A stretch of 64,000 nucleotides of DNA from Erythrobacter neustonensis (GTDB lineage: Bacteria > Pseudomonadota > Alphaproteobacteria > Sphingomonadales > Sphingomonadaceae). Each line of letters starts with the position of its first letter. The stretch's first letter is position 1. Under the pieces are notes generated by a model that saw only the letters and a program-made list of their open reading frames with translations, did not search any database and was not told the DNA's origin. Positions 1 to 64,000 of this stretch are shown here, piece after piece. A program made the position numbers and the translations under genes. The stretch is from contig NZ_CP016033.1 in NCBI RefSeq assembly GCF_001663175.1, forward strand, positions 2,790,001 to 2,854,000, in the 5' to 3' direction.

Positions 1-293
1 ATCATCGGGGTCGCGCTGGTCACACCCGGCGTGCGCTTGAGATCGGCGACCGCCGACTGCCAGTCGTCGATCCGGCCGCCATAGGCCTGCACCACCGCAT
101 GACCGTTCAGCCCGGTGATCTTGTCGAGCAGTTCGCCGCGAAAGCCGTTCATCACGCTCATCACGATCACCAGCATCGCGACCGAGAGCATCACCACTCC
201 CACCGATATCCCGGCGACAAGCGCAATGAAGGCCTCCGACTTGCCCGGCCAGAGATACCGCTTGGCGATCATTCGTTCAAAAGGGGAGAGCAT
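1..293 (-). CDS. lolC: LolC/LolE-type lipoprotein-releasing ABC transporter permease (partial, C-terminus outside window)
   Basis: Only the first 97 or so codons are present. The gene starts at the ATG at 293 and runs off the left edge. The product begins MLSPFERMIAKRYL and has a hydrophobic segment at about residues 22-47 followed by a polar periplasmic stretch containing VMNGFRGELLDKITG. This is the typical N-terminus of the permease subunit that, with the LolD ATPase, extracts mature lipoproteins from the inner membrane and passes them to LolA. LolC and LolE cannot be told apart from this piece; many alphaproteobacteria have one fused-type permease. It is divergent from purF, with a 239-base gap in which I see no clear motif. 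Confidence 0.8.
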   Translation of the reverse strand, partial: MLSPFERMIAKRYLWPGKSEAFIALVAGISVGVVMLSVAMLVIVMSVMNGFRGELLDKITGLNGHAVVQAYGGRIDDWQSAVADLKRTPGVTSATPM

Positions 294-532
294 AAAAGGT
301 TCAGGTGCGCCCGTTGTTGGCTGAAACCTGCCTGTAGTGCGCGCATCATCCTGCCGCAATCCCCGTGCGCATTGCCGCGCCGCGCCACCCCGTTCCGTCG
401 CATCGGTCACACGCCGGTCGCCAAAAAGAGCGCGCGGTCCGGCGTGCTTTGCCTTGTAATTGCGCTGTCACATCGCCATTGGAGCGGGGCGCCGCGGCGG
501 CCGGGTTCGCGGCAAACCTTTTCGGTGATGCG

Positions 533-2014
533 ATGACGCCCCTCAATGTGACACATCCCTTCCTCGACGCCGATGGCGACAAGCTGCGCGAGGAGTGCGG
601 GATCTTCGGCGTGATCCGCGCCGGCGATGCTGCGGCCACGACCGCGCTCGGCCTCCACGCGCTCCAGCACCGCGGTCAGGAAGCCGCCGGGATCGTCAGT
701 TTCGACGGCAAGGAATTCTACGCCCGCCGCGGGCTTGGCCATGTGGCCGAGAACTTCTCATCGTCAGATGCCATCGCCGCGTTGCCCGGCCACATGGCCG
801 CAGGCCACGTGCGCTATTCCACCACCGGCGGATCGGGCCTGCGCAATATCCAGCCGCTTTATGCCGATCTGGCCAGCGGCGGGTTCGCGGTCGCGCATAA
901 TGGCAATATCTCGAACGCGATGGCGCTGCGCACCGATCTGGTGACCAAGGGTTCAATCTTCCAGTCGACCTCGGATACCGAGGTAATCATCCACCTCGTC
1001 GCCACTTCGCGCTATCCCACCATCGCCGACCGGCTGGTCGATGCGCTGCGGCTTGTCGAAGGCGCCTATGCGCTGATCGTGATGACGCCCGAAGGCATGA
1101 TCGCCTGCCGCGATCCGCTGGGCATCCGTCCGCTTGTAATGGGCCGGATGGGCGATGCGATCGCCTTCGCCTCGGAAACCGTCGCCTTCGATGTCGTCGG
1201 CGCCGAAGTCATCCGCGAAGTCGAGCCGGGCGAATTGGTGCTGGTCGATTTTGCTGGCGAGATCCGCTCGGTCCGCCCCTTCGGCAGCCCGCCGGCGCGG
1301 CCCTGCATCTTCGAGCACGTCTATTTCAGCCGCCCCGACAGCGTATTTGCGGGCCGATCGGTCTATGAAGCGCGCAAGGCGATCGGGATGCAGCTTGCGA
1401 TCGAATCCCCGTGCGAGGCCGATCTTGTCGTCCCCGTCCCAGACAGCGGGGTGCCCGCCGCAATCGGCTTTGCGATGCAATCGGGCCTGCCCTTCGAACT
1501 CGGCATCATCCGCTCGCACTATGTCGGGCGCACCTTCATCCAGCCGGGCGACGGCGCGCGCCATTCGAGCGTGAAGCGCAAGCACAACGCCAACCGCGCG
1601 CTGGTCGAAGGCAAGCGGATCGTGCTGATCGACGATTCGATCGTGCGCGGCACGACCAGCCTCAAGATCGTCGAAATGATGCGCGAGGCGGGTGCCAAGG
1701 AAGTCCACTTCCGCGTCGCCAGCCCGCCGACGGCGCATTCCTGCTTCTACGGTGTCGACACGCCCGAACGCTCCAAGCTGCTGGCTGCGCGGATGGACCT
1801 TGAACCGATGCGCGAATTCATCAAGGCCGACAGCCTTGCCTTCATCTCGATCGACGGGCTTTACCGCGCGGTGGGCAAGGAAAAGCGCGACAGCGCCTGC
1901 CCGCAATTCTGCGATGCCTGCTTCACCGGCGAATATCCCACCTCGCTCACCGACCTCGCGCTGGCCGAAGCCCGCAACGCCGAGCTTCCCTTCGCTGATC
2001 CCAAGGCTGCCTGA
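533..2014 (+). CDS. purF: Amidophosphoribosyltransferase (glutamine PRPP amidotransferase)
   Basis: This enzyme catalyses the first committed step of purine synthesis, making phosphoribosylamine from PRPP and glutamine. I chose the ATG at 533 because it leaves a 21-residue propeptide before the conserved CGIFGV; Cys22 would become the N-terminal glutamine nucleophile after self-cleavage. The glutaminase domain spans about residues 22-250, and a phosphoribosyltransferase domain follows with the PRPP loop VLIDDSIVRGTTS at about 364-376. Cys258, Cys404, Cys460 and Cys463 sit at the positions that bind the [4Fe-4S] cluster in the Bacillus-type enzyme, so this is the propeptide/iron-sulfur class rather than the E. 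coli class. Length is 493 aa, normal. An SDR gene follows 6 bases downstream, probably in the same transcript. Confidence 0.96.
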   Translation: MTPLNVTHPFLDADGDKLREECGIFGVIRAGDAAATTALGLHALQHRGQEAAGIVSFDGKEFYARRGLGHVAENFSSSDAIAALPGHMAAGHVRYSTTGGSGLRNIQPLYADLASGGFAVAHNGNISNAMALRTDLVTKGSIFQSTSDTEVIIHLVATSRYPTIADRLVDALRLVEGAYALIVMTPEGMIACRDPLGIRPLVMGRMGDAIAFASETVAFDVVGAEVIREVEPGELVLVDFAGEIRSVRPFGSPPARPCIFEHVYFSRPDSVFAGRSVYEARKAIGMQLAIESPCEADLVVPVPDSGVPAAIGFAMQSGLPFELGIIRSHYVGRTFIQPGDGARHSSVKRKHNANRALVEGKRIVLIDDSIVRGTTSLKIVEMMREAGAKEVHFRVASPPTAHSCFYGVDTPERSKLLAARMDLEPMREFIKADSLAFISIDGLYRAVGKEKRDSACPQFCDACFTGEYPTSLTDLALAEARNAELPFADPKAA

Positions 2015-2020
2015 CATCCC

Positions 2021-2743
2021 ATGACCGACACCACTTCGACCAAGCCGCTTTCCGGTCAGACCGCGCTCGTCACCGGCGCCAGCCGCGGGATCGGCGCCGC
2101 CACTGCCAAGGCGCTTGCCGCGGCAGGCGCGCACGTGATTCTCGTCGCGCGCAAGGTAAAGGCACTCGAAGAGGTCGAGGATGCGATCCACGCTGACGGC
2201 GGCACATCGACCATCGCTCCGCTCGATCTCACCGAACCCGAAGCGATCAGCCGGCTCGCCAATGCCATCGGCGGGCGCTGGAACAGCATCGACATCATGG
2301 TGCTGGCAGCGGCCTACCTCCCCGAACTGACCCCGGCCTCGCAAATGGAGCCCAAGCAGTTCAACCAGGCGCTGCTCACCAATGTCGTCGCAACGCAGGC
2401 GCTGATCGCCGGGTTCGATCCGATGCTGCGCCATGCCAAGGCCGGGCGGATCATCGGACTGACCAGCTCGGTCGGCACCGCGCCGCGCCCCTACTGGGGG
2501 GCATACAGCGCGACCAAGGCGGCATTCGAGAACCTGCTCGAAACCTACGCCGCAGAGGTTGAGCGCCTGTCGCCGCTGCGGGTGGCGATCATCGATCCGG
2601 GTGCGACCCGCACCGAGATGCGCGCGCGCGCCTATCCGGGCGAGGATGCCGAAAAGCTGAAAGGCCCCGAAGTCGTCGCCGACCGGCTGGTCGCGCTGCT
2701 GACGCAGGGCTTTGACACGCTCCACCGCGAACGTATCGGCTGA
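2021..2743 (+). CDS. SDR family NAD(P)-dependent oxidoreductase
   Basis: This is a 240-residue classical short-chain dehydrogenase. The nucleotide-binding motif TGASRGIG is at about residues 19-26, an LTSS segment carries the catalytic serine near residue 147, and YSATK supplies the catalytic Tyr and Lys at about 166-170. The substrate is not evident. The ATG lies 6 bases after the purF stop, so co-transcription is likely; this partner is recurrent next to purF in sphingomonads as far as I recall, but no purine-specific role can be read from the sequence. Confidence 0.88.
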   Translation: MTDTTSTKPLSGQTALVTGASRGIGAATAKALAAAGAHVILVARKVKALEEVEDAIHADGGTSTIAPLDLTEPEAISRLANAIGGRWNSIDIMVLAAAYLPELTPASQMEPKQFNQALLTNVVATQALIAGFDPMLRHAKAGRIIGLTSSVGTAPRPYWGAYSATKAAFENLLETYAAEVERLSPLRVAIIDPGATRTEMRARAYPGEDAEKLKGPEVVADRLVALLTQGFDTLHRERIG

Positions 2744-2886
2744 TCGCAGGCGCGCCCTGCGCGATCATCCCTACGCAGCCGTTAACTATTGTCCGAAGCC
2801 ATTGCTTAGCACCGCAGGGTGCATCTTCCCGCCCGGGCCTGACCAGCCCGGTGAGACCGCAGGCTTCGACACAAGGTAACACGGCA

Positions 2887-3234
2887 ATGCCGCAGAGCTC
2901 CGATCCCTATCGCACCGCCTCTCAGGAGGACCGTTGCAGTGTCCGCACACGGCTGACGATCCCGGCGACCTTGCGCGCGTCGGGCGGGCGCGCGTTCCAG
3001 AGCGTGGTGCAGGATCTGTCGATCTCGGGCTTTTCGGCCTCGTCGATCAACCGCATGCACGAGGGCCAGATGTGCTGGCTGACGCTGCCCGGTCTGGAGT
3101 CCTTGCAGGCCGAAGTGATCTGGTGGGACAATTGCATCGTCGGCTGCGCGTTCAACGAATTGCTCAGCCCGATCGTGCACGACAACATCCTGCAGCGTTA
3201 CAGCAATGTCGGGACGTTCCGGCAGGTGATCTGA
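2887..3234 (+). CDS. PilZ domain protein (c-di-GMP binding)
   Basis: A single-domain protein of 115 aa. The PilZ signature is present: RCSVR (RxxxR) at about residues 17-21 and DLSISG (D/NxSxxG) at about 43-48, followed by a beta-rich stretch. These residues contact cyclic di-GMP in characterised PilZ domains. I took the ATG at 2887, which follows an AAGG element; an in-frame upstream start at 2851 would place a hairpin inside the gene. The 143-base 5' gap holds two short hairpins (around 2809-2822 and 2833-2851). The output target is unknown; three GGDEF-EAL proteins elsewhere in the window could control its ligand. Confidence 0.85.
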   Translation: MPQSSDPYRTASQEDRCSVRTRLTIPATLRASGGRAFQSVVQDLSISGFSASSINRMHEGQMCWLTLPGLESLQAEVIWWDNCIVGCAFNELLSPIVHDNILQRYSNVGTFRQVI

Positions 3235-3254
3235 TTCCGCCGCGCACACAGCAA

Positions 3255-3270
3255 TGTTTCATGTGAAACA
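3255..3270. other. parS-like ParB binding site
   Basis: The 16-mer TGTTTCATGTGAAACA differs at one central position from the palindromic chromosomal parS consensus TGTTTCACGTGAAACA. It lies in the convergent intergenic gap between the PilZ gene and the serine hydrolase gene, where a centromere site would not disturb coding. Functional parS sites tolerate some central variation, but ParB binding is not shown here. Confidence 0.55.
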
Positions 3271-3327
3271 TCGCTCTTTGCGCAGGCAACACGCCGTCTG
3301 AACGGGGCAAGAGGGGGTCTGGAGGGG

Positions 3328-3345
3328 GTCAGGCAGGCGCCTGAC
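3328..3345. terminator. Possible bidirectional terminator hairpin
   Basis: GTCAGGC and GCCTGAC form a perfect 7-bp stem with a 4-base loop between two convergent genes. There is no T-tract on either strand, so intrinsic termination is uncertain. Confidence 0.35.
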
Positions 3346-3372
3346 ACCGCCCGAACGCCCCTTCCCCCAAGC

Positions 3373-4593
3373 CTATTCGACGCTCGCGGCAACCTTGCGC
3401 GCCAGATCGAGCAGTTGCCCGCGTTCGGGCCCGCCGCTCGCCGTCTTCCAGTTGCCGACATAGGCGAACACCAGCCGCTTGTCGGGGAAGACCGTGATCG
3501 CTTGCCCGAAGATCCCTTGCGCGCCGTAGGTGCCCTTCGGATAGGTCCACCACTGGTAGCCATAGCCGAAGCCCGTGTCCCCGAAATCGACCGCGCTGCC
3601 CGTGGCTTCGGCAAACCAGCCATCGGGCACCACGCCATTCCCGCCGTCGAGCGCGAACTGGCCCATGCGCGCATAGTCGGCGAGCCGGACCGACAGGCAG
3701 CACCCGCCGATATTCCCGCCGCGCGGATCGACCATCCAGAACAGATCGCCCGCAAAGCCTGCCGGATCGACGATCTTGGCCTTGGCATATTCGGCCAGCG
3801 GCACGCCGACCGCGTTTTCCACCAGCACCCCGATCAGGTTGGTCTCGCCGGTCTTGTAGACCCACTTCGCGCCCGGTTCGGCCTCGCGCGGGAGCGAGCG
3901 CATCTGCGCCACGATCGCATCGCCGCCATGCTCGATCACGAAGCTCTGCGTCTTGGCGACATCGGAATTGGGATCGGTGTAATCCTCGTTCCACTTGACC
4001 CCGCTGGTCATCGTCGCAAGCTGGCGCACGGTCACCCCGTCATAGGCGCTGCCCGCAAGCTTGGGGATATATCTGGTCACCGGATCATCCATGCTGATCC
4101 GCCCTTCCTTCACCGCCGCGCCCAGCAGCGTCGAGGTGAAGCTCTTGGCGACCGAGAAGCTGGTCCAGCGATCCTGCGGGCCAAGGCCGAGGCCATAGGA
4201 TTCGTAACGCACCTTGCCGTCCTGCAGCACCATCACGCCCGCGGTGCCTGTATCGGCCATCAGCCGCGAGATTTCCGCCTGAAGTTCGGCCCCGAGCGGT
4301 TCGCCCGCCGGAAGGCTGCGCGGATTGGCGGCGGCGGCGACCTCGTGCCCGGCGAACCACTGCTCCATCGCCCGGAACCGCTCGCTGCGCTGCGCATCGG
4401 TCCAGAACAACACCTGCAGATCGGCCGGATCGCGCTGCGGCGGCTGGGTCAGACGCGCATCGGGGGTTTCGGGATATTGCGGTGGCTTGGCCAGCGCAGG
4501 TGTCTCGCGTGCGGTTTGCGCCTGCGCCAGCGTCGGTCCGCCCAAGCCCAGCACCATTGCCGCGCCCGCCAGCATCGCGTGTCTCAAACCCAT
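3373..4593 (-). CDS. Exported serine hydrolase (beta-lactamase / class C family)
   Basis: 406 aa from the ATG at 4593, which has a GAGAGGGTG ribosome site and gives a good signal peptide ending near AQA (residue 26). A longer in-frame start at 4629 would put charged residues ahead of it. The SxxK nucleophile motif SVAK lies at about residue 170 of the mature fold and the second motif appears as YKT (Y-x-T rather than Y-x-N). Such proteins are periplasmic or surface esterases, D-aminopeptidases or 6-aminohexanoate-dimer hydrolase-like enzymes; penicillin-binding relatives are also possible. The substrate cannot be read from sequence. The gene is tail-to-tail with the PilZ gene. Confidence 0.85.
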   Translation of the reverse strand: MGLRHAMLAGAAMVLGLGGPTLAQAQTARETPALAKPPQYPETPDARLTQPPQRDPADLQVLFWTDAQRSERFRAMEQWFAGHEVAAAANPRSLPAGEPLGAELQAEISRLMADTGTAGVMVLQDGKVRYESYGLGLGPQDRWTSFSVAKSFTSTLLGAAVKEGRISMDDPVTRYIPKLAGSAYDGVTVRQLATMTSGVKWNEDYTDPNSDVAKTQSFVIEHGGDAIVAQMRSLPREAEPGAKWVYKTGETNLIGVLVENAVGVPLAEYAKAKIVDPAGFAGDLFWMVDPRGGNIGGCCLSVRLADYARMGQFALDGGNGVVPDGWFAEATGSAVDFGDTGFGYGYQWWTYPKGTYGAQGIFGQAITVFPDKRLVFAYVGNWKTASGGPERGQLLDLARKVAASVE

Positions 4594-4662
4594 CGTGTCA
4601 CCCTCTCGTGTCTTGTCGCGAGGGGGCATAGGCCGGTGCGGGGACGCCGGGCAAGCCCTCTC

Positions 4663-6054
4663 CTACCGCGATTTTACCACCTTCAATGCCGCCAGCGCCC
4701 GCTCGCGCGCCTCGCGGTGGCCGATGATCTTGCGCGGATAGGCCGATGGCCGCCGACCGAATTCGTCGGGATCATGGATGTGCGGCGCGTCCACACCCTT
4801 CAGTTCGGGCACATATTCGCGGATGTAACCCGCGGCATCGAACTTTTCCGACTGGGTCAGCGGGGCCATGATCCGGCTGAACATGTTGCTGTCGACCCCC
4901 GTGCCCGCGGTCCACTGCCAGTTGGTCGCGTTGGACGCATAATCGGCATCGCACAAGGTGTCCCAGAACCACTTTTCCCCCTCGCGCCAGTCGATCAGCA
5001 GATGCTTGATAAGGAAGCTTGCGGTGATCATCCGCACCCGGTTGTGCATCCACCCGGTCTGCCACAGCTGGCGCATCCCGGCATCGACGATCGGGTATCC
5101 GGTGCGGCCCTGCTGCCATGCCTTGAGGTCGCTGGCGGCCTTCGCATCGGTCGCCGGATCGCGCCAGGGCAGCCGGTCGAAATCCTCGCGGTAGTTCCGG
5201 CTTGCATAGTCGGGAAACTGGCAAATCGCGTTCTGCGCATAGTCGCGCCAGATCAGCTCGCCTTCAAAGGTCTGCCACCCGGCCGAGCGTTTGTGCTTGA
5301 ACGCGTACCAGATCTGCACCGGGGTTATTTCGCCGAAATGGAGGTGCGGCGACAGGCGCGAGACCTTGTCGACGCTGGGAAAATTGCGCTTGTCGTCATA
5401 GTCGTCGACATCGTCGGCAAAGGCATCGAGCCGCGCGTGGGCGGCATCTTCCCCCACCTCCCAGAATCCGCGCATCCCGCCGGCCCAGTCGGGCTTGGTG
5501 GGGAGCAGGTTCCAACCGGCCAGATCGTCGCTTGCAGGCCAGCTTTCGGGCGCTTCGAGCCTTTCGGGCGCAGGCAATTCGTCGCGTGGGGGGAATTCTG
5601 CGCGGACGGCACGGCTGAAGGGCGTGTAGATCTTGTATTGCCCGCCGCTGCCGGTGGTGATGCTGCCCGGCGGCATCAGGTAATTGCCGTCGTAGAGTTC
5701 GAGCGCGTGGCTTTCGGCGAGCTTCTTTTGCGCCTTTCTCCACCACGGTTCGTAATGGCGGTTGGCGTGGATCGTCGTTGCGCCGGTTTCTTGTGCGAGT
5801 TTCGCCAGTTCCGCCACCGCATCGCCGCGCCGCAGGATCAGCTTGCTGCCCTTGGCCTCAAGGCTCTTGGCAAGGCACTCCAGCGAATGATGCAGCCACC
5901 AGCGCGAGGCTCCGCCATAGGCGTGATGCCGGGGGCTCTCTTCGTCGAGGACATAGGCCGCGATGACCGGGCCAGCCTTGGCGGCGTGGTAAAGCGCAGG
6001 ATTATCGGCAAGGCGAAGGTCTCTCCGCAGCCATACGAGTTGGGTTTGGGGCAT
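4663..6054 (-). CDS. phrB: Deoxyribodipyrimidine photo-lyase (cryptochrome/photolyase family)
   Basis: 463 aa. The N-terminal Rossmann antenna domain starts LVWLRRDLRLADNPAL; the C-terminal FAD domain contains WRDYAQNAICQFPDYA, TGWMHNRVRMITASFL and NWQWTAGTGVDS followed by RIMAPLTQSEKFD. These are hallmark FAD- and DNA-contact segments of class I CPD photolyases, which repair UV dimers using blue light. The start was set at the ATG at 6054, immediately before PQTQLVWLRR; the ATG at 6081 adds nine unconserved residues. The gene reads away from a structured repeat at 6089-6180. A photoreceptor-only role is less likely given the full set of repair motifs. Confidence 0.93.
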   Translation of the reverse strand: MPQTQLVWLRRDLRLADNPALYHAAKAGPVIAAYVLDEESPRHHAYGGASRWWLHHSLECLAKSLEAKGSKLILRRGDAVAELAKLAQETGATTIHANRHYEPWWRKAQKKLAESHALELYDGNYLMPPGSITTGSGGQYKIYTPFSRAVRAEFPPRDELPAPERLEAPESWPASDDLAGWNLLPTKPDWAGGMRGFWEVGEDAAHARLDAFADDVDDYDDKRNFPSVDKVSRLSPHLHFGEITPVQIWYAFKHKRSAGWQTFEGELIWRDYAQNAICQFPDYASRNYREDFDRLPWRDPATDAKAASDLKAWQQGRTGYPIVDAGMRQLWQTGWMHNRVRMITASFLIKHLLIDWREGEKWFWDTLCDADYASNATNWQWTAGTGVDSNMFSRIMAPLTQSEKFDAAGYIREYVPELKGVDAPHIHDPDEFGRRPSAYPRKIIGHREARERALAALKVVKSR

Positions 6055-6088
6055 TTGATACTCTAATTGATCCAAACCCACCCAACGC

Positions 6089-6180
6089 CGTCATCCTGAA
6101 CTTGTTTCAGGATCCATTCCTCTTGTCGCAATGTCGGCTCGGTGGGGCACAATGGATGCTGAAACGAGTTCAGCATGACG
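6089..6180. repeat. REP-like intergenic element: two hairpins in inverted orientation
   Basis: Two 30-base arms (6089-6118 and 6151-6180) are inverted copies of each other with few differences, separated by 32 bases. Each arm is itself a hairpin: TCCTGAA/TTCAGGA in the left arm and ATGCTGAA/TTCAGCAT in the right. The G/C change between arms is matched on both sides of each stem, so pairing is kept. The element ends two bases from the stop codon of the following minus-strand gene. Confidence 0.8.
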
Positions 6181-6182
6181 GA

Positions 6183-7133
6183 CTATGGCAAAGGCTTACA
6201 CCGCACATCCGGCAGCGCGACCGAGAATCGGTCCCGCGCGCGCGGATCGTAAAAGCGGGCGTCGTAGAGGATCACCGAACCATCCGCCGCCCGCGTCGCA
6301 AATGGCGCGCGCGACCAGAACAGGAAGGCATCAAGCTGGGAATTGGTGCGTCGGGCGGCAGCGAGATTGGGCAGTTTGCACTGGGTCTCCGCGGAATTGG
6401 CGTACCCATGTCCAATTGCCGCTCCTTCCCAATCGCTTGAGATCCATCGCCCGTCGTAGGTCCGGGCAATCTGTTCGCGGCGCCAGAATGCCAGCGGGAC
6501 AGGCGCTGCGATATGGGCTTGCGGATAGGGTTCGGTCGTCATGCCCCGGGTCTGGTAGTTGAACCAGGTGACGGCGCCGTTCATCCCGACATAGGCCAGC
6601 GCCGCTGCCAGCCCGACTTGACCCGCGCGTGCCCAATTGCCCCTCGCCTTCTCCCGACGCCGCGACACCCAGATGCTCGCGATCAGCACCGCCCACAGCC
6701 ACGGGTCGATGATGAAGAGCGTGTCGCCGTAGAACCATTGCGAGGAGAAGGGCTCCAGCAGCCGGATGCCGTAGACGTTGAGCCAGTCGAAGAAGGGATG
6801 GCTGAGGCACCCGATGAAGGCCATCGCGTAGAGCCACCCGAAGCGCACCGGTAGCCGCCCCTCGGGCCGGGCGCCGCGCTTCGTTTGCCACCGGTCCCAG
6901 CCCCACAATATCCCCGCCAGAATCAACGGGAGCAGCACCAGCGCGGGCGGGCCGTGGGTGATGCCGCGGCGGAAGGCGAGATGTTCGGTGCCCTCCAGCC
7001 AGAAGAAACACCCCGCGTCCACGTCCGGCAGGTTCGCGCCGATGATCAGCGCGGGCATGGCAAGCCCCGTGGTGCGCTTCAGCCCCGCCTGCCCCATGAC
7101 CGCGCCGACGAGGCTATGTGTCAGATTGTCCAT
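6183..7133 (-). CDS. Metal-dependent membrane hydrolase, YdjM/DUF457 family
   Basis: 316 aa, beginning MDNLTHSLVGAVMGQAG, followed by GANLPDVDA and a GITHGPPALV segment. These His/Asp motifs define the YdjM-like inner-membrane family of putative metal-dependent hydrolases. Several hydrophobic helices span roughly residues 80-200, and the C-terminal third is soluble. The substrate is unknown. The stop lies directly against the hairpin repeat, which could act as the 3' end of the message. Confidence 0.85.
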   Translation of the reverse strand: MDNLTHSLVGAVMGQAGLKRTTGLAMPALIIGANLPDVDAGCFFWLEGTEHLAFRRGITHGPPALVLLPLILAGILWGWDRWQTKRGARPEGRLPVRFGWLYAMAFIGCLSHPFFDWLNVYGIRLLEPFSSQWFYGDTLFIIDPWLWAVLIASIWVSRRREKARGNWARAGQVGLAAALAYVGMNGAVTWFNYQTRGMTTEPYPQAHIAAPVPLAFWRREQIARTYDGRWISSDWEGAAIGHGYANSAETQCKLPNLAAARRTNSQLDAFLFWSRAPFATRAADGSVILYDARFYDPRARDRFSVALPDVRCKPLP

Positions 7134-7229
7134 GGAAAGGATGGCTAGCGCGCCGTCGCCAATCTAGCGAGTGGAAATCCGCGGGCGCAGCGCCTATCGC
7201 TTGCGCCGAAGACACGGGAGAGAACCACG

Positions 7230-8180
7230 ATGACCGACGCGCCTTTCATCCGGCCCGACATGAAGGCCTTCCTCGACATGATGGCGCAGGTGAACGGCCC
7301 GAAGCTTGCCGACATGACGCTGGCCGAGGCGCGGCAATCCTATGTCGCGATGCACGGGATCGCCGACCGCCCGGCGCGGCAGCTTCCGGTGATCCGTGAT
7401 CTGGCCTGCCCCGGCCCGGCGGGCGATATTCCGCTGCGCCTCTATGACGCGCGCGAAAGCCGCAGCGAGGCCTCTCCCGTGATCGTGTTCTTCCACGGCG
7501 GCGGCTTCGTGATCGGCGATCTCGACACGCACCACGCGCTGTGCAGCGAAATCGCCGCGCTCGCCGATCTTCCGGTGGTCGCGGTGCATTATGCGCTCGC
7601 GCCCGAAGCGCCCTTCCCCGCCGCGATCCTCGATTGCGAGGCGGCGGCGCGCTGGGTCGCCTCGAGCCCGGCCGAACTGGGCCTCATCGCGAGCGGGATC
7701 ATCACCATCGGCGACAGCGCGGGCGGCAATGCAACCGTGGTCGTAAGCCAGATGCTCGGGGCGAACCCGGCGGATGTTCCGGTGGTGCTGCAGGTGCCGA
7801 TCTTCCCGCTGGTGGCCGACGCGATCGGTTCGGACAGCATGGCGGCATTCAGCGACGGCTTCCTGCTCACCGCCGACACGATGGGCTTTTTCGATGCCGC
7901 CTACGCCGCCGACCGCAGCGATCCGCGCGGCTTCCCGATCCTGTCGGACCACGCCAGCGCCCCGCCCACGATCGTCGTTACCGCCAGTCTCGATCCGATC
8001 CGCGATTCGGGCCGCGCCTATGCACGCGCGCTGGTCGATGCGGGGCGCGACTGCGTGTTCCTCGAAATGCGCGGCGTCACGCATTCCTTCACCAATCTGC
8101 GTGCAGCAGTGCCGAGCGCCCAACGCGATCTTGAACGCATCATCGCCGCGATGCGCTTCATGCTGGAGAACCCCGCGTGA
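7230..8180 (+). CDS. Alpha/beta hydrolase, hormone-sensitive-lipase type esterase
   Basis: 316 aa with the oxyanion motif HGGGFVIGD at about residues 89-97, the nucleophile elbow GDSAGGN (Ser163), an Asp in the SLDPIRD segment (about 255) and His in GVTHSF (about 283). This is a complete family IV (HSL) esterase triad. It probably hydrolyses short-chain esters in the cytoplasm; no signal peptide is seen. The stop overlaps the GTG start of rppH by four bases, so the two are translationally coupled. Confidence 0.9.
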   Translation: MTDAPFIRPDMKAFLDMMAQVNGPKLADMTLAEARQSYVAMHGIADRPARQLPVIRDLACPGPAGDIPLRLYDARESRSEASPVIVFFHGGGFVIGDLDTHHALCSEIAALADLPVVAVHYALAPEAPFPAAILDCEAAARWVASSPAELGLIASGIITIGDSAGGNATVVVSQMLGANPADVPVVLQVPIFPLVADAIGSDSMAAFSDGFLLTADTMGFFDAAYAADRSDPRGFPILSDHASAPPTIVVTASLDPIRDSGRAYARALVDAGRDCVFLEMRGVTHSFTNLRAAVPSAQRDLERIIAAMRFMLENPA

Positions 8181-8656
8181 GCTTCGACCACCTTCCCTAT
8201 CGCCCCTGCGCGGGCTTCATGCTGGTCAATGCCGAGGGCCGCGTCTTCGTCGGCCAGCGGATCGACCCTTCGGCGCACGGCTACTGGCAGATGCCGCAAG
8301 GCGGGATCGACAAGGGCGAAGACGTGCGCGAAGCTGCCTTGCGCGAGCTTGAGGAGGAGGTCGGTGTGCCCGCGGACAAGGTCGAGGTGATCGCGCAGAC
8401 ATCGCGCCCGATCTGCTACGATCTGCCCCCCGAACTCGTCGGCAAAGTGTGGAAGGGCAAGTATCGCGGGCAGGAACAGCACTGGTTCCTGGGCCGCTTT
8501 CTGGGCGAGGATGCCGATATCGACCTCAACGCGCATGATCCGGCCGAATTCAACGAATGGCGCTGGATCGCACCCGATCAGCTGCCCGAGCTGATCATCC
8601 CGTTCAAGCGTGCGGTTTACGAGGAAGTGCTGGCCGAGTTTCGCGACCTGATCTGA
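8177..8656 (+). CDS. rppH: RNA pyrophosphohydrolase (Nudix)
   Basis: 159 aa, normal for RppH. The Nudix box runs from residue 42 to 64 and carries REAALRELEEEVG. The N-terminus YRPCAGFMLVN and the WQMPQGGID segment are typical of RppH rather than other Nudix enzymes. RppH removes pyrophosphate from 5'-triphosphorylated RNA and so triggers mRNA decay. The start is GTG in a GTGA overlap with the esterase gene. Confidence 0.92.
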   Translation: MSFDHLPYRPCAGFMLVNAEGRVFVGQRIDPSAHGYWQMPQGGIDKGEDVREAALRELEEEVGVPADKVEVIAQTSRPICYDLPPELVGKVWKGKYRGQEQHWFLGRFLGEDADIDLNAHDPAEFNEWRWIAPDQLPELIIPFKRAVYEEVLAEFRDLI

Positions 8657-8668
8657 CGCCCCCCGCGG

Positions 8669-9169
8669 TCAGTTCGCAGCCGGCCCCGTATCGTTCTTGC
8701 TTTCGACCGCCAGCCTTGGCGGCACGCCGCGCGCGATCGCGGCTTCGAGCGCGGCTGTCTCGCGGCAGCCATCGCCGCACAGCGATTTCAGCTTGGCAAG
8801 GTTGCCCTTGGCCTTTTCCAGCGCGCCCTTTTCGACCAGCGCCGCGCCTTCACCCGCGATCGCGGCATAGCTGCCCGGATCGCGCGCCAGCGCCTGCCGG
8901 TAGTAACCGATCGCCTTGCCCGGCAGGCCCTGCAGCCGCGCAGCTTCGGCCAGATCGACGAAGATCGGCGTATAGGCCGGGTCGACCGCCAGTGCGGCTT
9001 CGAAGGCATCGGTCGCGCCCTGCGCTTCGCCCGAGGCGAGCAGCGCCTGACCTTGCGCGATCAATGCCGCCGCGCGCGGATCGGGCGTTCCCGCGCCGCC
9101 TGCCAGCGAGATGCTCGCGCTCATCATCAGACAAAGCGACAAGGCGGCGGCAGGGGCTGCAAAACGCAT
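8669..9169 (-). CDS. Exported tetratricopeptide-repeat protein
   Basis: 166 aa from the ATG at 9169 preceded by an AAGGAG site. A signal peptide covers about residues 1-24. Two or three TPR-like helix pairs follow (GQALLASGEAQGATDAFEAAL, then IGYYRQALARDPG). The C-terminal part has two cysteines (LCGDGCRE) that could form a disulfide. The role is unknown; TPRs usually mediate protein contacts, here presumably in the periplasm. It lies 62 bases downstream of rsmB on the same strand and convergent with rppH, 12 bases away. Confidence 0.82.
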   Translation of the reverse strand: MRFAAPAAALSLCLMMSASISLAGGAGTPDPRAAALIAQGQALLASGEAQGATDAFEAALAVDPAYTPIFVDLAEAARLQGLPGKAIGYYRQALARDPGSYAAIAGEGAALVEKGALEKAKGNLAKLKSLCGDGCRETAALEAAIARGVPPRLAVESKNDTGPAAN

Positions 9170-9231
9170 CAGAAGCTCCTTCAATGCTTGCGACCGGGAA
9201 CCGGAAAGCTGGACCATATCCAGCGATGCTA

Positions 9232-10410
9232 TCACGGCGCGCGAAGGCACGCGATGAAAAATCCATCGGTCCCGTCGCGCAGCGGTTCGAGCCGCACACC
9301 GCCGCCGCGCGGCGCGCCGACCGGGAGCGACAGTTCGATCACGCTCCAGTCCGGATGGCGCGTCAGGAAGGCGGCAACGCGGTCCGGCCCCTCGGCATCG
9401 AGCACCGAGCACGTGACGAAGGCCATCGTCCCGCCGGGGCGCACCAGATGCGCGCCCAGATCGAGCACGTGGTCCTGCAGCCTGTTCAACCGCGCAAGTT
9501 CCGCCGGGTCGAGCCGCCAGCGCGCCTCGGGGCTGCGGCGCCATGTGCCGCTGCCAGAGCACGGCGCATCGACCAGCACATGATCGGCCTTGCGCACCCA
9601 GTGGTTGAGAGCGCGCATCTCATTGCCCGGATCGAGCAGCACGATGTGATCGACCGCCGCGCCCGCCCGCGCGGCGCGCGGCGCAAGATTGCCCAGCCGG
9701 CGCTTGTCGGTATCGGCGGCAACGAGGCTTGCCGCATTGCCCAGCCGTGCGGCCAGCGCCAGCGTCTTGCCGCCCGCACCCGCGCACAGATCGACGATCG
9801 TATCGCCGGGTTTCACCGGCAGCGCCTCGACGATCAGCTGGCTGCCGAGATCCTGAATTTCGATCAACCCGTCGAGGTAGGCAGGCCATTGTTCGACCTG
9901 CACGCCCGAGGGATAGCGCAGCCCCTGCGCGCTGGTCAGCGGCTCACCCGCTTCGGGCAGTTCAATGCTTTCGCGGTCGGCTTTGAGCGCATTGACCCGG
10001 ATGTCGAGCGGCGCACGGTCGAGCAGCGCGGCAATCTCGCGCCCGCCAAGATCGGACGCACGCAAGGCTGCGGCGAGCCACTTGGGGGCAAGCCCGGTGC
10101 TGGCAACCTTCTCGCCTTCGCCGCGCGCGGCAGGGCCGTGGGGCGAGCCGTCGAACAAAGCGGCGATGCTTTCGTCCTGCGCGGCGACAGCCAGCATCGC
10201 GGCGCGGCCATTGGCGGGCACGGGCCCGCACAACCGGATCGCGCGGTAGATCAGATCGCGCACCGCGCGCCGGTCCTTGGAGCCGGCATAGCGGCGGGTG
10301 CGGAAATATTCGGCGATGATCCGGTCAGCGGGCGCGCCCTTGGCCCGGGCTGACGCGATAACGGTATCGAGCAGCTCGATCGCCGCCTGGACTCTTGCGG
10401 CGGGGGTCAT
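9232..10410 (-). CDS. rsmB: RsmB-family RNA (cytosine-5) methyltransferase
   Basis: 392 aa. SAM-binding VDLCAGAGGKT is at about residues 207-217. The two family cysteines are Cys284 in DAPCSGSG and Cys334 in VTCSVL, the release and nucleophile positions of NOL1/NOP2/Sun enzymes. The N-terminal about 130 residues are a weak NusB-like region. The expected target is C967 of 16S rRNA, but other NSUN substrates are possible. The gene starts 9 bases after guaB and is almost surely co-transcribed with it. Confidence 0.88.
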   Translation of the reverse strand: MTPAARVQAAIELLDTVIASARAKGAPADRIIAEYFRTRRYAGSKDRRAVRDLIYRAIRLCGPVPANGRAAMLAVAAQDESIAALFDGSPHGPAARGEGEKVASTGLAPKWLAAALRASDLGGREIAALLDRAPLDIRVNALKADRESIELPEAGEPLTSAQGLRYPSGVQVEQWPAYLDGLIEIQDLGSQLIVEALPVKPGDTIVDLCAGAGGKTLALAARLGNAASLVAADTDKRRLGNLAPRAARAGAAVDHIVLLDPGNEMRALNHWVRKADHVLVDAPCSGSGTWRRSPEARWRLDPAELARLNRLQDHVLDLGAHLVRPGGTMAFVTCSVLDAEGPDRVAAFLTRHPDWSVIELSLPVGAPRGGGVRLEPLRDGTDGFFIACLRAP

Positions 10411-10419
10411 GGTGTTTCC

Positions 10420-11961
<1,542 letters not shown>

Positions 11962-13482
11962 CTAGGGGCGGGTCTTGGGGCCCGAACGATCGGTCGCAGG
12001 ATAGCGTGCAGGATCGGCAATGCGGCGGATCAGCGCCTCGTGCAGAAGCGTGTCTTCGATCGCGCCGCCAAGTTCGACCGCGTCGGCCTCGTCGCCCGGC
12101 TGATGGTAGCGCGCGGCGATGAACGGGTCGAGCACCGCGCGGCTGCCATAGGTGCCCGACACCAGCACCGTCGGCACGCCCGCCTGCACCAGCGCCCAGC
12201 CATCCTGCCGCTGCACGAAGCTGTCGGCCAGCGCCTGGTCGCCGACCGCGCGCCCGCTCGCAGCGATCGCATCGAGCACCGCGGCATCGAGCGCAGCATC
12301 GAACCCGCGCCCGATGAAGCCCACCGGGCTGCCTTTGGGAGCGACCGCCATCATGTCGAGATTGAAGGCGGCGACAATGCTGCCGAGCGGCAGCGGCGGG
12401 TCCTTGACGAAGGCGCGGGTGCCGAGCAGCCCCGGTTCCTCCGCAGTGGTCGCCAGGAAATAGATGTCACGCGCCAGCGGCGGGCCCTGTTTCAGCCGCC
12501 GCGCCAGTTCGAGCATCATCGCCACCCCGCTGGCATTGTCCGCCGCGCCGTTGCAGATGTGATCGCTCGCCTCTGCTGCGCCGCATTCGCCAAGGTGGTC
12601 CCAATGCGCCAGCACCAGCACCGCGCCCATGCCCGGCGCGGTGCCGGGGATCATTCCGAGAATGTTCTGGCTGGGATATTCGCGGCGGTCCGAGGTCGCC
12701 TCGATGCTGATCGCAAGGTTGAGCTCGTAAGGGGGCAAGGTGCCCGCCTCGGCCTCGCGCTTCAATCCTTCCCAGCGGCGCGCACCGATCATGTCGGCCA
12801 GCACCGAATCGGTGACGTAAGCCGCCAGCGTATCGCTTTCCTCGTTCGCGAGTTGCACATGCGCGCGCTCTTGCAAGGCGCGAACACGGGTGAGGCTTTC
12901 GCGGTCCGGCAGCACGGTGACAACGGCAGTCGCCCGCTGGCGGAACAAGGCGTCGCGCCGGTCGGCATCGCGGCCCGGATCGGCAAGCATCACCGCCACC
13001 GCCCCCGCCAGCGCCTCGCCCAGCACCGATCCGTCGCCATAGCCGACGAACACCACGGGAACCCCCGTCCCCGGCCCGCCGAACGCGAGCGCGCGGCGGC
13101 GCAGCGTGTATGCCGCTGCATCGGTTGCGGGAATAACCACGCGGCGCTTGCCCTGCGTCAGGACCAATTGCGCGGTCTGCGGCTCGGTGGCGAGCAGATC
13201 GACCGGCAGGCGCCAGTAGGAGCCGGGGTCGTTGGTGCCCGACACCAGCCCCACCTCCTCCATCCGCTTTTCGATATAGGTATAGGCCGCGCGTCCGCCG
13301 GGGGTGCCGGGCTTGCGGCCGCGCATGTCGTCGGCGGCCAGCACCGCGATATCAGAGGACAGACGCAGGCCGATCTCGTCGCGGTCGACCTGGGGCGCGC
13401 GCGCGGCGGGCGCGGGCGCGCAGCCGGTCAGCACCAGTCCCGCCGCCGCCAGCCCCAGCAATTGGCGCATCAAGGCGATCAT
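11962..13482 (-). CDS. M28-family zinc peptidase, lipoprotein
   Basis: 506 aa. A lipobox LTGC gives the lipidated Cys21. The co-catalytic zinc site is complete by family alignment: His293 (LAHWDHLG), Asp315 (ADNASG), Glu348/Glu349 (AEEPG), Asp376 (FNLDMM) and His460. A PA-like insertion sits at about residues 95-250. M28 enzymes of this type are aminopeptidases or carboxypeptidases; this one should be anchored in the periplasm. The ATG at 13482 overlaps the stop of the 3-hydroxybutyrate dehydrogenase gene (ATGA), so the two genes are translationally coupled although their functions look unrelated. Confidence 0.9.
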   Translation of the reverse strand: MIALMRQLLGLAAAGLVLTGCAPAPAARAPQVDRDEIGLRLSSDIAVLAADDMRGRKPGTPGGRAAYTYIEKRMEEVGLVSGTNDPGSYWRLPVDLLATEPQTAQLVLTQGKRRVVIPATDAAAYTLRRRALAFGGPGTGVPVVFVGYGDGSVLGEALAGAVAVMLADPGRDADRRDALFRQRATAVVTVLPDRESLTRVRALQERAHVQLANEESDTLAAYVTDSVLADMIGARRWEGLKREAEAGTLPPYELNLAISIEATSDRREYPSQNILGMIPGTAPGMGAVLVLAHWDHLGECGAAEASDHICNGAADNASGVAMMLELARRLKQGPPLARDIYFLATTAEEPGLLGTRAFVKDPPLPLGSIVAAFNLDMMAVAPKGSPVGFIGRGFDAALDAAVLDAIAASGRAVGDQALADSFVQRQDGWALVQAGVPTVLVSGTYGSRAVLDPFIAARYHQPGDEADAVELGGAIEDTLLHEALIRRIADPARYPATDRSGPKTRP

Positions 13483-14231
13483 TCGGCGGTCCAGCCCCCG
13501 TCGATCGCGTAATTCGCGCCGGTGATCCCGCGCGCTGCATCGCTGCACAGGAACACCGCCATCGCCGCCACGTCTTCGGGCGTGATGAACTGCTTGGTCG
13601 GCTGCTTGGCGAGCAGGATGTCGTTCATCACCTGTTCGCGCGTCATGCCGCGCGCGGCCATGGTGTCGGGGATCTGGTTTTCCACCAGCGGCGTCCAGAC
13701 ATATCCCGGAGAGATGCAGTTGACGGTGATCCCGTGGGTCGCCAGTTCCAGCGCGATCGTCTTGGTAAAACCGGCCAGCCCGTGCTTTGCGGCGACATAG
13801 GCGCTCTTGAACGGCGAGGCGACCTGCGAATGCGCGCTTGCGGTGTTGATGATCCGCCCCCAGCCCTTCGCCTTCATCCCCGGCACCGCGGCGCGCGTGG
13901 TGTGGAACGCTGCGGACAGATTGAGCGCGAGAATCGCGTCCCATTTTTCGGCCGGAAATTCCTCGACCGGGGCGACATGCTGCATCCCGGCATTGTTGAC
14001 GAGAATATCGACCGGGCCGACCGCGTCCATCATCGCCGCAATCGCGCCGGTATCCAACAGGTTGGCGCCGTTATAGGTCGCGCCAAGTTCCTCGCACAGC
14101 GTGGCAATCTGTCCCTGATCCCCCAGCCCGTTGATGATCACCTCGGCCCCTTCCGCCGCCAGCGCGCGCGCGATGGCGAGGCCGATCCCCGAAGTCGATC
14201 CGGTGATGAGAGCACGCCGGTTCTTGAGCAT
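13479..14231 (-). CDS. bdhA: 3-hydroxybutyrate dehydrogenase (SDR)
   Basis: 250 aa. TGSTSGIG binds NAD near the N-terminus; VNNAGMQHVAPVE, SAHSQVASPFKSAYVAAKHG and PGYVWTPLVE are the segments that distinguish D-3-hydroxybutyrate dehydrogenases from other SDRs. It interconverts 3-hydroxybutyrate and acetoacetate, the step after polyhydroxybutyrate depolymerisation, which fits phaC and phaZ at 41-44 kb. An AGGAG site precedes the ATG. The gene heads a two-gene operon with the M28 peptidase. Confidence 0.9.
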   Translation of the reverse strand: MLKNRRALITGSTSGIGLAIARALAAEGAEVIINGLGDQGQIATLCEELGATYNGANLLDTGAIAAMMDAVGPVDILVNNAGMQHVAPVEEFPAEKWDAILALNLSAAFHTTRAAVPGMKAKGWGRIINTASAHSQVASPFKSAYVAAKHGLAGFTKTIALELATHGITVNCISPGYVWTPLVENQIPDTMAARGMTREQVMNDILLAKQPTKQFITPEDVAAMAVFLCSDAARGITGANYAIDGGWTAE

Positions 14232-14336
14232 TCACCGTAACTCCTGCACGTTTGGCCTGATGCAGTCGCTTTTGCCGTGCCATTGTCGGCTGTCCAGCAC
14301 TTTGCGTCGCGCAACGGGATGAACGGAGAAAATGGG

Positions 14337-15197
14337 ATGCGTCTGGGGCCTTTCGATACGTCGGAAATCAATGTCCGTTCAAGCGGGGGCGGCGGGATCG
14401 GCGCCGGCGGGCTTGGCTGCGGGACGCTGGTGATCGCGCTTCTGGGCGCGGTGTTCTTCGGGCTCGACCCGATGCAGACGATCGGGATGGTCGAAGGCGT
14501 GCAGCAGCAGACCGGCAGCGGCGACCGCGGCGACGATCTGACCGAGGAACAAGTGTGCTCAAGCGGCGAATATGCGCAGGAGTCATGCGCCGCGCTCGCC
14601 AGCCTCAACCGCACGTGGCGCGCGACCTTTGCCGAGGTCGGCCTGCCCTTCGAAGAACCCGCGCTCGATCTCTACCGCAATGGCCGTGTCACCACCGACG
14701 GCTGCGGCAGCGCGACCTCGGCGGCGGGCCCGTTCTACTGCCCGGCGGACAAGGGCATCTATATCGACACCGGCTTCTATGACGAACTGGCCCGCATGTC
14801 GGGCACCGGCGGCGATTTTGCGCGGCTCTACGTGATCTCGCATGAATACGGCCACCACATCCAGAACATCACCGGTCTGGCGAGCCAAGTGCGCAGCGCG
14901 CAGCAACGCAACCCGCGCGCCGCAAACCAGCTTCAGGTGGCGATGGAATTGCAGGCCGATTGCTATGCCGGGATGTGGGCGGGCAAGAACCGGAACCTTA
15001 TCGAGCCCGGCGATCTTGAGGAAGGATTGCAGGCGGCAAGTTCGATCGGCGACGATACCTTGCAGCGCAATGCCGGCCAGTCGGTCAATCCCGAAGGCTT
15101 CACCCACGGCAGCAGCGCGCAGCGGATGGCGGCGCTGAAGCTGGGGCTGGAGAGCAGGGACAACAACGCCTGCGACGTATTCTTCCAAGGAGCTTGA
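14337..15197 (+). CDS. ypfJ: Neutral zinc metallopeptidase, YpfJ family
   Basis: 286 aa from the ATG at 14337 (GGAGAA site 8 bases upstream). A glycine-rich N-terminus is followed by one transmembrane segment (about residues 24-44). The zinc motif HEYGH is at 169-173, with a downstream ELQADCYAG that supplies the third ligand. The remaining domain is periplasmic. E. coli YpfJ is a poorly characterised putative metalloprotease. The stop overlaps or abuts the next gene, which starts with GTG at 15200. Confidence 0.88.
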   Translation: MRLGPFDTSEINVRSSGGGGIGAGGLGCGTLVIALLGAVFFGLDPMQTIGMVEGVQQQTGSGDRGDDLTEEQVCSSGEYAQESCAALASLNRTWRATFAEVGLPFEEPALDLYRNGRVTTDGCGSATSAAGPFYCPADKGIYIDTGFYDELARMSGTGGDFARLYVISHEYGHHIQNITGLASQVRSAQQRNPRAANQLQVAMELQADCYAGMWAGKNRNLIEPGDLEEGLQAASSIGDDTLQRNAGQSVNPEGFTHGSSAQRMAALKLGLESRDNNACDVFFQGA

Positions 15198-15199
15198 AC

Positions 15200-15733
15200 G
15201 TGAAATCTTTGTCCCTTCGCCCCGCATTGCGCGCCCTGCCGCTGGCCGGTCTGGTTGCCATCGCCGGCGCGCTTGCCGCCCCTGCCAGCGCGCAGGTCGT
15301 GCCCGAACCCGATGTCAAGGAGGTCGCACGAACCCCGCTGCGCGATCTCAACATCGACCGGCGCGACATTCCCGCGGTGCTCAAGACCGCGGCGCTCGAT
15401 CCCTATACCACCGCGGGGATGACCAAGTGCGATGCGCTGGTCAGCGCGATCGCGGAGCTCGATACGGTGCTGGGCGGCGATTATGACATCGCCACCGACG
15501 ACGGCAACGACCGCTTCAGCGAAGGCCGGATCGCGCAGCGCATGGTGGGTTCGCTGATGCCGTTCCGCGGGATCGTGCGGGAAGTGACCGGCGCGGCCAG
15601 CAACGACCGCGCGCTGCAGGCGGCCTACACCGCGGGCATGGTGCGCCGCGCGTTTCTGAAAGGTTGGGGCCTGGGCCGCGGCTGCGCCTACCCGGCGCGC
15701 CCCAAGGTGGCAGACGCCGGCACGCCGCGCTGA
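15200..15733 (+). CDS. Secreted protein of unknown function
   Basis: 177 aa. Signal peptide with cleavage after ASAQ at about residue 32. I recognise no family. Features: a DLNIDRRDIPAVL segment, two cysteines (about 75 and 165) and a small-helix-rich C-terminus. The GTG at 15200 follows AAGGAG with 7-base spacing; a TTG at 15194 overlapping the ypfJ stop is too close to that site. It probably forms an operon with ypfJ. Confidence 0.75.
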   Translation: MKSLSLRPALRALPLAGLVAIAGALAAPASAQVVPEPDVKEVARTPLRDLNIDRRDIPAVLKTAALDPYTTAGMTKCDALVSAIAELDTVLGGDYDIATDDGNDRFSEGRIAQRMVGSLMPFRGIVREVTGAASNDRALQAAYTAGMVRRAFLKGWGLGRGCAYPARPKVADAGTPR

Positions 15734-15744
15734 TCGGACAGGCG

Positions 15745-15776
15745 AACCGGATAACCGGATAACCGGATAACCGGAT
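15745..15776. repeat. Four tandem copies of AACCGGAT
   Basis: Four exact 8-base direct repeats lie between the stop of the secreted-protein gene and the terminator behind sdhA. The copy number is likely variable by slippage. Confidence 0.85.
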
Positions 15777-15777
15777 G

Positions 15778-15818
15778 AAAAAAAGCGGGCGGGGAAGGTG
15801 ATGGCCTTCCCCGCCCGC
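15778..15818 (-). terminator. Rho-independent terminator of the sdh operon
   Basis: A perfect 14-bp stem (GCGGGCGGGGAAGG with CCTTCCCCGCCCGC) and 6-base loop is followed, on the minus strand, by seven T residues. It lies 25 bases past the sdhA stop. Confidence 0.88.
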
Positions 15819-15843
15819 CGCTTTATCAACGCCGGTTGATCCG

Positions 15844-17712
15844 TCAGTAAACGCGGGCCTTGGGCTCGATATACTTGATGTCGTCGGTCAGCGTGTATTC
15901 GTGGACCGGGCGGTAATCGATGCGGCTGTTGCTGCCGCGCCCGCCCCAGCCGTCAAACCAGGCGATGGTGTGCTTCATCCACTCGGCATCGTTGCGCTCG
16001 GGGAAGTCCTCGTGCGCGTGGGCGCCGCGGCTTTCCTTGCGGTTGGCGGCCGATGCCATCGTCACGTTGGCCTGCGCCATCAGGTTGTCGAGTTCGAGCG
16101 TCTCGATCAGGTCCGAGTTCCAGATCAGCGACTGGTCGGTGACGTGGATGTCCTCCATCCGCTTGTTCTGCTCGGCCAGCTTGGCCACGCCCTCGTCCAT
16201 CAGCTTCTGGTCGCGGAACACGGCGCAGTGCTTCTGCATCGCCTTCTGCATTTCGGCACGGATCTGCGCGGTGGGCGAACCGCCCTTGGCATAGCGGAAG
16301 TGATCGAGCCGGGTCAGCGCGAAGTCCGCGCTGTCGGCGGGCAGTTCGGGCTGCTTGGCGCCGGCCTTGATATTGTCGCGCAGGTGATGCCCGGTCGCAC
16401 GGCCGAAGACGACAAGGTCGATCAGCGAGTTCGAGCCGAGGCGGTTCGCGCCGTGCACCGAAACACACGCAGCCTCGCCCACGGCATAGAGGCCCGGGAT
16501 CACGGTATCGGGATTGCCATCCGGGCCAAGCGTGACGACCTGCCCGTGATAGTTACACGGAATGCCGCCCATGTTGTAATGCACCGTCGGGGTGACGGGG
16601 AGCGGCTGGCGGGTAAGGTCGACACCGGCAAAGATCTTGCCGCTTTCGGTGATCCCCGGCAGGCGCTGGGCGAGCACGTTCGGATCGATATGGTCGAGGT
16701 GCAGGTAGATGTGGTCGCCATCGGGCCCCACGCCGCGCCCTTCGCGCATTTCCAGCGCCATCGAACGGCTAACGACATCGCGGCTGGCCAAGTCCTTCGC
16801 CGACGGGGCATAACGCTCCATGAAGCGCTCGCCTTGCGAGTTGGTGAGGTACCCCCCCTCCCCGCGCGCGCCTTCGGTGATCAGCACGCCCGCGCCGTAG
16901 ATGCCGGTCGGGTGGAACTGGACGAACTCCATGTCCTGCAAGGGGAGCCCTGCGCGCAGCACCATCCCGCCGCCGTCGCCGGTGCAGGTGTGCGCCGAGG
17001 TGGCGGTGTAATAGCAGCGGCCATAGCCGCCGGTCGCCAGCACGACCGATTGCGCGCGGAAGCGGTGGATCTTGCCGTCATCAAGGCACATCGCCATCAC
17101 GCCGACGCACTGCTTCACCCCGTCGCGTTCGTCCATGATGAGGTCGAGCGCGAAATATTCGATGAAGAAGTCCGCGTCATACTTCAGGCTCTGCTGATAG
17201 AGCGCGTGAAGCATCGCATGGCCGGTGCGGTCAGCGGCGGCGCAGGTGCGCTGCACCGGCGGGCCGGCACCCATGTTCTGCATGTGCCCGCCGAAGGGGC
17301 GCTGGTAGATCGTGCCATCGGCGTTGCGGCTGAAGGGCACGCCCGCGTGCTCGAGTTCATAGACCGCCGCCGGGGCTTCGCGTGCGAGATATTCGATCGC
17401 GTCCTGATCGCCCAGCCAGTCCGACCCCTTGACGGTGTCGTACATGTGCCAGGTCCAGTGGTCGGGCGAATTGTTGCCGAGCGACGCGGCGATCCCGCCC
17501 TGCGCGGCCACGGTGTGGCTACGCGTGGGGAACACCTTGGAGATGTTCGCGGTGCGCAGGCCGGCCTCGGCCGCGCCCATCGTCGCGCGCAGGCCCGATC
17601 CGCCTGCGCCCACGACGACGACGTCATAGGTGTGATCGACGATCGTGTAGGCGCCGGTCAGGTGCGCGCCGCCAACGTCATTGGCAGTGCCCTTGGGTGC
17701 TGCGGTGGCCAT
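15844..17712 (-). CDS. sdhA: Succinate dehydrogenase flavoprotein subunit
   Basis: 622 aa. The FAD-binding [12 protein letters not shown] is near residue 33, [10 protein letters not shown] carries the histidine that binds FAD covalently, and the fumarate/succinate site includes [11 protein letters not shown] and the [13 protein letters not shown] segment. The subunit oxidises succinate at the cytoplasmic face of complex II. Its ATG overlaps the sdhD stop by one base (TGATG). The iron-sulfur subunit gene sdhB, which normally follows, is absent; a strong terminator follows instead. Confidence 0.97.
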
Positions 17713-18098
17713 CAGGCGTTACCTCCGAATGCGAGCGCGGCGACGCTGAAAATCCCGAAGGCGCCGCCGCCGATGGTTGCAAGATTGAGCGCGGCAAGTG
17801 CCGCAAACTTGGTGCCGGCTTCGTGGACATAGTCCTCGATCAGCACCTGAAGCCCAAGACGCGCGTGCCAGAACAGGCTGAAGACCAGCAGGATCATCGC
17901 GGTCGCGTTGAGCGGATTGCCCAGCCACTTGGCGACATTGGCATAGCCATAGTCACCCATCAGTGCGAGGCTTACGATCAGCCAGCTCATGAGGACGACG
18001 TTGCCGATCGCGGTGAAGCGCTGGAGCAGCCAGTGATGCGCGCCGTGGTGGGCCGCGCCAAGACCGCGCACGCGGCCGATGGAGGTTCCGTTACCCAT
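17712..18098 (-). CDS. sdhD: Succinate dehydrogenase membrane anchor subunit
   Basis: 128 aa with three hydrophobic helices and the conserved [14 protein letters not shown] region near the N-terminus, in which a histidine is expected to help bind heme b and ubiquinone. It forms the membrane anchor of complex II with SdhC. It sits between sdhC (12-base gap) and sdhA (1-base overlap). Confidence 0.9.
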
Positions 18099-18110
18099 GT
18101 GACCTGCTCC

Positions 18111-18491
18111 TCAGCGTGTCAGGATCACGGCCCAGAAGGCCATGGTCAGAAGAATGGCGATGATCGGCGCAGCGATCGACCACATGCGATTGGTGTCGAG
18201 TTCGTAGCCTGCTCCGATGTCGAGCACGAAGTGCCGAAGGCCGCTCATCATGTGGGTGAAGAACGCCCACGACAGCCCGACCAGCACGATCAGGCCCAGC
18301 GGCGACCCCATCGCGCCCTGGAAGGTGGCGTAGGCTTCCGGCCCGCTCGCAAGCGCGCCCAGCCACCACACCAGCACGCCGAGCCCGACCAGCGCCATCC
18401 CGTCGCCGGTGGCGCGGTGGAGGATCGAAATGAGCATGTGCGGCCCCCACCGCCAGATCTGCAGGTGGGGCGAAAGCGGTCTTTGGTTCAT
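18111..18491 (-). CDS. sdhC: Succinate dehydrogenase cytochrome b556 subunit
   Basis: 126 aa from the ATG at 18491 (MNQRPLSPHLQIWRWG). The RPLSPHLQIY-like signature and HRATGDGM are family hallmarks, and HMMSGLRHFVLDIG carries the heme-ligand histidine. Three transmembrane helices follow. It is the first gene of sdhCDA. The 109-base upstream gap is shared with a divergent SDR gene. Confidence 0.93.
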   Translation of the reverse strand: MNQRPLSPHLQIWRWGPHMLISILHRATGDGMALVGLGVLVWWLGALASGPEAYATFQGAMGSPLGLIVLVGLSWAFFTHMMSGLRHFVLDIGAGYELDTNRMWSIAAPIIAILLTMAFWAVILTR

Positions 18492-18600
18492 GGTGATCCC
18501 GTCTGGTCCCTGGTATTTGGCATCCCACTTAGCGCGGCTGTCGCACGAGGCAAGCGGCGAGCAGTGGACATGACTTGCAAAGTTTCGGATAGGCGCTTGC

Positions 18601-19326
18601 ATGGGACACATTCTTGTAACCGGATCAAGCCGCGGAATTGGCAGGGCGGCGCTCGAAGCGCTGGCCGCGCGCGGTGCCAAGGTGATCGGTCATGCCAGCC
18701 GCGTAGGCACGCAAGGCCCCGGCGGCATCCCGATGATCGCCGCCGATTTCGCCGATCCGCTCGCCGCGCAAACGCTGTGGGATCAGGCGCTAAAAATCGC
18801 GGGCGGCGAAATCGACGCGGTGGTCAACAATGCGGGCCGTTTCGAGGCCAACCGGCTCGAACGCTCGGACATCGAATGGCTCGACGCGTGGGAAGACACG
18901 CTGCGCGTCAATCTCACCAGCGCGGCGCAATTATCGCGGCTGGCGGTGTTGCACTGGCAGGAACGCGCCGCCCCCGGCCGGCTTGTCCATGTCGCCAGCC
19001 GCGCGGCCTATCGCGGCGATTCCCCTGCGCACTGGCACTATGCCGCCGCGAAATCCGGGATGGTGGGGATGCACAAGACCATCGCCCGCGCCTATGCCAA
19101 GGACGGCATCTTCAGCTTTGCAGTCACCCCCGGCTTCACCGACACCAGCATGGCCGATGACTATCTGGCATCGCGCGGCGGGCCTGCGCTGCTCGCAGAC
19201 ATTCCGCTGGGCCGCGTCGCCACGCCAGATGAAATCGCGCGCATCATCACCTTCTGCGCATTGGACGCGCCCCCCAGCATGACCGGCGCAGTGATCGACG
19301 CGAATGGAGCAAGCTTTGTCCGCTAA
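18601..19326 (+). CDS. SDR family oxidoreductase
   Basis: 241 aa. TGSSRGIG cofactor motif near residue 7, VNNAG near 78 and YAAAK as the catalytic Tyr/Lys near 148. FabG-like overall, but the substrate is unknown. Its last codons overlap the start of the metallo-beta-lactamase-fold gene, making a three-gene operon that ends with prmA. Confidence 0.88.
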   Translation: MGHILVTGSSRGIGRAALEALAARGAKVIGHASRVGTQGPGGIPMIAADFADPLAAQTLWDQALKIAGGEIDAVVNNAGRFEANRLERSDIEWLDAWEDTLRVNLTSAAQLSRLAVLHWQERAAPGRLVHVASRAAYRGDSPAHWHYAAAKSGMVGMHKTIARAYAKDGIFSFAVTPGFTDTSMADDYLASRGGPALLADIPLGRVATPDEIARIITFCALDAPPSMTGAVIDANGASFVR

Positions 19327-20236
19327 AACCGCCCTTATCGCAGGCACACTGGCACTGTCCGCCTGCAGCAACAGCGCCGGTTCGGCCGACCTTGCCGCCA
19401 AGATTGAGGACGCGCAGCATTCGAGCGACATCGCCCGCTTCGGCGCCGTGTGCGAGGACGGCGACGATTGGGACAAGCCGACCGAGCCGTTCCAGATCCA
19501 CGGCGACACATGGTATGTCGGCACCTGCGGGATCACCGCGCTCTTGATCCGCGGGCGCGAGGGCGCGGTGCTGATCGACACCGGCACCGCCAAGGGGTCA
19601 GAGGCGGTCGCGGCCAACATCGCCAAGATCGGCGTCAAGCTGTCCGATGTGAAAGCGATCCTCGCCAGTCACGAGCATTTCGACCACGTTGGCGGCTTTG
19701 CCCGGATGCAGGGGCTGACCGGTGCTCCTGTGGTGGTGGGCGAAGGGGCCGCCGATGTGATCCGCACCGGGAAAGACGATCCGCGCGATCCGCAGGCGGG
19801 CCTCCACCCGCCGATGGCCCCCGTCACCGGGCCAATCCGCACTGTCAAAGACGGCGAGGTTGTGAAAATCGCCGGTCTGGAATTGACCGCGATCAATACG
19901 CCCGGCCACACCGTCGGCGCGGTGAGCTGGCAGTGGGAAAGCTGCGATGTCGGCGGCTGCCACACCATCGTCTATGCCGACAGCCTTTCTCCCGTCAGCG
20001 CCGATGCCTATCGCTTCACCGACCACCCCGATTACGTCGCGATGTTCCGCAAGGGGATCGCGCGGCTGCGCCCGCTTGCATGCACGATGCTGCTGACCCC
20101 GCACCCCTCGGCCAGCGACATGATCGCCCGCGCGGGCACCGGCACGCTTGCCGGCGGGATGACCTGCGCAGCCTATGCAGACAGCAAGACCAAGGCGCTG
20201 GATGGCCGGCTGGCCAAGGAAAAGGCCGCATCATGA
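19304..20236 (+). CDS. Metallo-beta-lactamase-fold lipoprotein, subclass B3-like
   Basis: 310 aa from the ATG at 19304. A TTG at 19316 has a better-placed GGAG site and would give a cleaner lipoprotein signal, so it may be the true start. The lipobox is LSAC (Cys21). All six B3 zinc ligands appear present: HEHFDH at 123-128, His202 in GHTVG and His267 in TPHPS. B3 enzymes hydrolyse beta-lactams, but close homologs include lactonases and enzymes with other substrates. Overlaps the SDR gene upstream and prmA downstream (ATGA). Confidence 0.87.
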   Translation: MEQALSAKTALIAGTLALSACSNSAGSADLAAKIEDAQHSSDIARFGAVCEDGDDWDKPTEPFQIHGDTWYVGTCGITALLIRGREGAVLIDTGTAKGSEAVAANIAKIGVKLSDVKAILASHEHFDHVGGFARMQGLTGAPVVVGEGAADVIRTGKDDPRDPQAGLHPPMAPVTGPIRTVKDGEVVKIAGLELTAINTPGHTVGAVSWQWESCDVGGCHTIVYADSLSPVSADAYRFTDHPDYVAMFRKGIARLRPLACTMLLTPHPSASDMIARAGTGTLAGGMTCAAYADSKTKALDGRLAKEKAAS

Positions 20237-21144
20237 GCACCACCTGGAAACTCACCGCCCACGCGCCCAAGCCCGTGGTGCAGGCCGCATTGCTCGCGCA
20301 TGATCTGATCGACGACTGGGATTACGAACTCGTCATTGCCGGGCGCGAGGAAGCCGAAGACAGGCCCGATGACTGGGTGCTCGAAGGCTGGTTCCCGAGA
20401 AAGCCCGGCAAGGCCGAGAAGGCCGCGCTCGCGGGGCTGTTCGAAGGCGAGGCTCCCGCGATCACGGTCGAGGAACTCCCGCCCGAGGACTGGGTGACGC
20501 TGAGCCAGCACAACGCGCCGCCGATCCGCGCCGGGCGTTTTCACGTGCACACGCCCGATTACCCCGCCGATCCCGCACTGATCGACTTCGTGATCCCCGC
20601 ATCCCAGGCCTTCGGCACCGGCCAGCACAAGACCACCGCGGGGTGCCTCGAAATGCTCGGCGCGATGAAGGCGAGCGGGGTTGCCGCGCGCAATGTCGCC
20701 GATATCGGGACGGGCACCGGACTGCTCGGCTTTGCCGCGCTGGCGCTGTGGCCGCGCGCGCTTCTCACGCTCACCGATATCGACCCGGTCTGCACCAGTG
20801 TGGTCGAGGAGAATGCGCGATTGAACGATGTGCCGATGGGCGCGGGCGCGGGCGAAGCGGTGATGATCGTTGCCGACGGGATGGACGATCCGCTGCTGCA
20901 ACTGCGCGGGCCGTATGACCTGTTGATCGCCAATATCCTCGCCGGTCCCCTCGTGAGCCTTGCCCCCGATTTCGCGCGCGCGGTGCCGCCGGGCGGGCAC
21001 CTGCTGCTCGCCGGATTGCTCGCCGGCGAACAGGAGGCCGCGGTCAAGCGCGCGATGAACCTTGCCGGTTTCCGCATGGCCGCGCGGCTGCAACGCGGCG
21101 ACTGGGCGATCCTGTGGCTGCGCCGGCGGCAGGCGCGACGCTGA
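20233..21144 (+). CDS. prmA: Ribosomal protein L11 methyltransferase
   Basis: 303 aa from the ATG at 20233, which overlaps the stop of the preceding gene. AFGTGQHKTT, ADIGTGTGLLG (SAM motif I) and LIANILAGPL are the diagnostic PrmA segments. It trimethylates lysines of ribosomal protein L11. The N-terminal about 110 residues form the substrate-recognition domain. Coupling to a B3-like hydrolase has no obvious functional logic. Confidence 0.93.
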   Translation: MSTTWKLTAHAPKPVVQAALLAHDLIDDWDYELVIAGREEAEDRPDDWVLEGWFPRKPGKAEKAALAGLFEGEAPAITVEELPPEDWVTLSQHNAPPIRAGRFHVHTPDYPADPALIDFVIPASQAFGTGQHKTTAGCLEMLGAMKASGVAARNVADIGTGTGLLGFAALALWPRALLTLTDIDPVCTSVVEENARLNDVPMGAGAGEAVMIVADGMDDPLLQLRGPYDLLIANILAGPLVSLAPDFARAVPPGGHLLLAGLLAGEQEAAVKRAMNLAGFRMAARLQRGDWAILWLRRRQARR

Positions 21145-21220
21145 TCCACCGCAGATCGCGGCCTTGCGGCGCATCATCGCATCGCAGGCGGACACACGGA
21201 ACACCGCGGCGGCAGGCCGG

Positions 21221-21256
21221 TTGAGGCGGGGAACACGCCCTTCCCCCCGCCTTCAA
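21221..21256 (+). promoter_or_regulatory. Hairpin overlapping the ribosome site of the next SDR gene
   Basis: TTGAGGCGGGG pairs with CCCCGCC-T-TCAA (one bulged T). The 3' arm runs into the AAGGAA ribosome-binding site at 21255-21260. It could be a weak terminator for prmA or a translational control element. There is no T-tract. Confidence 0.35.
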
Positions 21257-21269
21257 GGAACTCCAATCC

Positions 21270-21941
21270 ATGTCCCGCACACTGCTTATCACCGGTGCCT
21301 CGTCAGGCATCGGCGCCGCCACCGCCCGCTCTGCTGCTGCCAAGGGCTGGAACGTCGCGCTGCTCGCCCGGTCCGAAGACAAGCTGTCCGCGCTGGCCGA
21401 AGACATCGGCGATGCCGCGCTGGCGGTCGCCTGCGATGTGACCGACCGCGATGCGCTGGCCGATGCCTTTGCCAAGGTTGCCGACAAGTTCGGCGGCATC
21501 GACGCGGTCTTCGCCAATGCCGGCAAGGGCACCGACAAGCCGGGGATCGAGAACGGCGATCCCGATGATTGGCACGCGATGATCCATCTCAACATCCTCG
21601 GCGTGCTCTATGCCGCGCACACCGCGATGCCGTACTTGCGCAAGACCAAGGGCCATTTCATCCTGACGGGATCGAAGGCCGGACGCGATCATATGAAAGG
21701 ATCGGTCTATTCGGCGACAAAGTGGTTCGTCCACGGCCTGTCCGAAAACATCGCCGAAGAAATGCGCGAATGGGGCGGGCGCGCGACCGTGATCGCACCC
21801 GGCATGGTCAACACCGCTTTCTTCGATGAAGCCAAGCCCACCAAGCTTCAGCCCGAGGATATCGCCGGCGCGGTGATGTTCGCGCTCGAACAATCCGAAA
21901 CCTCGGCGGTGCGCGAGATTTACCTGATGCCGACCGATTAA
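21270..21941 (+). CDS. SDR family oxidoreductase
   Basis: 223 aa with TGASSGIG at about residues 8-15, ANAGKG near 84 and YSATK near 149. Short for the family but complete. An AAGGAA ribosome site precedes the ATG. The stop overlaps the stop of the convergent CinA-like gene by three bases (TTAA shared). Substrate unknown. Confidence 0.88.
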   Translation: MSRTLLITGASSGIGAATARSAAAKGWNVALLARSEDKLSALAEDIGDAALAVACDVTDRDALADAFAKVADKFGGIDAVFANAGKGTDKPGIENGDPDDWHAMIHLNILGVLYAAHTAMPYLRKTKGHFILTGSKAGRDHMKGSVYSATKWFVHGLSENIAEEMREWGGRATVIAPGMVNTAFFDEAKPTKLQPEDIAGAVMFALEQSETSAVREIYLMPTD

Positions 21942-22434
21942 GCGCGGGCGAGCGCGTCTTCGAGCAGCGCGAGCGCGTTGCGGGTAAAGGCGGCCATGTT
22001 GGCGATCCGGTCATCGCTGGCGGTGTCGATCTGGCGGGTGTGCTCGCCCCCCGGCCCCGCCAGCGCGGCGACGCTGCGCCCCGACGGCGCGCCGCTGGGA
22101 TGGGCCGATCCACCCACCGATCCGCTTTCCGCAAGGCCCCAGTCGCTACGGAAATTGGCAGCGATGCTGCGCGCCTGTAGCAAGGCATATTCCTCGCTCG
22201 CGCCGCGCATCCCTTCGTAAGCCTCGCGCGGGAGGCCGAACAGCACGTCGCGCGCGCGGAAGGAATAGACCACCCCGCCCCCCTTGAACACATCGAGCGC
22301 ACCGGGAACGGTGAGCATCGCCGCCGCGATCAGCCCGCCGGTCGCGCCGTCCGCCACGGCGAGCTTTTCGCCGCGGCTGCGCAGCATTTGCGCGATCCGC
22401 ACGGCCTGCGGGTGCAGTTCGCGCAGCAGATCCA

Positions 22435-22435
<1 letters not shown>
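21938..22435 (-). CDS. CinA C-terminal domain protein (nicotinamide-nucleotide amidohydrolase family)
   Basis: 165 aa corresponding to the stand-alone CinA C-terminal domain (PncC-like): LAVADGATGGLIAAAMLTVPGA and FKGGGVVYSFRARDVLFG resemble the family, with GLAESGSVGG in the second half. PncC converts NMN to NaMN and salvages the NMN made by NAD-dependent DNA ligase. That fits the position directly after ligA (1-base overlap, TGATG). The usual serine in the first motif (ESxTGG) reads DGATGG here, so activity is not certain. Confidence 0.82.
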
Positions 22436-25423
<2,988 letters not shown>

Positions 25424-25424
25424 C

Positions 25425-27092
25425 TCACACCCCTTCCAGCAAACGATCCGCCTGCGCGCGCGCTTCGGGCGTGACTTCCGCGCCCGACAGCATCCGCGCG
25501 ATTTCCTCCTGCCGCCCGGCATGGTCGAGCAACACCACGCTGGTGCGCGTCACCGTGCCGCTCGATGCCTTGGCGATGAAATAGTGCTGGCTACCGCGCG
25601 CGGCGACCTGCGGGCTGTGCGTGACCGCAAGCAATTGCCCCTCGTTCGCCGCCAGCCGCGCGAGCCGTTCGCCAATCGCGCTGGCCACCGCGCCGCCCAC
25701 ACCGCGGTCGATCTCGTCGAAGATGATCGTCGCTGCGCCGCCCTTTTCCGCCAGCGCCACCTTCAGCGCGAGGATGAAGCGCGACAATTCGCCGCCGCTG
25801 GCAATCTTGCCCAGCGGCGCAAATGGCGCGCCGGGGTTGGTCGCGATCAGGAATTCCGCCGCATCCATCCCGTGTGCGTTCCAGCGATCTTCGGGCAGCG
25901 GCGTCAATTGCGTGCGGAACCGCGCGGCATCAAGTTTCAGCGGTGCCAATTCCGCCGCCACCGCCGCATCGAGCCGCGCGGCGCCCGCCGTCCGCACAGT
26001 GCGCGCCTGTTCGGCCATCGCGACATAGGCGGCGCGGGCCTCGCGCGCTGCCGCTTCGAGCGCGTCCAGTTGCGCCTCGCCCCCTTCGATCGCGTCCAAT
26101 CGGCTGCGCATCGTGCGCGCCAGTTCGGGCAAGTGATCGACCTCGCAGCGGTGCTTGCGTGCGGCGGCGCGCAGTTCGAACAACCGCGTTTCGGCGCGCT
26201 CCAGTTCGAGCGGATCGTGCACCAGCGCCTCGGCCGCGGAGCGCAGCTTGTCTTCGGCCTCGCTCGCTTCGATCACCGCGCGGTCCAATGCGGCCAGCGC
26301 CTCGGCCAGCAGCGGGTGCTGATCGGCGATCCGGTCGAGTTTGCGCGCAGCGACGCGCAAGCTCGCCAGCGGCGAATCCGATCCGTCCCACAAATGCCGC
26401 AGCGCATCGAGATCACCCGACAGCTTCTCGCCCTTCTGCATGTCGGCGCGGGCCAGCGCGAGGCGTTCCTCCTCGCCCGCCTGCGGTTCGAGCGCGGATA
26501 GTTCGGCCAGATGCGCGATCAGCAAGTCCTGATCGGTTCTGGCCTGTTCCACGGCATCGCGCGCCTGCGCCAACTGCGCTTCGGCGCGCGCCCAGTCGGC
26601 ATAGGCGCGTTCGAGCCCGGCAACTTCTGTCCCGGCATAGCGGTCGAGCAGCGCACGGTGACCGCGCGGGTTCACCAGTCCCCGATCATCGTGCTGGCCG
26701 TGCAGTTCGACCAGTGCGGGCGCCAACTCGCGCAGCAAGGCGACGCTCGCCGGCTGGTCGTTGATGAACGCCTTCGACCCGCCATCGGCCTTGACCTGTC
26801 GCCGGATCATCAGCGGTTCGCCCGGTTCGATCGTGATATCGGCATCGTCGAGCGCTGCGGCGATCGCAGGCGGCAGCGCAGCAAATTCGAAACTGGCGAT
26901 CACGCTCGCCTTGTCCTCACCGCTGCGCACCAGCGATGTTTCGGCGCGGTCGCCGAGGATCAGGCCCAGCGCATCGAGCAAAATCGACTTGCCCGCCCCG
27001 GTTTCCCCGGTGAGCACGCCAAGGCCGCGCGCGAAATCGAGATCGAGCGCTTCGATGAGGACGATGTTGCGGATCGAAAGACGGGTCAGCAT
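25425..27092 (-). CDS. recN: DNA repair protein RecN
   Basis: 555 aa SMC-like ATPase. Walker A GETGAGKS is at about residues 30-37, long coiled-coil arms occupy about 150-360, and the signature GELSRFILALK and Walker B IIFDEIDRGVGG lie near the C-terminus. It acts in double-strand break repair. First gene of the operon with the hydrolase, ligA and cinA. Confidence 0.95.
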   Translation of the reverse strand: MLTRLSIRNIVLIEALDLDFARGLGVLTGETGAGKSILLDALGLILGDRAETSLVRSGEDKASVIASFEFAALPPAIAAALDDADITIEPGEPLMIRRQVKADGGSKAFINDQPASVALLRELAPALVELHGQHDDRGLVNPRGHRALLDRYAGTEVAGLERAYADWARAEAQLAQARDAVEQARTDQDLLIAHLAELSALEPQAGEEERLALARADMQKGEKLSGDLDALRHLWDGSDSPLASLRVAARKLDRIADQHPLLAEALAALDRAVIEASEAEDKLRSAAEALVHDPLELERAETRLFELRAAARKHRCEVDHLPELARTMRSRLDAIEGGEAQLDALEAAAREARAAYVAMAEQARTVRTAGAARLDAAVAAELAPLKLDAARFRTQLTPLPEDRWNAHGMDAAEFLIATNPGAPFAPLGKIASGGELSRFILALKVALAEKGGAATIIFDEIDRGVGGAVASAIGERLARLAANEGQLLAVTHSPQVAARGSQHYFIAKASSGTVTRTSVVLLDHAGRQEEIARMLSGAEVTPEARAQADRLLEGV

Positions 27093-27292
27093 GGATTGTT
27101 TTCACGAATAGCGCAGCTTCGCACGCGCGTCACTCAGGCAGGTGGGCCAATCTGCGAACAACCGCAAGACGCGGCGCGCCGATTTTGTGGCGGTGCGTGC
27201 AATCCCGCCTTTTGAACAAATTAACCAAGCCGCCGATAAGGGAAGGGCACGCGATTGGGCAGCGCCCGCGAAGGGCAAAGAGGTTTGCGGCA

Positions 27293-29155
27293 ATGGACGT
27301 TACATTCCTGGTCTTGCCGGTATTGCTGGCGGTGGCAGGCGCGCTCGCGCTGATCGTGCTCGTCCGCCTTGCCATCAAACGCCGCAATGCCCGATCGGGG
27401 CCGCTGCGGGGTGACGATGATCCCGCGACATCGCCCGATCACGGCAGCGGCAGAAAGGCACGATCCGCGCCCGCCGCCGAGCCTGAAGCGGATGCGGCGC
27501 AGACCGCGCAGGCCTATGCCGCGCGGCTGGCGCGGGTGCGCGCTGCGCATCACCCCGGAGATGCCGCTCCTGCCGCTCCCGATAGCGATCATGATTCCGG
27601 CCCGGATGCCGCCGCGCACGATAATCGCGCCCAAAATCCCGAACCATCCGCCATGCAGGACGCCGTGCTGCCGCCCGAGCCGGAGCCACAGCCCATCGCC
27701 CCCGACCACGCCACCACCCTGCCCGAACCGGCCGAAAGCGTCACCGCGGTGCTGCGCCGGCAGGTGCCGCTGCGCAGCGATCCGCCGCGCTCGTGGCTGG
27801 GCGGATTGCCGATGATGCCCGAAAGCATCGCATGGCCGCGCGGGGTGGACGATCAATATCCGCAGCGCGGGGCCATCCCGCTGCATTTTCTGGCGCAGAT
27901 TGCCTGCGCAGATCTGCCTGCCGATCTGTGGGGCGGCATCGGGCCGCGCGATGGCTGGCTGCTGTTCTTCGTCAATCCCAACCATTTTTCCGCCGAGGAC
28001 GGCGATCTGCACCGCGTGATCCACATCACCGAAATCGGGCCGGAACGCCGCCCGCCCGATGATTGCGGCCCGGTGCACGACAAGGTCTATACTGGGGGCA
28101 GCTACAATTGGCTCGCCGCTGAAGACGTGCCGCCGGTCTGGCGGCGCTGGCCGGTCGATATCGTCACCATGCCCAATCGCCTGACGGTGCATGAAACCGA
28201 TGGGGCAAGCTGGAAATCGGCAAGCCCCGCCAATCTGTCCGAACTGCTTTATGCCGATGTGCCGCTAGCCGGGATCGACGATGCAACGCCTGCCCCCGCG
28301 CTGCGCCCGATGACCTTCGGACAGGCGAGAAGCGCGGTCGAAACGCTGGCGGCAAGCCTGCGCCGGTTACCGCGCGAACCGGTCGATCCCGAAGCCCGCG
28401 ATGCGCTGCTGGCCGAAGGCGGGCTGGCGCTGCTGATCGCCGAATGCGAACAGGCGCGCCTGCGACTGGGCGAAAGCGCGGCAGGCGATTTCAACGAAGG
28501 GCAGCAGCGTCGCCTCGCCTTTCTCGAAGCGGCCCCGGGGCGCTGGGCGCAGGGCGATGCCGATGCCTTGCTCGCCGACATTGCGGCGCTTCACGAAGCT
28601 TGGCTGGTGTGGCGCGAAAAGATTGCCGGTGGCTGCGACCAGATCGCTGCGATGCTTGCGCGCAGCGATCCCGATACCCCGCTGGGCGAAGATCACTGGC
28701 AGCAGCTCGCAGCGAGTTTTGCGGGCAAGCATTTCGACTATCTCGAACTGCGCCATATGCGGCACCGCGGCGATGGTTTTCCCGCGGCGCTGATGTCGCC
28801 GCGCGAAACGATCCTGATTGCGCCGCCGCGCGGGCTCGATCAGGTCGCGATCGAATATTATCTCGACCCTGCGCGGCGCGCGCTTCTGCCCGATGGCTAT
28901 GCCCGCGCGCAGGAACCCGGCTGGCGGTCGCTCTACAACAATCGGCCGCACCGGATGGGCGGTTATCATGACGGCGTGCAAAGCGATCCGATCGAGGACC
29001 CCGCGTTCGGCAAGCTGCTGCTGCTGCAACTTGCCAGCGACGATGCGATGGACTGGTGCTGGGGCGACGGGGGGGCCTATTATTTCTGGATCCGCCCCGA
29101 GCACCTTGCTGCGGGCGACTTCTCGCAGGTCGAGGTGTGGCTGGAATGCCATTGA
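27293..29155 (+). CDS. DUF1963 (YwqG-like) domain protein with N-terminal membrane anchor
   Basis: 620 aa from the ATG at 27293. One transmembrane helix (about residues 3-25) is followed by a low-complexity Ala/Pro/Asp/His linker to about residue 145. The DUF1963 domain then contains PQRGAIPLHFLAQI and GWLLFFVNPN, with a second YwqG-like half toward the C-terminus (KLLLLQLASDDAMDWCWGDGG). The function of the family is unknown. It is divergent from recN and lies with the following methyltransferase between two minus-strand genes (recN and bamD) that are often adjacent. Confidence 0.82.
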   Translation: MDVTFLVLPVLLAVAGALALIVLVRLAIKRRNARSGPLRGDDDPATSPDHGSGRKARSAPAAEPEADAAQTAQAYAARLARVRAAHHPGDAAPAAPDSDHDSGPDAAAHDNRAQNPEPSAMQDAVLPPEPEPQPIAPDHATTLPEPAESVTAVLRRQVPLRSDPPRSWLGGLPMMPESIAWPRGVDDQYPQRGAIPLHFLAQIACADLPADLWGGIGPRDGWLLFFVNPNHFSAEDGDLHRVIHITEIGPERRPPDDCGPVHDKVYTGGSYNWLAAEDVPPVWRRWPVDIVTMPNRLTVHETDGASWKSASPANLSELLYADVPLAGIDDATPAPALRPMTFGQARSAVETLAASLRRLPREPVDPEARDALLAEGGLALLIAECEQARLRLGESAAGDFNEGQQRRLAFLEAAPGRWAQGDADALLADIAALHEAWLVWREKIAGGCDQIAAMLARSDPDTPLGEDHWQQLAASFAGKHFDYLELRHMRHRGDGFPAALMSPRETILIAPPRGLDQVAIEYYLDPARRALLPDGYARAQEPGWRSLYNNRPHRMGGYHDGVQSDPIEDPAFGKLLLLQLASDDAMDWCWGDGGAYYFWIRPEHLAAGDFSQVEVWLECH

Positions 29156-29326
29156 TCCCATGGGATTATGCGAAAGGAGCGGCCCGGCCGCCGTGCCGGT
29201 GCCGGCGGGCGATGTTATGCCGCATCTCGTCGCCAATCGGAGCGCCGGGCGCTTGCCAAGCGTGATCGGATTTGCGAACGCGCGCCTTGCGCCTTTGCCG
29301 CAGTGGCGAAGATAACAAGGGATCGC

Positions 29327-29968
29327 GTGGCCTCCATGACTGTCAATAATATCGCGCGCGAAGGCAGATTGCGCCGCTGGAGCCGCGATCTGCGCCGGGT
29401 GCTGGGGCCGTGGGGCGTGTTCTTTCAGGGTTTTGTTGAGCATCCGCGGATGGTCGGTTCGATCATCCCCTCATCCCGCTTCACGATCGCGCGGATGCTG
29501 GCCCCGGTGGACTGGTCGGCGTGCAAGCTGTTCGTCGAATATGGCCCTGGCGTGGGCACCTTCTGCCGTCCGGTGCTCGACCGCTTGCCGCGCGACGGCA
29601 CAATGATCGTGATCGACACCAACCCACTCTATATCGACTATCTCAAGCGCACGATCACCGACAGCCGCTTTGTCGCGGTGCACGGATCGGCCGAGGATGT
29701 CGAAGATATCATCCGCGCGCACGGGCACGCGCATGCCGACTATGTCTTGTCCGGCCTGCCCTTCTCGACGCTGCCCGACGGGGTCGGCCCGGCGATTGCT
29801 GCGGCGACCGCGCGCGCGATCCGTCCGGGCGGCGCGTTTCTGACCTACCAGTTCAGCAAGGTCGCAGGAAATCTCAGCGCGCGGTATTTCGACCGCGTCG
29901 ACTGGGGTTTCGAATGGCTCAATATCCTGCCCTGCCATCTGGCATGGGCGTGGAAGCGCACGGACTGA
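29327..29968 (+). CDS. Class I SAM-dependent methyltransferase (phospholipid N-methyltransferase/rRNA dimethylase-like)
   Basis: 213 aa from a GTG at 29327, chosen because AAGGGA lies 4-6 bases upstream; an ATG at 29336 is the alternative. The N-terminus contains HPRMVGSIIPSS, then SAM motif I VEYGPGVGTF. The GSIIPSS/xEYGPGxGxF combination is found in the PmtA-like phosphatidylethanolamine N-methyltransferases and in proteins annotated as rRNA adenine dimethylase-like. A lipid-methylating role is possible but not provable here. Confidence 0.8.
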   Translation: MASMTVNNIAREGRLRRWSRDLRRVLGPWGVFFQGFVEHPRMVGSIIPSSRFTIARMLAPVDWSACKLFVEYGPGVGTFCRPVLDRLPRDGTMIVIDTNPLYIDYLKRTITDSRFVAVHGSAEDVEDIIRAHGHAHADYVLSGLPFSTLPDGVGPAIAAATARAIRPGGAFLTYQFSKVAGNLSARYFDRVDWGFEWLNILPCHLAWAWKRTD

Positions 29969-30012
29969 ACCCTCGCCTGCCGCGCCCTTGACGGGGCGCG
30001 GCGGCCGGGCCG

Positions 30013-30807
30013 TCAGGACGCCGAAACGCCGCTCGCGTTCTTGTCGACGAGCTTGAAGGCGCGCTCATACCATTCCGAACCCGGATAGTTCGCGCCGAGC
30101 ACCGCGGCATATTTCACCGCTTCCTCGCGCACGCCCAGCGCCAGGCTGGTCTCGGTCAGCCGGAACAATGCCTCGGGCGTGTGGCTGGTGGTCTGGAACT
30201 TCTCGACCACGTTGCGGAACCGGATGTCGGCGGCAAGCCACAGGCCCATCCGCTCGTAATGCCGGCCGATCTCCATTTCCTTGCCCGCGAGGTGATCGGC
30301 GACAAGGTCGAGCTTGAGCCGCGCGTCAGCCGCATATTCGGTCTGCGGGAAACGCCGGTTCACTTCGCGCAGCGCGGTCTGCGCCTGCTCGGTGATCTTC
30401 TGGTCGCGGTTCACATCGCTGATCTGCTCGTAATAGGAGAGCGCGATCAGATAATAGGCATAAGGCGCATCCTTGTTGCCCGGGTGGATCGACAGGAACC
30501 GCTGCGCGTTCTGGATCGCCTTGTTGTAATCGCGCGCGACATAATAGCTGAACGCGCTCATCAGCTGCGCCCGGCGCGCCCACGGCGAATAGGGGTGCTG
30601 CCGCTCCACCTCGTCGAACAGCGCCGCCGCCTGCAGCGTATTGCCCCGGTCGAGCCGCTTCTGCGCCTCGGCATAGAGCGATTCGACATCGCGCGCGACA
30701 TAGGCAACGTCCTTGCCCGCATCGTTGCTGGCGCAGGCCGAAAGGCTGGCGAAGGTGGCGGCGGCAAGCGCGGCGCGCGCGATCTGGCGGGGGAGATGTC
30801 TCGACAT
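30013..30807 (-). CDS. bamD: Outer membrane assembly lipoprotein BamD
   Basis: 264 aa from the ATG at 30807. Lipobox LSAC, then five TPR-like repeats (LYAEAQKRLDRGNTLQAAALF, ARRAQLMSAFSYYVARDYNKA and onward). BamD is the essential partner of BamA in inserting beta-barrels into the outer membrane. In many proteobacteria recN and ligA follow; here two opposite-strand genes intervene. Confidence 0.93.
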   Translation of the reverse strand: MSRHLPRQIARAALAAATFASLSACASNDAGKDVAYVARDVESLYAEAQKRLDRGNTLQAAALFDEVERQHPYSPWARRAQLMSAFSYYVARDYNKAIQNAQRFLSIHPGNKDAPYAYYLIALSYYEQISDVNRDQKITEQAQTALREVNRRFPQTEYAADARLKLDLVADHLAGKEMEIGRHYERMGLWLAADIRFRNVVEKFQTTSHTPEALFRLTETSLALGVREEAVKYAAVLGANYPGSEWYERAFKLVDKNASGVSAS

Positions 30808-30944
30808 GGCCAGCCGTATAACGAGGCCCGCGCTGAACGCCAAGTGAAGCTGCATACCCTCACGCCCACCGACCCCAGATTTTCCTACTGCGCGCTTTCC
30901 TGCTCCAACCGGCCCTTCGCGCCCCACCCTGCGAAAGGCCCGCC

Positions 30945-31844
30945 ATGACCCGCAAGTCCGACCCCCGCACCACCCGCCGCGCCGTCGATCCCGGCGAGCT
31001 GCCCGATTTCGCCCCCGTCCCGCGCCGGTGCAACCGCCACGACGGCTGGACTCCCGCCCGCCAGCGCGGCTTCATCGAAGCGCTCGCCGACACCGGCAGC
31101 GTCGAGGCCGCCGCGCGCGCGGTCGACATGAGCACCGAGGGCGCCTACCACCTGCGCCGCCAGCCGGGGGCCGAGGCGTTCCGCGCCGCCTGGGCCGCCG
31201 CGCTCGATCTCGGCGTCCAGCGGGTCGAGGATGTCGCGATGGACCGCGCCCTCAACGGCACCGAGGAACCCGTCTATTCCTATGGCAAGCTGATCGGCAC
31301 CCGGATCAAGCGCAACGACGGCCTCCTCATGTTCATCCTGCGCAACCGCGCCCCCGAACGCTTCGCCACCGGCGGCGGCGCACGGCGGCTCAACGCGGTC
31401 GACCGCCAGACGCTCGAACGGCACAAGAAACAATGGCGCAAGGAATGGGAGGCCGAACAGGGCTTCGTCTCGGCCGCCGACGTGCGCGCGAGCATCGATC
31501 GCAAGATCGAGGACATCCGCCGCCGCATCGAACGCGAACGCCCCCAACGCCGCGCGGTGCTCTCGGACGAGGCGCTCGCCGCCTTCGCGCATTTCTGTAG
31601 CTTACGCGACCGCGACCTCGCCGCCCACGGCGCGGACGCGCGCCTCGCCGCGATGGTCGAGGTGACCCTCGACACGCCGACGACGCATTTCGACCCGCCC
31701 GCCGTGCCTGCGCTGCCTGGGCCTTCGCAGGAGGAGGAGGCGCCGCCGCAGCATCCGCCCGAGGGGTACTCGTATGGCAAGCCGAAGCCCGCGCCGCCGC
31801 CCAAGACGCGCTGGACGATCAAGGATGACAGTTTTGAGCCTTAG
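30945..31844 (+). CDS. HTH-containing protein of unknown function
   Basis: 299 aa. The segment WTPARQRGFIEALADTGSVE plus AARAVDMSTEGAYHLRR (about residues 36-75) looks like a helix-turn-helix similar to those of phage terminase small subunits and resolvase-like regulators. A basic, charged helix (about 155-200) follows, then a Pro-rich C-terminal tail. The base composition is very GC-rich, like the host. No phage genes are nearby. Possibly a DNA-binding regulator; no function can be assigned. Divergent from bamD. Confidence 0.7.
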   Translation: MTRKSDPRTTRRAVDPGELPDFAPVPRRCNRHDGWTPARQRGFIEALADTGSVEAAARAVDMSTEGAYHLRRQPGAEAFRAAWAAALDLGVQRVEDVAMDRALNGTEEPVYSYGKLIGTRIKRNDGLLMFILRNRAPERFATGGGARRLNAVDRQTLERHKKQWRKEWEAEQGFVSAADVRASIDRKIEDIRRRIERERPQRRAVLSDEALAAFAHFCSLRDRDLAAHGADARLAAMVEVTLDTPTTHFDPPAVPALPGPSQEEEAPPQHPPEGYSYGKPKPAPPPKTRWTIKDDSFEP

Positions 31845-31867
31845 GCGGGGAAGGCTCGCAGCGGAGT

Positions 31868-31891
31868 CGTTTGCGTAGCAAACGGCAAGCT
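31868..31891 (+). repeat. REP-like hairpin repeat, left copy flanking the AIPR gene
   Basis: CGTTTGC-GTA-GCAAACG hairpin followed by GCAAGCT. An inverted copy lies at 33809-33832. Confidence 0.75.
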
Positions 31892-31910
31892 GGAAGCCAA
31901 TGCGAACTAA

Positions 31911-33644
31911 TCATTTTGCCATAGGATCAGGCCGACGTAATTCGGCAACTTTCCTCACCTCGTCAACGAGGGGGCGTGATTTCGCGCTATCTCTCTCGAT
32001 AGGCAAATTAAGGTTTTGAAGAGCCTCTCGCACAATCGCCACGCACTCATCGAAAACTGATTTTGACTTAATGCCATCGTCAATCTTTTCGAGAAGTCTA
32101 CCTGAATATGATGCGATTTTCTTATTTTTTGCTCCCGGAAATTCATTTTCTTCATAACGAACACGAAAAGCATAAAGCAGGAAATATTTAAACGGCCTAA
32201 TGTTACGATCTTCTATGCTCAACTTGCGTAACGCTATCTCAAATCGGTAAGCTGCAAGCGCAGCGACAAAGTATGGCTCAGGTCGGTGATCTGCTTGAAA
32301 AACTCTGTCTTTAACCGACTTCAGCAGCGTCCCCTGATAGCGACTTGCCTGATGAGGGAAATTAAGAAACATCGACGCAAAAAACTTTAATTGATTTCCG
32401 ATAGTGACAATCCGACCTTTCTCTATGCCTACAGTTGAAGCGAACTGCTTTGCACGCCTCTCGTAAAAAAGCTTTGCCTCCCCCTGCACTCCAGAGTAAA
32501 AATCTTCCAAATCTCTTTGAAATTGGGTTAAGGCAAGAAGATCGTTTTCCTCTACATTTGTCTGCTTATTTGTAGATTTTATGATGCTCTGTGCAACGTC
32601 TTCACTATTAGTATGGATTAGCTTAATAGGAATATATAGATCGCCATCTATGATATCCCTGTTTCCAAATATTACGTGGCTTGTTTGACATCCATTGACG
32701 ATCTGGTAGTCTTCTAAAATATATTGACTTGATGTTACTTTAATATTTCGGGCAACGATAGTAATTCCATTATTACGCAAAACGAATTGGTCAAAAAGCC
32801 GGTCAGTTATCGTCTTTGCTATGTCAGCATTGACGGGATTGTCGCCTTGAAAGTCTCTAACGTTGTCGACGAAAACGGACTTAATGATGTCTCCGCCATC
32901 ATCAACGAGTAATTTCAAAAATTCTTTGACCGGTAACACTCCAAGATATGATGCACTAACACCCGTTATTTTATGAAGAGTGACCAACTTCTCAAATTCT
33001 ATTTGACGAGAGATGCTGGTCTTAGTCGCCCGGTAGAGCGCCTGAAGCTGCTTGGCGCCGATGGGCTCGAATTCGACATGAGAAAACAAGTTTGTATCAA
33101 AGAGCTCCTGCTTTTTTCTTTTAATTGCCTCAACAAGATATGTGTCTTCAAGCCAATTGCCGGTGCAGACATAATACACTCTGCATGAGGGATTATCTTT
33201 CAGCCGAGAGGCGTTTTTATAAACTCGCTGCTTGATTTCAATTAACTTTTTAATATCATCATTGAATGGGAGGTTCTGTTCATCAGCAAATACCTCATTA
33301 ACCAAGTTATCACCGAGAGCGATAATTGCGGAACCATCAAAACTGGATGATGACTTTGCTTGAACGATAATAAATTCTACATCTAGGTAGCCATTTAACT
33401 GCAAAACGTCATCAATGTAATCCGCATCATTGGCTATACGTCCGTTTACTTTCACTGCGAACGCATCGACGTTTAAATCTTGGCCATCGCCAGCTACTAG
33501 ATCGATAGTGTCGAACTCCTCCGAGTATCTCGAAGAGATGACACTATACGCTGCAAAGTGTTCGAATTTTTTGTCATCCGACATGCCTTTCAGACCGTTG
33601 CTTTCTGCAAAGTCCAAAACGAGTGCTTGTGTTACCGAATCCAT
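31911..33644 (-). CDS. AIPR-family protein (putative abortive-infection phage resistance)
   Basis: 577 aa from the ATG at 33644 with GAGG 7 bases upstream; a TTG three bases earlier is the alternative. The N-terminal about 100 residues look nuclease-like: GDGQDLNVDAF (Asp60) then EFIIVQAK (Gln95, Lys97), a D...QxK pattern of PD-(D/E)xK folds. The AIPR core follows: NNGITIVAR at 291, NGCQT at 317, STNKQ at 357 and YERRAKQ at 394. AIPR proteins are linked to abortive infection against phages. The gene is strikingly AT-rich against its surroundings (for example 20 G+C in the 60 bases from 32101) and uses different codons, indicating horizontal transfer. Confidence 0.85.
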   Translation of the reverse strand: MDSVTQALVLDFAESNGLKGMSDDKKFEHFAAYSVISSRYSEEFDTIDLVAGDGQDLNVDAFAVKVNGRIANDADYIDDVLQLNGYLDVEFIIVQAKSSSSFDGSAIIALGDNLVNEVFADEQNLPFNDDIKKLIEIKQRVYKNASRLKDNPSCRVYYVCTGNWLEDTYLVEAIKRKKQELFDTNLFSHVEFEPIGAKQLQALYRATKTSISRQIEFEKLVTLHKITGVSASYLGVLPVKEFLKLLVDDGGDIIKSVFVDNVRDFQGDNPVNADIAKTITDRLFDQFVLRNNGITIVARNIKVTSSQYILEDYQIVNGCQTSHVIFGNRDIIDGDLYIPIKLIHTNSEDVAQSIIKSTNKQTNVEENDLLALTQFQRDLEDFYSGVQGEAKLFYERRAKQFASTVGIEKGRIVTIGNQLKFFASMFLNFPHQASRYQGTLLKSVKDRVFQADHRPEPYFVAALAAYRFEIALRKLSIEDRNIRPFKYFLLYAFRVRYEENEFPGAKNKKIASYSGRLLEKIDDGIKSKSVFDECVAIVREALQNLNLPIERDSAKSRPLVDEVRKVAELRRPDPMAK

Positions 33645-33720
33645 CAATTGCCCTCATATCGTTTGGCACATGATGAATGCGATCGTGCAAAGGCGCAAGA
33701 CATGCGACTGATAAACCTAT

Positions 33721-33747
33721 AAAAAAGGCCGCGGCAAAGCCGCGGCC
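33721..33747 (-). terminator. Rho-independent terminator of lepA
   Basis: GGCCGCGGC and GCCGCGGCC form a perfect 9-bp stem with a 3-base loop, followed on the minus strand by six T residues. It lies 135 bases past the lepA stop and just upstream of the AIPR gene, insulating it. Confidence 0.87.
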
Positions 33748-33808
33748 ATGACGTCGAACGGGATGGCCTGCGGCCACCCGCCGGCCGGAGTTACAGCCTC
33801 TCGCTTTT

Positions 33809-33832
33809 AGCTTGCCGTTCGCAGCGCGAACG
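33809..33832 (-). repeat. REP-like hairpin repeat, right copy flanking the AIPR gene
   Basis: Read on the minus strand it is CGTTCGC-GCT-GCGAACG followed by GCAAGCT, matching the left copy at 31868-31891. The stem differs from the left copy at one pair, with both partners changed, so the hairpin is preserved. Confidence 0.75.
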
Positions 33833-33881
33833 TCTGCGCTAGGCGCGGGGCTTCACTCCCATCCGCTCAGAATGAGAGAGG

Positions 33882-35699
<1,818 letters not shown>

Positions 35700-35773
35700 T
35701 GCCCCCGCCGATTAGCGTCGGAACGCGGCAATGTCATGCGCCAAAAACGCAACTGCGCTCACCGTCTTGCCCG

Positions 35774-37969
35774 TCACCCGATCTCCGCGCCGGGCGATGC
35801 GGCATAACCGAACTTGGGGATCGCGCCGATATTGGCGAAGCCGGCAAACTTCCCCGGGGCCAAGGGCGCAACCGGCGTCCCCGCCGCGGCGAGCGCATAG
35901 GGCGAGACGCGGTTGCGGGTGCATAAGCCGCCCGCGCCATCCTCGACCAGCGATTGCTCGAATTCCAGCCCCTGCACATCGCCGTTGGTGCGCGTCACCG
36001 TTGCCACGGCGAGTTGGCCGCCGCCGAGGTCGACCACGAACTGCGTGCCTTTGGGCACATTGGCAAGGCCTTCGATCAGCGCGCCGGTGCGCGACAGGTT
36101 GCGCAAGGTGACTTCATAGGCATAGTCGTCGTGGATGACCTGGATCTTGCGGAACACCGTGCGGCGCCGTGCGCGCACCGTGCGTTCGGCATTGGGATCG
36201 ATCTTCCATGTGCCGCCCGCCATTTCGGCCAGCGCGATCTCGGCATCGACCGGCTCGCAGAAGATCGGGCCTTCGAGATAGCGCACACCGCTCGTCGTCA
36301 GCGCCGCGAGCAGCGCTGCGCTTTCGATCCCGCCGGCCATCGTGTCCATCTGCAACGCGCCGGCAAGCGCGGCAATCGCCCGCACAAGGCCCATCTCGCG
36401 GCTGTCGTGACGCTCGGCCTCGGCGACCAGTTTGGGATCGATCTTGATCGCATCGAACGGCGCGCGCCGCAGGTAGGCGAGCGAGGAATAGCCCGACCCG
36501 AATTCGTCGAGCGTGAGCCGCACGCCGAGCTTGAACAGGGCCGCAAGCGTGCGGTCGACCACGCTGGTATCGCCGAAGAACACCGCTTCGCTGATTTCGA
36601 GTTCCAACCGCGTCGGTGCAAGACCTGCCTCTTCGAGCGCGCCGGCGACCAGCGCGACAAAGTCATCGGCGAGGAACAGCGCCACCGGAACATTCACCGC
36701 AACCCTGACGGTCCCCGGCCATTGCGCCGCGCGCGCACAGGCTTCGGCGATGGCCCATCGCCCGACATCGGCCTGCATCGCCGAGCCTTCGATGATCTGC
36801 ACGAATTCCTCTTCGTCGATGATCCCGCGGTCTGCGTGGTTCCAGCAGACATGCGCTTCGAGCGACGCGACCGTGCCGGCGCCCGCTTCGACGATCGGTT
36901 CGAACCGCAGAAACAGCTGATCATCGCGCAGCGCCGTGCCCAGATCCTGTTCGAGCCGGCGGCGAAAGATCGTCTCGTTTTCCAGTTCGCCCGAGAAGAA
37001 CCGGAACTGCCCGCGCCCGCCGTTCTTGGCTGCGTAGAGCGCAAGGTCCGCCGCGCGCACCAGATCCTCGCGGCTCACCCCGTCGTGCGGCGCGATTGCG
37101 ATCCCGACCGAGGCACCGATCACGCAGCGGCCTTCGTCAAGACTATAGGGCTGGCGCAGCATCGTGATGATCTTCATCGCGATGTCCCCCAGGACGCCGC
37201 GGTCGTCGATATCGGGCAGCAGCACCTGGAATTCGTCGCCGCCCAGCCGGCCGATCTCGCATTCGCGGTCGATCGCGCGGCCAAGGCGGGCCGCGACCTG
37301 CTTGAGCAGTTCGTCCCCCGCCGCATGCCCCAGCGTATCGTTGACATGCTTGAAGCGATCGAGGTCGAGCATCATCAGCGCGCAATTGCGCTTGGCCTGC
37401 CGGAACGCGGTCAGCGTGGCGTCGATATGCTGCGCCATGCGGTGGCGGTTGCTGAGCCCGGTAAGCGAATCGAAGCGCGCCAGCCGCGCGGTTTCCGCCT
37501 CGCGGTAGAATTCCTCGGTGATGTCTGCGCCGGTGCCGCGAAAGCCGATGAAGTTGCCTTGCGCGTCCTTGACCGGCTGGCCTGCCAGCCGCAGCACTGC
37601 GCCTTCGGGCCGCTGGCTGGCGCGCAGCGACATCCCCGAAAACGCCCGGTGCGCGCCGAGCATCAACGCGAGCGACTTGCCGCGTTCTTCGCGGTCGGCC
37701 GCGGCGAAGATCGTGGTGAGCGGTTTGCCGATCAGATCGCCAAGCGCAAGATCGAGCCGCGCGGCGATCGTCGGCGACAAATAGGTGAGGTGGCCGTGTG
37801 CATCGCTCGCCCAGAACCAGCCGAGGCCGGATTGTTCCAGCTCGTCCAGCATCGCCAACCGCTCGCCATCGGACATGCCCGGCGCTGCGCCGGCCGACGC
37901 CGGACGGGGCTGCGCACGCGCGGGCGATGCGCCGCCGTGACGAGAAGACAACAGACCCTTCAGGGACAT
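35774..37969 (-). CDS. PAS-GGDEF-EAL-PilZ protein with degenerate EAL domain
   Basis: 731 aa, cytoplasmic. PAS at about 38-155, GGDEF at about 165-325 with intact GGDEF at 243-247, EAL-type domain at about 335-575 and PilZ at about 595-675. The EAL domain has lost key positions: EALxR reads EAHVC (371-375), DDFG reads DEFG (488-490), the AEGVE segment reads AGGIE (Gly546) and the QGY glutamine is Glu566. It should not hydrolyse c-di-GMP but may bind it. The PilZ RxxxR (Arg603/Arg607) and NLSRTG (624-629) motifs are intact. It follows its paralog by 131 bases, presumably after tandem duplication. Confidence 0.9.
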   Translation of the reverse strand: MSLKGLLSSRHGGASPARAQPRPASAGAAPGMSDGERLAMLDELEQSGLGWFWASDAHGHLTYLSPTIAARLDLALGDLIGKPLTTIFAAADREERGKSLALMLGAHRAFSGMSLRASQRPEGAVLRLAGQPVKDAQGNFIGFRGTGADITEEFYREAETARLARFDSLTGLSNRHRMAQHIDATLTAFRQAKRNCALMMLDLDRFKHVNDTLGHAAGDELLKQVAARLGRAIDRECEIGRLGGDEFQVLLPDIDDRGVLGDIAMKIITMLRQPYSLDEGRCVIGASVGIAIAPHDGVSREDLVRAADLALYAAKNGGRGQFRFFSGELENETIFRRRLEQDLGTALRDDQLFLRFEPIVEAGAGTVASLEAHVCWNHADRGIIDEEEFVQIIEGSAMQADVGRWAIAEACARAAQWPGTVRVAVNVPVALFLADDFVALVAGALEEAGLAPTRLELEISEAVFFGDTSVVDRTLAALFKLGVRLTLDEFGSGYSSLAYLRRAPFDAIKIDPKLVAEAERHDSREMGLVRAIAALAGALQMDTMAGGIESAALLAALTTSGVRYLEGPIFCEPVDAEIALAEMAGGTWKIDPNAERTVRARRRTVFRKIQVIHDDYAYEVTLRNLSRTGALIEGLANVPKGTQFVVDLGGGQLAVATVTRTNGDVQGLEFEQSLVEDGAGGLCTRNRVSPYALAAAGTPVAPLAPGKFAGFANIGAIPKFGYAASPGAEIG

Positions 37970-38100
37970 CCCGCTGATAATCCTTCAGACACCGCGCGCA
38001 GTCGAGGCCGCTGCGCCGGACGTTGTTTGACAGGGACTAAAGCGGGGTGGTTATTTTTCTGCTAAGGCGATCGGCATCCACAAGGCAAAATATGCCGCGA

Positions 38101-40824
38101 TTATCCGATCGGCGCGGCCTGCGTCGCCGGCTTGAAAACCGGAAACCCGCCATCTGCACGGCGTTGCAGGGGCTGGTGGAATTCGATCCCGACGCGGTTT
38201 TCGCGCGACCAGCGCACCTGCGCCGTGATCGATGTGTCCGCGCCGAATTCGACGCGCAAGACGCTGCCCGCGGGCACGTTCCACAGGCCTTCGACCATCG
38301 CGCCGCTTTCGGAGACGTTGCGCACCGTGGCATTTAGGCGGTTGCCGTTGTGAACCACAACCACCCGCCGCAGCAGATTCTGGCGCTTTGCGCGCACCGA
38401 CTGCGGCCCTTCGGCCTCCGCCACCAGATCGCCTGCCACCAGCAATGCGGCTTCGGCTGCGCTCATCGGTTTGAAATAGATATGTCCCTGGACATGGCTG
38501 CACCCCAGCAGGCGCACCAGTTCAAGCTCGTCGAGCGTCTCCACCCCTTCGGCGGTGGTATCCATATGCAATGCTTCGGCGAGGCTGGTGATCGAAGCGA
38601 TGATCGCGCCGTTGCGGCTGCCCTCCTCGGTCGCGCCCTGCACGAAGCTGCGGTCGATCTTGATCTTGTCGAACGGCGCCTTCTTCAGATAGCCCAATGA
38701 GGAATAGCCCGTGCCGAAATCGTCGAGCGCGAGGCGCACGCCCACGCGCTTCAACGCCTTGAACATCGCATCGGTGCCGGCGTTGTCGTTGAGGAACACG
38801 CTTTCGGTGATTTCCAGTTCGAGCCGCGACGGCGCGACCCCGCTGTGCGCCAGCGCGTTGGCGACGATATTGGGCAGGTCGGGGTTGGCGAATTGCAACG
38901 CCGAGACATTGACCGCGCAGCGCACCGATCGCGGCCAGCGGGCCAGATCCTCGCACGCGGTGCGCAGCACCCATTGCCCGATCCGGTCGATCAGGCCGGT
39001 GTCTTCGGCAATCGGCACGAACTTGCTCGGGCTGATCCATCCGCGCTTGGGATGATGCCAGCGCATCAGCGCCTCGAAGCCGACGATCTTCTCGTTCGCG
39101 GCAAACACCACAGGCTGGTAGAACAGCTGGAATTCGCCCTTGGCGATCGCTTCACGCAGGTCCTGTTCAAGCTCGGCGCGTTCTTCGACCGCTGCGTGCA
39201 GATCGGCGGCATAGAAGCGCGATACTCCGCGCCCCGCATCCTTGGCGGCATAAAGTGCCAGGTCAACATTGCGGATCAGCTCCTCGCTGCTCGCCCCGTG
39301 CTCCGGCGCCAGTGCAATTCCCACCGATGCGCCGATCACCACGTTCGTGCCCTGAACCGCGTAGGGCTGCGAAAGTGCAGCGATGATTTCCTGCGCCAGT
39401 TGGGCCAGCGTGCTGCGATCCTGATGACCGGGCACGATCACCTGGAATTCATCGCCGCCCAAACGCCCGCAGCGCCCCTGCTGGCCGATCGCGCGCTCCA
39501 GACGCTGCGCCACCTGTTTCAATAGCGCATCGCCAGCCGGGTGCCCCAGCGTATCGTTGACCTGCTTGAACCGGTCGAGATCGAGCATCAGCACCGCGCA
39601 GGATCGTTCGCGCGCGCTGGGCGCTGCGAGGATCTGTTCGAGCGCCTTGCTCATCTGGACGCGGTTGGCGAGCCCGGTGAGCGAATCGTAATGCGCAAGG
39701 CGCGATACCTGCTGCTCGCTGCGGCGCTTTTCGGTGAGATCGGTGCCGTGCCCGCGAAAGCCGCAGAAATTCTTGTAGCCATCATAGACCGGACGGCCCG
39801 CGAGCGCCCACCAGCGTTCCTCTCCCGTGGTCGCCGCGCGCACCTCGACATCGTGGAAGGCCGAGCGTGCCGACAGGTGGAAAGCAAGCGTGCGTTCCGC
39901 GTCAGCCGCGCTCTGGGAAGGGTCGACGATCTGTGCGAGCGGGCCACCCACGACATCTTCGGCGCGGCGCCCCAGCACGGCGGCAGCCTTGGGCGAGATA
40001 TAGGTGATCAGCCCGCGCCGGTCGGTTTCCCAGAACCAGCCCTGCCCCGTCTCCTCGAAGCTGCGCAGGATATCCTCGGCGCGCGCGGCGACACGTTCGC
40101 GCGCTTCGCGGGCGAGGCGGCGGCGCTGCGCGGCCTTCCATTCGAGCCGCGCGATCAGCAACAGCGTCAGCGCCGCGGCAATAATGGCGGCATAGGTGAC
40201 ACCGCTTGGCGCCAGTATTGCAAACCCTGCCCAACCGGCGATCTTGCCGATGAACAGCGAGACGATCCGCATGTCGAACAGCGCGGCTGCGGCAGCATTA
40301 ATGCAAACCAGGGTGGCGATCGCCCATTGCCAGGGCAACCCTTCTGCGACCCATAACGCCAGCGCGAGGCCCGCGCAGGCCATCGGCAGGATGATGCCGA
40401 AAAACACGATCGCCAACCTTGCCGCAGCCCCCGTCTCGGGGCGGCGCTCGGTCACGGCAAACAGCGAGCCGCAGGCGAACAGCGCGGCTGATGCCAGCGC
40501 AAGGCCCAGCGTTACCGGCGAAGGCAATCCCTGAAACACCAGCGCTGCCAGCACGAAGGCGGCCACCAGAAACAGCGTCATGCCGCCCGCCTCGCGCGGG
40601 AGATAGAAATCCTGCTCTCCGGCTGATCTGTCGGCAACCTCCTGCGCGGCGCTACCGGCATCGGTGCGAAGGCGATGCGGCCCGCGGCGTGTATCGCGGG
40701 CGCGGCCATCGGTGCCGTGGGGTCCTTGTGCGGGATCGGTCCGGGCAAGCGACCGCTCACCGCGCGACCCATCGCGGGCGCGCGGATCGGGCGTCGCAAG
40801 CTTCCGGATCGGTTCCCCAGCCAT
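38101..40824 (-). CDS. Membrane PAS-GGDEF-EAL-PilZ protein with intact EAL motifs
   Basis: 907 aa. About six transmembrane helices between residues 82 and 226, PAS at about 250-365, GGDEF (456-460), EAL with intact motifs (EALMR 584-588, NVS 639, DDFGTG 701, AEGVE 758, QGH 779) and C-terminal PilZ at about 811-885. It could both make and degrade c-di-GMP. In the PilZ domain the first arginine of RxxxR is Gln815 (Arg819 retained; Arg814 adjacent), so ligand binding may be weakened, while NVSESG is intact. Paralog of the downstream gene. Residues 1-80 are charged and may partly be an over-called start. Confidence 0.9.
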   Translation of the reverse strand: MAGEPIRKLATPDPRARDGSRGERSLARTDPAQGPHGTDGRARDTRRGPHRLRTDAGSAAQEVADRSAGEQDFYLPREAGGMTLFLVAAFVLAALVFQGLPSPVTLGLALASAALFACGSLFAVTERRPETGAAARLAIVFFGIILPMACAGLALALWVAEGLPWQWAIATLVCINAAAAALFDMRIVSLFIGKIAGWAGFAILAPSGVTYAAIIAAALTLLLIARLEWKAAQRRRLAREARERVAARAEDILRSFEETGQGWFWETDRRGLITYISPKAAAVLGRRAEDVVGGPLAQIVDPSQSAADAERTLAFHLSARSAFHDVEVRAATTGEERWWALAGRPVYDGYKNFCGFRGHGTDLTEKRRSEQQVSRLAHYDSLTGLANRVQMSKALEQILAAPSARERSCAVLMLDLDRFKQVNDTLGHPAGDALLKQVAQRLERAIGQQGRCGRLGGDEFQVIVPGHQDRSTLAQLAQEIIAALSQPYAVQGTNVVIGASVGIALAPEHGASSEELIRNVDLALYAAKDAGRGVSRFYAADLHAAVEERAELEQDLREAIAKGEFQLFYQPVVFAANEKIVGFEALMRWHHPKRGWISPSKFVPIAEDTGLIDRIGQWVLRTACEDLARWPRSVRCAVNVSALQFANPDLPNIVANALAHSGVAPSRLELEITESVFLNDNAGTDAMFKALKRVGVRLALDDFGTGYSSLGYLKKAPFDKIKIDRSFVQGATEEGSRNGAIIASITSLAEALHMDTTAEGVETLDELELVRLLGCSHVQGHIYFKPMSAAEAALLVAGDLVAEAEGPQSVRAKRQNLLRRVVVVHNGNRLNATVRNVSESGAMVEGLWNVPAGSVLRVEFGADTSITAQVRWSRENRVGIEFHQPLQRRADGGFPVFKPATQAAPIG

Positions 40825-40949
40825 CGCGGCGGCATGCCCGCGAATCGCTGATGAAATCGTTAACCGGCAGCGCCAATTCTTTCATCTTTGCAGCCCAGCC
40901 CGCCAGCCCAAGCCGATGCTTGCAACTTGCCCGCCAAGCCTGCACACCT

Positions 40950-40974
40950 TGTTGCAATGCCCCGTATCGCAACA
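40950..40974. promoter_or_regulatory. Inverted repeat upstream of phaC
   Basis: TGTTGC and GCAACA are separated by 13 bases, 53 bases ahead of the phaC start. Possible operator or hairpin; no regulator gene is adjacent. Confidence 0.4.
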
Positions 40975-41027
40975 GCGACTGTGCAAAGCAGCGCGGGCGA
41001 ACGGGCGGGACAAGGGGATCGATCGAA

Positions 41028-42722
41028 ATGGCAGCCAAGGTAAAGCTCGAAAACGAAGCCGCGCAGTCCACCAATGCGCTGGGCCCGCTGATCGGCGTCG
41101 CGCGCGAGGATTTCGTCAGCGCGGTCGCATTGCTGCTGCGCGAAACCGCGTCCGATCCGGCGCGGCTGGTGCGCCACAGCACCGCGATCGCACAGGACAT
41201 GGTCAAGATCATGACTGGAAAGAGCGATCTCGCCCCCGATCCCAAGGACAAGCGGTTCATGGACCCCGCTTGGGCTTACAACCCGTTCTTCCGGGCTGGC
41301 GCGCAATATTACCTCGCCGTGCAGAAGGGCATGAAGAACTGGCTCGAAGAGCTTGAGCTAGACGAGCTTGAACGCAACCGCGCGAACTTCATCGCCAACA
41401 TCATTCTCGACGGGCTTGCCCCCACCAATTCCCTCGTGGGCAATCCGACCGCGCAAAAGCAGATCATCAATTCGGGCGGGCTCAGCCTCATCAAGGGGCT
41501 GCAGAACGCGTATAACGACATGGTCCACAACAAGGGCATGGTCAGCCAGGTCGACAAGCGGCCGTTTACCGTCGGCAAGAACGTCGCCTGTTCGAAAGGC
41601 AATGTCATCTATCGCGACGAGATCATGGAGCTGGTGCAATATGCCCCCGCCACCGACACGGTTTACGCGGTCCCGCAGCTGACGATCCCGCCGCAGATCA
41701 ACAAGATGTACATCAACGACCTGTCGCCCGACAAATCGGTGATCAAGTGGCAGGTCGAGAACGGTATCCAGTCCTTCGTGATCTCATGGCGCAACCCGAC
41801 CAAGGAGATGGGCCACTGGGGCATGGACGATTACATCGCCGCCTGCGAAAAGGCGCTTGCGGTGGTCGCCGACATTACCGGGTCGAAAAAGGTCAACGTG
41901 TCGGCGGGATGCTCGGGCGGACAGACCGCCGCGGTGCTGGCATCGAAGCTTGCCGCCACCAACAATCCCATCCTCGGCGCGCTGACATTGATGGTGTGCG
42001 TGCTGCACCCCAAGCCGACCGATATCGAAGCCGGTTCACTGGTCAGCGAAAACGGGATGCAGCTGGCCCGGCAGCGCGCGATGAAAGCCGGGGTGATCAA
42101 GGCCGACGATCTGGCGCGCGGCTTTGCCTGGCTGCGGCCCAACGACCTGATCTGGAACTATGTCATCAACAACTACCTGCTGGGGCAAGACCCGCCGGCA
42201 TTCGACGTGCTGTTCTGGAATGCGGACGCGACCAACCTGTCCTCAAGCCTGATGGGCGATTTCCTGACGCTGTTCGAAACGCTTGCCTTCACCAAGCAGG
42301 GCGAGGTCGAGATGGCCGGGCACAAGATCGATCTGTCGAAGGTCACCGCCGACCTGTTCATCCTCGGCGGGGTCACCGATCACATCACCCCGTGGAAGGC
42401 GACCTATCGTTCGACGCAATTGTTCGGATCGAAGGATGTGACTTACGTGCTTTCGCAAAGCGGGCACATGCAGGCGATCCTCAACCCGCCGGGCAATCCG
42501 AAGGCGAAGTATTTCGTCCAGTCGAAAAAGGGCAAGCTGCCCGCCACCGCCGATGACTGGCTGGCAGGCGTCGAAGAGGTCAAGGGCAGCTGGTGGCCGC
42601 TGTGGACCGAATGGCTGCAGAAACGCTCGGGCGAGAAGACCGCAGCCCCCGCCAGTCTCGGGAGCGCAGCCTATCCCGCGATGGAAGCGGCACCGGGACT
42701 CTACGTCGTCGAAGAAGTCTGA
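41028..42722 (+). CDS. phaC: Polyhydroxyalkanoate synthase
   Basis: 564 aa from the ATG at 41028 with an AAGGGG site. The catalytic triad is recognisable: Cys295 in SAGCSGGQ, Asp451 in GGVTDHITPW and His480 in SGHMQAILNPPGNPK. The lipase-like box reads A-G-C-S-G, with Ala in place of the first Gly, closer to the class II form than to the class I GYCIGG. The enzyme polymerises 3-hydroxyacyl-CoA into storage granules. A PhaZ-type depolymerase follows, and 3-hydroxybutyrate dehydrogenase lies at 13.5 kb. No phasin or phaA/B gene is nearby. Confidence 0.92.
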   Translation: MAAKVKLENEAAQSTNALGPLIGVAREDFVSAVALLLRETASDPARLVRHSTAIAQDMVKIMTGKSDLAPDPKDKRFMDPAWAYNPFFRAGAQYYLAVQKGMKNWLEELELDELERNRANFIANIILDGLAPTNSLVGNPTAQKQIINSGGLSLIKGLQNAYNDMVHNKGMVSQVDKRPFTVGKNVACSKGNVIYRDEIMELVQYAPATDTVYAVPQLTIPPQINKMYINDLSPDKSVIKWQVENGIQSFVISWRNPTKEMGHWGMDDYIAACEKALAVVADITGSKKVNVSAGCSGGQTAAVLASKLAATNNPILGALTLMVCVLHPKPTDIEAGSLVSENGMQLARQRAMKAGVIKADDLARGFAWLRPNDLIWNYVINNYLLGQDPPAFDVLFWNADATNLSSSLMGDFLTLFETLAFTKQGEVEMAGHKIDLSKVTADLFILGGVTDHITPWKATYRSTQLFGSKDVTYVLSQSGHMQAILNPPGNPKAKYFVQSKKGKLPATADDWLAGVEEVKGSWWPLWTEWLQKRSGEKTAAPASLGSAAYPAMEAAPGLYVVEEV

Positions 42723-42855
42723 TACACCCGCCCGCGGCCACGGCGTTCGGCAACGATCGCCGGGCCGGCACAAGCTTGTGGGCGCGCGCGCTAAGGGATC
42801 GGCGTGCGCGCCCAACCCGCCCCTTTTTCCGGGGGCGCAGAAAGGACAAGAATTG

Positions 42856-43728
42856 GTGAGCAATCCCATGGACGGCGCGGTCGTGACGATGGAGCAAGTG
42901 GGCGGCCGGACGCTACGGATTGCCGCGTGGCGGCTCGATATGCCGTCCGATCATCTGCCCGTCCTGTTCTTCAACGGCATCGGCGCGAATATCGAAGCGG
43001 TCGCTCCGCTCGCCGCTGCGATGCCCGAACGCGGCTTCATCATGTTCGACATGCCCGGCACCGGCGAATCGCCCGATCCGGTGGTCCCCTACAACCCCTT
43101 CATCATGAGCTGGACGGCCTCGCAGCTGCTCGCACGTTACGGCCTCGACCGGGTCGATGTGATGGGCGTGTCGTGGGGCGGCGCGATGGCGCAGCACTTT
43201 GCGCTGCAACATCCGCGCATGACCCGGCGGTTGACGCTGATCGCGACCACGCCGGGCATCCTGATGGTGCCGGGCAATCCGGCCGCCTTCACCAAGATGG
43301 CCGATCCGCGCCGCTATGTTGATCCCGACTTCATGGCGAAGCATTTCAAGACGCTCTACGGCGGCCTGACCGCAAGCGGCGGCACCGATCACAAGGCGAA
43401 CCATATCAGCCGCCTGAAGCCCCCTTCTCCGCGCGGCTATGTCTATCAGCTGATGTGCATGATGGGCTGGACCAGCCTTCCCGCGCTGCCTTTCATGAAA
43501 AAGGAAACCCTGATCATGATGGGTGAGGACGACCAGATCGTCCCGCTGGCCAATGGCAAGATCCTGAAGGCGATGATCCCCAATTCGCGGCTGGTAACCT
43601 TTGCCGGCGGCGGGCACCTGTTCCTGCTGACCCATGCCGATGAAAGCGTCGCGGCGATCCGCGAATTTCTGGATGCGCCCGATACGGCAAAGGAACGCGC
43701 ACGGCAGGCGAAACGCGCTGCGGCCTGA
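42856..43728 (+). CDS. phaZ: Intracellular poly(3-hydroxyalkanoate) depolymerase
   Basis: 290 aa. I chose the GTG at 42856 (AAAGGA 9 bases upstream); TTG at 42853 is nearly as good and the ATG at 42868 is too far from the site. Family-diagnostic segments match the pseudomonad PhaZ fold: FNGIGANIE, MGVSWGGAMAQ (Ser nucleophile), DPRRY, LYGG, MGWTSLP, GEDDQIVP (Asp) and GGGHLFLLTHAD (His). It mobilises stored PHA to monomers. It follows phaC by 133 bases, the same order as one half of the classic phaC1-phaZ-phaC2 locus. Confidence 0.9.
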   Translation: MSNPMDGAVVTMEQVGGRTLRIAAWRLDMPSDHLPVLFFNGIGANIEAVAPLAAAMPERGFIMFDMPGTGESPDPVVPYNPFIMSWTASQLLARYGLDRVDVMGVSWGGAMAQHFALQHPRMTRRLTLIATTPGILMVPGNPAAFTKMADPRRYVDPDFMAKHFKTLYGGLTASGGTDHKANHISRLKPPSPRGYVYQLMCMMGWTSLPALPFMKKETLIMMGEDDQIVPLANGKILKAMIPNSRLVTFAGGGHLFLLTHADESVAAIREFLDAPDTAKERARQAKRAAA

Positions 43729-43852
43729 GCGCGCGCCGGGATCGGCGTCACCTGCCGCAAGGCCGGACGCGTGTAAGAACCGCTTCGTCCCGAAGCTGCC
43801 GATTGCCGGCACGGACCCGGAACATTGCGAAAATTCCTTGCTTTATGGCGGG

Positions 43853-44557
43853 ATGCCCTTGCTTACATCTGTCAAACCGCTGCCCGCCATCATCGATCGC
43901 GAGGCGCTTGAGGAGAGCCTTCACGCGCACATCGCCGATCGTGATTTTCCCTGTGTCGGCGCGAAATCGGCGATGAATTCGGGAATGCTCGAAATTTTTC
44001 CCGCGCTGTCGATCACCAGTTCGTGGGACGATCTGGCGATCCACGCCGCGCTGACCGAATGGAGCCAGGCCTATGCCGAAAACGGCGATGGGCTGCGCAG
44101 TCTTGCCGTGGTGTTCTCGGGCCCCGACGATCTCGACGAGCGCGCCTTCGAGGCTGCCTTGTGGGAACGCATCCAGTCGCTTTCCGACAAGGACGACTGG
44201 CACGGCTATCAACCCGGCGAAGGGATCAGCAGCGATCCGGGCGATCCGCATTTCTCGCTGAGTTTCGGCGGACAGGCTTATTTCGTTGTGGGCATGCACC
44301 CCAACGCCTCGCGCGCGGCCCGCCGTGCGCAATATCCGACGATGGTGTTCAACCTCCACGACCAGTTCGAACGGCTGCGCGCTGAACAGCGCTATGAGAA
44401 ACTGCGCAGCGCGATCCTCGCGCGCGATGTGAAGCTCGACGGATCGATCAACCCGATGCTCGCGCGCCACGGCGATGTCAGCGAAGCGCGGCAATACAGC
44501 GGCCGCGCCGTCAACGACGACTGGCAATGCCCTTTCAAGGACCCGCGCACAGCATGA
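43853..44557 (+). CDS. YqcI/YcgG (GntA-like) family protein, candidate heme-dependent N-oxygenase
   Basis: 234 aa. The N-terminal FPCVGAKSAMNSG (about residues 36-48) and the later HPNASRAARRAQYPTMVFN are characteristic of this family. Members GntA and AglA use heme to N-hydroxylate guanidino groups; most family members are uncharacterised. The ATG at 43853 is chosen for conservation although no good ribosome site precedes it. The stop overlaps the ATG of the DUF1989 gene (ATGA), indicating translational coupling and a joint role. Confidence 0.82.
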   Translation: MPLLTSVKPLPAIIDREALEESLHAHIADRDFPCVGAKSAMNSGMLEIFPALSITSSWDDLAIHAALTEWSQAYAENGDGLRSLAVVFSGPDDLDERAFEAALWERIQSLSDKDDWHGYQPGEGISSDPGDPHFSLSFGGQAYFVVGMHPNASRAARRAQYPTMVFNLHDQFERLRAEQRYEKLRSAILARDVKLDGSINPMLARHGDVSEARQYSGRAVNDDWQCPFKDPRTA

Positions 44558-45138
44558 CCACCCGCATCCCGCCGCGTTCCGGCATCGCCTTTCCGCTGCT
44601 GGCGGGCCAATCTTTGACCGTGATCGATCCCGAAGGCACGCAGGTCAGCGACATGGTCGCCTATGCGCTGGGCGACACCGGCGAGGTGATCTCGAACGGG
44701 CGCACCTTCGATTACGAGGAGACGATCCTGCTCACCACGGGCGCGTTCCTGTGGTCGAACAGGTCGCGCAAGATGCTCGAAATCGAGCATGACGATGTCG
44801 GGCGGCACGATTTCCTGCTGACCCCGTGTTCGCACGATACCTTCACGCATTTCTATCCCGACAAGCCGGTGCACCGCGGCTGTTTCGGCAATCTGGCTGC
44901 GGCACTTGCCCCCTATGGCATCGGCCCCGACCAGATCCCGACCGCGTTCAATATCTTCATGAACGTGCCCGTATCGCCCACCGGCAAGATCGAAGTGCTG
45001 CCCCCGCTCAGCCGTGCAGGCGACACGATCCGGATGCGCGCGCAGTGCGATCTTTTGATCGGACTGACCGCGTGTTCGGCCTATGCCTCGAACGGCGGCA
45101 GCTTCAAGCCGATCGATTTCATCGTCTCCGACGACTGA
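44554..45138 (+). CDS. DUF1989 (urea carboxylase-associated) family protein
   Basis: 194 aa. FPLLAGQSLTVIDPEGTQVSDMVAY, a CSHDTF motif near residue 92, FNIFMNVPVSPTGKIE and ACSAYASNGGSFKPIDF are typical of the family. Cys and His residues in these segments could bind a metal. Relatives sit beside urea/guanidine carboxylases, but no carboxylase is present here. Coupled to the upstream YqcI/YcgG gene, which suggests action on the same nitrogenous metabolite. Confidence 0.82.
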   Translation: MTTRIPPRSGIAFPLLAGQSLTVIDPEGTQVSDMVAYALGDTGEVISNGRTFDYEETILLTTGAFLWSNRSRKMLEIEHDDVGRHDFLLTPCSHDTFTHFYPDKPVHRGCFGNLAAALAPYGIGPDQIPTAFNIFMNVPVSPTGKIEVLPPLSRAGDTIRMRAQCDLLIGLTACSAYASNGGSFKPIDFIVSDD

Positions 45139-45222
45139 CAAATCCGCTAAGCCTGAGGGACTGCGCCGCGCTGGACAGGCACCGCCGATTGCGACATCCT
45201 CGCCCCTTGAGGGAGAGAGGCA

Positions 45223-46989
45223 ATGGCGCATTACGATCTGATCATCCGCGGCGGCAGGATCGTCGACGGCACCGGCGCGCCCGGCTTTGTGGGCGATGTC
45301 GCGGTGAAAGACGGGCTGATCGCAGCCGTGGGCCAGATCACCGGTAGCGCCGCTGACGAGATCGACGCGGGCGGAATGGTCGTCACCCCCGGCTTCGTCG
45401 ACATCCACACGCATTATGACGGGCAGGCGACGTGGGATCGGGAAATGGCCCCGTCGAGCTGGCACGGGGTTACCACCGTGGTGATGGGCAATTGCGGTGT
45501 CGGCTTTGCCCCGGCCAAGCCCGACCGCCACGAATGGCTGATCAGCCTGATGGAAGGCGTCGAGGATATTCCCGGCACCGCGCTCGCCGAAGGGATGACG
45601 TGGGACTGGGAGACCTTCCCCGAATATCTTGACGCTTTGGAAAAGCTCCCTCGCACAGTCGATATCGGCACCCATGTCCCCCACGGCGCGGTGCGCGCCT
45701 ATGTGCTGGGTGAGCGCGAGCAGCCCGGCGCCGTGCCCACGCCGGAAGACATCGCGGCGATGAGCGCGATCGTCGAGGAAGGCGTGCGCGCCGGCGCGCT
45801 GGGCTTCTCGACTTCGCGCACGGTGCTGCACAAGTCGATCGACGGCGAACTCGTCCCCGGCACCACCGCGACGCCCGAGGAACTGATCGCGATCGGCCAT
45901 GCGATGGGCCGCGCAACTGCGGCGGGCGGGCATGCGGTGTTCGAGATGGCGAGCGACCTCAAGCGCGAGTGGAACGAATTTGCCTGGATGGGCCAACTGA
46001 GCCGCGAGGCGCGCATCCCCGTCACTTTTGCCGCGCTGCAATCGATCGCCAAGGAACTTCCGCTCGACGAACAGATCGCGCAGATGCGCGCCGAAAACGA
46101 CAATGGCGCCAATATCGTCGCGCAGATCGCGCTGCGCGGGAACGGGATCGTGATGGCATGGCAGGGCACCGTACACCCCTTCCGCTTCCGCCCGAGCTGG
46201 ATGGCGATTGCCGATCTGCCATGGGAGCAGCAGCGCGCAAAGCTGCTCGATCCAGCGTTCAAAGCGCAAATGCTCGCCGAGCCTAACGACTACACCGACG
46301 CGCCCAAGGACATCGGCGGCGTGGTGATGGCGATCAGCATGGGCTGGTCTCTGCAATTCGAAATGGACCCCGATTTCGATTACGAACCGGCGGTCGATGC
46401 CAGCATCAACGCCCGCGCCGAGGCTGCCGGGGTCGCACCGCAGGAATACGCCTATGATCTGCTGTGCCGCGATGACGCCAAGGGGTTCATCTACCTGCCG
46501 ATCCTCAATTACGCCGATGGCAATCTCGATTTCCTCGTTCCGCTCCAGCATGCCGACGACACGGTCAATTCGCTGTCGGACGGCGGCGCGCATTGCGGGA
46601 CGATCTGCGATGCCGCCTCGCCCACCTTCATGCTCGAACACTGGGTAAAGAGCCGCCGCCGCGGCGAGCGGATCGGGCTTGAGCAGGCGATCAAGCGCCA
46701 GTGCCGCGACACCGCCGTACTTTACGGGCTGGAGGACCGCGGCGTGATCGCGCCGGGCTATCTTGCCGATCTCAACATCATCGACATGGACAGGCTGAAG
46801 CTCGGCAAGCCGTGGATGGCATTCGATCTTCCCGCAGGCGGCAAGCGGCTGCTGCAGAAGGCCGAAGGCTATGTCGCGACGATCAAGAACGGCGTCGTCA
46901 CCTTCCGTGACGGCACGTGGACGGGCGAAACGCCGGGCGGGCTGATCCGCGGGCCGCAGCGGGTCGAGCTGGCCGAAGCGGCGGAGTGA
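45223..46989 (+). CDS. Amidohydrolase family protein, N-acyl-D-amino-acid deacylase-like
   Basis: 588 aa with a GAGGGAGAGAGG ribosome region. IIRGGRIVDGTGAP opens the composite beta-domain, the metal motif is DIHTHYDGQ (about 66-74) and GNCGVGFAP carries the cysteine that serves as a metal ligand in D-aminoacylases. C-terminal SDGGAH supplies the catalytic Asp. Substrates may be N-acyl-D-amino acids or related amides. It follows the DUF1989 gene by 84 bases on the same strand. Confidence 0.88.
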   Translation: MAHYDLIIRGGRIVDGTGAPGFVGDVAVKDGLIAAVGQITGSAADEIDAGGMVVTPGFVDIHTHYDGQATWDREMAPSSWHGVTTVVMGNCGVGFAPAKPDRHEWLISLMEGVEDIPGTALAEGMTWDWETFPEYLDALEKLPRTVDIGTHVPHGAVRAYVLGEREQPGAVPTPEDIAAMSAIVEEGVRAGALGFSTSRTVLHKSIDGELVPGTTATPEELIAIGHAMGRATAAGGHAVFEMASDLKREWNEFAWMGQLSREARIPVTFAALQSIAKELPLDEQIAQMRAENDNGANIVAQIALRGNGIVMAWQGTVHPFRFRPSWMAIADLPWEQQRAKLLDPAFKAQMLAEPNDYTDAPKDIGGVVMAISMGWSLQFEMDPDFDYEPAVDASINARAEAAGVAPQEYAYDLLCRDDAKGFIYLPILNYADGNLDFLVPLQHADDTVNSLSDGGAHCGTICDAASPTFMLEHWVKSRRRGERIGLEQAIKRQCRDTAVLYGLEDRGVIAPGYLADLNIIDMDRLKLGKPWMAFDLPAGGKRLLQKAEGYVATIKNGVVTFRDGTWTGETPGGLIRGPQRVELAEAAE

Positions 46990-47013
46990 TCCCCCGCCCG
47001 CGCGCCGACCGGC

Positions 47014-48096
47014 CTAGGGCTCGATCACGATCCCCTTGGCCGGGTCGATCTGCCCGGCCGCCATCGCGGTGAACACGTCGCGTGCGGCTTCGAGACCCTT
47101 GTGGCGCTCGATCGCGATGGTGCCCTCGGCGGCCTTGAGGAACTCGCGCCAGGCGGCCGCGACCATCTTGCCGCCCTCCTCTGCCCCGTGCATCTTGAAG
47201 AAGGCGACCGCGTGGTCGGGCGCGAAGAACAGCTGCGGCTTGGGGCCGGGCAGCGGATCGTTCTTTCCGAACACCGAGCGTGCCTCGATATGGGTCGCAC
47301 CGACCAGCGCCGAATGCGCGAGCGCGTCCTCGAAATGGCGATGGATGTTCGCCAGCAGCTCGGCGTTCCCGGCGAAGTCCACGGCGACGCTGCGCAGGAC
47401 GGGCACACGCCCCAGATCGTCATAGGCGACAACAGAATCGTAAAGCCCGCTCGCCTCGACGAAGCCGACATTGCCTTTCGAGGTCAGCCCGATCCGCTGG
47501 ATCCGCGGCGAGTTCTGCCGCGCGACGCTCGCCAGCCCCATCGCGGTCTTTGAGGAAGCGCTGGTGACCACCAGCTGCTCGGCCCCGAACCAGTCCTGCC
47601 CACGCAGGAAATATTCGATCAGGAATCCGGTGCGGAACAGCGGGCCGTAAATCATCCGCTCCGCCTCGCGCGCCGGATCGTGCTCGGGATCAGCGGCAAG
47701 CCGGGTGTAGCTGTTGTAGACCGGGCTCATCGGCTGGCGATGTTCGGCCATGTCGGAGAAGCCCCCGGCGCTCACCCGTCCGGGCAGCACATCCAAGTGG
47801 CTCGCCATGGGCAGATAGCCATAGACCCGCTCGCCCACTGCAATGTCGGGATGGCGGCTCTCGATCACCCGCGCATGGCCCCACATCGGCACGATCCCCA
47901 TGCCATCGGGCGCGGGGAAGAAATCCCAATAGCGGAAGCCATCGCCCACCACCGCATAGGTGACATTGTTGGCGGTGACCGAGAAGCTCTCGATCTGAAG
48001 CCGCACCTCGCCATCGCCCAGCGGGCCAAGCGGCACTTCGGCCAGCGCGGCATCGGTTAGCGCGCCCCTGCGGACATGCACTTTGATGGCGTCCAT
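47014..48096 (-). CDS. DUF2855 family protein
   Basis: 360 aa. ANNVTYAVVGDGFRYWDFFPA and GHARVIESRHPDI resemble the quinone-oxidoreductase (MDR) N-terminal domain, and LVVTSASSKTA sits where the Rossmann motif would be, but the glycine-rich NAD motif is not classical. The family has no assigned reaction. Convergent with the amidohydrolase gene, 24 bases apart. Confidence 0.82.
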   Translation of the reverse strand: MDAIKVHVRRGALTDAALAEVPLGPLGDGEVRLQIESFSVTANNVTYAVVGDGFRYWDFFPAPDGMGIVPMWGHARVIESRHPDIAVGERVYGYLPMASHLDVLPGRVSAGGFSDMAEHRQPMSPVYNSYTRLAADPEHDPAREAERMIYGPLFRTGFLIEYFLRGQDWFGAEQLVVTSASSKTAMGLASVARQNSPRIQRIGLTSKGNVGFVEASGLYDSVVAYDDLGRVPVLRSVAVDFAGNAELLANIHRHFEDALAHSALVGATHIEARSVFGKNDPLPGPKPQLFFAPDHAVAFFKMHGAEEGGKMVAAAWREFLKAAEGTIAIERHKGLEAARDVFTAMAAGQIDPAKGIVIEP

Positions 48097-48132
48097 CGCC
48101 TTTCTCCTCTCGGCCGCAGCGAGGCAGCAGCA

Positions 48133-48486
48133 TCAATGACCGGAAGCGCCGAGCCTCCTTCCGAGCGCCTCCAGGCGATCGGCGAAGCTGTCCAATCGTG
48201 CGGAGCAAGGCTCTTCCAGAACATCGAATTGCGACTCGTCCAGTTCCCTGGCTCGAGCGACCATCGCCTCGTCGACGTTCTTCCCGGTCTGGCCCTCGTA
48301 AAGCCCGACGAACAGCGCCATTGCAATCATGAGGGCATTGCGCTCTGCGTCATCCTGTGCATCGTTGATGCGATAGGCCGCCCACATCGCGCAATCGAGG
48401 TTCTCTCCTGCGGTGGCCGCGCTGGCCGCAGCCGGGTGTACCGCCAGCAGGCCCGCGGACGCGGCGAGGCAAAGGGCCCTGCGCAT
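48133..48486 (-). CDS. Small secreted protein of unknown function
   Basis: 117 aa from the ATG at 48486, with a signal peptide cleaved after AASA (about residue 23). A TTG at 48495 overlapping the dnaN stop is an alternative start. Two cysteines, helical, acidic; no family recognised. It directly follows dnaN on the same strand. Confidence 0.65.
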   Translation of the reverse strand: MRRALCLAASAGLLAVHPAAASAATAGENLDCAMWAAYRINDAQDDAERNALMIAMALFVGLYEGQTGKNVDEAMVARARELDESQFDVLEEPCSARLDSFADRLEALGRRLGASGH

Positions 48487-48491
48487 CCCGG

Positions 48492-49619
48492 TCAAACCCG
48501 CATCGGCATCAGCACATAGAGCGCGCGCGCCGTGTCACTTTCGCGGATCAGCGTCGGTGCACCGGCATCGGCAAGGTGCAGTTCCACCATGTCGCTGTCG
48601 ATCTGGCCGAGGATGTCCTTGAGATAATTGGCATTGAAACCGATTTCGAGGCCTTCGGCGCGGTATTCGGCAGCGATTTCTTCGGCCGCGGTGCCGTTGT
48701 CGGGCGAAGTGACCGACAGCGTCACGCGGTCGTTATCGAGGCCGATCTTGACCGCACGGGTCTTTTCGGTGGCAATCGTCGCGACGCGGTCCACGCCCGA
48801 GAAGAACAGCTTGGGATCGACCTTGAGCAGCTTGTCGTTCGCGGTCGGGATCACGCGGCTGTAATCGGGGAAGGTTCCGTCGATCAGCTTCGAGGTGAGC
48901 ACGACGCCGCCTTCGCCGCCCAGCGTGAAGCGGATCTTGCTGGCGGAAAGATCGATCAGCACATTGGCATCGATCGCCTCGTCGAGCAGCTTGCGCAGCT
49001 CGCCCACGGCTTTGCGCGGCACGATCACGTCGGGCATGCCCGCAGCGCCTTCGGGGCGCGGCAGGGTGAAGCGCGCGAGGCGGTGGCCGTCGGTCGCGGC
49101 CGCTTTCAGCAGCGGCTCGTCCTCGTCCGTGACGTGGAGGAAGATGCCGTTGAGGTAGTAACGCGTTTCTTCGGTCGAGATCGCAAAGCGCGTGCGGTCG
49201 ATCAGTTCGGCGAGCATCCGCGCAGGGATTTCGAAGCTGGTCGGCAGGTCGCCTTCGACGATCACCGGGAAATCGTCGCGCGGCAGCGTCGGCAGTTTGA
49301 AGTTCGAACGGCCCGCCTTGACCTCGAGCCGGTTGTCGCTGGTGGTGAGGCTGACCTGGCTGCCGTCGGGCAGCTTTCGCGCGATGTCGAACAAGAGGTG
49401 CGCCGACACGGTGATCGCGCCCGGCTGATCGACCGAGGATGCGGTCATCGTTTCGATCACCTGCAGATCGAGGTCGGTCGCCATCACCCGCACGCTGCCA
49501 TCGACATCGGCATCGATCAGCACGTTGGAAAGGATCGGGATGGTGTTGCGCCGCTCCACCACGGATTGAACGTGGGAGAGGCACCGCAGCAGCGTCGCGC
49601 GTTCGATCGTGGCCTTCAT
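48492..49619 (-). CDS. dnaN: DNA polymerase III beta subunit (sliding clamp)
   Basis: 375 aa with three clamp domains; it begins MKATIERATLLRCLSHVQSVVERRNTIPIL as expected and ends in MPMRV, the conserved C-terminus of beta clamps. The ring tethers polymerase III to DNA. No dnaA or recF is adjacent, as is common in alphaproteobacteria. Confidence 0.96.
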   Translation of the reverse strand: MKATIERATLLRCLSHVQSVVERRNTIPILSNVLIDADVDGSVRVMATDLDLQVIETMTASSVDQPGAITVSAHLLFDIARKLPDGSQVSLTTSDNRLEVKAGRSNFKLPTLPRDDFPVIVEGDLPTSFEIPARMLAELIDRTRFAISTEETRYYLNGIFLHVTDEDEPLLKAAATDGHRLARFTLPRPEGAAGMPDVIVPRKAVGELRKLLDEAIDANVLIDLSASKIRFTLGGEGGVVLTSKLIDGTFPDYSRVIPTANDKLLKVDPKLFFSGVDRVATIATEKTRAVKIGLDNDRVTLSVTSPDNGTAAEEIAAEYRAEGLEIGFNANYLKDILGQIDSDMVELHLADAGAPTLIRESDTARALYVLMPMRV

Positions 49620-49792
49620 CGCTTGTCCCTATCGGTCCTGTATGTGACGCAAGGGACGAAGGAATCGCCCTCAAGCGCCGGAAAGTCCCGAAAACCTTAG
49701 CGCGAGGAGCGCGGCGGGCAAGCAGGGGCCTGTGCGCAGGGCGACTCCGTTGGGGATAAGGGCGTGCAGAAAACGCGCGCCCGCCCCCCGCA

Positions 49793-50557
49793 TCACCCCA
49801 GCATCGCCATCCCGCCGTTCACGTGCAGCGTTTCGCCCGTCACGTAAGCCGCCTCGCGGCTGGCGAGGAAGGCGACCGCAGCGGCGACTTCGCCGCCCTC
49901 GCCCATCCGGCCCATCGGGATCCGGCCATTGATCGCGGCTTGCTGCTTGTCATCGAGCGCGGTGGTCATCGCGGTGCGGATGAAACCCGGCGCGACGCAA
50001 TTGGCGGTGATCCCGCGGCTGGCAACTTCCTGCGCGAACGCCTTGGTCATGCCGGTCAGGCCCGCCTTGGCCGCGCAATAGTTCATCTGGCCCGGATTGC
50101 CCGTGCTGCCGACCACGCTGGTGATGTTGATGATCCGGCCGAACCGCGCCTTCATCATCGGCTTGGCCGCAGCGCGCATCAGGCGGAAGCTGGCTTCGAG
50201 GTTGATGCGGATCACCTGATCCCATTCCTCGTCCTTCATCCGCATACCCAGATTGTCGCGGGTGATCCCCGCATTGTTGACGAGAATGTCCATCCGCCCG
50301 AGCGTGTCCATCATCGCCGGGATCAGCTCCTCGACCTGCGTTGCATTCCCCAGATCGCAGGTGATCTCGACATGACCTTCGTGATCGTGCGGGTAGGCTT
50401 CGTTCAATTCGTCGCGGAAGGCACGCAGCTTCGCCGCATTCGATCCCGACAGCGCGAGGCGCGCGCCCTGCGATGCGAGCGCGTGGGCGATCGCCGAACC
50501 GATCCCGCCGCTCGCGCCCGTCACCAGCGCGGTCATCCCGTTCAACGCAAACATCAT
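49793..50557 (-). CDS. fabG: 3-oxoacyl-ACP reductase
   Basis: 254 aa. TGASGGIG, NNAGITRDNLGMRM, NITSVVGSTGNPGQMNYCAAKAG (Tyr-x3-Lys) and NCVAPGFI are all FabG hallmarks. It reduces 3-oxoacyl-ACP in fatty acid elongation. The first of two adjacent ATGs (50557) overlaps the fabD stop. The usual downstream acpP is absent; the next feature, dnaN, reads on the same strand after a 173-base gap. Confidence 0.93.
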   Translation of the reverse strand: MMFALNGMTALVTGASGGIGSAIAHALASQGARLALSGSNAAKLRAFRDELNEAYPHDHEGHVEITCDLGNATQVEELIPAMMDTLGRMDILVNNAGITRDNLGMRMKDEEWDQVIRINLEASFRLMRAAAKPMMKARFGRIINITSVVGSTGNPGQMNYCAAKAGLTGMTKAFAQEVASRGITANCVAPGFIRTAMTTALDDKQQAAINGRIPMGRMGEGGEVAAAVAFLASREAAYVTGETLHVNGGMAMLG

Positions 50558-51492
50558 GCGATCTCCTTCGCAAAGGCTTCAAGGTCAGCCATCGTGACGA
50601 GGCTTTTCACCTCGGCTTCCTTGTCGATCCGCCCGACCATCGGGCCGACGACCTTTCCGCCCAGTTCGACGAAGCTTTCGACCCCATCGGCGCGCATGGC
50701 AAGCACGCTTTCGCGCCAGCGCACGCGGCCCGTGATCTGCTCGACCAGCAGCCCGCGTTCCTCGTCCGCGTCGGTCACGGCAGCGGCAGTAACATTGGCA
50801 TAGATCGGCAGTTTCAGCGCAGCCGGCGGCGTTTCGGCAAGCGCGCGCTCCATCCGCGCAGCAGCGGGCGCCATCAGCGAAGAGTGGAAGGGGGCCGACA
50901 CGTTGAGGATCATCGCGCGCTTGATGCCGTGCTCCTTGGCCAGCGCGACCGCACGCTCGATCGCGGCGGTGTGGCCCGAGAGCACGACCTGCGAGGGATC
51001 ATTGTCGTTGGCGATCTCGCACACATCACCTTGCGCCGCTGCCTCCGCCAGCGCCTTGGCCTGCGCGACATCGGCGCCGAGCAGCACCGCCATCGTGCCC
51101 TCGCCCACCGGCACCGCGGCCTGCATCGACCATCCGCGCAGCTTCAAGAGCAACGCGGTATCGGCGAGGCTGAAGGCGTCGATCGCGGCCAGTGCAGTAT
51201 ATTCGCCCAGCGAATGGCCTGCGACGCAATTGGCGTGTTCGAGCAGCTTGATCCCGAAATCGCGCTCCAGAACGCGCAAGGTGGCGATGGCATTGGCCAT
51301 GATCGCAGGCTGCGCATTTTCGGTCAGCGTCAGGCGGTCTTCGGGCCCTTCGCGCATCAGCGCCGAAAGGTGCTGGCGCAGCGCGTCGTCGACCTCTTCG
51401 AACACCTCGCGCGCTGCCGCGCTTGCCTCGGCCAGATCGGCACCCATGCCGACCTTCTGGCTACCCTGCCCCGGAAAAATGAACGCGCGCAT
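50554..51492 (-). CDS. fabD: Malonyl-CoA:ACP transacylase
   Basis: 312 aa from the ATG at 51492 (ACGGGATC upstream); an ATG at 51507 has no ribosome site. FPGQGSQKVGMG opens the protein, Ser94 in GHSLGEY is the acyl acceptor and NVSAPFHSSLM carries the catalytic His. It loads malonyl groups onto ACP. Overlaps fabG. Confidence 0.95.
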   Translation of the reverse strand: MRAFIFPGQGSQKVGMGADLAEASAAAREVFEEVDDALRQHLSALMREGPEDRLTLTENAQPAIMANAIATLRVLERDFGIKLLEHANCVAGHSLGEYTALAAIDAFSLADTALLLKLRGWSMQAAVPVGEGTMAVLLGADVAQAKALAEAAAQGDVCEIANDNDPSQVVLSGHTAAIERAVALAKEHGIKRAMILNVSAPFHSSLMAPAAARMERALAETPPAALKLPIYANVTAAAVTDADEERGLLVEQITGRVRWRESVLAMRADGVESFVELGGKVVGPMVGRIDKEAEVKSLVTMADLEAFAKEIA

Positions 51493-51529
51493 TGTCGATC
51501 CCGTCATGTGATTATTTTGGGGCGCGCCG

Positions 51530-52360
51530 TTACGTCCGCGCGGGCGGACTGGCAAGGCCGAAGGGCACAACCCTGTTGGCAGAGGTGTGCCCGATCAGCG
51601 CCCGGCCAAGATAGGGCACCCCCATCCGGTCGCACCAGAACCGCGCGATATCTTCCTCGCCTTGCCCGAATTCGACGTAGTTTTCGGGCACGTCGGTAAT
51701 GCTTCCCAGCCTGAGGCCGGCGATCCGCGGCAGGCTTCCGGCAAGGTGGAAGAACAACCGGTCGACCGAATACATGTATTCGGCCACTTCCTCGACCATC
51801 AGCACGTGGCCGGTAAGATCCGGCATCATCGGCGTGCCCGCGATCATCGCCAGCGTCATCAGGTTGAAGGCGGCGACCGGGGTGGTGCCATCGATGCTCG
51901 GCTCGACCCCGCTGGTGTCGCCTTCGAGCCAGCCGAGCACCCGCCGGATCGCCGTCCGTCCGCCTTCCGACCGCGCGCTGACCGGCATCGAGCCATGCAC
52001 GCTCTGCCCGATCCGCGCGCGGTAAAGCGCGGCAAGCAGATAGCCGCAGTCGGAAAAGCCGATATAGGTCTTGGTCCGCGCGGCGGCGTTCATCTGCGCG
52101 GTCGCGGCCTCGGCGATGCGGTTCGAACCATAACCGCCCTTGGCGAACCACACGACATCGAAGGCAGGATCGTTGGCACATTCGAGCAGCGCCGACAGCC
52201 GCCGCAGATCATCGCCCGCAAAATGGCCCGCGCGTTCGAAACACTGGTCATGGAACGTGACGCGGTGGCCCGGAAATTCGGCCGCCACCAAGGCTTCGAG
52301 CGCATCGCTCTGTTCGCGGGTGATCGGGGTGGCCGGCGCGCAGATCGCGATATTCGTCAT
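51530..52360 (-). CDS. LD-carboxypeptidase (peptidase S66, LdcA-like)
   Basis: 276 aa from the ATG at 52360. AKGGYGSNR precedes IGFSDCGYL, where Ser103 is the S66 nucleophile; MVEEVAEYMY supplies Glu and GHTSANR the His. Cytoplasmic LD-carboxypeptidases trim the terminal D-Ala from murein tetrapeptides. The gene is divergent from the Mpl-like ligase with only 56 bases between the starts, and these two enzymes act consecutively in peptidoglycan recycling. The LdcA assignment is family-based. Confidence 0.88.
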   Translation of the reverse strand: MTNIAICAPATPITREQSDALEALVAAEFPGHRVTFHDQCFERAGHFAGDDLRRLSALLECANDPAFDVVWFAKGGYGSNRIAEAATAQMNAAARTKTYIGFSDCGYLLAALYRARIGQSVHGSMPVSARSEGGRTAIRRVLGWLEGDTSGVEPSIDGTTPVAAFNLMTLAMIAGTPMMPDLTGHVLMVEEVAEYMYSVDRLFFHLAGSLPRIAGLRLGSITDVPENYVEFGQGEEDIARFWCDRMGVPYLGRALIGHTSANRVVPFGLASPPART

Positions 52361-52416
52361 GCCATGCAGCCTATGGCGCTTGTCAGGGGGCGCGCAAGCC
52401 AATAACCACGCGGCAT

Positions 52417-53847
52417 ATGGATAACGCAGCCGAAACCGGGTCGCTGGCCGCGCGGCCCCTGTTCTTTTGCGGCATCGGCGGGTCCGGAATGCTGCCCCTT
52501 GCCCAGATCGCCCACGGCCTCGGCCACCCGGTCGCAGGATCGGATCGCAGCCGCGACCAGGGGCGCACGCCCGAGAAATTCGCCTGGATGGAAGCGAATG
52601 GCTTTGCGCTGTTTCCGCAGGACGGCAGCGGCGTGACCTCGCCCGATCAGGTGCTTATCGCATCGGCCGCGATCGAGGATAGCGTGCCCGAGGTTGCCCG
52701 CGCGCGTGCCTTGGGCTGCGAGAGATTGAGCCGCGCCGAACTGCTCTCGCGGCTGTTCAACGCCGCCGAAACCTCGGTTGCGGTTGGCGGGACATCGGGC
52801 AAATCGACCGTAACCGGAATGATCGGCTGGATCATGGCCGAGGCGGGGCGCGATCCCACGGTGATGAACGGCGCGGTTATGAAGAACTTCGTCTCGCCCG
52901 CTAATCCCTTTGCCAGCGCGCGGATCGGCGGCGCGCCGGGTGCGTTCGTCAGCGAGGTCGACGAAAGCGACGGCTCGATCGCGCTCTATCGCCCCAGCGT
53001 GGGCGTGCTGCTCAATGTCAGCCTCGACCACAAGAGCATCGAGGAACTGCGCGAATTGTTCGGCAATTACGTCGCGGCCTCGGATACCGCGGTGATCAAT
53101 CTCGATAGTGCCGAAGCCGCAGGACTTGCCGCGCGCGCCCGCGCTGCCGTGACTTACGGTTTGCAGCAAACATCGGCGGATATTTCGGCGGCGCCGGATT
53201 CGATCGCGATGACCGCAACCGGAATCGCAGCGCAGGTGATCGACAACCGCACAGGCGAAACCTTCGCGCTCGCGCTGCCGATGCCGGGGATGCATAACCT
53301 GTCGAACGCGCTCGCCGCGATCGCCGCCGCGAGTGCTGCGGGCATTGCGGTGGGCGAGGCGGTGCGCGCGCTGCACGGCTTTGCCGGCCTTGCGCGCCGG
53401 TTCGATGTGGTCGGCACGTCGCCTGCGGGGATCACCGTGATCGACGATTTTGGCCACAACCCGGAAAAATGCGCCGCCACCCTGCGCACGCTGAAAGCAA
53501 CGCCGGGCCGCGTGATCGCGTTCTTCCAGCCGCACGGCTATGGCCCCTTGCGCCAGATGGGTGAGGAACTTGCCGGCACTTTCGCACGCGAACTGGGGCC
53601 GGAGGATATCACGATCCTGTGCAATCCGGTCTATTTCGGCGGCACGGTCGATCGCAGCATCGGCAGCGAGCGGATCAGCGCACTGATCGCGCAGCACGGC
53701 GGCACCGCCGAGCATATCGCCTCGCGCGAAGATTGCGGCAACCGCATCGTCGCCCTCGCCCGGCCGGGCGACCGGATCGCGGTGATGGGCGCGCGCGACG
53801 ACACCTTGAGCGAATTTGCCCGGTCGCTGCTGGCGCGCCTCGCGTGA
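52417..53847 (+). CDS. mpl: Mur ligase, Mpl-like (UDP-MurNAc:tripeptide ligase)
   Basis: 476 aa. FFCGIGGSGMLPLAQIAHGLGH is the N-terminal MurC/Mpl UDP-binding motif, GGTSGKSTVTGM the ATP P-loop, and EVDESDGSI plus LNVSLDHKS the Mur ligase centre. The length and the divergent LD-carboxypeptidase partner favour Mpl, which reattaches recycled L-Ala-D-Glu-mDAP to UDP-MurNAc; a second MurC is the alternative. Its stop overlaps the GTG of the next gene. Confidence 0.85.
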   Translation: MDNAAETGSLAARPLFFCGIGGSGMLPLAQIAHGLGHPVAGSDRSRDQGRTPEKFAWMEANGFALFPQDGSGVTSPDQVLIASAAIEDSVPEVARARALGCERLSRAELLSRLFNAAETSVAVGGTSGKSTVTGMIGWIMAEAGRDPTVMNGAVMKNFVSPANPFASARIGGAPGAFVSEVDESDGSIALYRPSVGVLLNVSLDHKSIEELRELFGNYVAASDTAVINLDSAEAAGLAARARAAVTYGLQQTSADISAAPDSIAMTATGIAAQVIDNRTGETFALALPMPGMHNLSNALAAIAAASAAGIAVGEAVRALHGFAGLARRFDVVGTSPAGITVIDDFGHNPEKCAATLRTLKATPGRVIAFFQPHGYGPLRQMGEELAGTFARELGPEDITILCNPVYFGGTVDRSIGSERISALIAQHGGTAEHIASREDCGNRIVALARPGDRIAVMGARDDTLSEFARSLLARLA

Positions 53848-54122
53848 CGCTTTATGCCCGCGCGCGCCGCCACGCGTGGCGTATGGCTGCCGTGACGGTG
53901 TTGGCGGTGCTGATGGTGGTGGTGGCCGATCGTTTCGTGGGCCATTCGACGCTCGCCTTTGCCGCAGCGATCGTGATGCTGATCTTGGCGAACGCGCCGA
54001 TGTTGAAATTCAACTGCCCGCGCTGCGGCAAGAATGCCTTTTTCCGCGGCCCTTTCGTGGTGTTCTGGCCCAACCGCGTCTGCACACGCTGCGGCCATGA
54101 TCTGGACGGACCGCGCGCCTAG
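53844..54122 (+). CDS. Small membrane protein with C-terminal zinc ribbon
   Basis: 92 aa from a GTG in a GTGA overlap with mpl. Two hydrophobic helices (about residues 13-31 and 37-52) precede CPRCGKNAFF and CTRCGHDL, a four-cysteine zinc ribbon. DUF983-like in layout. The stop overlaps the stop of the convergent hemoglobin gene (CTAG shared). Too small to assign a function. Confidence 0.7.
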   Translation: MTLYARARRHAWRMAAVTVLAVLMVVVADRFVGHSTLAFAAAIVMLILANAPMLKFNCPRCGKNAFFRGPFVVFWPNRVCTRCGHDLDGPRA

Positions 54123-54655
54123 CGTTCGATCACGTCGCGCGACATCGGGGCAAGCTTGGCGAGCAGACGGTTCTGCGCGGCGAAGGGCACGTTCGCCTCG
54201 CGCATCGCAGCCTGAAGGTTTTCGACCAGCGCGTTCATGTCCCCGCGGGTGACACCCATGTCGGGGTGCGCGGTCTTCATGTCGCGCCCGGTGTAATCGC
54301 ACCCGGCATTGAGCAGGTAGCAGAACTGTTCGGACAAGGTGCGCTTCAGCCGGACCATATCGTGCGCGGCGAAGATCGCGGCAATGCGCGGATCGGCCTG
54401 CGACAGATCGACCGTGCGCGCCGCGATCCGCGCAATCCCTTCGCGCCCGCCGAACGATGCGGCAAGCCGCGCGCTTTCATAGGGGTTGGCTCCGGCATTG
54501 GCATTGGACTGCGCATAGGGTTCGGCCGGGATTTCGCCGGTCACAGGATCGCGCTCCTTCACCGTCACGCCGAATTCGGCATCCCAGTCGGTGGCTTCGG
54601 CGGGCGCCTGTTGCATCAGCATCAGGGCAGCGGTGGCAGTGGCGGCGAGCAGCAT
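54119..54655 (-). CDS. Exported group I truncated hemoglobin-like protein
   Basis: 178 aa from the ATG at 54655 (GGAG 8 bases upstream; a TTG at 54661 is possible). A signal peptide (cleavage near AEA, residue 20) and a linker of about 45 residues precede a globin domain: GGREGIARIA, DPRIAAIF, LSEQFCYLL, CDYTGRDMKTAHPDMGV with the proximal His at about residue 130, and a final LAPMSRDVIE. This is the truncated (2/2) group I pattern. An exported truncated hemoglobin is uncommon; roles in NO or oxygen chemistry in the periplasm are possible. It follows the DUF3034 gene by 24 bases. Confidence 0.85.
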   Translation of the reverse strand: MLLAATATAALMLMQQAPAEATDWDAEFGVTVKERDPVTGEIPAEPYAQSNANAGANPYESARLAASFGGREGIARIAARTVDLSQADPRIAAIFAAHDMVRLKRTLSEQFCYLLNAGCDYTGRDMKTAHPDMGVTRGDMNALVENLQAAMREANVPFAAQNRLLAKLAPMSRDVIER

Positions 54656-54679
54656 CGGCAAGGCTCCGGCAATAGGGGA

Positions 54680-55711
54680 TCAAAAGGCGACCTGCGCGGA
54701 GACGAACCCGCCGCGCTGGCCCGAGAAGGTGGCGACAGCGCCAAGGTCGACATAAGCCGCGGTCATCGTGAGATGATCGGTCAGCGCATAGGCGGCGAAC
54801 AGATCGATCCAGTCATCCTCCCCCAGCCCGAGATTGTCGGGCTTGGTGCGGTATTCGGCGCCGACGACCATCCGGCGCGACAATTGGTAGCCGAGCGAAC
54901 CTTCGAATTGCAGCGCATGATCTGCGGTGCCCGATCCGAAGCCGAGCAGGCCAAGTTCGTTCGCCCTGGTGTATCGCAGCGTCGCATTCGCCAGCAGACT
55001 GCGCGCGAGCAGCAGTTTGGTCGCGCTCAGCGTAATATCGGTGCCGCTGTCATCGGCCGCGCCCAGCGCGCGCACCAGTGCGCCGTCGCGGCTGCGCTTG
55101 TGTTCGATACCCAGCGCGATCTGCGGCAGCCACGCTGCGCCATAGACAAGATCGCCCGCGATCCGCAGCTTGGCTCCGTAAGTGTCGAGATTGAACGTGT
55201 AGCCCTGCCCGATGCCGAGCGCCGCGCCGGCATCGCGGGTATCGAAATCGGCGCGCGCGATTGTAACCTCGATCCGGTCGCCGATGCCCAGCGCCGCGCC
55301 GTAGGACCGCCAACCGAAATCGGGCAGTTCGATGGCGGTGACGTGCGCCGAAAGGCCCACGCCGCGGCCCGTCTGCCGTCCGGCAATCGTCGCCCAGCGC
55401 GCCAGTCCGCCGCCCGAAGATCCCTCGACCGTGGTGACGCCGTTGGTGAGCAGCAGCTTGCTGCCACGAACGGGGCGCTGCAGCCCATCCGCCAGGCGCG
55501 GCGCAGCGAGCCTGTTAGCGGCCCGATCAAGCGGTGCGATTGCCGGGGGGGACGCCTTCACGCCGGGTTCGCGCATGGCTGGCACAGCAGGTTCGTCATT
55601 AACCACGACCTGCTCGATCCGGGCATCCAGCACGGGCCGATAGGCGATGAAAGGAGCATTGGCGTCGGCGATCAGAACGGCGCAGGACATACTGGCGCTA
55701 AGCAAAAACAT
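54680..55711 (-). CDS. DUF3034 family outer-membrane barrel-like protein
   Basis: 343 aa with a short signal peptide. LLLTNGVTTVEGSSGGGLARWATI, SYGAALGIGDRIEVTIARADFDT and AALGIGQGYTFNLDTYGAKLRIAGD are DUF3034 landmarks. Alternating beta-strand pattern ending in a C-terminal phenylalanine (VSAQVAF) fits an outer-membrane barrel. Function unknown. It heads the operon with the truncated hemoglobin gene and is divergent from the cupredoxin gene across 86 bases. Confidence 0.85.
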   Translation of the reverse strand: MFLLSASMSCAVLIADANAPFIAYRPVLDARIEQVVVNDEPAVPAMREPGVKASPPAIAPLDRAANRLAAPRLADGLQRPVRGSKLLLTNGVTTVEGSSGGGLARWATIAGRQTGRGVGLSAHVTAIELPDFGWRSYGAALGIGDRIEVTIARADFDTRDAGAALGIGQGYTFNLDTYGAKLRIAGDLVYGAAWLPQIALGIEHKRSRDGALVRALGAADDSGTDITLSATKLLLARSLLANATLRYTRANELGLLGFGSGTADHALQFEGSLGYQLSRRMVVGAEYRTKPDNLGLGEDDWIDLFAAYALTDHLTMTAAYVDLGAVATFSGQRGGFVSAQVAF

Positions 55712-55797
55712 CGTCCGGCGCCTAGGGTTAAACGGTTTCCAAAATTTAAACCTCGCAGGCAGAATTTGTTAACGCCTCTGACTTAGCGGGCTCTGCA

Positions 55798-56436
55798 ATG
55801 ACCCATAGCCTGCGTTCACGATTAACCCTTTTCGCCATTGCGCTTTTGGGCGGTGGCAGCACATTTTTGGCATTCGCCGTGGCCGCCGCTCCACCCGCCA
55901 GCCTGCGTGTGCAGGTGGTCGATGCGAGCGGAATGCCGCTGCGCGATGCAGTGGTCGAACTGCGCCCGGCAAACGCGAGCGGCGGCGCGATCCGGTTCCC
56001 GTGGAAGATGGGAATGGCGCAGAAGAACCGCCAGTTCGTGCCCGGCACGCTGATCGTTGCGAAAGGCAGCACGGTCGCCTTCCCCAATCTCGATAACGTG
56101 CGCCATTCGATCTACAGCTTTTCCAAGCCGGCGCGGTTCGCGATCGACCTTTATGGCCGTGACCAGACCCGCACCCAGACCTTCAATGTTGCGGGCAGCA
56201 TCAAACTGGGCTGCAATATCCACGATGACATGCGCGGCTATATCCGCGTCACCGACACGCCCTTTGCCGCCAAGACCGATCACAACGGCTATGCCACGCT
56301 GACCGGGATGGCAGGCGGCAGCGCCAGCCTGACCGTGTGGCATCCGATGCTGCGCACGCCCACGGGCGAAAAGCGGTCGGCGATCACGATCACGGGCGGC
56401 GCGCAGAACCACAAGCTGGCGGTCGCATTGCGATGA
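55798..56436 (+). CDS. Exported cupredoxin-like protein (annotated elsewhere as methylamine utilization protein)
   Basis: 212 aa with a signal peptide to about residue 31. A type-1 copper site is suggested by His103 (VRHSIYSF), Cys139 (LGCNIHDDM), His142 and Met145. The C-terminal part is a carboxypeptidase-regulatory-like or Big-type beta domain. A role as an electron carrier or copper/redox sensor in the periplasm follows from the fold. The stop overlaps the ATG of the GGDEF-EAL gene (ATGA), which suggests a shared pathway. No methylamine dehydrogenase genes are present, so that label should not be taken as function. Confidence 0.87.
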   Translation: MTHSLRSRLTLFAIALLGGGSTFLAFAVAAAPPASLRVQVVDASGMPLRDAVVELRPANASGGAIRFPWKMGMAQKNRQFVPGTLIVAKGSTVAFPNLDNVRHSIYSFSKPARFAIDLYGRDQTRTQTFNVAGSIKLGCNIHDDMRGYIRVTDTPFAAKTDHNGYATLTGMAGGSASLTVWHPMLRTPTGEKRSAITITGGAQNHKLAVALR

Positions 56437-58760
56437 GCACGGCATTTCCACGCGCGCTGTTGTCGCGGTTGGCCAACCTGCGGATCGGATCGCTGCGGGC
56501 GCGCATCGCGCTGCTGTTTGCCGCGCTGTTTGCCGCGGTGCTGGGCGTGGTGGTGATGCTTGCAGCCGGTGCGCTCGCCAATTTCGGCGAAGACAGCGCG
56601 GCGCGCGACATGGCCGCCAATGCGCGCGTGTTCGACGAGATCCTCGCCGCACGCGCGCGCCAGATGAGCGATGAGGCAGGCGTCCTCGCCCACGATTTCG
56701 GCTTCCGCGAGGCGGTCGCGACGGGCGATGCGCCCACCATTGCGAGCGCGCTCACGAGCCTCAAGGACCGCGCGGGCAGCGACATGGCATTCGTCCTCAC
56801 GCTCGAAGGCGAGGTGCTGACCGCCGATGCTGCGGGGATTCCTGCGCCGCACACGCTCTGGACGAAGCTCGACGCGGGCAAGACCCGCGGGATCATCCGT
56901 TCGGGCCGCGGTCTTGCATTGGCGGCTGCCGCCCCGATCGAAGCGCCCGACCTGATCGGCTGGCTGGTAATCGCCCAGCCCTTCGACCGCGCCGAGCTTG
57001 ACCGGCTGGTCGAACTCGCCCCGATCGCGCTTGGGGCGCAGGTGGTCGAAAATTCGCGGCAGCAGCGCTGGCTGCGCACCGCGCGCGCGGACACCGTGTT
57101 CGAGCGCGAGCTTGGCGGCGAGCGCACGCTGGTCCACGTCTCGGACCTGGCCGTTTTGCAGGAGGGGATCAGCCCGCGGCTGGTGCTGCGACATCCCTTG
57201 GCACAAAGCTTGGCCGCATTTGGCCACCTCAAGCTGCTGCTCGGCGCGCTCGCGGCGGCGGGGATCGCACTGGTGCTGGCGATGGGCTGGCGGATTGCGC
57301 GTTCGGTAACCGAACCGCTCGAACAGCTCGACGAGGCGACCCGCGCAATCAGCGAAGGCCGCGAAATCAGCCTCGATATCGTCACCGACGACGAGGTTGG
57401 CCGGCTGGCCGAAAGCTTCAACCAGATGGTTGCCGCGATCGACGAACGCGAAAGACAGATCATCCATGTCGGCCTGCATGACGGGTTGACCGGTCTGCCC
57501 AACCGCAAGCTGTTCACCGAGCAGCTCGGCAACACGCTCGCACGGCGGCGCGGGGATGAACGCGTGATGGTGGCCTATGTCGATCTCGACGATTTCAAGA
57601 TGGTCAACGATTCGCTGGGCCATCCGGCGGGCGACGCCTTGTTGCGGATCATCGCCGATCACCTGCGCGAAGACCTGCCCGATGCGCTGATCGCCCGGCT
57701 GGGCGGCGATGAATTCGCGATCCTGATCGACAATATCGACCCAAAAACACCCATCGAAACGATCGCCGACCGGTTGCAGAACTGCTTCGACCGGCCAATC
57801 ATGATCAACGGACAGGCGGCGCAATCGGGCGCGAGCATCGGCATCGCGATCGCGCCGGGTGACAGCAATGACGGCGCCACGTTGATGAAGCATGCCGATC
57901 TGGCGCTGTACCGGGCGAAGCACGAAGGCAAGGCGACCTACCATTTCTTCGAGCCTGCGCTTGACGAAGCGGCCCGTCGCCGCCGCCAGATGGAGCTCGA
58001 TCTGCGCGCCGCGATCAAGGACGGCGGCTTCACGCTCAATTTCCAGCCGCTCTACAATCTTGCAGAACGCCGGCTGACCGGGTTCGAGGCGCTGATCCGC
58101 TGGAACCATCCTGTGCGCGGGCGGATCAATCCGGCCGAATTCATCCCGCTGGCCGAGGAAACCGGACTGATCATCCCGATCGGCGAATGGGTGATGCGCG
58201 AGGCCTGCCGGCTTGCCAGCAAGTGGCCCTCCGATGTCACTGTCGCAGTCAATGTCAGTGCCAAGCAATTCGCCGCCGGCGGGATCGCATCGACCGTGAT
58301 GTCGGCGCTTTCGTCGAGCGGATTGCCCGCGCACCGGCTCGAACTGGAAATCACCGAAAGCATCTTCATCGCCGATGTCGAAACCACGCTGACGACCCTG
58401 CATTCGCTGCGCAACATCGGGGTGCGGATTGCGCTCGACGATTTCGGGACGGGTTATTCCTCGTTGAGCTACCTGCGCTCCTTCCCGTTCGACAAAGTCA
58501 AGATCGACCGCAGCTTCATCGAGGATCTGGGCACGAGCACCAGCGGCCACGCGATGATCCGCGCGATCACGATGCTAGCCGAAGCGCTGGGCATGGAAAC
58601 GCTGGCCGAAGGCGTCGAGGATGTCGCGCAGTTCGAAGTGCTCGAACGCGAAGGTTGCCAGAACATCCAGGGCTATCTGTTCTCGCGCCCGGTCGAAGCC
58701 GATGCGGTGTTCGGATTGCTGCGCGAAGGCGCAGGTTATCAGCGGCAGTTGGCAGGCTGA
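56433..58760 (+). CDS. Membrane GGDEF-EAL bifunctional c-di-GMP enzyme with periplasmic sensor and HAMP
   Basis: 775 aa. Transmembrane helix at about 26-48, periplasmic sensor domain at about 50-260 (Cache-like), second helix at about 266-288, HAMP at about 289-340, GGDEF 424-428 and EAL 552-554 with intact NVS (607), DDFGTG (669), AEGVE (725) and QGY (746). It can in principle make and degrade c-di-GMP. Translational coupling to the cupredoxin gene suggests that the periplasmic domain reads the cupredoxin or its redox/copper state. Confidence 0.9.
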   Translation: MSTAFPRALLSRLANLRIGSLRARIALLFAALFAAVLGVVVMLAAGALANFGEDSAARDMAANARVFDEILAARARQMSDEAGVLAHDFGFREAVATGDAPTIASALTSLKDRAGSDMAFVLTLEGEVLTADAAGIPAPHTLWTKLDAGKTRGIIRSGRGLALAAAAPIEAPDLIGWLVIAQPFDRAELDRLVELAPIALGAQVVENSRQQRWLRTARADTVFERELGGERTLVHVSDLAVLQEGISPRLVLRHPLAQSLAAFGHLKLLLGALAAAGIALVLAMGWRIARSVTEPLEQLDEATRAISEGREISLDIVTDDEVGRLAESFNQMVAAIDERERQIIHVGLHDGLTGLPNRKLFTEQLGNTLARRRGDERVMVAYVDLDDFKMVNDSLGHPAGDALLRIIADHLREDLPDALIARLGGDEFAILIDNIDPKTPIETIADRLQNCFDRPIMINGQAAQSGASIGIAIAPGDSNDGATLMKHADLALYRAKHEGKATYHFFEPALDEAARRRRQMELDLRAAIKDGGFTLNFQPLYNLAERRLTGFEALIRWNHPVRGRINPAEFIPLAEETGLIIPIGEWVMREACRLASKWPSDVTVAVNVSAKQFAAGGIASTVMSALSSSGLPAHRLELEITESIFIADVETTLTTLHSLRNIGVRIALDDFGTGYSSLSYLRSFPFDKVKIDRSFIEDLGTSTSGHAMIRAITMLAEALGMETLAEGVEDVAQFEVLEREGCQNIQGYLFSRPVEADAVFGLLREGAGYQRQLAG

Positions 58761-58787
58761 GCGCCCGCGGCAATCGCCCTGCCCCGC

Positions 58788-59570
58788 TCAGTCGGGAAGC
58801 TGGGTGACGCTGACCTTCTGGCTGTTGAAATAGAGCGGGCCAAATGCGGTCAGGAACGCGACATCGCCGCTGTCGCGGCCGATGCCAATCTTGGCCATCT
58901 CGCCTTCGGTCGCCATCCCGGTCGCGTCGACCAGATGCCATTCGCCGCCGAGGAACACCTCGGCCACCGCGTGGAAATCGGGCGGGGTGACGCCGGGGGC
59001 ATAGACGCTGGCGAAGCGCGCGGGGATTTCTCCGGCGCGCGCCAGCGTGATCAGCAGGTGCGCATAATCGCGGCAGACGCCTTCGCGCCCGTGGAAGGTG
59101 TCGATCGCGGTCGTGTCCGAATTGCTCGACCCCGGGACATAGGACAGGTGCCGCGCCACCCAGTCACGGATCGCCGCCAGCCGCGCGCCGCCCTGGAAGC
59201 GGCCGAAGTTGCTGTCGACGAAATCGGTAAACTGGTTCGAGGCGCAATAGCGCGACGGCAGCAGATATTGCACGGTCTCGCCCGGCAGGCGGTGCGGCGG
59301 GATCGCGGGCAGCACTGCCGGATCGCGCAAGATCCGCTCGATCCGCACGATCGCGCGATAATCGGCGGTGAATTGTCCTTCGGTGCGCAGCCAGATCCGC
59401 TCGCCGATATTATCCTGCGCAGGCACGCGGGCAAGGTGCTCGCACGGCGACAGCAGCAATTCGGAGTGTTCGATGATCTGCTCGGGGATCGCGGCGGCTT
59501 CGATCTGAAGCAGCAGGTCGCAGGCGCGCGACAGGTTGTAATCAAGTTGAACGTTGATCTGAAGGCGCAA
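58788..59570 (-). CDS. Transglutaminase-like cysteine protease family protein
   Basis: 260 aa from a TTG start at 59570; no in-frame ATG precedes it. The triad is Cys166 (GREGVCRDYAH), His200 (PDFHAVAEVF) and Asp215 (VDATG). Cytoplasmic; such proteins often act as proteases or amidases in D-aspartyl or cyanophycin-like metabolism. Convergent with the GGDEF-EAL gene (27 bases). Confidence 0.86.
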   Translation of the reverse strand: MRLQINVQLDYNLSRACDLLLQIEAAAIPEQIIEHSELLLSPCEHLARVPAQDNIGERIWLRTEGQFTADYRAIVRIERILRDPAVLPAIPPHRLPGETVQYLLPSRYCASNQFTDFVDSNFGRFQGGARLAAIRDWVARHLSYVPGSSNSDTTAIDTFHGREGVCRDYAHLLITLARAGEIPARFASVYAPGVTPPDFHAVAEVFLGGEWHLVDATGMATEGEMAKIGIGRDSGDVAFLTAFGPLYFNSQKVSVTQLPD

Positions 59571-59672
59571 GATGTGTGTCCGTTCGCATAAGGTCGTGCG
59601 CCCAGGTGCGACAACTGGGCGTTAACTGGGGACGACAGGCGCATTTGCCAAGCCGCGCGGGCTGCGCAATCC

Positions 59673-60329
59673 TCAGCCTTCGCGGGGCTCGTCGGCCAGC
59701 GCCTTGCGGCCCGCTTCCTCGCGTGCGACCGCGCGCTGGTAGGCGGGGCGTGCGGTAAGCCGCTCGCGGTAGGCCTTGAGGCTGCCGGGCACGCCCTCGT
59801 CCAGCCCGACGCTGGCGGCAAGGATCAGCGCATAACCGATGCAGATATCCGCCACGGTGAAGCGGTCGGCGCACAGGAATTCGCGCGTGGCAAGGCGCTG
59901 TTCGATCTTCACCAGCCGCTTGTGGAACCACTTGGCGTAAGCCTGCCCCGCCTCCTGCAACCCCTTGTCCTTTTCGAACAGGCAGAAGCGCATATAGACC
60001 GTCTGCGGGAAGGTGATCGTCGCATCCGCATGATAGGTGTAATCGAGATAGGCGGCATAATCCGCCTCGCCCGGCGCGATCGCCAGTAGGCTCGGCCCGG
60101 CGCGCGTGGCGAGGTAATGCGCGATCGCGCAGCTTTCGGTCAGCCTGTCCTCGCCATCGATCAGCAGCGGCACCGTGCCGAGCGGGTTCAGCGCGAGATA
60201 TTCGGGCGCAAGATAGCGCGGCGGGAACGGGAGGATGCGCAGATCGATCTCGGCCCCCGCCTCCTCCGCCGCCCAAGTCGCGCGCAGCCCGCGCGACCCT
60301 GCGCAGGTGTAGAGGATCGGCTTGGTCAT
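59673..60329 (-). CDS. Glutathione S-transferase family protein
   Basis: 218 aa from the ATG at 60329. Thioredoxin-like N-terminal domain with LNPLGTVPLLIDG and ESCAIAHYL, then a helical C-terminal domain with CADRFTVADI. Substrate unknown. It is 10 bases downstream of the DUF808 gene on the same strand, so an operon is likely. Confidence 0.87.
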   Translation of the reverse strand: MTKPILYTCAGSRGLRATWAAEEAGAEIDLRILPFPPRYLAPEYLALNPLGTVPLLIDGEDRLTESCAIAHYLATRAGPSLLAIAPGEADYAAYLDYTYHADATITFPQTVYMRFCLFEKDKGLQEAGQAYAKWFHKRLVKIEQRLATREFLCADRFTVADICIGYALILAASVGLDEGVPGSLKAYRERLTARPAYQRAVAREEAGRKALADEPREG

Positions 60330-60339
60330 GGGCGGGCGC

Positions 60340-61287
60340 TCAATGCGCCTTGTCCGCGCCGATCTTGAACACCTTGTGGACCACGAAAGCGATGATCGCG
60401 CCAAGGATCAGCCCTACCACCGCCGACAGCGCGGTCGCGGTCAGCCAGCCGGCGACCCCGCCTGCCGCGCCCGTCATTCCGGCAACCGCAACCTCGGCCC
60501 CGTGGATCGGATCGTAGAGCCCGTCCCAGCCCAGCTTGTGCAGGCTGTCGACCACGATGTGACCGCCCACCCACAGCATCGCGACCGTGCCGACGATCGA
60601 CAGTGTCACCAGCAGCTTGGGCACGAAGCGCAGCAGGAACCGCCCGAAGGCCTGCGCCGCCGAACTTGCCTTCTTGGTGAGGTGAAGCCCGATATCGTCC
60701 AGCTTCACGATCAGCCCGACCGCGCCATAGACCGCGATGGTCACGACCACCGCCACCAGCGCCAGCACCGCACCGCGCATCACCAGCGATTCGCTGGCAA
60801 CCTCGGCCAATGCGATCGCCATGATTTCGGCCGAGAGGATGAAATCGGTGCGGATCGCCCCGCCCACGCGCTCGTTCTCGAAGGCGACCGGATCCGTGAT
60901 CTCGTCCTCGAGCGTTTCGCCGTGCTTGCCGAAGCCCAGCTTCTCCATCACCTTTTCCGCGCCTTCATAGGCCAGGAACGACCCGCCCAGCAGCAGCAGC
61001 CAGACGATCGCCTGCGGCAGAAATTCGGACAACAGCAGCGCGGCAGGCAGCAGGAAGACCAGCTTGTTCTTGAGGCTGCCCTTGGTGATCTTCCAGATGA
61101 TCGGCAGCTCGCGCGCCGGGGAAAGCCCAGTGACATAGCTCGGCGTGACCGCCGCATCGTCGATCACGACGCCCGCGGTCTTGGTGCCTGCGCGTCCTGC
61201 GGCGACCGCGATATCGTCGATCGACGCCGCCGATGCCTTGGCGATCACCGAAATGTCGTCGAGCAGCGCAACCAGTCCTGTCGGCAC
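60340..61287 (-). CDS. DUF808 (YedI-like) inner-membrane protein
   Basis: 315 aa from a GTG at 61287 with an ideal AAGGGGGA site 8 bases upstream; this gives MPTGLVALLDDIS, the expected start. LLDDISVIAK, KTAGVVIDDAAVTP and multiple transmembrane helices mark the YedI family, whose function is unknown. Divergent from rpsF. An in-frame ATG at 61317 lacks a ribosome site. Confidence 0.87.
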   Translation of the reverse strand: MPTGLVALLDDISVIAKASAASIDDIAVAAGRAGTKTAGVVIDDAAVTPSYVTGLSPARELPIIWKITKGSLKNKLVFLLPAALLLSEFLPQAIVWLLLLGGSFLAYEGAEKVMEKLGFGKHGETLEDEITDPVAFENERVGGAIRTDFILSAEIMAIALAEVASESLVMRGAVLALVAVVVTIAVYGAVGLIVKLDDIGLHLTKKASSAAQAFGRFLLRFVPKLLVTLSIVGTVAMLWVGGHIVVDSLHKLGWDGLYDPIHGAEVAVAGMTGAAGGVAGWLTATALSAVVGLILGAIIAFVVHKVFKIGADKAH

Positions 61288-61388
61288 GGTAATAATCCCC
61301 CTTGATGCGATTCGCATAAGCCAAAGCGCGCGCCTGCCCGTCCTGTTCCTTGCGCACAAGACTTGCATTCGCCCCCGAACCCTGTAAG

Positions 61389-61501
61389 GGCGCGGCCTTC
61401 GCATGGGAACCGCCTGTGCGATTGATCGAAGAAAGCCGGAGGGGCCCTGCGCAAGCCTGCGCAGACAAGCCAGCGATCGGCATAGAGTGAAAGGACGCAA
61501 G
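61389..61501 (+). promoter_or_regulatory. Structured 5' leader of rpsF-rpsR-rplI (candidate S6:S18 autoregulatory element)
   Basis: An outer stem (TTGATCG at 61422-61428 with CGATCGG at 61474-61480) encloses a perfect hairpin (CTGCGCA/TGCGCAG, 61447-61464) and a CCG-containing stretch. A possible promoter (CTTGCA at 61362, TGTAAG at 61383) lies just upstream. S6:S18 leaders regulate this operon in several phyla; the match here is structural only. Confidence 0.4.
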
Positions 61502-61867
61502 ATGGCTCTGTATGAGCACGTCTTTCTTGCGCGTCAGGATCTGAGCCAGGCTCAGGTTGATGCGCTTGCGGCGCAAGCCACCGAAATCGTCGAAGCCGGC
61601 AACGGCAAGGTCGTCAAGACCGAAACCTGGGGCCTGAAGTCGCTCGCCTACAAGATCGAGCGTAACCGCAAGGCGCATTTCGTGCTGCTCAACATCGATG
61701 CCCCCGGTTCGGTGATTGCCGAGCTCGAGCGTCAGACCCGCATCAACGAAGACGTCATCCGCTACATGACCATCCGCGTCGACGAGCACGAAGATGGCCC
61801 GAGCGTGATGATGCGCAAGAACGAACGCGAGCGTAAGCGCCGCGAAACCCGTGAGGAGCGTGACTGA
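61502..61867 (+). CDS. rpsF: Small ribosomal subunit protein bS6
   Basis: 121 aa from the ATG at 61502 with AAAGGA upstream. [19 protein letters not shown] and [24 protein letters not shown] are typical S6 segments. The charged C-terminal tail is longer than in E. coli. It binds S18 on the platform of the 30S subunit. First gene of the operon; one-base overlap with rpsR. Confidence 0.96.
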
Positions 61868-62091
61868 TGGCCCGCCCGTTTTTCCGTCGCCGCAAGTCCT
61901 GCCCGTTCGCGGCCAAGGATGCCCCCAAGATCGATTACAAGGACGTGCGCCTGCTGCAGGGCTTCATGTCCGAGCGTGGCAAGATCGTGCCTTCGCGCAT
62001 CACCGCCGTTTCGGCGAAGAAGCAGCGTGAACTGGCCCAGGCGATCAAGCGCGCCCGCCAGATCGGCCTGCTGCCGTTCATCGTGAAGTAG
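61867..62091 (+). CDS. rpsR: Small ribosomal subunit protein bS18
   Basis: 74 aa. [54 protein letters not shown] is the complete S18 signature in pieces along the chain. Starts in a TGATG overlap with rpsF, ensuring coupled synthesis with its partner S6. Confidence 0.97.
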
Positions 62092-62102
62092 GAGAAAGAG
62101 AC

Positions 62103-62708
62103 ATGGATATCATTCTCCTCGAACGGATCGAAAAGCTCGGCTCGATCGGTGACGTCGTCACCGTGAAGGACGGTTACGCCCGCAACTTCCTGCTCCCGCA
62201 GAAGAAGGCCCTGCGCGCGAACGAAGCCAACAAGAAGGTCTTCGAAGCCAACCGCGAGCGCCTCGAGAAGGAAAACGCCGAACGTCGCACCGACGCCGAA
62301 AAGACCGGCGAAAAGGTTGCCGGTGCAGAAGTGGTGCTGATCCGCGCCGCTTCGAACGCCGGTCAGCTTTACGGTTCGGTCAGCGTGCGCGACATCGTGT
62401 CGGGCCTCGCCGATCAGGGCCACGACGTTGACAAGCGCATGGTCATTCTCGGCGCGCCGATCAAGACCATCGGCATGCACGACGTCACCATCGCCCTGCA
62501 CCCCGAAGTGCGCGTGACGGTGAAGGCCAATGTCGCGCGTTCGGACGACGAAGCCAAGCTGCAGAGCGAAGGCGTCGACGTGCTCAAGGCGATGTTCGAC
62601 GACGAACAGCGCGAAATCGAAGAGCAGGCCGAAGCCACCCGCATCGACACCAGCCTCGAGCCGGGCGAAATCCCCGCCGAACTGATGGACGACGGCGAGG
62701 ACGACTAA
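62103..62708 (+). CDS. rplI: Large ribosomal subunit protein bL9
   Basis: 201 aa. N-terminal [32 protein letters not shown] is diagnostic, then a long helix and the C-terminal domain. The acidic tail (about 175-201) extends beyond the usual length of about 150 residues, as in other alphaproteobacteria. Last gene of the operon. Confidence 0.96.
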
Positions 62709-62742
62709 GTCTCGCAGCCTTTCAGGCTCACAAACACATGCA

Positions 62743-62780
62743 GGGCGCGAAGATCACCATGATCTTCGCGCCCTTCTTGT
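62743..62780 (+). terminator. Rho-independent terminator of rpsF-rpsR-rplI
   Basis: GGGCGCGAAGATCA and TGATCTTCGCGCCC form a perfect 14-bp stem with a 3-base loop, followed by TTCTTGT. It lies 34 bases past the rplI stop. Confidence 0.88.
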
Positions 62781-62883
62781 AAACGGGCCATGCTTCTTGA
62801 AGACCCCGCCTTGCCAAGCGCGGTGTCCCGCGCAAGAAATGGTGCCACATAATCATAACAACATAGGAGCAGAGACAACTGCC

Positions 62884-64000
62884 ATGATCGACATTCCCGG
62901 GATACTCGCCGCGCTCCAGCAGCATTATGACGATGCGGTGCGCACCTTGCGCGACGATGTAATCGCGTTCGGCACCAGCGGCACGGTCCCCGCCGCGGCA
63001 AAGCGCACCGATGGCAGCTATGCCTATCCGCAGCTGACCTTGCGTTACAACGGCATCGGCAAGGGCCAGGACCGCCCCCGCGCCTTCGGCCGGCTGGAAA
63101 TGCCCGGCACCTATATCACCACCGTGACGCGCCCCGATCTGTTCGCGCAATATCTGACCGAACAGCTTTCGCTGATCGCGGACGAATATGATGTCGAGGT
63201 CAGCGTCTCGCGCTCGCGGCAGGAAATTCCCTTCCCCTATGTGCTCGACGGCGCGGCAGGGGCGGCGATGGTCGGCATTTCGCCGCAGGCGATCGCGGCG
63301 CATTTCCCCTCGACCGATCTCGCGCTGATCGGGGATGAACTCGCCGACGGGATCGAGATCGACAGCATGGCCGATATCCCGCTGTCGCTGTTCGACGGCC
63401 TGCGCACCGATTATTCGCTCGCCCGGCTCAAGCATTACACGGGCAGTGAAGTCAGCGATTTTCAGGACTTCATCCTGTTCACCAACTATCACCGCTATGT
63501 CGATGAATTCGTGAACTGGGGCGCGGCGCATATCGGCAAGGATGGCTACGTCGCGCTGACCGGGGCGGCCGGGCTCGACATCCGTGAACCGACCCAGCAC
63601 GCGCAGGATCAGCTCAACGACACCGCTTGGCGGCGGCACCAGATGCCCGCCTATCACCTCGTGCGCGAGGATGGCCGCGGGATCACGCTGGTCAATATCG
63701 GCGTCGGCCCGTCGAACGCCAAGACGATCTGCGATCATCTCGCGGTGCTGCGCCCGCATGCATGGCTGATGATCGGCCACTGCGGCGGCCTGCGTTCGAC
63801 CCAGAAGATCGGCGATTTCGTGCTCGCGCATGCTTACCTGCGCGATGACCACGTGCTCGACCCCGTCCTGCCGCCCGAAGTGCCGATCCCGCCGATTGCC
63901 GAAGTGCAGCAGGCGATGGCCGAGGCTGCCGAGCAGGTCGCGGGCGTGCAAGGCGCGAACCTCAAGGCACGGATGCGGACCGGGACGGTGGTGACCACCG
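62884..64000 (+). CDS. amn: AMP nucleosidase (partial, C-terminus outside window)
   Basis: About 372 codons from the ATG at 62884; it runs off the right edge. Segments ISPQAIAAHF, LFDGLRTDYSLARLKHYTG, FQDFILFTNYHRYVDEF, DQLNDTAWRRHQMPAYHL and MIGHCGGLR match the AMP nucleosidase N-terminal and phosphorylase-fold domains. It cleaves AMP to adenine and ribose 5-phosphate in purine salvage. It is separated from rplI by a terminator, so it has its own transcript. Confidence 0.93.
   Translation, partial: MIDIPGILAALQQHYDDAVRTLRDDVIAFGTSGTVPAAAKRTDGSYAYPQLTLRYNGIGKGQDRPRAFGRLEMPGTYITTVTRPDLFAQYLTEQLSLIADEYDVEVSVSRSRQEIPFPYVLDGAAGAAMVGISPQAIAAHFPSTDLALIGDELADGIEIDSMADIPLSLFDGLRTDYSLARLKHYTGSEVSDFQDFILFTNYHRYVDEFVNWGAAHIGKDGYVALTGAAGLDIREPTQHAQDQLNDTAWRRHQMPAYHLVREDGRGITLVNIGVGPSNAKTICDHLAVLRPHAWLMIGHCGGLRSTQKIGDFVLAHAYLRDDHVLDPVLPPEVPIPPIAEVQQAMAEAAEQVAGVQGANLKARMRTGTVVTT

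Follow-up and report, generated by a model that had tools for sequence, protein, structure and literature searches.

The four-gene locus in Erythrobacter neustonensis

The window analysed is a 64,000-nt stretch of the Erythrobacter neustonensis genome (GCF_001663175.1, contig NZ_CP016033.1, forward positions 2,790,001-2,854,000). Four of its genes form two divergent arms. On the minus strand, a DUF3034 (PF11231) gene (54680..55711) is followed after 24 bases by a globin gene (54119..54655). On the plus strand, a cupredoxin gene (55798..56436) overlaps by four bases (ATGA) with a GGDEF-EAL receptor gene (56433..58760). The divergent intergenic region (55712..55797) has 86 bases and a G + C content of 51%, versus 65% for the window; 3.2% of the 86-base stretches were equally low. 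On rereading the window, this arrangement, with its spacing, overlap and AT-rich gap, agreed with a first-pass annotation of the sequence. The promoters of both arms are presumed to lie in the gap, where a weak sigma-70-like site faces DUF3034 (55743..55772, minus strand, 9/12 matches, consensus only). A CtrA-like TTAA-N7-TTAA site reached at least 7/8 matches in 10 of 30 divergent regions of relatives, versus a shuffle mean of 1.8 (30 of the 32 regions were counted, leaving out the near-duplicates L010 and L038). This candidate was dropped, because a spacing of 10 scored 12/30 and the window only 6/8.

The DUF3034 protein (343 aa, 282.3 bits against a Pfam cut-off of 25) is by prediction a 12-stranded outer-membrane beta-barrel, with Phe as last residue. 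FapF, KdgM/NanC and the COG4313 channels also have 12 strands and share the barrel fold. The identity of DUF3034 to FapF, KdgM and NanC was 10–11%, and to the COG4313 channel 8%. In the fold comparison, which included FapF, the KdgM, COG4313 channel and NanC structures were within 2.2 Z.

The globin (178 aa) is group-I-like. It has an ATG start with a GGAG 8 bases 5'; a TTG at 54661 could also serve as start. The Bac_globin match had 26.6 bits (cut-off 21), and the globin profile matched group I truncated hemoglobins (trHbN, PDB 1idr and variants) with E values of 1e-24 to 2e-25. The proximal heme His, placed at about 130 by the first-pass annotation, was found at H130, and is a His in 76/78 globins. 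Shared with trHbN are this residue, the apolar E7 (Leu), and a Tyr and a Met in the EF loop. Different from trHbN are the predicted export or lipidation, a conserved Cys pair (Cys112/Cys119) and a distal pocket that is apolar at B10, E7 and E11. TyrB10, which in trHbN serves oxygen chemistry, is replaced by V in the window and by V, L or I in 71/78 globins (T, M or A in six, one without reading). Position E11, a Gln in wild-type trHbN, was L, F, I or V in 78/78, the trHbN chain aligned being a variant altered there. The globin looks exported, judging by the leader or lipobox signals of its relatives, including a lipobox at 23/34 loci of the phylum draw. The leader of the window globin is without the usual positive charge, so the case for export, already made in the first-pass annotation, rests on these relatives.

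The copper protein (212 aa, periplasmic, amicyanin-type) gave no match to Pfam cupredoxin models at E 0.001. With a profile of 24 relatives, matches were found to copper nitrite reductase (E 1e-5, in its type-1 copper domain, and 9.5e-4) and to a blue copper domain protein (E 2.8e-3). The ligands H103, C139, H142 and M145 are those named in the first-pass annotation, and the His, Cys, His, Met set was invariant in 64/64 cupredoxins. We therefore assign it as a type-1 cupredoxin, predicted to bind copper. The same ligands occur in the copper nitrite reductase domain, pseudoazurin and amicyanin, and its C-x2-H-x2-M spacing is that of amicyanin. Unlike these type-1 cupredoxins, it has an extra C-terminal Ig-like region and its gene lies beside signalling receptors. 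In public records its relatives are often labelled "methylamine utilization protein"; they are numerous, with 4987 cupredoxin matches out of 8000 scored.

The inner-membrane receptor (775 aa) is built of a TMD, a dCache_3/CHASE4-like periplasmic domain, a second TMD, HAMP (39 bits), GGDEF (134.9 bits) and EAL (244.5 bits), with both GGDEF and EAL motifs intact. The periplasmic domain (about residues 53–264) was matched marginally by CHASE4 (28.3 bits, cut-off 26.2) and dCache_3 (26.6 bits, cut-off 25.7), and a profile search found no solved relatives. Its invariant residues in 16 sequences were D88, G90, F91, A94, T102, S105, L107, R113 and P172, the first three lying in a conserved DFGF stretch (residues 88–91). 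No His, Cys or Met was invariant among these sequences, although the window receptor has five His and three Met in residues 45–265. Any metal sensing may thus fall to a partner.

Recurrence of the gene set

The same genome carries a second full set (L003), 72–80% identical to the window set in local alignments. The gene set recurred in 55 genomes across two draws, and DUF3034 was matched in 0/14 control genomes. Together, these results show that the locus is not a chance arrangement. The globin gene directly followed DUF3034 on the same strand at 56/56 loci of the two draws (one with a broken copy), and at 22/23 named loci, the single miss being a contig end. The conserved association that the first-pass annotation left to a neighbourhood survey is therefore strongly present. 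In genomes of other classes, 21/32 loci were a single colinear operon. Both the cupredoxin and the receptor lay at most 4.5 kb from DUF3034 at 33/56 draw loci and 23/23 named loci. The four genes thus recur jointly across Proteobacteria.

In the phylum draw, DUF3034 was present in 39/398 genomes. Scored by genome, a globin of >140 bits was found in 39/39 of these and in only two others. At 41/398 genomes the subfamily is not very rare, contrary to the rarity assumed in the first-pass annotation. A full-length cupredoxin match of >100 bits was found in 38/39 genomes with DUF3034, compared with 15/359 without (Fisher test, kinship ignored). Receptor distances correlated with those of DUF3034 (r 0.93), globin (0.93) and cupredoxin (0.92) over 53–54 loci, four loci having been dropped; such values are also expected from plain co-inheritance.

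Among the top neighbour-family clusters, which were read by eye, no fifth family kept a constant position near DUF3034. This bears on two other readings of the locus. DUF3034 could be a FapF-like export channel, with the receptor coupling export to the biofilm state. We consider such a secretion or matrix role highly improbable: besides the absence of a further family among the top clusters, the identity to FapF is in the same low range as that to KdgM and NanC, and these folds and the COG4313 channel lie close together in the comparison. The set could also serve copper acquisition and sensing, the barrel admitting copper or a copper chelate, the cupredoxin carrying it, the receptor reporting the supply, and the globin having a side function. 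This is unlikely, since it leaves the globin unexplained, whose gene comes right after DUF3034 at every locus read, contig ends aside, and since the top clusters likewise show no constant fifth family. Moreover, type-1 copper sites are usually electron carriers.

Cupredoxin partners and receptor outputs

DUF3034 and the globin are a pair separable from the rest of the set, and a second, unrelated barrel can replace them; no globin match was found in the second-barrel stretches. Fifteen DUF3034 loci were without a cupredoxin gene, and 12 of them were in genomes with cupredoxin and receptor elsewhere (L094, L097, L101, L102, L116-L122 and L127).

The receptor outputs also varied. Of 71 aligned receptors with an EAL domain, 70 had intact EAL motifs and one was truncated at a contig end; GGDEF was intact in 36/71. 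The cupredoxin was found beside a class III cyclase (L085) and a Ser/Thr kinase (L108), both with dCache_3 and HAMP, and one gene away from a hybrid histidine kinase (L104 and L105). The first-pass annotation had suggested a metal- or redox-gas-sensing unit that sets c-di-GMP. This was partly supported: the intact EAL motifs speak for c-di-GMP, and a role in signal transduction is backed by the varied outputs of the receptors that adjoin this cupredoxin.

The cupredoxin, and not the globin, is the hub of the system, because 38/39 DUF3034 genomes keep a copy, at the locus or elsewhere, and because it adjoins receptors with varied outputs. This hub, the separable pair, the replacement barrel and the locus duplication had not been seen in the first-pass annotation. 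A general link between dCache_3 and the cupredoxin was rejected. The dCache_3 domain was over the cut-off in 137/398 genomes, and some of its strongest places were in genomes without cupredoxin match (e.g., G138, G142 and G108), so that the link looks like a subfamily trait.

Alternatively, globin and cupredoxin may form an outer-membrane electron path for removal of NO or peroxide, which the c-di-GMP enzyme reports or from which it is separate. At L104 and L105 the cupredoxin occurs with a di-heme CCP_MauG peroxidase (by Pfam and by similarity over 95 residues, respectively). We nevertheless regard this redox or detoxification role as quite improbable, since four kinds of signalling domain adjoin the cupredoxin, the second-barrel stretches are without a globin match, and the globin pocket is without the TyrB10 of trHbN. 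A precedent in its favour is the periplasmic truncated hemoglobin of cable bacteria, proposed in the available text of two reports to reduce oxygen (PMC12093952, PMC11976967).

A proposed envelope-spanning relay

We somewhat favour a reading in which the products of the four genes form a sensory relay that spans the envelope, with the blue-copper protein as periplasmic partner of a receptor that mainly breaks down c-di-GMP. Read from the genes are the linkage, the leader or lipobox, the copper ligands, the heme His, the EAL motifs, and the exchange of outputs and barrels. We infer the binding between cupredoxin and receptor, the state reported, the globin's ligand and which way c-di-GMP changes. 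DUF3034 would be a 12-stranded outer-membrane channel, at which the exported globin would work and react with a small ligand. This ligand could be a gas such as NO, or an oxidant. The mobile partner would be the blue-copper protein in the periplasm: depending on its redox state or on its copper load, it would or would not engage the receptor's periplasmic domain. Once engaged, the receptor would change c-di-GMP, mainly via EAL breakdown. Candidate signals are the redox, copper or gas conditions of the outer compartment.

Several observations count against the relay. Cupredoxin distances correlated weakly with those of DUF3034 (0.44) and globin (0.55) over 61 loci. A receptor of this kind was absent at 8/41 DUF3034 loci having a cupredoxin, and at 10/28 cupredoxin loci elsewhere; at L086, one of these ten, the contig stops on the side expected to hold the receptor. 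Five of the ten (L084, L088, L095, L096 and L103) had only the cupredoxin and the second barrel, which points to a possible separate function of these two. Pfam found no dCache domain in the L104 and L105 histidine kinases, which resemble the receptor by a custom profile (78 and 34 bits). At L066, receptor, DUF3034 and globin were without a cupredoxin, and the genome's copy, L103, is without a receptor. In genome G175 no cupredoxin was found.

More tentatively, the amicyanin-like cupredoxin could be a signalling ligand across Proteobacteria, informing membrane receptors of the periplasmic redox or copper state. The outputs of these receptors would be interchangeable: breakdown of c-di-GMP, synthesis of cyclic nucleotides, or histidine or Ser/Thr kinase activity. 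Exchangeable outer-membrane modules would charge or discharge the cupredoxin, one of them being the barrel with a disulfide-bonded, often lipid-anchored globin as gas sensor.

Among known systems, YfiBNR has outer-membrane, periplasmic and inner-membrane parts acting on a c-di-GMP enzyme, its known partners belonging to other families than those of this locus. In Vibrio cholerae NspS-MbaA, a periplasmic binding protein controls a GGDEF-EAL receptor, according to the available text (PMC8967002). Judging from the genes, the proposed relay is similar: its GGDEF-EAL receptor lies in the inner membrane and has a periplasmic domain, and the adjoining gene encodes the candidate periplasmic partner. 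Unlike NspS-MbaA as described there, the partner is a cupredoxin and not an ABC-type solute-binding protein, and the locus also encodes an outer-membrane barrel and an exported globin. The Pseudomonas proteins IsmP/PA2072 and PA14_37690 are CHASE4 GGDEF-EAL metal sensors whose candidate signals, in the accessible part of their report (PMC13277305), are copper, iron and heme; they resemble the receptor by domain type, not by alignment, in the CHASE4-type periplasmic domain ahead of c-di-GMP enzymes. There, the CHASE4 domain itself binds metal, whereas here no His, Cys or Met is invariant in the 16 sequences and the neighbouring gene is for a copper protein. PA14_37690 additionally carries a PAS domain.

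Titles and abstract starts, with subscription papers mostly outside, gave no description of the four-gene locus, and the relay is probably undescribed. A link to iron oxidisers was discarded, as the available text of a paper (PMC3770913) about Fe-oxidisers that carry several truncated hemoglobins has no description of the locus. As far as the accessible text goes, "DUF3034" stands in one legend of a retron paper (PMC12548924), apparently meaning DUF3037, and labels an actinobacterial membrane protein in a Streptomyces review (PMC4255298).

Many c-di-GMP receptors have unknown inputs. If true, the relay would give one class of them a defined partner, explain a copper protein often annotated for methylamine utilization, and place DUF3034. 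It would also offer a test case for an envelope redox or gas state read via a metalloprotein and not via a diffusible ligand.

Distribution and arrangement of the four-gene locus

The first-pass annotation had placed the globin and DUF3034 genes on the minus strand and the cupredoxin and GGDEF-EAL genes on the plus strand (window 54119..58760), with an 86-base gap between the divergent pairs and an overlap of the latter two genes. This layout was confirmed, the overlap being ATGA. A second complete four-gene set was found at 1.41 Mb on the same chromosome (genome size 3.09 Mb), its proteins being 72-80% identical to those of the first in local protein alignments. A small protein encoded immediately 3' of the globin gene (window 53844-54119), after a MurC-like ligase, carries the zinc-ribbon-like motif CPRC...CTRC. 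The close relatives of this genome among the named records were Erythrobacter and Porphyrobacter.

DUF3034 was present in 20 of 99 genomes from the order draw, in 39 of 398 from the phylum draw, and in none of 14 control genomes. Four genomes were common to both draws, giving 55 DUF3034 genomes, and 56 loci were read from 54 of them. In the genome left out (G232), match coordinates indicate a colinear arrangement running from cupredoxin through DUF3034 to globin. The globin was 3' of DUF3034 on the same strand in all 56 loci, including a broken second copy of the pair (L079:7384-8161) in genome G175, which also has an intact copy. In the named set of 23 loci, gathered via close similarity, the globin followed DUF3034 in 22; the remaining locus, L037, stops at a contig end.

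The cupredoxin lay no more than 4.5 kb from DUF3034 in 41 of the 56 loci and the receptor in 34, with both that close in 33; in the named set this held for both in 23/23 loci. Receptor and cupredoxin diverged from the DUF3034-globin pair in 11 of the 56 loci and 22 of the 23 named (L037 likewise, without globin). The colinear order cupredoxin-receptor-DUF3034-globin was found in 21 loci, all within the 32 from other classes; 14 had the pair alone and 10 other arrangements. When neighbouring frames up to 7.5 kb away were clustered, these four families were, among the largest clusters listed, the ones that recurred at fixed places; the others were shadow frames by inspection, plus a mixed kinase-like group scattered over nine loci. 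Two genomes had a second GGDEF-EAL receptor 5' of the cupredoxin (L046:4768-7227, by Pfam; L047:11454-13871). The association is real and conserved, and the four-gene locus is, as far as we searched, undescribed in the literature.

Cupredoxin retention and exchanged modules

In the phylum draw, a full-length cupredoxin (>100 bits) was found in at least 38 of 39 DUF3034 genomes, versus at least 15 of the 359 others, both being lower bounds from up to seven candidates per genome. The exception was G175, where no cupredoxin was found, its two DUF3034 loci included. The DUF3034 genomes that came from the order draw alone, 16 in number, all had a match, 14 of them full-length (in G001 as two contig-end halves) and two short only (G043 and G067). 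The short ones belong to the operon of DUF3034, in which they follow a 4HB-HAMP-PAS histidine kinase (L004; L005 by position only).

No cupredoxin was found at 15 of the 56 DUF3034 loci. For 12 of these, the same genome carries a cupredoxin and receptor elsewhere (L094, L097, L101, L102, L116-L122, L127), and the genome of L066 has its cupredoxin at another place that lacks a receptor (L103). Eight DUF3034 loci had a cupredoxin without such a receptor (L004, L005, L013, L014, L018, L052, L069, L074); in the genomes of L013, L014, L018 and L069, another cupredoxin, accompanied by a receptor, was found elsewhere (L123, L125, L124 and L093). The four-gene unit is retained even where it is split.

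Outside DUF3034 places, we read 28 cupredoxin loci (first set) and then 13 more. A receptor matching our receptor profile adjoined the cupredoxin or was one gene off in 18 of the 28 (L099 was included by hand, its cupredoxin frame being lost to the overlap filter and its position known from the genome-wide match). The other 10, among them L086 at a contig end, had no such receptor. Other outputs beside the cupredoxin were a class III cyclase (L085; L082 by similarity), a Ser/Thr kinase (L108) and, in L104 and L105, a hybrid histidine kinase adjoining a di-heme CCP_MauG peroxidase, itself beside the cupredoxin (L104:5184-6254; L105:6853-7236, frame assigned by similarity to that of L104). Pfam found no dCache domain in these two histidine kinases, which are tied to the receptor family by the receptor profile (78 and 34 bits).

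A second barrel family (~420 aa) was found near the cupredoxin in 13 of the 28 first-set loci and 11 of the 13 further loci. Its profile was built from 12 of those 13 first-set loci, and the mutual similarity of its members was seen separately. It had no detectable similarity to DUF3034, no members were found in DUF3034 loci, and its stretches gave no globin match. Therefore, one and the same cupredoxin-receptor pair is served by either of two interchangeable barrel modules, of which the DUF3034 module is the one accompanied by the globin. Several second-barrel loci (L081, L116-L119, L121, L122, L124) had a frame of ~634-685 aa divergent from the cupredoxin. Histidine kinases with an ethylene-receptor-like ETR1_N domain diverged from the DUF3034-globin pair in two of the loci that consist of this pair alone (L007:5753-7048, L011:5344-7263), whose genomes hold the cupredoxin and GGDEF-EAL receptor elsewhere (L119 and L118). 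These kinases (n = 2) are possibly a further swapped receptor.

Features of the proteins

The cupredoxin's copper ligands H103, C139, H142 and M145 were invariant in 64/64 sequences and across a 24-row alignment. Its best solved relatives were type-1 copper domains, and many relatives are labelled methylamine utilization protein or plastocyanin in public records.

The receptor has hydrophobic stretches at residues ~21-52 and ~265-286 flanking a dCache_3/CHASE4-like domain, followed by HAMP, GGDEF and EAL. Among 71 aligned receptors having the EAL region, 70 kept the EAL residues intact (the remaining one is cut by a contig end) and 36 kept GGDEF intact, with two non-EAL rows set aside and rows gapped at the motif left uncounted. 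A near-universally intact EAL, with GGDEF intact in about half, points to breakdown (or binding) of c-di-GMP as the common output. In the periplasmic domain, a D-F/Y-G-F stretch is conserved, whereas no His, Cys or Met is invariant.

Of the 398 genomes, 41 had a globin match >140 bits. These comprise every one of the 39 DUF3034 genomes, plus two in which DUF3034 was not found and the globin is of the same subfamily (L106:6561-7160, L107:6252-6710). The next match, among up to ten candidates scored in each genome, had 97 bits. A crude pattern recognized lipobox-like motifs in 23/34 globins of the phylum draw, 0/21 of the order draw and 0/22 of the named set; the rest had hydrophobic leaders, leniently assigned by picking start codons to favour them. 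Paired cysteines, conserved in 78/78 sequences at one position and 76/78 at the other, probably form a disulfide; by itself the pair is not diagnostic, being also found in three lower-scoring relatives (L112-L114). The proximal His was present in 76/78, B10 was V, L or I in 71/78, and E7 and E11 were apolar throughout, E7 being alike in trHbN. Relatives of 256-307 aa (P0121-P0128) have the length to accommodate two such globin domains per protein.

A putative sensory relay

Our best reading of the four-gene locus is a sensory relay with the cupredoxin as partner, given that the genes are linked and retained together and that both outputs and barrels are swapped. For a similar receptor type, PMC13277305 reports that CHASE4 has copper, iron and heme as its ligands, which would agree with a metal or redox signal entering the relay. 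There, according to the same paper, the ligand is bound directly by the CHASE4 domain, whereas here the cupredoxin would act as partner. NspS-MbaA is a case in which a GGDEF-EAL receptor is under the control of a periplasmic protein (PMC8967002). Judged from sequence, a relay mechanism is likely.
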